From a virus, in the IMG/VR virus record IMGVR_UViG_3300006735_000252, positions 1-24,091 of that record: a DNA stretch of 24,091 bases. One strand, written 5' to 3'. A model generated the notes under the pieces. It saw nothing but the letters and a program-made list of their open reading frames with translations. It did not search any database and was not told the origin of the DNA. The translations under genes and the position numbers were made by a program. How positions within the stretch are numbered: position 1 is the stretch's first letter; every line of letters starts with the position of its first letter. Shown here one piece after another: positions 1-24,091 of the stretch.

Positions 1-1394
1 CCACCACCACCGCCGCTGCTACCAAAGTCCATACCTGCTAAAGCGCTTATACCTTGTGTTATCATTTGGTTAGAAGATGCATTTGCCGCTTGTTGATTTG
101 CGAGCGCTTGCTGCGCACTAGCATTAGCACCACCTAAAGCACCCATTTGCACTCCAAGTAGCGTTGCTTGTCTACTCATTTCAGCTTGTTGTAATTGATC
201 TGCGCCACCTAATATCATTTGTTGCGTCTGCATATCACCACCAGCTATTAAATTTTCTCTAGCTATTTGTTGATTTCTAGCCGCTTGAGCACCCGCTAAT
301 ATAGCCTGTTGTTGTTGATCAGCACCAGCCATTTGCATTCTTTGTTGGTCTGAAAGGCCTCTAAAGTTTAAGTTTTGCAAAGCTTGAGCACCAGCCAATT
401 GCTGTCTTTGTTGCTCCATGCCACCTGTAAGCTGCGCTTGTTGTAACGCTGCGGCTCCTTGCATTTGTAACTGTTGTTGTTGGGCGGCTCCACCCATTAC
501 CATTTGTTGTTGTTGCATAGCGCCTTGACGTTCTGCCATTTGATTAGCCATATCAGCACCAGCTTGTTGACCTTGTAATTGTGCTGCGCCAGCTCTTTCT
601 TGTTGCTGTAAAGACATAGCGCCACTAGCCGCTTGGGACTGTAATCTAGACGCCTCGCCTCTTTGCAACTGCTGTATTCTAGACGCTTCTTGCATCTGCA
701 TTTGTTGGTTTTGTCTTTCTTGCTGACCAATGCCAGCCGCTTGTTTTTGTGCTGCTAATTGACCTTGGTTAGCCATAGACTGCGCTAAACTAGCAATACC
801 ACTACTACCAGCCGCGCCTTTTAAGCTCTGTAATATATTTGCTCTTTGTTGTCTTCCTTGCTGCGCTTCAAATTCAGCGGCTCTAGTATCAACCGTAGCA
901 TCTTCAAATTGATTTTCCATAGCCTCGTAGTTATTATCTAACCCTTCGTAAGCGTTTTCCATACCAGCAAACTTATTTTCTAAACCAGCGTAAGCATTTG
1001 ACATGCCTTCGAAAGTGTTTTTAGCTCCAGCATATACGTTTTTAGCATCAGCAGCATAATTAGTCATATCAGCAGAAACATCTCTTGCGTTTTCAGCTAC
1101 ATTTGTCATTCCACCCGCTACGTTCTGTGCGTTGGCGTAAACGTTTTGATAGTCGGCTGCTAAGTTGTCAAAATTAGTTTGAAGATTAGCGTAAGAGTTT
1201 TCAGCATCAGCATAAACGTTTTTAAGCGTCATATCTCTGTATTTTTGCTTTTGCTCTTCCAACAATTCTTGCTGTGCCTTTTGAAATTCAAGGCTATTTT
1301 TTGCTGATCTTGAAGCTGCTTTTCTATTTTTGCTAGCAGTGTACATAGTTGCTGCTGTTCCAATTACCATTGCTGTACCCGTTGCTATCGCCAT
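1..1394 (-). CDS. Gln/Ala-rich coiled-coil virion protein, possible internal/ejection protein (3' end beyond window)
   Basis: The frame is open from ATG at 1394 to the left edge, giving 464 visible residues with the C-terminus missing. Residues 1-21 are small and hydrophobic with spaced glycines, resembling a membrane-inserting or glycine-zipper segment. Residues about 58-162 form some 15 uninterrupted heptads, most ending in patterns such as KNV, QNV or TNV, with Y, F or M recurring at one position. From about residue 190 the chain is dominated by Q, A, M and G, with recurring AGAxxLQQ-like units, and the visible end is a glycine run. The start lies one base after the stop of the upstream acetyltransferase-like gene, so translation is probably coupled. 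I do not recognise a family with certainty. Its place downstream of the nozzle gene matches the T7 internal virion genes, so a DNA-ejection or inner-core role is inferred. A tail-fibre or stalk role is the alternative. Confidence 0.8.
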   Translation of the reverse strand, partial: MAIATGTAMVIGTAATMYTASKNRKAASRSAKNSLEFQKAQQELLEEQKQKYRDMTLKNVYADAENSYANLQTNFDNLAADYQNVYANAQNVAGGMTNVAENARDVSADMTNYAADAKNVYAGAKNTFEGMSNAYAGLENKFAGMENAYEGLDNNYEAMENQFEDATVDTRAAEFEAQQGRQQRANILQSLKGAAGSSGIASLAQSMANQGQLAAQKQAAGIGQQERQNQQMQMQEASRIQQLQRGEASRLQSQAASGAMSLQQQERAGAAQLQGQQAGADMANQMAERQGAMQQQQMVMGGAAQQQQLQMQGAAALQQAQLTGGMEQQRQQLAGAQALQNLNFRGLSDQQRMQMAGADQQQQAILAGAQAARNQQIARENLIAGGDMQTQQMILGGADQLQQAEMSRQATLLGVQMGALGGANASAQQALANQQAANASSNQMITQGISALAGMDFGSSGGGG

Positions 1395-1395
1395 A

Positions 1396-1794
1396 TTATA
1401 TTGTTTTTATTATTTCGTGAGAAGATCTTTTATCGACCTGCCAACCTAATTTTTCATGTGTATCCATTAATGATTTTGTTCTACCGATACTAAAAATATA
1501 TGTAATACCTAGTTTTTTACAATCTTTTTCAACTCCATTAATTAACATTTCAATTGCTTCTTTTCTATCTTTTTCCCTATAATCAGGGTTTGAAACTATC
1601 CATTCTAACAAAGCTCCAGTAGAATTTGTTAAATACAAAAACCCAGAAACTATAGGTGTTCCGTTTTTTTCAACCATATATCCACTTTCGCCATTATCTG
1701 GAAGCATTTCTTTTGGTAAAACTGGCCATTTCCACCACTTCCACCAACTAGCAATAGTTTCGTAATCATTTTTAGTTAAATAACGAATTTTCAT
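1396..1794 (-). CDS. GNAT-fold acetyltransferase-like protein (second copy of cassette)
   Basis: A 132-residue protein with a GNAT-like layout: an N-terminal helix containing a Trp cluster (W17, W18, W20, W21, W23), the motif LPDNG at 31-35, strands around 48-56 ending in YLTNS, then IVSNPDY at 66-72 followed by a basic turn and a long helix (about 78-95). EKLGW at 114-118 is typical of the C-terminal part of GNATs. It is a paralogue of the protein encoded at 2363-2845, sharing WW, LPxNG, EKxG, YLTNS, the SxPxY turn, DR and EKL in the same order. The turn where acetyl-CoA pyrophosphate normally binds (Q/R-x-x-G-x-G/A) reads REKDRK, without the usual glycine. Its ATG overlaps the oxygenase stop by four bases (ATGA). 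Substrate is unknown. The GNAT fold is moderately well supported; catalytic activity is not shown. Confidence 0.8.
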   Translation of the reverse strand: MKIRYLTKNDYETIASWWKWWKWPVLPKEMLPDNGESGYMVEKNGTPIVSGFLYLTNSTGALLEWIVSNPDYREKDRKEAIEMLINGVEKDCKKLGITYIFSIGRTKSLMDTHEKLGWQVDKRSSHEIIKTI

Positions 1795-2366
1795 TGCTTA
1801 ATTTTATAAAACATAACAAACACTTGTCTACCTTTTTTCCAAGATTTATTTGGGTATTTACTATGAAAATAATGCGCGGGATATGATATTGCTCTGTTTT
1901 CTTCATAACCTATGATGCTGTCAATAGTCCACATGTCTAAATTTTCAGCTTCTTTAACTATCATTCTATCAAACTCCTCATTAGTAGTTTGTTTTGGCAA
2001 TGATTTACCATAAACTTTGTGACGCCATAAAGCCGTGCCGTGTAGCTCATTTATTTCTCTTGGAGACATGTACAATACTAAAGCTCTATCTGGTTGTTCG
2101 CCTTGTATGTTTAAATCACTGTGTATTCTCCAGTTGGTATCAACAACATCGTTTGATATTCTAAAAAATCCTAATATATTTTCTAGCTTATTACCTTCTA
2201 TTTCTTCTAGTTTTCGTAATACATAGCTGTTAAAATCATTACTAGATTCTTGTACCCAAAAAGATTTTCCAGGAGTTTTATGCTCAACATATTCGTCATT
2301 GTTTAATTTTTCAGTTATTCCTTTGAATAAATCTTTTTCTAAAAAATCATCAATAAAATATATCAT
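1791..2366 (-). CDS. Putative 2-oxoglutarate/Fe(II)-dependent oxygenase
   Basis: A 191-residue protein with the signature of the 2OG-Fe(II) oxygenase superfamily (double-stranded beta-helix). The HxD pair is H82 and D84 in RIHSDLN. A distal metal-binding histidine is likely H168 (H165 is the alternative) in PAHYFHSKYP. R180, in GRQVFVMFY on the last strand, is positioned to bind the 2-oxoglutarate carboxylate. The length fits a minimal single-domain member such as the prolyl-4-hydroxylase-like phage enzymes. The start overlaps the upstream gene stop by ATGA, and its own stop overlaps the next start the same way, so the three cassette genes are probably translated as a unit. The substrate cannot be read from sequence: a virion protein side chain, a host protein and a nucleic acid are all possible. 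Enzyme class is fairly secure from the motif order and spacing. Confidence 0.8.
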   Translation of the reverse strand: MIYFIDDFLEKDLFKGITEKLNNDEYVEHKTPGKSFWVQESSNDFNSYVLRKLEEIEGNKLENILGFFRISNDVVDTNWRIHSDLNIQGEQPDRALVLYMSPREINELHGTALWRHKVYGKSLPKQTTNEEFDRMIVKEAENLDMWTIDSIIGYEENRAISYPAHYFHSKYPNKSWKKGRQVFVMFYKIKQ

Positions 2367-2845
2367 GACTCAAAAAGAGATAACCAGTTAGCCTTACCTT
2401 CTTTTTGTTTTTTAACTACGTTTTTGTAGGCTTTGTGATGGGTATATATTAAACTATACTTATCTTCTAGCACGTCATGATCTAACTTTTCACATCGTTT
2501 AATAACGCTATCATAGGTTGTCATGGCCCATATTATTCTACACCCTAACTCTACAGCTAATTCAGAGCAAGCCTCTATTAGCATTGTTATAATTTCAAAT
2601 CTATCTCTACCTTTGTAGTTTGGGTCTGATACTAAAAAATCGATATAACCCATATCTGAGTTTGTTAGATAAACAAAGGCCGCGGCCATCATTCTACCGT
2701 CTTTTTCTATTGCAAGTCCCATTTGACCGTTTTCAGGTAAAAGCTCTTGACTTGGTACTAGCATGTGGTCATATGATTCCCACCATTTTACTAGAGTTTC
2801 TGCATCTTCAACCCAAACAGGTCGAATATTATATTTTTCTTTCAT
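2363..2845 (-). CDS. GNAT-fold acetyltransferase-like protein (first copy of cassette)
   Basis: A 160-residue protein. W21 and W22 lie in an N-terminal helix, LPENG at 36-40, a beta meander through 43-62 ending in YLTNS, then strand YIDFLVSDP (67-75) with the turn NYKGRDR and a long helix (83-99), and a further strand at 103-108. This order is that of GNAT N-acyltransferases. The pyrophosphate-binding turn is degenerate compared with the classical Q/R-x-x-G-x-G/A. It is a paralogue of the 132-residue protein at 1396-1794, with about 25 extra C-terminal residues that are Lys-rich and end in WLSLFES. I recall proteins with this WW/LPxNG/YLTNS pattern next to structural genes in marine phages, but this was not checked. 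It is the first gene after the tail block, preceded by an A-rich leader (AAATTAAATAAA then ATG). Confidence 0.8.
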   Translation of the reverse strand: MKEKYNIRPVWVEDAETLVKWWESYDHMLVPSQELLPENGQMGLAIEKDGRMMAAAFVYLTNSDMGYIDFLVSDPNYKGRDRFEIITMLIEACSELAVELGCRIIWAMTTYDSVIKRCEKLDHDVLEDKYSLIYTHHKAYKNVVKKQKEGKANWLSLFES

Positions 2846-2857
2846 TTTATTTAATTT

Positions 2858-2881
2858 AAGTGTACTTATATAGTCACACTT
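2858..2881. repeat. Short inverted repeat in the junction before the enzyme cassette
   Basis: Six-base arms AAGTGT (2858-2863) and ACACTT (2876-2881) flank a 12-base AT-rich loop, in the 44-base gap between the 116-residue tail gene and the first GNAT-like gene. The arms are short, no T-run follows on the minus strand, and no convincing -7/-33 Bacteroidota promoter was seen. It could be an operator or weak hairpin marking the module boundary, or chance in AT-rich DNA. Confidence 0.3.
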
Positions 2882-2889
2882 TTTGCTAT

Positions 2890-3240
2890 TTATTTACTAC
2901 TAGCATTTATTTCTGAACCAACAGAAAATAACTCTATATAATTAGTGGAACTATTTTCAAAAGTAATATCAGCATAATAACCTTTTAGGCTAGAGTTGTT
3001 TACTTCAATTCTTTTTGCAAAAGACAGAAACATACCGTTTAAGCCTAGCGGAAACATTGTGTCAATAACACCTTTATCTTTGTCTACTATTATATAACCC
3101 GGCTTAACATCTAGTATAACACCAATACTAACAGGTTCTGATGTAATTCCACCAATTAAAATATTAGAAGCATAAGCGGTGTCTCCGATTTGTAAAGAGC
3201 AATTTGTAGCATTATTAAATGTTATTTTTGTTTGCGCCAT
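2890..3240 (-). CDS. Small tail-associated structural protein candidate
   Basis: A 116-residue, mostly beta-predicted protein with no signal peptide or membrane segment. Residues 1-30 (ITFNNATNCSLQIGDTAY) and a central VILDVKPGYIIVD strand pair suggest a small beta-barrel. The C-terminal part has the motif LKGYYADITFENSS and ends in a VGSEI segment and SSK. From memory, similar short proteins with a GYYAEVTFEN-like motif occur beside large tail genes in uncultured marine phages, but no function is known to me. It starts 10 bases after the stop of the 416-residue tail gene, with leader TTAAATAAAACAAC before ATG, so it belongs to the same transcript. A tail or fibre accessory role is inferred from context. 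Confidence 0.75.
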   Translation of the reverse strand: MAQTKITFNNATNCSLQIGDTAYASNILIGGITSEPVSIGVILDVKPGYIIVDKDKGVIDTMFPLGLNGMFLSFAKRIEVNNSSLKGYYADITFENSSTNYIELFSVGSEINASSK

Positions 3241-3250
3241 GTTGTTTTAT

Positions 3251-4501
3251 TTAAGAAGCTGTACCAAGCTCTATTATTTTTTCTAAATCTAAGTATATAG
3301 TTGTATTTGTAGATGGATAACTATTTATATTTATAATGCCCGAAAGATTTACTTGCTCGTGACTTCCTAAAAATCTAAGAACAGTACCCTTTTTCAAAGT
3401 TTGCGTTAAAGTAACTACCATAGCTCCATTGTTACCACTTCCATCCGCGTCTGCGGTAACGGAAGTTACTGTATTTGTAGAAGAATTATCAACATCTTGA
3501 CCTGAGTAGGTAACACCAGCTCCACCCGCAATACCTCTAGTCCTACCTAATCTAACGGTTGTTGATGGTGTACCATCTCCATCTGAATCATCCCTAAGCG
3601 TTGAAGTTAAAGCTGTAAACGTTTTTGTTAAAGAGTTAAAATCTAAAAGACAGCCAGTTGAAGCGTTTATATAACTTGTACCATAAGCTCTAAATGTCAT
3701 TGTTAGGCCCTCGTCAAAACCAACATTACCATTAAAGGTAATAGTTTTTGAACCTGTATTGATTGACAATACTCTAATAACCCCAGCGTTACTTCCATCA
3801 TTTAACTCTGGCGTTGTAGTATCTTTATAAAACTTTAACTCCATGCCAGCTACTATACCTGTTACATCAGCAACCTTAACAACAAGTGTATCTTGCCCAT
3901 TTCCCTGTGGATTACTTAAAACATCTTTCTCTACATCAACATACCACATCGAATCATTAATTGTTAGGCCCGCGTCAATTATAAAACCATGACTTTTTGC
4001 ATTTGTAGTAGTATTTACAACATCCCAATTAAAATTAACAACATTAGTTGATGTTACAGCGCCAGTAGAGGTAGATGTTGGCAAGGTAGCGTAATGACCG
4101 GCATTTGCAGCTAGCGTACCAGGTGTAAATGTTACAGTGGCATTGGCAGCAGCTTTTGTAATGTTTTTAGTTATAATATTTGAATTTGAATCTAATACCG
4201 TGGTACCGTTTACTGTTATAAGCTTTATAACATAATCACCACCACCAGAAGGAAAGTTAATTCGATTTGAATAGGTATTACCATTCATTACTACTTTCAG
4301 TGAATTAGAAGAATCGTTATAACCCGGCTCAAAACCTCTATCGTTAAAATCATAGTACAACGTGTGTGTTGAAGAGCTACTAGGATTTTGAAGTATTATT
4401 ATTTGAAACTCCGCGCCTATACTACCTTGAACAATAAAATTTCTTATTGTTTGCGCAGCTGGCATATCGCTAGTATCTATATTTAAACTATTTATTTGCA
4501 T
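3251..4501 (-). CDS. Beta-rich tail/appendage protein
   Basis: A 416-residue protein rich in S, T, N, G and alternating beta-strand patterns, with very few helices, as in phage tail spikes, fibres and decoration proteins. Several segments look like successive small beta domains: an N-terminal one at about 20-115, a middle one around the GxDTLVVKVADVTGIVAGM stretch, and a C-terminal one in which VVTLTQTLKKGTVL precedes a final LSGIININSYP...IYLDLEKII strand set. The middle motif (V-x-V-A-D-V-T-G-I-x-x-G-M) resembles repeated strand-turn modules of phage tail proteins. DDSDGDGTP near residue 300 is Asp-rich and could hold calcium. It lies 10 bases after the giant tail gene. I do not recognise a named family. 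A distal tail or receptor-contact role is inferred from composition and position. Confidence 0.75.
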   Translation of the reverse strand: MQINSLNIDTSDMPAAQTIRNFIVQGSIGAEFQIIILQNPSSSSTHTLYYDFNDRGFEPGYNDSSNSLKVVMNGNTYSNRINFPSGGGDYVIKLITVNGTTVLDSNSNIITKNITKAAANATVTFTPGTLAANAGHYATLPTSTSTGAVTSTNVVNFNWDVVNTTTNAKSHGFIIDAGLTINDSMWYVDVEKDVLSNPQGNGQDTLVVKVADVTGIVAGMELKFYKDTTTPELNDGSNAGVIRVLSINTGSKTITFNGNVGFDEGLTMTFRAYGTSYINASTGCLLDFNSLTKTFTALTSTLRDDSDGDGTPSTTVRLGRTRGIAGGAGVTYSGQDVDNSSTNTVTSVTADADGSGNNGAMVVTLTQTLKKGTVLRFLGSHEQVNLSGIININSYPSTNTTIYLDLEKIIELGTAS

Positions 4502-4511
4502 GTTAATTTAT

Positions 4512-7500
4512 TTAATAAGTTGTGCTAGTAGGCGCGGGAGAAACACTATCAGAAGACACTGATCCACTAGATCCAGAGCTAAAACTAAAAGCAGTTGCAC
4601 TTGTGAAACTTATGCTTGTAGCATTATCAATAACACCAATACCCTGAACGTCAAATCTACTAGTGTCTAAGGCTTGTTGAGTATTATCTCCTTGTATGTA
4701 GTTAAACCATTTACCTTCTTTTTTAATAAACTCAACTATACTACCTGAATCTAAATCGGTTTTTATTTCTGTACATTTCCAACCAGATACATCTTTTCCA
4801 CTAGACCAAGCTATAGCGTTGTTTATCGTGATATTACCTTCGGTTAAAGGTTTAGCAACGTAGGTTTGGCTACCTTCATAGTTAAGAGTGTTAAAAACCT
4901 TAACAGTAGAAGGGTCTTGATTAGAAACAAATTGTACTTTTGAACCATACTGATTGTCGTAAAAATTATTGTAATTATTAGCTTCTTCGGCTTTGTGTTT
5001 TATTTGAAATTCTCCTGATTCATATTCTGTAGCGCCATTTACTTTTGGCACATAGTGTTGCCATAAATTACCATCTTTAAATGTAAAATATTTTTTAGAC
5101 AAACTAACACCACTTTCTGGTACGAAACTTTTAAAACTACTCCAACCGTTAACAGCTTCGTTAAAAGTAATGGTTTTGTCAGAAATTCCAGCGTCTACAA
5201 AAACTTTAACCATCGAGATGTTATCTATGAAACCCTTTATAACACTTCCATTGTCACCAGCTACGATTACAAAAGAGCTTGTTAAGTCAGAATCAAGGTT
5301 TAAACCAGTAGAACTATAATCAATACTGTTTATAGTGCCTTGACCAGGTGTAAAATCTTGTTGGCCTATAGTAACTATTTGTTCAAAATTAATAGGTTGG
5401 CCAGCTGTAGCACCACCTATATTTTCAATTCTAAAGCCAAAACCTTCGCTATTGTAATAGTATATGTTTATTTCGCCTTGTGTGATTTCGTGCGTAAAAC
5501 TTATTTTGTATTGATCGTTTTTATTTACAGGTTTACTAATCTGTTGATTAATATTTATAAACTGTGTTTCACCAGTTTCATATATTGGGCAATCATCAAA
5601 AACAAAATAATTGTTTTCACTATCTAATGTAATATAATCATTTGTAACACTATCAAAATTACTTATGTTCCAAGCACCAATAGTACCACCTAGTAGAGTA
5701 TTTTGCACTGGTATAAAAGAAATATTACTAATAGCAAATTCTTGAGCCGCGGTTACTCCAACGCCTACGTCGTGGAAAAGCTGTATTTTATTTCCCGCGT
5801 TTGAAGCAAACCAACCAATAGAAGCCAAGTTGTCTACTAATTCCGCCGTGCTATACACATTAGAGCTTTCTGTAACTGGCGTTCCAAGATTTTCCCTGTA
5901 TACTTTCCAATTTGCAGTTGTTGGCGTTTGTTTTAAATCAAAAACTAAAAGATAATTTCCAGTGTCTGTAATATTGTTAAAAGCAAAACCTCTAAATATA
6001 CTGCTTTCTTCAACGGCAATTACACCACCAACAGTACCTGAAAAATTATTTGTAATTGGATTAGGGCTTACTGTAAAACTAAATTTCCACTCTGTTTCAT
6101 ATATGTTTTCTGGAAAAGGAATAACTTGCTCCCATTTGTTATATAGCATTATTCCGTTTTGATCCGCTGGCACTTGCCAAGCCAAACTATTATTTTTATA
6201 GTAAAGAACATTGTTAGAAAGACTATGCACAGCGTTATATGTTGATTGTTGGTTTTCTTCCCAATCAGCAACCACGCCTGTAGTAGGTAAATCATCTAAA
6301 TGCTTGCAATGTATTTTTGTAATTCTTATACCGTTTTCACAACCTACAACTCTAACAGCCAAACTATTAGCAAGATAGTTTGTTGGATTTAAAGCGAAAA
6401 AACTATTACTAGCAAATTTAAACAAACCTCTTAACACTGTTTTTCCATCTCCAGACCCAAGACCACTGCCACCATACTCAGTTCTCACTGTTTGGACCAT
6501 TTGAAGATGTGAGTTAACGTTGTCGCCCGAGTATTTACCAACACCAAACTCAGAAATATCTTCCCCATCATCAAAGTCAGGGCCAGATGGCGCTACATTA
6601 AGGATTCTGACAGTACCATCTAAGCCACCGTTTCCAGAGTTAGGATTATAAGTGTCATCAAATTCAATATCAACTAAATACCATTGATCAATAACCCAAG
6701 GCTCTATAATCAAACCGTGATCAACAGCTGTTTGAGAGGTGTTTGCATCAGATACTATTTCTATATAGTCGTTTGCTATGCTTTCTAAATGAGAAGAGTA
6801 TACCGCGCCATCGCTACCTCTATCATAAAGGCCAAGTGTTGAACCAGCACTACCAACTGTACCACTGTAAGAATCATTACTTGTATAATCGCCAGTGTCC
6901 CAAAGTGTAAGGTTGTTTTGAGCGTCTGTACTACCATCGTGAGAAAAAGTAAAACCTTGTGGCACAACATAATTGACAGTATTTCCAATAGAATCTAAAC
7001 CTTGAGTAGGTACAGCGGCTCTATTATCTCCATAAGAAGTTTCAGCACCTACTACCGTAAAAGAAGTACCTACCGCATTTGCTGAAAGAGTCCAAGTTTG
7101 TGACGGTAAGCTAAAGCGATTGTGTTGAATTTCTCTCCAAGCTGGTATAGTTACAGCTGGAACAGGTGCCACACCAGTAACATCGATAGTTGTTGATGTT
7201 GTTGCCGGTATATTAGCTTGTACAACGCTAAAGCCTTTTTTAATTCTAACGTCTAAAATTTTAAATAAAGGTCTTTTTAATTTATTCCAGTTACTTCCAA
7301 CGTCATCATACCAATTACCACTAGGTGATCCTGATGTTTTCCCGTAAAATCTAAGTTTTAAAGAGTCTACTACTTTTGTTATTGGATCTTCATCAAAGCC
7401 AAAACCTGGGCTTGGTCCGTTTTTTAAATAATCAGCGTAAGATTGACCATTAAGTTTGCCTAGTTTAATACTAAAACTAATTTTATACTCTCTTGTGTCC

Positions 7501-10500
7501 TGAGTGCCGTTTGAGTGAGCATACCCAACTGGGCCTAGAACGTGCCATCTATCATAGTTTGCATCATCAATCGTCCAGTTTTGCTGAGTGGAGGTTCCCG
7601 TGTTTGAAGAATCGTACTTAGTACTTGAAAATTCTACATTAGCGTAGTTTTGCCAACTGTATGCATCCACAAAGTTTATTGGCTGAGTGTATCCGTAGAA
7701 GGTCTCACCTTGATCACCATCAGCGCCACCAAAAGGTGTTGAGTGAAAACAATTGTAAGGTGTTACGTCACCACTATTGCTAGCCCTCGTAGTACCATCG
7801 TTGTCCCAGTCAGCTATTATATCTCCATTTACAAGTTGTGACGCTCTTGGTATAAACGCTCCTTCTGGATTTGCGCTGGCCATACCCACACCGTAATAAG
7901 CTCCAGTGTAAGCCCTATCAATTATTTCTCCACCACCAGCGGTTAAATGATCATTAGTACCAACAATATTAGTTCCATCGTATAGCTCTAGTTTAGGTCT
8001 TATGTAGTTTCTTCCAAAACGAGCTTTACCTTGGTTTGTGGTGCTAGTACTCCAACCATCTCCTTTTGGAGTAGCGTAAAGCAAGAGCTTTACTTGTACG
8101 TGTATTTCGTCACCAGCAAAGCAACTTCCATGTGTTATATTGTCTGTGTTTTCGTTTGCGCTATAACCCTGTGCTGTTTGTACTGCGGTACCAATGCTAG
8201 AGCTACTAAGATAGCTATCGTTAACACCTCCTCTCGCGGCATATGAATGGCCAAGTTGATGTACTCCGCCAAGACCTATATTAGTCCACTCAATATACCC
8301 ACCAGTATTTATTCGATCCCACACTATTCCTGATTGGTTGTTTTTCCACTGCGCTTTTCTTGATACATTGCCGGTAAGAGTGGAGTTTGGATTATTTGGA
8401 ATTGGGTAGTTAAAGTTAGCAACGTTGTTTGTGCTGCCAGGCTCATTTTTTGTTATATGCGCGCTGATATTAGCGTCTGGACCTCCACCTATTAAGAAAC
8501 CACTATTGTCTAATGTAGGGTAGTAATTTAAATCATTTTTTGCTATTGATGGTGTAATAGATTCGTAGTTTCCATTGGTGGTACTTAATGGATCTTCAGC
8601 GTGAGATCCAAATATTGCCCCAGGAACACTACCACCGCTATCGTCTAAAGCATCAGTCATAAGTTGACCAGCACCACCTCCCCATTGAGAAGATGCAGAG
8701 GCTACACCCGTGGTTACATAAGTTTGTGTTACAGCAGGGATTAAAGATCCAAGCGGTATTTCAGCGTGATTAGTAATGTAAATACTTGTATCTAAATTAG
8801 GATTTATAAAATCATCCCAGTAAAACGGATTTGATGCAACCCCCGCTGTACCAAGCTCCAGTATGTCATGTATTTCATATGGATATTGAAAATTTGTACC
8901 AGTTGGAACTGAGTTTAAAACCCTGTTAGTAGTGTCTGCTATTTCTATTGGATCGCCACCAGCTTCTAAATAAGCATCCTGCAAGAGATTTTGGCTAAAG
9001 CTATTATTTGATAATGTTAGGTTATAATCTTCTTTATAACTATCATAAGTACCTATTAAAGAATTATACTCTCTTAGGTTGTCTCTAAACCAGTCGTGCA
9101 TGCCAGTTTTTGAAATAGGAGTCAGCCCATCCTTAGAAAGTCTAAGTACAGCACCTCTTTGTTTGTCTGTAAAATAAGTTCTAAAAGATTCTCTAGCAAA
9201 AGATTCTGGATTTTTAGATATTCCATAATCACCTGAGAAAGGATTTGCGTCACCTAATACTTTGTCGCTAGCAACTAACTGTGGGTTAGCATCTGCGTTA
9301 AATATAGTGTCCTTATTGGAAACTATACTTATAACTTTGTCTTCGCAAAATGCTATTAAGCTTATTCTTCTTTGAAATAATTTCTGAATACTACCAAACG
9401 TGGGGTTTAAATCTTTAGTTGTCTTTTCAGCCATTATAAACTGATTAAGATCATTAACGCCAGAGTTAGAATTATATATACCAGAATATATTAAGCTATT
9501 TGCTCTATGTTCTTCTTTGTATATTTCTTGTGTTGTAGTGGATGCTTTTACACCATTAGCTATAAATATTTGGTTGTAATCATCTCTAATTCTATTAGAT
9601 TCAATACCATTACCAAAAGAAAAACAATTATACCAGGAAAGACCAGCTATTAAGTTTTCACCAATATTTTCTTTAAAATCAAATTCGGTTATAACCTTAA
9701 TCGCTTGTCCGGTAGCAGGTACGTCATAGTTGCTTATTGCCTCTGCAACAGTATAACTTCCATCTTTTCTAATAAACTTAAACGACATGTCAGAATAATC
9801 TATTGCTGTTTCAACTCCATTCTGAACGTCATATTTAGGGAAACCTGGCGATAAAGTTGCTGTAGAACCATTCCAAGATTCTAATATACACGATGTTGTA
9901 ATAGTTGAGTTTAAAATTTCAACTCTACACCCTGTTGGTGCAAATAGTTCACTTGTTGTCTCGCTTAGTTTAACTGGTAGATTACCACTAGCCTCATAAT
10001 ATATATCTAGATCTACCTCTTGTTTTTTAGGATCAAGTTCCCATATAGCTGGAAACTTACTCAAGTCAGATAATAAAACATCTTTAACTGGATCTAAAAA
10101 CTCAATATCACAAAAATTATTACCAACAACATCCGCAGACATTATATTAGCAGAGGCTTCTAGTGGATTGAAGCCAGATGCTGAAGCTACCGGATTTTTA
10201 TCTAATTCAATTATATAGCATATTCTTCTGTTATTTGCTTTACCAAAATTATGAATAGCCGTTTTAAAATCATCCTCTTCTGTGCCGGAGCTAGAATAAG
10301 TGCCGCTATCATTAACCTTTTTTAGATATTCTAAAGCTGTTTGCTCTACGCTTTTGTATTCTAAAGCGTGACTTGACAAGTGTTTGTACGCGCCATCTAC
10401 ATATCTATTAAAAGGTTTTCTCCAAGAAGTGTGATTGTATAGTTTTTTTACAGATACTTTTTTAATAGTATAAACCTCAGTATCGGTTGTATCACCAACC

Positions 10501-13500
10501 TTGTTAAACCTAAACTGAGCACCTGGATGTAAGTTTCTTATAAAATCCCTTATTTTATTATCAGTATCGCCATTTTGATTGTATGTTGGATCCCATTGTT
10601 TTTCGTGTAACTCTCTGTGCTTTAAATCATAACCAACTCCAATTCCAGGTCCTGGTGCTAAAAATCTATAGTTATTATTTACATCGTGATTACCTTCCAT
10701 CATTATATGACGGTGCTTCGTGCCACCACTACCAAATTTTGAATTTTTTGTTTCACCAGTAAAAACACCTCCGCCCCATATACCCTGCAAATTAGCAGCC
10801 CAAGAGTTTTGGCCAAACAATGTTGGGGATGTATCTTTAAATGTTCCGCTGTGTAAATTTCTTCCAGGTGCAAAAAACGATAAGTGCATAAAATGTCTAC
10901 CAACCTCACCGTCGTTAGAATAAGTTTTAGTATCATTACCAACACCGTGACCACCTTTAGTGTTAATACCACTAAACCATCTTCTAGCACCGTTCGCGTG
11001 AATATCAGTTGTTGTAACTATGCCCTCTAATCCGTTTATGTGATTACCATCTACATCAGTAGGCGTATTTCTTGATACTTTTTGTAGTGGACCAACCCAA
11101 CCATCAACTTTTTTATTTCTCCAATCATTTTGCGCTGGCACCAGTGGTGATGTAGATATAAAATCATCATTCCACCAAAGGGAATTGCTTTTTAATTTCT
11201 TTTTTAAACCAGATTGGTTTTTAAAATCAGTTATCCAAGTTTTCATTGGTGGATAGCTCCAACTTGATTCTTCTGCAGAGCCAGCTTGACCAGCTGTACA
11301 ACCAGACCAAGTTATACAAGAATACTTAGCATAGTTACTAGCCTCACTTTGTCCAGCAGCCATGTACATAGAATCTATAAAAAATTGAGAACCTCCAAAA
11401 GCGGTATAAATACCACCCCAAGCTGCCTCGTAGTCCGTAACTTTTAAAGCCGAATTGTTAGCATCAACATCTCCCTCCGTGTTATTAGCACTATCATGTA
11501 TACTATCTGAAGCATCCGTGGTGTGATCAGCAGTAAAACCATCGTAATTTGTAAGTCCATAATTAGTCACGTTGTTAATATTATAAGTAGCAGAACTACC
11601 TATATCATCTTGCCAGTAGTAACCAAATCTTTTTGATGTAACTTGAAATTGATCTAATGTATTAACAGGATTACCGCTTTGAACTAAATCTGTAATTTGG
11701 TTTTTAGATATTTTAACGAAGAATTTACCAGAGAAATTTTGATCATCTTTAAGTTCTTTTCTTTCTATTTGAACAATTAAATCTGCGTGTAATAATGACT
11801 GTGCCGTAGAAGAATCACCGTTAACGTGTGCTATATCAGCGTCTATTTTAGTTATTTTAGTCGCTAGTTTTAAATCATAATTAGCACCACCAAACTTACC
11901 GCTTGTTATTTTGTATTTTTTTGATGATACTCCTTTTCCACTCGCATCTAATCTTCTCCAAGAAATATATAAATTATTAGTTCTTATTGGACCGTCATTT
12001 ATATCCGTGGCCTCTGTTTCTAAAGGCACGCCTCCAAAAAGCTTAATATTACCAGAGTTTTCAAAGCTTTTCCAACCAACGTGCGACAAAGATAAGGTAT
12101 CAACTTCTTTATCCATTCTTTTTGCCTCTTTATCAAAAACCTCTATTGTTAACGCGTCAGTAGCATTGGCATCACTTGTTTGACCCACCTGACCATAATT
12201 GACTAATTGATACTTACAAGCTTCAGGTGCGTTATTTTGAATATCAATAATTTTAAATTTATTTTCAAAAGCAATTTGCTCTTCACCAGTACCAATTTTT
12301 TTCTTTAATATTATATAATCATCTTCTGAAATTTTGTTTCTATCAGCAGATGGAAATGAAATCCATATGTTACCTTTTTCACTATCTAAATCGTAAGTGC
12401 TTTTAGTAACCCAAGCTCTATCCATTATTAAGTTATAATATTGGTTTGAAGTTTCTTTTATAAAAAACTTTAATGAATCAACCCACTCTGGAAAATTATT
12501 AGCAACACTTGTGTTTAATTGAAGGCTTCTACTAGCGTTTCTAATGTTATCGCTTTGCCAAGGTATGTTAACAGCGCCATCTGTAGAAGTAAAAACAGGT
12601 GTTTCTCTACCAAACTTATCACTATAAACAACACCTACTTGGTAATTTCTTTGTGATTTAATAGATCTCAAGCCTTGTGATTCAAAATTGTTTATCTTAG
12701 CATTTCTATCGTTGTAGCTAATAGATATTTCCACATCCTCACCTAAATCATAGTTTTGTACGTAGTTACCGTAAACAACCCTATTGCCGGTAACTTCTTG
12801 GGCTAAAGCTTTTTTAGGAACATTATCCCAAGGTCTTAGTAGTTGGTTTTCAGGTAGTGCGGCATAAATGTTTTCTGTAGTTACAATATACTTACCACCC
12901 CCAGCGCTACCTATTGCCTTGAAAGTACCATTTGGATATGTGGCATTTATAGTACTTGGATTACCTAAACCTATATCCTCGCCTAATCCTTCGTGACTAC
13001 TTTGCTCGTGCCAATCTTTATGAGATCTTTTTATTGTACTAATAGAGTATATAACAGGTGATTCCTCCTGTTTGTATAATATTTCTATTTCATCAACGTT
13101 TTCTGGCGTATGCACTGTAACAAACTCTGTTAACTCAATAGAGTGAATAGAGTTTACCATAGCTTTGTTGTGCGCATCTTCTACATCATAAGCATTATCT
13201 TTGTTGTAAAAAATGTTTGTAACATTGGAAACACTAGCGTCTTTTGGGTATTTAGCATTAAAGACTGGGTGTGTAAAAGGTGAGAAAGGTGAAACTTCAC
13301 CATCTTTATATTTATACCTATAAGCAAATCTAGGTAATTTTGTTTCAAAAATATTTGGAATATTTATATCACTATTGATAGATTCAGAGTGATTTATTTT
13401 TATCGATGGAGCGCTTAAAGGTTTAGGTTTTATAACGGTAATGTGACGTTCTTCGATATCTATTGTTTGATTAACATATGACGTAGTCCCATCAGGCAAT

Positions 13501-14348
13501 GTTACGGCTTTACAGCCAAAAATAATATCACCCTTTTCCCAAGGATCACTATTATCCAAAGATGGCCCAGCTCCTTGTAAGGCATAAAAATAATTTCCAG
13601 GTTGTCCAGCGGCGGGATCTGGATCGCTCCAAACTTCAATATTTTTTAACCCTAAATACTCGTTATCTCTATAATGTTTAACCGTGTGGTATTGACTTGC
13701 AACACCTGGGTTTACCGGTGGAACGCCTAGCACAGCTTCTAATTGCTTCTCCTCATACCAAACTCGATCACCTTGAGAAACAGCATTTGTAACGGGGCTA
13801 AAGTTTCCAAGTTGTGTAATAAGATTTATAGTCAACCCATTAAAACTACCTTTTTCAAAACTTAATTGCGTGTGTTGGTTTCCACTTATATCTGTGCCCG
13901 CTTTGCAGGTGTCTATGTTTATTTTTCTTGGATTATTAACGTTATCTGTCCAAAGTAATAAATTATCTATTATGTTTATACCAGTTATTATTTTGTTTGG
14001 AAACTTTAAAACGGCTTTAGGAGTGCCAACATGTTTATCCACAAAGACATACGCTTTCTTATCTATATCAATGTCATACTCTATTATACAATCTGCTTCG
14101 TAACTTGAAACAAACCAATATAGTTTATTTGTTTTATCATCTGCAATACTACCCACACAGGTAAAGCCATCTTCTAAATAAACTAAACCATGGTTTCCTA
14201 ATATGTTTTTAACAACCCCAACGTTAGAACCTTCTGACGTGGATACCTCTATGTTTAAAGCATCTCTATACTCACCACTAGGTACTAATCTTTCGTCAAG
14301 ATCTTTATTTATCCTTCCTTTAAGAAAATTATTTTTAATCTCCGGCAT
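4512..14348 (-). CDS. Giant tail nozzle/muzzle-like protein with C-terminal beta-sandwich modules
   Basis: A 3278-residue protein from one uninterrupted frame, about 41% of the window. The N-terminus (FLKGRINKDLDERLV, then GEYRDALN) and the following repeated strands (VGSIADDKTNKLYWFV, ITGINIIDNLLLWTD) have the look of a beta-propeller platform, as in the T7 gp12 nozzle and crAss-like muzzle proteins. Further core segments are FAYRYKYKDGEVSPFSPF (about 341), YQVGVVYSDKFGRETPVF (569) and, most typical of the family as I remember it, 1560-1770 with WYNCFSFGNG, DKVISIVSNKD, YGISKNPESFA and RGAVLRLSKDGLTPIS. Residues about 900-1330 look like an insertion. From about 2285 onward, strands such as YKISF followed by a closing IDNISMVKV recall carbohydrate-binding jelly rolls. 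The last 33 residues are Ser/Thr-rich. It follows the adaptor gene by three bases. The nozzle role is inferred; a structural protein is near certain. Confidence 0.85.
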   Translation of the reverse strand: MPEIKNNFLKGRINKDLDERLVPSGEYRDALNIEVSTSEGSNVGVVKNILGNHGLVYLEDGFTCVGSIADDKTNKLYWFVSSYEADCIIEYDIDIDKKAYVFVDKHVGTPKAVLKFPNKIITGINIIDNLLLWTDNVNNPRKINIDTCKAGTDISGNQHTQLSFEKGSFNGLTINLITQLGNFSPVTNAVSQGDRVWYEEKQLEAVLGVPPVNPGVASQYHTVKHYRDNEYLGLKNIEVWSDPDPAAGQPGNYFYALQGAGPSLDNSDPWEKGDIIFGCKAVTLPDGTTSYVNQTIDIEERHITVIKPKPLSAPSIKINHSESINSDINIPNIFETKLPRFAYRYKYKDGEVSPFSPFTHPVFNAKYPKDASVSNVTNIFYNKDNAYDVEDAHNKAMVNSIHSIELTEFVTVHTPENVDEIEILYKQEESPVIYSISTIKRSHKDWHEQSSHEGLGEDIGLGNPSTINATYPNGTFKAIGSAGGGKYIVTTENIYAALPENQLLRPWDNVPKKALAQEVTGNRVVYGNYVQNYDLGEDVEISISYNDRNAKINNFESQGLRSIKSQRNYQVGVVYSDKFGRETPVFTSTDGAVNIPWQSDNIRNASRSLQLNTSVANNFPEWVDSLKFFIKETSNQYYNLIMDRAWVTKSTYDLDSEKGNIWISFPSADRNKISEDDYIILKKKIGTGEEQIAFENKFKIIDIQNNAPEACKYQLVNYGQVGQTSDANATDALTIEVFDKEAKRMDKEVDTLSLSHVGWKSFENSGNIKLFGGVPLETEATDINDGPIRTNNLYISWRRLDASGKGVSSKKYKITSGKFGGANYDLKLATKITKIDADIAHVNGDSSTAQSLLHADLIVQIERKELKDDQNFSGKFFVKISKNQITDLVQSGNPVNTLDQFQVTSKRFGYYWQDDIGSSATYNINNVTNYGLTNYDGFTADHTTDASDSIHDSANNTEGDVDANNSALKVTDYEAAWGGIYTAFGGSQFFIDSMYMAAGQSEASNYAKYSCITWSGCTAGQAGSAEESSWSYPPMKTWITDFKNQSGLKKKLKSNSLWWNDDFISTSPLVPAQNDWRNKKVDGWVGPLQKVSRNTPTDVDGNHINGLEGIVTTTDIHANGARRWFSGINTKGGHGVGNDTKTYSNDGEVGRHFMHLSFFAPGRNLHSGTFKDTSPTLFGQNSWAANLQGIWGGGVFTGETKNSKFGSGGTKHRHIMMEGNHDVNNNYRFLAPGPGIGVGYDLKHRELHEKQWDPTYNQNGDTDNKIRDFIRNLHPGAQFRFNKVGDTTDTEVYTIKKVSVKKLYNHTSWRKPFNRYVDGAYKHLSSHALEYKSVEQTALEYLKKVNDSGTYSSSGTEEDDFKTAIHNFGKANNRRICYIIELDKNPVASASGFNPLEASANIMSADVVGNNFCDIEFLDPVKDVLLSDLSKFPAIWELDPKKQEVDLDIYYEASGNLPVKLSETTSELFAPTGCRVEILNSTITTSCILESWNGSTATLSPGFPKYDVQNGVETAIDYSDMSFKFIRKDGSYTVAEAISNYDVPATGQAIKVITEFDFKENIGENLIAGLSWYNCFSFGNGIESNRIRDDYNQIFIANGVKASTTTQEIYKEEHRANSLIYSGIYNSNSGVNDLNQFIMAEKTTKDLNPTFGSIQKLFQRRISLIAFCEDKVISIVSNKDTIFNADANPQLVASDKVLGDANPFSGDYGISKNPESFARESFRTYFTDKQRGAVLRLSKDGLTPISKTGMHDWFRDNLREYNSLIGTYDSYKEDYNLTLSNNSFSQNLLQDAYLEAGGDPIEIADTTNRVLNSVPTGTNFQYPYEIHDILELGTAGVASNPFYWDDFINPNLDTSIYITNHAEIPLGSLIPAVTQTYVTTGVASASSQWGGGAGQLMTDALDDSGGSVPGAIFGSHAEDPLSTTNGNYESITPSIAKNDLNYYPTLDNSGFLIGGGPDANISAHITKNEPGSTNNVANFNYPIPNNPNSTLTGNVSRKAQWKNNQSGIVWDRINTGGYIEWTNIGLGGVHQLGHSYAARGGVNDSYLSSSSIGTAVQTAQGYSANENTDNITHGSCFAGDEIHVQVKLLLYATPKGDGWSTSTTNQGKARFGRNYIRPKLELYDGTNIVGTNDHLTAGGGEIIDRAYTGAYYGVGMASANPEGAFIPRASQLVNGDIIADWDNDGTTRASNSGDVTPYNCFHSTPFGGADGDQGETFYGYTQPINFVDAYSWQNYANVEFSSTKYDSSNTGTSTQQNWTIDDANYDRWHVLGPVGYAHSNGTQDTREYKISFSIKLGKLNGQSYADYLKNGPSPGFGFDEDPITKVVDSLKLRFYGKTSGSPSGNWYDDVGSNWNKLKRPLFKILDVRIKKGFSVVQANIPATTSTTIDVTGVAPVPAVTIPAWREIQHNRFSLPSQTWTLSANAVGTSFTVVGAETSYGDNRAAVPTQGLDSIGNTVNYVVPQGFTFSHDGSTDAQNNLTLWDTGDYTSNDSYSGTVGSAGSTLGLYDRGSDGAVYSSHLESIANDYIEIVSDANTSQTAVDHGLIIEPWVIDQWYLVDIEFDDTYNPNSGNGGLDGTVRILNVAPSGPDFDDGEDISEFGVGKYSGDNVNSHLQMVQTVRTEYGGSGLGSGDGKTVLRGLFKFASNSFFALNPTNYLANSLAVRVVGCENGIRITKIHCKHLDDLPTTGVVADWEENQQSTYNAVHSLSNNVLYYKNNSLAWQVPADQNGIMLYNKWEQVIPFPENIYETEWKFSFTVSPNPITNNFSGTVGGVIAVEESSIFRGFAFNNITDTGNYLLVFDLKQTPTTANWKVYRENLGTPVTESSNVYSTAELVDNLASIGWFASNAGNKIQLFHDVGVGVTAAQEFAISNISFIPVQNTLLGGTIGAWNISNFDSVTNDYITLDSENNYFVFDDCPIYETGETQFININQQISKPVNKNDQYKISFTHEITQGEINIYYYNSEGFGFRIENIGGATAGQPINFEQIVTIGQQDFTPGQGTINSIDYSSTGLNLDSDLTSSFVIVAGDNGSVIKGFIDNISMVKVFVDAGISDKTITFNEAVNGWSSFKSFVPESGVSLSKKYFTFKDGNLWQHYVPKVNGATEYESGEFQIKHKAEEANNYNNFYDNQYGSKVQFVSNQDPSTVKVFNTLNYEGSQTYVAKPLTEGNITINNAIAWSSGKDVSGWKCTEIKTDLDSGSIVEFIKKEGKWFNYIQGDNTQQALDTSRFDVQGIGVIDNATSISFTSATAFSFSSGSSGSVSSDSVSPAPTSTTY

Positions 14349-14351
14349 GTA

Positions 14352-15998
14352 TTAGTGTTTTATTTGCTTAGATTTGCCTCTAAGTATTTGAGTTAATTCT
14401 TCTAGTTTTATATTAGATAATCTTAATTTAGCTTTTCTAACAGCTGCAAATTTGTCACGTTGAAAGGATCTAGCTACCCCCTGCCCGTACGATGATGTTG
14501 ATAAAATAGCGTGAGCTATCCATTTATACATTGCATCTTCTGCAAACTTATGAACTTGCATTTCAGCATCAGTTCCAAGACTATCACTTATATAATCTAA
14601 GATCACAGTTTTTCCTGAAATATTAGAACTAAAATGAATTCTTCCCAACCTGTCATCTATATAAAAAGATCCATTTGCTTGAGCGTGTTGAGGATCAAGT
14701 CCATACCTCTTACCAGTCATGTGCCAATAGGTGTTGTCCTCATAGTCATCGTTGTTATTCTCTGATGGAGAATTGCCTTTATAACTATTCCAAGTTGATG
14801 AATTCCTTTCGTTACCAGCTTTAGGTATTAAACTAGTAGAATCTTCTGTTTGTGTTACAACTACATTATCTATAGAGTTTGCTAATACAGCTCCTGCTAA
14901 TCTATTTCCTCTTGTATAAGTGTCACTACTAGGTAAAACTGCATTTAAAGTAGATATTATAACCGCGTATACAGTATCCTGACCACTAACATCTATATTT
15001 AATACTTCTTCATCACTAGTAGTTGATCCAACTGTAGTTGGGCCATTCCATTCAATATAACTATCTTCACCATCGTAAGTTGTAAGATTAAAAAGATCAG
15101 TTCCGAAATTTGGAGTAAGATTATTAGGGCTAACACCTGCTCCAGCATTGTTTACAATATTATTTGTTACACTTGACGGGACGTTACTGCTTAATCCAAA
15201 TCTTAAAAGACCACGGTTTGGAGTTGTACTCACTACGTTGGTATGTGTGTGAGTAGTTGATACAGTGGGAGTAGCAGGATCATTATCATGGTCTATGTGA
15301 TGAGTGTGATTAGTTGTTGCGTCAGCATCCATAATAACAGTGTCGGCAATACCCGTAGCCGATATATCTAAATAATCTACGCCACTAACATCTATTGCTT
15401 GCCAAGCAGCGTGAACAGAAACATTATTATAACCACCTCCACCATTTCTAGTATGAAATGAAGTTTTTAACGCGCCGTTATCAATAGCCATACCCCCTTT
15501 GTGAGCACTATTTAAAACAGTAGCTGGGGTTGCAATCGTCCAAGCTGGCGTAAGAGTTGTTGAAAAATCACTATTTTCTAATATACCAACATTAGATGTT
15601 ACGAACGAAAAATCATAACTACCATCGTCATGTTGACTTATTTGAAATGGATTTGAAGTTTGACTGGTAGGATATAAAGGGTGTTTAATACCAGAAGAAT
15701 CAGTCCAAGATAATTTAGTGTAATTCACATAATCATGAGGCAATGGCATTAATAATGTTGGTGGTAAATCTATTTGATAAGATTTTACAGATTTAAAAGT
15801 ATCAAATGATAATTCTGCTAGAGCTCTCATGGCGTGAAAAGCTATATCAGCCCTTTTTATTTTTGGTATAATTTTGTTTTCTCCAACATAAGCAACTTCA
15901 AATTGAGTTATAATATCATCTAAAGAAACAAACTGATAATTACCAAAATCATTATTTTGATAGTATTCTTTATGTGTCTTGCCGTCTAGTAATCCCAT
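14352..15998 (-). CDS. Head-to-tail ring/adaptor-like protein with central beta-rich insertion
   Basis: A 548-residue protein. Residues 20-120 are conserved-looking, with helices (LDDIITQFEVAYVG, RADIAFHAMRALAELSFDTF) and a strand set DLPPTLLMPLPHDYVNYTKL. Residues about 425-548 return to the same style: YIDDRLGRIHFSS, ILDYISDS, then helices ending in a basic tail. This two-part layout fits podovirus adaptor (T7 gp11-type) or crAss-like ring proteins. Between them, about 125-395, lies a beta-rich, Gly/Thr/Asn-rich stretch beginning near ENSDFSTTLTPAW and ending near IDNVVVTQ, the pattern of a carbohydrate-binding-type jelly roll. It includes a His cluster at 231-252 (HTHHIDHD and THTHT). Usual adaptor proteins are near 200-250 residues, so the insertion explains the extra length. 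It sits between a smaller adaptor-like gene (four-base gap) and the giant tail gene. Adaptor role is inferred. Confidence 0.8.
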   Translation of the reverse strand: MGLLDGKTHKEYYQNNDFGNYQFVSLDDIITQFEVAYVGENKIIPKIKRADIAFHAMRALAELSFDTFKSVKSYQIDLPPTLLMPLPHDYVNYTKLSWTDSSGIKHPLYPTSQTSNPFQISQHDDGSYDFSFVTSNVGILENSDFSTTLTPAWTIATPATVLNSAHKGGMAIDNGALKTSFHTRNGGGGYNNVSVHAAWQAIDVSGVDYLDISATGIADTVIMDADATTNHTHHIDHDNDPATPTVSTTHTHTNVVSTTPNRGLLRFGLSSNVPSSVTNNIVNNAGAGVSPNNLTPNFGTDLFNLTTYDGEDSYIEWNGPTTVGSTTSDEEVLNIDVSGQDTVYAVIISTLNAVLPSSDTYTRGNRLAGAVLANSIDNVVVTQTEDSTSLIPKAGNERNSSTWNSYKGNSPSENNNDDYEDNTYWHMTGKRYGLDPQHAQANGSFYIDDRLGRIHFSSNISGKTVILDYISDSLGTDAEMQVHKFAEDAMYKWIAHAILSTSSYGQGVARSFQRDKFAAVRKAKLRLSNIKLEELTQILRGKSKQIKH

Positions 15999-16002
15999 TT
16001 AT

Positions 16003-16755
16003 TTATTGTTTTTCTTGTTGTAAAGTTGTCATTTCTTGTTGTGCCGCTGCCCCGGTTAATTGTAAATCTTTTATAGATATACCAGCTAGTTGTAATATTT
16101 TTAAAACTAAATCGTTTTCTTCAGATGAATGTAATTCAAAATCATTATGATCAGCAGCGCTAGGATTATACAAAGCGTTTTTACTACCGCTTATTAAATA
16201 AGTCCAGTTAGGGCTTGATGGTTTTCTTATGTAATTAACAAGCACAGTATCACTTGAGGATGTGGTTGATTGAGGTGTTGGATATATTCTAATAGTGTTA
16301 CTACCCATTGCAGAAGAATATTTTGAATACACCGGTCTTTTTTTTGTGTATATAGCAAGCGGAGAGCTTTCATATTTATCAATATCACTCAACTTTATTA
16401 ATTCCGCTGTTTCATATTTACTGTTACTAGCGTACAAAACTCTAACATTACCTAACCTGTAAAAATCTCCAAGATCAATAAGGTTTACCTCTCCTTCGCT
16501 ATTAAAACTAATACCCGCGCCACGAATTTCAAACATACTTATTTTTTCTTCAATATTAGAGACTAAGTCAGCATATTCTTGATCGTTACCAGGTACTCTT
16601 TGGCGTTGGCTTAAATCATAAAAATATTGCTCAAAAATATTCATTTGAGCGTGGTCAGCGAATAAGTTAAATTCTTGTGGCGTTATATAACCTCTTTGCT
16701 CTTTATTAGCTAATGCTAAAACTTTTTGATATACCTTGTCTACACTTATCGCCAT
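16003..16755 (-). CDS. Connector ring/tail tubular-like protein
   Basis: A 250-residue protein whose first 75 residues are mainly helical (VDKVYQKVLALANKEQRGY, then TPQEFNLFADHAQMNIFEQYF). A beta-rich middle follows (VNLIDLGDFYRLGNVRVLYA, then IRIYPTPQ and VLVNYIRKP), and then a C-terminal helix (NDLVLKILQLAGISI) ending in a Gln-rich tail. Helical ends around a beta domain, this length and the position after the capsid gene match T7 gp11-like adaptors and the ring proteins of crAss-like phages. I recall near-identical N-termini in many marine phage structural proteins, unverified here. The leader is AAAAAATAAATT before ATG, immediately after the UACG hairpin. It was probably made in similar amounts to its larger adaptor-like neighbour, whose start lies four bases downstream of its stop. 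Role is inferred. Confidence 0.8.
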   Translation of the reverse strand: MAISVDKVYQKVLALANKEQRGYITPQEFNLFADHAQMNIFEQYFYDLSQRQRVPGNDQEYADLVSNIEEKISMFEIRGAGISFNSEGEVNLIDLGDFYRLGNVRVLYASNSKYETAELIKLSDIDKYESSPLAIYTKKRPVYSKYSSAMGSNTIRIYPTPQSTTSSSDTVLVNYIRKPSSPNWTYLISGSKNALYNPSAADHNDFELHSSEENDLVLKILQLAGISIKDLQLTGAAAQQEMTTLQQEKQ

Positions 16756-16776
16756 AATTTATTTTTTGTTTGTATT

Positions 16777-16802
16777 TGCAATCGCCCCGTAGAGCGACTG
16801 CA
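16777..16802 (-). promoter_or_regulatory. Stable RNA hairpin with UACG tetraloop between capsid-side and tail-side genes
   Basis: Read on the minus strand, two 11-base arms (16802-16792 and 16787-16777) pair along their whole length around the loop UACG, closed by a C-G pair. C(UACG)G is one of the known extra-stable UNCG tetraloops. Two of the 11 pairs are G-U wobbles that form only in the minus-strand transcript, which favours function as RNA. Outside a two-base mismatch, UGUA and UACA (16808-16805 and 16774-16771) extend the symmetry. It begins 12 bases after the stop of the 279-residue gene. No U-run follows, so it is not a classical terminator. A 3'-end stabiliser or processing site for the capsid transcript is possible. 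Confidence 0.65.
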
Positions 16803-16814
16803 TCTACAGTTAGA

Positions 16815-17654
16815 TTAATTTAATCTTTTTTCAATATTGGAGTAAATCTCCATTCCTTCATCAGTCTTAAACCAGTGTGCTAAAGCAGTATAAGGATGTT
16901 CGTCAAATGGTATAACCATTAGTTTTCTACCGTTACTGCCCCACAAAAAGCTTCTTTGATCAGAAGATAATCTTAATATTCCAGCCTCAACAGCTTTTAT
17001 ACCAAAATTTCTTAGCATTACATTTTCATCATCCGCTAATTCTAAGAACAATTTAGGATTGTTTCTAGCAAACACTAGTAAATCTCTTTTAAGTTCTTTA
17101 GAACTCAAGTTAGATACCTCAGAACCCTTCTCAACACGCATGATAGCTTCCGCCATATCTATATCAATGTTTCTAGCCGCAATTAATGCGTCAACTTGCA
17201 TATCTAACATTTCAATTTCATCAGCAGCTTCTTTTGCTGGTTTATACTCTTCATATATATTGTCTCTATGAGGGTGGTATAAACTTAATAATTTTTGTAA
17301 AACTGTTTTTGACTTTTCTACAAATAAAGTTCCAGATCTAAAAACAATATGCTCTAGTCTCTGGTCGCCTTTCATTTCGTCAACAAAAGGAGTGTTTTGG
17401 TTTTGACAATATTTAAGTTCTCTTTCGTAACCTTTTTCTTCATCAAAATAATAAATACCAGCAGCTTTTACTGATCTAGAAAGCGGTTTTTTATTACCTT
17501 TTAAATAATAAACTCTATCTTTAACTTCCCACTCGTTAGATGGTTTTAATCTTTCCCTTGTTTTAGTTTTTTCAACAACAGGTGTTTCAACTTTCGGTTG
17601 CTCTACAACCGGTGGTGTTGGTACCACTTTTTTTGTTTCTTGTTTTTTTGCCAT
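16815..17654 (-). CDS. Conserved-looking phage protein of unknown function downstream of capsid gene
   Basis: A 279-residue protein. Residues 1-35 are low-complexity, rich in K, P, V, T and E, probably disordered. A compact domain follows: RVYYLKGNKKPLSRSVKAAG (48-67) and IYYFDEEKGYERELKYCQNQ (68-87), with strands and basic residues, then HIVFRSGTLFV (102-112). The rest is largely helical (115-175, and KELKRDLLVFARNNPKLFLELADD near 187-210), ending in YTALAHWFKTDEGMEIYSNI. I do not recognise a family. It lies directly after the capsid gene and its terminator-like hairpin, and before the connector genes, so a head-completion, neck or packaged protein is plausible. A minor capsid role is the alternative. 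No catalytic motif is visible. Confidence 0.75.
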   Translation of the reverse strand: MAKKQETKKVVPTPPVVEQPKVETPVVEKTKTRERLKPSNEWEVKDRVYYLKGNKKPLSRSVKAAGIYYFDEEKGYERELKYCQNQNTPFVDEMKGDQRLEHIVFRSGTLFVEKSKTVLQKLLSLYHPHRDNIYEEYKPAKEAADEIEMLDMQVDALIAARNIDIDMAEAIMRVEKGSEVSNLSSKELKRDLLVFARNNPKLFLELADDENVMLRNFGIKAVEAGILRLSSDQRSFLWGSNGRKLMVIPFDEHPYTALAHWFKTDEGMEIYSNIEKRLN

Positions 17655-17670
17655 AATATAATATATAATA

Positions 17671-17716
17671 AAATTAATAAAAATAAAGGGACTGGGAAAT
17701 TAATCCCAGTCTCTTT
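17671..17716 (-). terminator. Terminator-like hairpin after the major capsid gene
   Basis: In the 75-base gap after the capsid stop, the minus-strand transcript forms a 13-position stem (17716-17704 with 17697-17685; core AGACUGGGA with UCCCAGUC) interrupted by one A-C mismatch, around a six-base loop. It is followed by a U-rich tract (AUUUUUAUUAAUUU, 17684-17671). This is the layout of an intrinsic terminator. As the genes beyond continue on the same strand with no clear new promoter, it probably acts as a partial terminator that raises capsid mRNA relative to downstream genes, like T7 T-phi after gene 10. Confidence 0.7.
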
Positions 17717-17729
17717 AAAATAATTGTGC

Positions 17730-19214
17730 TTAGTTCATTAACATGAAGTTGTTAGCACCTTGTGTAACTAAACATCTTTCAGAAAGCATGTGGATTTGCA
17801 TTGCATCTAAAGCAGATGTAGCAGCACCAACAGAACCAGTAACCCAAGTTTTCATTTTTCTGTCATCAGTTTGAGAAGCTCTGTAACGCACGTGTAAAAA
17901 TGGACGCTTTAAGTTTTTCCCTAACATCTGGTCGTAAACAGTAGATGTACCAGCTGGAACAATAACCCCTCTGATTGCAGCAGCAGCATTAGCAGCGTTG
18001 ATACCACCTCTTGTTGCCAAGTCGTTTAAGTATCTAAAATCAGACTTGTAAAAATCGTAAGATCCACGTCTGAAACCAGAGAAACCTAAATTTAATGCCA
18101 TATCTTCAGAGTTGTCAAATACTCCGTAAGAAGTACCACCAGCACCATAAGAATTCATTGAAGCTAACATATCATCCATTGCTAGAGACGTAGCTCTGTT
18201 TACAAACATCATATTTTCTTCAATAGCACCTTGCTTGTCAAACTCAGCTAGGATAGCGTCGAATTCAGCTAAATCAGTAGCAGCGTTAACACCAGTAACA
18301 CCAGAAGTTAAGTTACCTCTATCTTCGATAGCAGCAAACAAACCTTCGGTACCAACTCCGTTAGTCCCATCAGCTCCATATAAAGCGTCATCAACTCCTG
18401 AAGCAGGGCTATCAGCTCTATTAATCTCACCTTCAAGCATCGCCATTTCTAAGTAATCATTGAAACGTGCTCTTGTGTCAGCCTCAGCTTTTAAGTACCA
18501 CATGTATCCAGAAGCACCATCCTCAGAAGCAACTTCAACCCAACCAACTCTAGAAGCATCAGAACCTGAAACTTCGTAGTAATCTTTCATGATAATTGGT
18601 TTGTTAGAAAAAGTTTTAAAGTCTGGCTCGTTAGCACCCCTTGACTGTACAGTGCTGTCGTCAGCGTTGTTGTAACCAACACCTTTAGCGTACTCAGAAC
18701 CATAAACTAATATAGTTGTAGCTAAGTTAGTTGTAAGTGCTGCAATCGCAACACCATCATAAGGAGCTACAGTAACGTCAGCGCCTGAAACCCCTGTAAC
18801 TAAAGCTTTTACAGTTACGTTAGCGTTTGATACAATAACTGTATCGTTTAATCTAATACCGTGAGTTGTCATACCAGCTTCAACGATAGTTGCGCTAGAA
18901 CCAAAGTTCCCGTCAATATCAGATTGAATAGTTATAACGTTCTCCGCGTCGATATCACCTTTGTAAGAAAGGTGTAATCTACCTTGCTCCGACCAAATAA
19001 CCTGGTCAGCAGTCATAGATTCTTCAGCTCCAACTTGTGAAAGAAATCCTGAAATAGTTCTCGGTCCGAAAACTTCAGCTTCTTTTTCCATTAGATCTGG
19101 TACATATTGTTGTGCCCAACCACCAGAACCATTAAGGTCTAGATAGTTAGTTGATAGTGTTTGCTGTATTGGAGCTGGAACACTATTCAAATTATCTCCT
19201 GCAGTAATTGCCAT
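17730..19214 (-). CDS. Major capsid protein
   Basis: A 494-residue protein placed after portal and scaffold-like genes and followed by a terminator-like hairpin, the classical site of the major capsid gene. The N-terminal arm (PAPIQQTLSTNYLDL...WAQQYVPDLMEKEAEVFG) precedes TISGFLSQVG. A beta-rich stretch at about 85-175 (GIRLNDTVIVSN, then TGVSGADVTVAPYD) looks like an inserted small barrel. The helical/beta core resumes near WYLKAEADTRARFNDYLEMAM (about 239-259). The C-terminus carries the conserved-looking LHVRYRASQTDDRKMKTW and ends in LVTQGANNFMLMN. An HK97-type fold is inferred; no residue proves it. Codon use differs from the neighbours, with more C-ending two-fold codons (AAC, TTC, GAC), as expected for the most abundant protein. 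The leader before ATG is almost pure A/T. Confidence 0.88.
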   Translation of the reverse strand: MAITAGDNLNSVPAPIQQTLSTNYLDLNGSGGWAQQYVPDLMEKEAEVFGPRTISGFLSQVGAEESMTADQVIWSEQGRLHLSYKGDIDAENVITIQSDIDGNFGSSATIVEAGMTTHGIRLNDTVIVSNANVTVKALVTGVSGADVTVAPYDGVAIAALTTNLATTILVYGSEYAKGVGYNNADDSTVQSRGANEPDFKTFSNKPIIMKDYYEVSGSDASRVGWVEVASEDGASGYMWYLKAEADTRARFNDYLEMAMLEGEINRADSPASGVDDALYGADGTNGVGTEGLFAAIEDRGNLTSGVTGVNAATDLAEFDAILAEFDKQGAIEENMMFVNRATSLAMDDMLASMNSYGAGGTSYGVFDNSEDMALNLGFSGFRRGSYDFYKSDFRYLNDLATRGGINAANAAAAIRGVIVPAGTSTVYDQMLGKNLKRPFLHVRYRASQTDDRKMKTWVTGSVGAATSALDAMQIHMLSERCLVTQGANNFMLMN

Positions 19215-19234
19215 AATTTATTTTTTTTAAATTG
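19215..19234 (-). promoter_or_regulatory. A-rich translation leader of the capsid gene
   Basis: The 20-base gap before the capsid ATG reads on the minus strand as CAATTTAAAAAAAATAAATT, with no GGAG or AGGA-like Shine-Dalgarno sequence. A-rich, unstructured leaders of this kind drive strong initiation in Bacteroidota, where ribosomes make little use of the anti-Shine-Dalgarno. It supports the ATG at 19214 as the true start and gives a clue to the host. Confidence 0.6.
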
Positions 19235-20413
19235 TTATTTGTTTTTGTTTTTAATTTTAAACTTAAAATCAGAAGAACTTTCACCTAAAACTTTTACTTT
19301 TATTCCACCTGCTTCTACAACGCCATGACTCTGCCTTGGTGTCATATCTACATTTTTAGATTTAGCAATGCTTTCTTTCATAGCATCTACCTTGCCTTGT
19401 TCATAAAAGTGTTTCGCAACAGCGTCGGCGTTCATAGCCGTGTGAAGAGCCTTGTGATATCCCTTAGCGTCTTTTAAAGCTGAATTTTTATCCAAAAACT
19501 TTTTGGTAAAATTGTTTATATTACTTTGGGTAACTTTAGTTTCTTCAACGTTGTTTACATTAAAACGATATTTTTTATCACCGACGTTATATTCAAAACC
19601 TTTGAACTTGTCGTTAAAAACTTCATTAGTTTTTTTAGTAAAAATATCACTATTAGTTTTAAATGCTTTTTGATTTACTTCTGCTTCTTTGTTGTATCTA
19701 TTAAAAAAATCAATTGCTTTCTGCTGCTCATTAGTTAGCTTGCTTCCGGCTTTGATTTCGTTATAGTATCTAGACTTCTGTCCGTCTAGGTGGACTCTAG
19801 CGTTGGCAACTTGCTCTTTTAACGCTAATTTTTTTCTTCGTACATCTCTTTCTTCGTCTACTTCTTCGTCGTAAGAGAACGAGTCTTCCATAAGGAAGTT
19901 AATTTCTTCGTTGTTTAAGTGTGGTTTCGTTTGCTTGTAGTATTCATATAGTAAATTATTATCGTCTAGTTTACTATAATCTTGATTAAGCTTAACATAA
20001 TCACCTAGATCTCCACCTGTTTCCTCCATAAAATTCATTAATTTCTGGATGTTTTCTGGTAGTGGAGCCCCAGTGGCTTGAGCTTCTTCCACTGCTTCTT
20101 CAACTTGTTCTTCTACCTTAGCAACTTCTTCTTCTGTAGAATCTTCAGTTATTTCTTCTAATGTTGGAGCTTCTTGTGTTTCTGCTTCCGGTTGTACTTC
20201 TTTTTGTTCTTGTGTGGACTCGGCATTTTCAGACTCTGCAACCACTCCGCTGTCGTCAGCGTTATCTTTTTTAGTTTCATTTTTTATTGGTGTTGGTGGT
20301 TTATCTAAGTTTACCTTTATAATGTTATCTTCTTGTTCGTTTTTTTTAACTTTTACTTTAGTAACATTTTCTTGTGTAGTTTTTTCAACTACTTGTTCAT
20401 TTTTTTCTTCCAT
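19235..20413 (-). CDS. Scaffold-like capsid assembly protein
   Basis: A 392-residue protein with no recognisable catalytic motif. Residues 1-30 mix K and E, and residues about 45-115 are extremely acidic and repetitive (runs of E with A, T, V and Q), probably disordered. From about 117 it becomes helical: IQKLMNFMEETGGDLGDYVKL, then LLYEYYKQTKPHLNNEEINFLMED, and a charged helix near DEERDVRRKKLALKEQVANA. The C-terminal third is Lys-rich and ends in KFKIKNKNK, giving an acidic-to-basic polarity. Position between portal and major capsid genes, helical content and strong charge asymmetry are those of phage scaffolding proteins (T7 gp9, P22 gp8), in which a basic C-terminus contacts the coat protein. 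Function is inferred from these properties, not from a family match. Confidence 0.7.
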   Translation of the reverse strand: MEEKNEQVVEKTTQENVTKVKVKKNEQEDNIIKVNLDKPPTPIKNETKKDNADDSGVVAESENAESTQEQKEVQPEAETQEAPTLEEITEDSTEEEVAKVEEQVEEAVEEAQATGAPLPENIQKLMNFMEETGGDLGDYVKLNQDYSKLDDNNLLYEYYKQTKPHLNNEEINFLMEDSFSYDEEVDEERDVRRKKLALKEQVANARVHLDGQKSRYYNEIKAGSKLTNEQQKAIDFFNRYNKEAEVNQKAFKTNSDIFTKKTNEVFNDKFKGFEYNVGDKKYRFNVNNVEETKVTQSNINNFTKKFLDKNSALKDAKGYHKALHTAMNADAVAKHFYEQGKVDAMKESIAKSKNVDMTPRQSHGVVEAGGIKVKVLGESSSDFKFKIKNKNK

Positions 20414-20441
20414 AATATAATATAATAATAATTAATAAATT
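20414..20441 (-). promoter_or_regulatory. A/T-only translation leader of the scaffold-like gene
   Basis: The 28-base gap between the portal stop and the scaffold-like ATG is nearly pure A/T (minus strand TTATTAATTATTATTATATT then ATATT before ATG) and has no Shine-Dalgarno-like purine block. It matches the other SD-less starts in the window. Confidence 0.45.
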
Positions 20442-22928
20442 CTAACTAGGCTCAAAGCTTCCTAAATCAAAACCGCCACCTAATGTATCATTACCTGATG
20501 ACTCAAAGTTTTTAGGTGGTTTACCAGTTTGTTTTTGATCTATAAGTTCTGATTGTTGAGAGTTTTTTCTATCTGTTAAATTAGATTGATGTTTACCCCT
20601 CTTATCTACAAGTGTAGCTTGTTGTGCTGCTTGCATTTGTAATCTTTGATCTTTCTTACTTTCTTTTTGCATATTTGCTGTTGCTGCAGCCTGAACGTCC
20701 ATTTGTTTTAACTGCATGTTCATTTCAAACTCCATTTGCATTAACTGTTTTTTAAGCTCTGCTTCTTGTTGCATTTTCTGCACATCCATTTGTCCTTGCA
20801 TTTGAACTATCTGAGCTTTTTGTTGTGTTATAGCCTGGTTTTTTTCCATTTCTATTTGAGCCGCTTGTTGAGCAGCTTGTGCATTAGACTCTGATTGAGC
20901 CTGTATGTTTTCTAGTTCTCTAGCTCTATCAGCCTCTTGCTTCTTTTTCCTACGCATTTTAAGGACTTGATTAGCAAGTTTAATATTTTTTATTTCTCTA
21001 AGTTCAATTGCATCTTCTAGCTCAATACCACCCTGCTGTAGAGCCATTTGTATATTGTTTTCTAAAGCAGCTCTTTCTTCTTCATCTGGCTGTAAGTTTA
21101 AGAATATTCCAAAATCATATAAGTGTAGCTCTCCCATTTCCTTTAATGTAGCAACATTATGAGCGCCGATGGCTTGTATAAAAGCATCTCTAGTTGGAGA
21201 GTACTCTATAATATCAGAAACTCTAAGCGATAAACACTCGGCAACTTCAGCAGTTAAAAACAACCCAGCCTGCAATATATGTCTTGTTGCTGTATTAGAG
21301 TTTGCTGCTGCTAATTTTTGAACACCTACCAACGAGTTCACGTCCGGTGTTGAGGCATCTCTAGCCTCGTTAAGACCGGTTACATCTCTTATCATTTGCA
21401 AGTAGTAATTGTAGTTACCTATAAGAGCTTGCATTTTTCCACCACCACTACCGCTACCAATTTCTTGAATAGGTACTTTGCCTGGGTTCATATCGCCTTC
21501 AGAAGTAAATGATCTACCTATAACACTACCAGTTTGAAAGAACATGTTTAAAGCTTCTTGAGGATTATAATTAGTTCCATTGCCTAAATCAACCTCTGCT
21601 AATCCATCAGCATCAAGATAAACACCGTCTGGAATTAACCTTGACATTACCTGTTGCAACTTTAAATGAGTTAATTGTATCATGTCCGCAAAACCAGTTA
21701 TACGTTTTACTAGTGAGTCAATTTTACCGTTGTAAATTCTTGGAGCCACAATAGCATAATTCATTTTTACTTTCGTGTAATTACTTTTTGGGCGCATCAT
21801 GTTTTTAGCCATCTCCCATTTAAGTAATCTATTAGTACCAAGAATCATCGCTCCTTCGTAAAGACATTCTATAGATCTTAGCATTCTACTAAAATCTCCT
21901 TCCATTCCCCCTGGTGGATTAAAAGAATCGTCTTTAGGTATTATTTTCTCACCTCCAGTTGCTGTTTCTTTATTTTTGTAAACTTCATTCATATAAGTTT
22001 TATAGTTAAAATATAAAACTTGAATAGTGTTAGTATCTTCCTTGTTGTAGTTGTGAGTTGAATTGTAGTTAGATCTATTGTAAGATTTATTTTTCATTAT
22101 ATCTTCAAGATCACTTTCTGTCAAGTGAGGAAATTGTTTTGCTAATTCGTTTACAGGAATTGTTTTAACCTCACCTACGTAATAAACGTCTTCAAAATAA
22201 GGAGAGTCCGTGTGTGAATACACCAAGTTTGCTGGATCAACGTAATCTATAGTAACCCCTTCAGACGTGTTAAAGTTTGTTTTAACAGCGCCAATGCCCA
22301 GCACTGTTAAGTCGTAATAAAATCTTTTCTTTATTAATTCGTAATTATTACCTTCAAATAAAGTTGTTAATGCTTGTTCTTCTGCTATTTCTACAGCCTG
22401 CTTGTAATTTAGCTGCATGTGGATTTGCAATTCTTCAGATGATTCTGGTAATGTTTTCTCGTTACTTCTTCTTGTGTTTACACCAAAAGCTTCTTGCGTA
22501 AAAGCATTAAAACTTTCGTTTTCCATATCGTTAAGTATACTTTCCATATACTCAGTTCTTTTCTCCACGCCGTTAGGATCTTGAGAAAAAGCTTTTATAT
22601 CATAAGTTCTTTCAGCCATGCCATTTACAACAATATCTACAAACTTAGATATAATTGGAATAGGCTTCCAGTCTAAATTTAAATAGGACAAATCACCATT
22701 TATAGATAATTCATCCTTATATTTTTGTACTGACTGTTCGCCTCTAGCGTACAGCCTTAAATTATGAAAATCATTATGGTTAGACTTATATTTATTAATA
22801 CTTCTATCATTATTAAACCACTCTGTTTCTATTGCTTTGCCAACCTTCAAACCATAATCATAGCTAAGCTTTTCAGCATCGCTTACTGTTTGACTCGGGA
22901 AATAACTTTTAATGCCAGACTCTGCCAT
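20442..22928 (-). CDS. Portal protein
   Basis: An 828-residue protein lying between the large terminase gene (five-base gap) and the scaffold-like gene. The N-terminal part has helices with WFNNDRSINKYKSNHNDFHN and LRLYARGEQSV, then the segment LDWKPIPIISKFVDIVVNGM (85-104), typical of portal proteins of podoviruses and crAss-like phages: a strand, then the helix that begins the wing/clip region. YDLTVLGIGAVKTNF and VDPANLVYSHTDSPYFEDV are further portal-like segments. The stem/crown side contains LKLQQVMSRLIPDGV and the linker GSGSGGGKMQ. From about 658 to 765 the chain is a Gln/Met/Lys-rich helix expected to form a coiled coil or barrel above the portal, followed by a disordered, Gly/Ser-rich end. 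Portals of 500-800 residues are usual, so this is at the long end. Confidence 0.88.
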   Translation of the reverse strand: MAESGIKSYFPSQTVSDAEKLSYDYGLKVGKAIETEWFNNDRSINKYKSNHNDFHNLRLYARGEQSVQKYKDELSINGDLSYLNLDWKPIPIISKFVDIVVNGMAERTYDIKAFSQDPNGVEKRTEYMESILNDMENESFNAFTQEAFGVNTRRSNEKTLPESSEELQIHMQLNYKQAVEIAEEQALTTLFEGNNYELIKKRFYYDLTVLGIGAVKTNFNTSEGVTIDYVDPANLVYSHTDSPYFEDVYYVGEVKTIPVNELAKQFPHLTESDLEDIMKNKSYNRSNYNSTHNYNKEDTNTIQVLYFNYKTYMNEVYKNKETATGGEKIIPKDDSFNPPGGMEGDFSRMLRSIECLYEGAMILGTNRLLKWEMAKNMMRPKSNYTKVKMNYAIVAPRIYNGKIDSLVKRITGFADMIQLTHLKLQQVMSRLIPDGVYLDADGLAEVDLGNGTNYNPQEALNMFFQTGSVIGRSFTSEGDMNPGKVPIQEIGSGSGGGKMQALIGNYNYYLQMIRDVTGLNEARDASTPDVNSLVGVQKLAAANSNTATRHILQAGLFLTAEVAECLSLRVSDIIEYSPTRDAFIQAIGAHNVATLKEMGELHLYDFGIFLNLQPDEEERAALENNIQMALQQGGIELEDAIELREIKNIKLANQVLKMRRKKKQEADRARELENIQAQSESNAQAAQQAAQIEMEKNQAITQQKAQIVQMQGQMDVQKMQQEAELKKQLMQMEFEMNMQLKQMDVQAAATANMQKESKKDQRLQMQAAQQATLVDKRGKHQSNLTDRKNSQQSELIDQKQTGKPPKNFESSGNDTLGGGFDLGSFEPS

Positions 22929-22933
22929 ATTTA

Positions 22934-24091
22934 TTATTTGATTATTCGTGAATTAGTTCCAGTATTACTATACTTGGAAATGTTTATATTTAGTTTAGGC
23001 TTTTCAACCTTAGCATTTGGCGCGTATAAATGTCTGTTGTTAGCCATAATAGCTAAACCAGAACTTATAGACGCGTCAAACTTTGTTCTTTTGTTTATAT
23101 CAAACCTACTCCAATCGTTTAATAGATCGTTAAAGTATAGATCCCCAAATGTTCCATCTTGTCTTAAGCCTACGTGATCTTGTATGTACATTTCAATTGC
23201 AGCTGCGTGGGCTTGTTTTATATCTTCACTTGAGTTAGGTATACCGCCTACTTCTTTTTCTGCTACAGATAGTTTATTCCAAACTTTATCAGGACGATTC
23301 ATACTGAAACCTCTATAACCTCTACGTCTTAAATAATATAAAAGTCTAGGTTTGTTATTCTCTGCAAGTATAGGCATACCGTAGAATACTAACGCCATTA
23401 GAACATCCTCAAAGAATATTTCGGCTGTCGGTGGTCTTGATAAGTATTCTAAAAAGAAAGTATTTGCAGGAGCATCTTCCATACTAAACCTAGTTAAACC
23501 ATGCAATGCTCCTTTAGAACCTTCTCCATCTACAGTCCCTGATATATCGTAAGAGTCACAACCAAACGCTCCCATGTGTTCGTTACCAGGGTATTTAACA
23601 CCATTTTTAAGTACCACTCTGTTCTGTAATTGCTGAGGTGGAACCCAGCTAGTTTTAAATCTACCCTTTGGATCTGGATAAAATATTACTTGTGAATCTT
23701 TAATACCACTAACCCACTGAAAGTTACCAGTTGTAACGCCTAATGTTCTAGACATCTCTTCGTTGTAGTCTATTTGCTCGTATATTTTTATAAGGTTAAA
23801 TATACTATTTTTAGTTTCGTCTCTAAACGCATGTTCTGTGGTTCTTGGAAACTGACGGTAAAACTCATTTAAAGCGTCTTGATCGTCTTTTAAACCATCA
23901 GCTTCATTTTGCCAATTATCTATTACACCTATATCTATTAGTTCACCGTCTGGGGCAAACACATCTGCGTCAGGAGTAGTGAATACTGGAACTCCGTACT
24001 CGTCAATAAATCCTTCGTAGTTCCATTCCATTGGGATAAACAAAGAGTATAAACCAGATTTCGTCTGACCGTTTCTATTTCGCTTAGTGAC
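22934..24091 (-). CDS. terL: Terminase large subunit, C-terminal part (5' end beyond window)
   Basis: The frame stays open to the right edge, giving 385 visible residues of the C-terminal half. TTG at 24043 is only an internal Leu codon, since the frame continues upstream with TKRNRNGQTKSGLYS. The ATPase domain lies outside the window. Visible segments are the linker FYRQFPRTTEHAFRDET, common in terminases, and an RNase H-like nuclease core with its three acidic sites. These are FGCDSYD (D179 and D182 of the visible chain), ILAENN (E244) and TKFDASISSGLAIM (D339). The C-terminus is basic and Ser/Asn-rich. It cuts concatemeric DNA and drives it through the portal encoded five bases downstream. 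Placing terL directly before the portal differs from T7, where it is near the end of the genome, but is common in other podoviruses. Confidence 0.9.
   Translation of the reverse strand, partial: VTKRNRNGQTKSGLYSLFIPMEWNYEGFIDEYGVPVFTTPDADVFAPDGELIDIGVIDNWQNEADGLKDDQDALNEFYRQFPRTTEHAFRDETKNSIFNLIKIYEQIDYNEEMSRTLGVTTGNFQWVSGIKDSQVIFYPDPKGRFKTSWVPPQQLQNRVVLKNGVKYPGNEHMGAFGCDSYDISGTVDGEGSKGALHGLTRFSMEDAPANTFFLEYLSRPPTAEIFFEDVLMALVFYGMPILAENNKPRLLYYLRRRGYRGFSMNRPDKVWNKLSVAEKEVGGIPNSSEDIKQAHAAAIEMYIQDHVGLRQDGTFGDLYFNDLLNDWSRFDINKRTKFDASISSGLAIMANNRHLYAPNAKVEKPKLNINISKYSNTGTNSRIIK

Follow-up and report, generated by a model that had tools for sequence, protein, structure and literature searches.

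Phage T7 encodes an internal virion protein of 138 aa, the product of gene 13, between tail gene 12 and the ejection genes 14-16. In P22, gene 14 lies between the needle gene 26 and the ejection genes 7, 20 and 16, and a gp14-type product is a virion component by mass spectrometry in phage L (PMC8022706). Roseophage SIO1 carries an annotated acetyltransferase gene between those for a tail protein and internal virion proteins, and this GNAT has been proposed as the counterpart of T7 gp13 (PMC6775973). Among the papers searched, this cobavirus paper was the only one that turned up for a GNAT located where P22 gp14 or T7 gp13 is encoded, and a review on ejection proteins made no mention of GNATs or acetyltransferases. 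Another phage GNAT-type protein is Rac of the phiKMV-like phages, which leads to cleavage of the alpha subunit of host RNA polymerase; its acetyl-CoA pocket residues are present, and mutating the predicted pocket abolished the effect (PMC7552054).

Gene order at the GNAT-oxygenase-GNAT locus

The locus analyzed here resides on a 24,091-base virus fragment from IMG/VR (the window), on which every gene is encoded on the minus strand. The source is a marine flavophage-like podovirus, placed via the relatives of its portal protein near Elemovirus, Pervagoviridae, Pachyviridae and Maribacter phage Panino. Gene order is P22-like, with terL, portal, scaffold, major capsid and adaptor-type proteins followed by a large tail protein of 3278 aa (4512-14348, minus strand), which in relatives delimits the GNAT slot on its upstream side. 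Two further tail-type proteins of 416 aa (3251-4501, minus) and 116 aa (2890-3240, minus) come next, the sequence of the latter corresponding to the C-terminus of the protein that directly precedes GNAT_S in most relatives. Then follow the three genes of interest, all with intact reading frames: GNAT_L (160 aa, 2363-2845, minus), OXY (191 aa, 1791-2366, minus) and GNAT_S (132 aa, 1396-1794, minus). An Ala/Gln-rich, ejection-type protein of 464 aa (3-1394, minus), whose reading frame is open at the window end, completes the series. GNAT_L is joined to OXY, and OXY to GNAT_S, by 4-nt ATGA stop/start overlaps on the minus strand (2363-2366 and 1791-1794). The initial annotation, which had described ATGA-joined genes between tail genes and a putative ejection protein, is thus borne out in these points, and the late expression that it deduced from the overlaps is plausible from gene position.

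Two further sequence elements were observed. The 44-nt gap before GNAT_L contains a palindrome-like element (2858-2881) with AAGTGT / ACACTT arms, the 15-nt arms being 80% complementary; it is a possible control element. Within the gene for the 464-aa ejection-type protein, a short 21-nt repeat (933-999) gives rise to seven-residue repeats of the NAYxGLENxF type.

The position of GNAT_S invites comparison with the systems described above. The T7 gene 13 product (phrog_308, PF11090) has the same gene order, i.e., tail, a protein of about 135 aa and ejection proteins, and is similar in size. It stems from the unrelated Autographiviridae, however, and does not match GNAT_S significantly at the sequence level. 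Profile comparison with hhalign gave a colinear but marginal similarity (p=0.03 over 112 columns), and one out of 60 column shuffles scored as well. P22 gp14 (DUF2824, phrog_651) likewise has a GNAT_S-like position between the genes for the tail needle and the ejection proteins, but homology with GNAT_S was rejected, with an hhalign p of 0.41 and 23 of 60 shuffles performing equally well. The GNAT of SIO1 and the cobaviruses again has a tail appendage protein on one side and internal virion proteins on the other. These podoviruses belong to another family and their GNAT falls into phrog_1249, while the flavophage GNATs fall into phrog_17252; phrog_1249 is matched by the SIO1 acetyltransferase (2e-36) and also by GNAT_L (3.4e-5). 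In the Pervagoviridae phi40:1 and phi38:1, the GNAT_S slot holds a distant homologue, gp098, with 30% identity in the portion that could be matched; the phi40:1 copy has been recorded in virions by MS/MS. A search for OXY in both genomes gave no match. The protein encoded next after the GNAT in phi38:1, gp099 (L086:25157-25759), weakly resembles the T7 gp14 ejection protein family along its entire length (E=0.0059).

Folds and conserved residues of the three proteins

In agreement with the proposal that two paralogous GNATs surround an oxygenase, GNAT_S and GNAT_L share 35% identity over 119 aa (E=5e-25), and both match phrog_17252 (3.5e-35 and 7.6e-18). While no Pfam match was obtained for GNAT_S itself, its AlphaFold2 model (pLDDT 96) displays a clear GNAT fold, with 317 PDB matches in Foldseek at E<=0.001, the best among the matches listed being GNATs or acetyltransferases. 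For GNAT_L, a divergent paralogue with a C-terminal extension, the assignment is based on Pfam Acetyltransf_1, for which the protein lies above the cut-off (23.1 bits vs 20.7).

The canonical acetyl-CoA loop of GNATs reads R/Q-x-x-G-x-G/A. In the GNAT_S family, R-x-x-D-R stands in place of R-x-x-G-x-G. Among 79 sequences of the family none has the canonical loop: position 76, where the first glycine is expected, is D in 72 and G in none, and the next loop position is R in 77. The loop of GNAT_L, K-G-R-D-R-F, is of the same kind. Judging by these residues, acetyltransferase catalysis by the GNAT_S family is doubtful, and GNAT_S may therefore be a non-catalytic virion protein. Catalysis nevertheless remains conceivable because GNAT_L passes the Pfam acetyltransferase model.

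In the phylogenetic analysis, GNAT_L clustered with a GNAT of contig L114 (support 0.968), namely the first in a tandem pair. The first GNAT of L114 lies upstream of GNAT_S in the same slot, and there is no OXY between the two or elsewhere in the contig. It follows that the divergent second GNAT copy is older than the arrival of OXY or independent of it. When viral contigs were searched with GNAT_L as the single query, no matches were obtained; a two-sequence alignment (A8) recovered GNAT_S-type genes for the most part, and an alignment of nine GNATs proved too divergent to be used for scanning contigs.

2OG-Fe(II) oxygenases are characterized by an HxD...H iron triad and an arginine that binds 2OG. 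OXY has both, in agreement with the initial annotation, and 52-53 of 54 relatives share the residues concerned (H82-x-D84, H168 and R180). The AlphaFold2 model (pLDDT 80) adopts the double-stranded beta-helix fold, so that structure prediction recovered the folds expected for both GNAT_S and OXY. Foldseek returned 230 PDB matches at E<=0.001 for OXY; the matches listed are 2OG enzymes, some of them putative, and include GriE, HygX, PHD2, OGFOD1 and a prolyl-4-hydroxylase. OXY has the double-stranded beta-helix, the HxD...H triad and the arginine in common with PHD2, P4H, GriE and HygX. These enzymes were detected by the fold search, whereas PDB sequence searches with OXY or an OXY profile found no oxygenase. 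By sequence, no curated family reached the cut-off for OXY; DUF6445 was matched weakly (E=0.018), and phrog_1644, labelled as minor coat protein, with 2.9e-10. Taken together, motif and model support OXY as a predicted 2OG-Fe(II) oxygenase.

Genomic context of GNAT_S and OXY in related phages

We retrieved 80 IMG/VR loci with GNAT_S, 54-72% identical. In all 80, the gene follows large tail proteins. It is directly preceded by a tail-type protein in 77 loci, by OXY in two and by a second GNAT in one. The ejection-type protein family is encoded directly 3' of GNAT_S in 69 loci, separated by -1 to 20 nt, and was not recognised next to GNAT_S in the remaining 11; a hydrophobic N-terminus is present in 15 of 20 relatives of the ejection-type protein. 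In most of 41 additional GNAT loci, whose contigs overlap partly with the former set, the gene is again preceded by these tail proteins. More distant relatives of 154-158 aa (L313-L324) are carried by a further group of phages, on unrelated contigs of up to 153 kb; in the two that were checked (L319 and L322), the gene adjoins tail or fibre genes. Among isolates, the slot holds a GNAT in an elemovirus, Maribacter phage Panino, MW202828, phi38:1, phi18:3 and Gundel. The data support the occupation of a T7 gp13-type slot, i.e., one between tail and ejection proteins, by GNAT_S.

In the phi40:1 record, the GNAT homologue gp098 is listed as structural from experimental MS/MS along with gp097, gp099, gp100 and gp101. 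For phi18:3, the GNAT (gp116) is not among the MS/MS-annotated proteins, while its neighbours are. In two Pachyviridae, phi19:3 and Gundel, the slot is likewise occupied by the GNAT gene, which here runs on the strand opposite to its structural neighbours. The phi19:3 gene (gp122, L326:4037-4408) is one of a few genes clustered on that strand together with a tRNA-Cys; the Gundel homologue is gp71 (L087:9381-9791). The inverted genes and the lack of an MS/MS annotation for phi18:3 gp116 imply that neither packaging nor co-transcription is general.

The distribution of OXY differs from that of GNAT_S. In 77 of 80 OXY loci, the gene lies within 2.5 kb upstream of terL. Only the remaining three (L001-L003) have OXY directly before GNAT_S, the two frames being 0-8 nt apart without overlap; ATGA overlaps are a feature of the window alone and are missing from these three closest OXY relatives. 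None of the three is accompanied by both GNATs, and a search for the same trio beside tail genes found the exact order in no other record, so the three genes do not form a conserved cassette. Twenty contigs carry both genes apart, with the GNAT 17.3-20.1 kb downstream of OXY on the same strand (three of these distances were counted across the contig ends, the contig being taken as circular). No OXY was present in 29 of 34 contigs chosen for their GNAT, several of them 55-65 kb long, bearing in mind that absence cannot be proven from fragments. In elemoviruses and in three further genomes (G038, G052 and G058), OXY is located on the strand opposite to the virion genes. The OXYs adjacent to GNAT_S and that of the window form one clade (support 0.83), which fits a single relocation. 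Contigs L091 and L093 belong to the GNAT clade of the window, yet contain no OXY. OXY is a separate accessory gene whose position varies among relatives, and the GNAT_S slot is independent of it. The initial annotation had named single homologues at unrelated positions as what would speak against its cluster: this is what we found for OXY, while GNAT_S keeps a fixed position.

In an example of the common arrangement (L004:6441-7004), OXY follows the gene for a 187-aa protein with a 4-nt overlap, upstream of terL. By eye this protein is reminiscent of GroES-type co-chaperonins; no Pfam match was obtained. In L045 (4293-4865), OXY is seemingly split into two frames, and an in-frame TGA is present in that of G052 (C1:52536-53102). 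This may point to decay of the oxygenase in some genomes, unless sequencing errors are responsible.

Possible roles of the three proteins

The initial annotation had suggested a joint role, in which one and the same protein of the virion, of receptor binding or of the host would be hydroxylated by OXY and acylated by at least one of the GNATs. The shared strand and 4-nt overlaps in the window, the adjacency of OXY and GNAT_S retained in L001-L003 and the models, which support both folds, are in line with this proposal. It fails nonetheless because the homologues occur singly: most GNAT-chosen contigs are without OXY, a separation of 17-20 kb is seen where other contigs have both genes, and the trio is found nowhere else. 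The acylation part is additionally weakened by the loss of the glycine loop from GNAT_S. We thus consider the joint role very improbable. Alternatively, GNAT_S, GNAT_L or both could be active acetyltransferases that act on host proteins during infection, as is reported for Rac, the slot being a mere gene location. Such an activity would agree with the Pfam match of GNAT_L, with the inversion of the GNAT gene relative to its neighbours in some Pachyviridae and with the precedent of Rac and its predicted pocket. The altered loop of the GNAT_S family and the virion record for the phi40:1 homologue argue against it, and since the rac gene precedes the structural genes, a different slot, Rac was rejected as a model for GNAT_S. 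We regard host acetylation as unlikely.

A third possibility concerns the oxygenase by itself, which could act on a virion protein, e.g., fibre or tail, without the GNATs and be tied to the late block generally. In most relatives OXY is the first gene of the late block, on the strand of terL and immediately upstream of it, its matched PHROG carries the minor coat protein label, and protein hydroxylases are among the fold matches. On the other hand, the PHROG label does not stand for a function that has been tested, enzymes acting on small molecules head the list of fold matches, and the opposite-strand location of OXY in some genomes speaks against such a tie. This role is conceivable for OXY, albeit with the balance tilted against it.

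The explanation that we favour, and hold to be reasonably probable, is that no conserved cassette exists and that GNAT_S is a fixed protein of the virion block and ejection slot, GNAT_L a second copy and OXY a relocated accessory oxygenase. GNAT_S is a fixed virion-block gene across a broad group of flavobacterial podoviruses and most likely helps to build or load the internal (ejection) part of the virion, a role in assembly or ejection. It is probably packaged with that part, possibly without acetyltransferase activity. GNAT_L would represent an older, divergent second copy retained in the same slot. OXY, usually situated just upstream of terL, would have moved once into the slot in an ancestor of the window and its three relatives; its substrate is presumably independent of the GNATs. 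Given a fixed GNAT_S, a rare second copy and a wandering OXY, the trio is mostly the outcome of ordinary gene shuffling. The counterpoint is that the adjacency of OXY and GNAT_S has been retained in four divergent contigs, and this could reflect a link. A more far-reaching idea, to which we assign a low probability, is that a GNAT fold without acetyl-CoA loop was recruited as a packaged accessory to the podovirus ejection apparatus, occupying the same slot in flavophages, cobaviruses and T7-like phages even where the sequences are no longer recognisably related, and that the co-transcribed OXY in the lineage of the window now modifies part of this apparatus. The locus is best read as an already known kind, a podovirus virion GNAT, to which a second copy and an oxygenase insertion have been added.

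With these results, the tempting pathway reading of the trio is removed as unsupported. OXY instead is an example of accessory enzymes entering virion blocks without giving rise to a pathway. Phrog_17252, listed as function unknown, can be assigned a GNAT fold and a place in the virion ejection slot, and one homologue has been recorded in virions. If the T7 gp13 slot were filled by the same fold, a small unexplained virion protein of a model phage would gain a testable ancestry.
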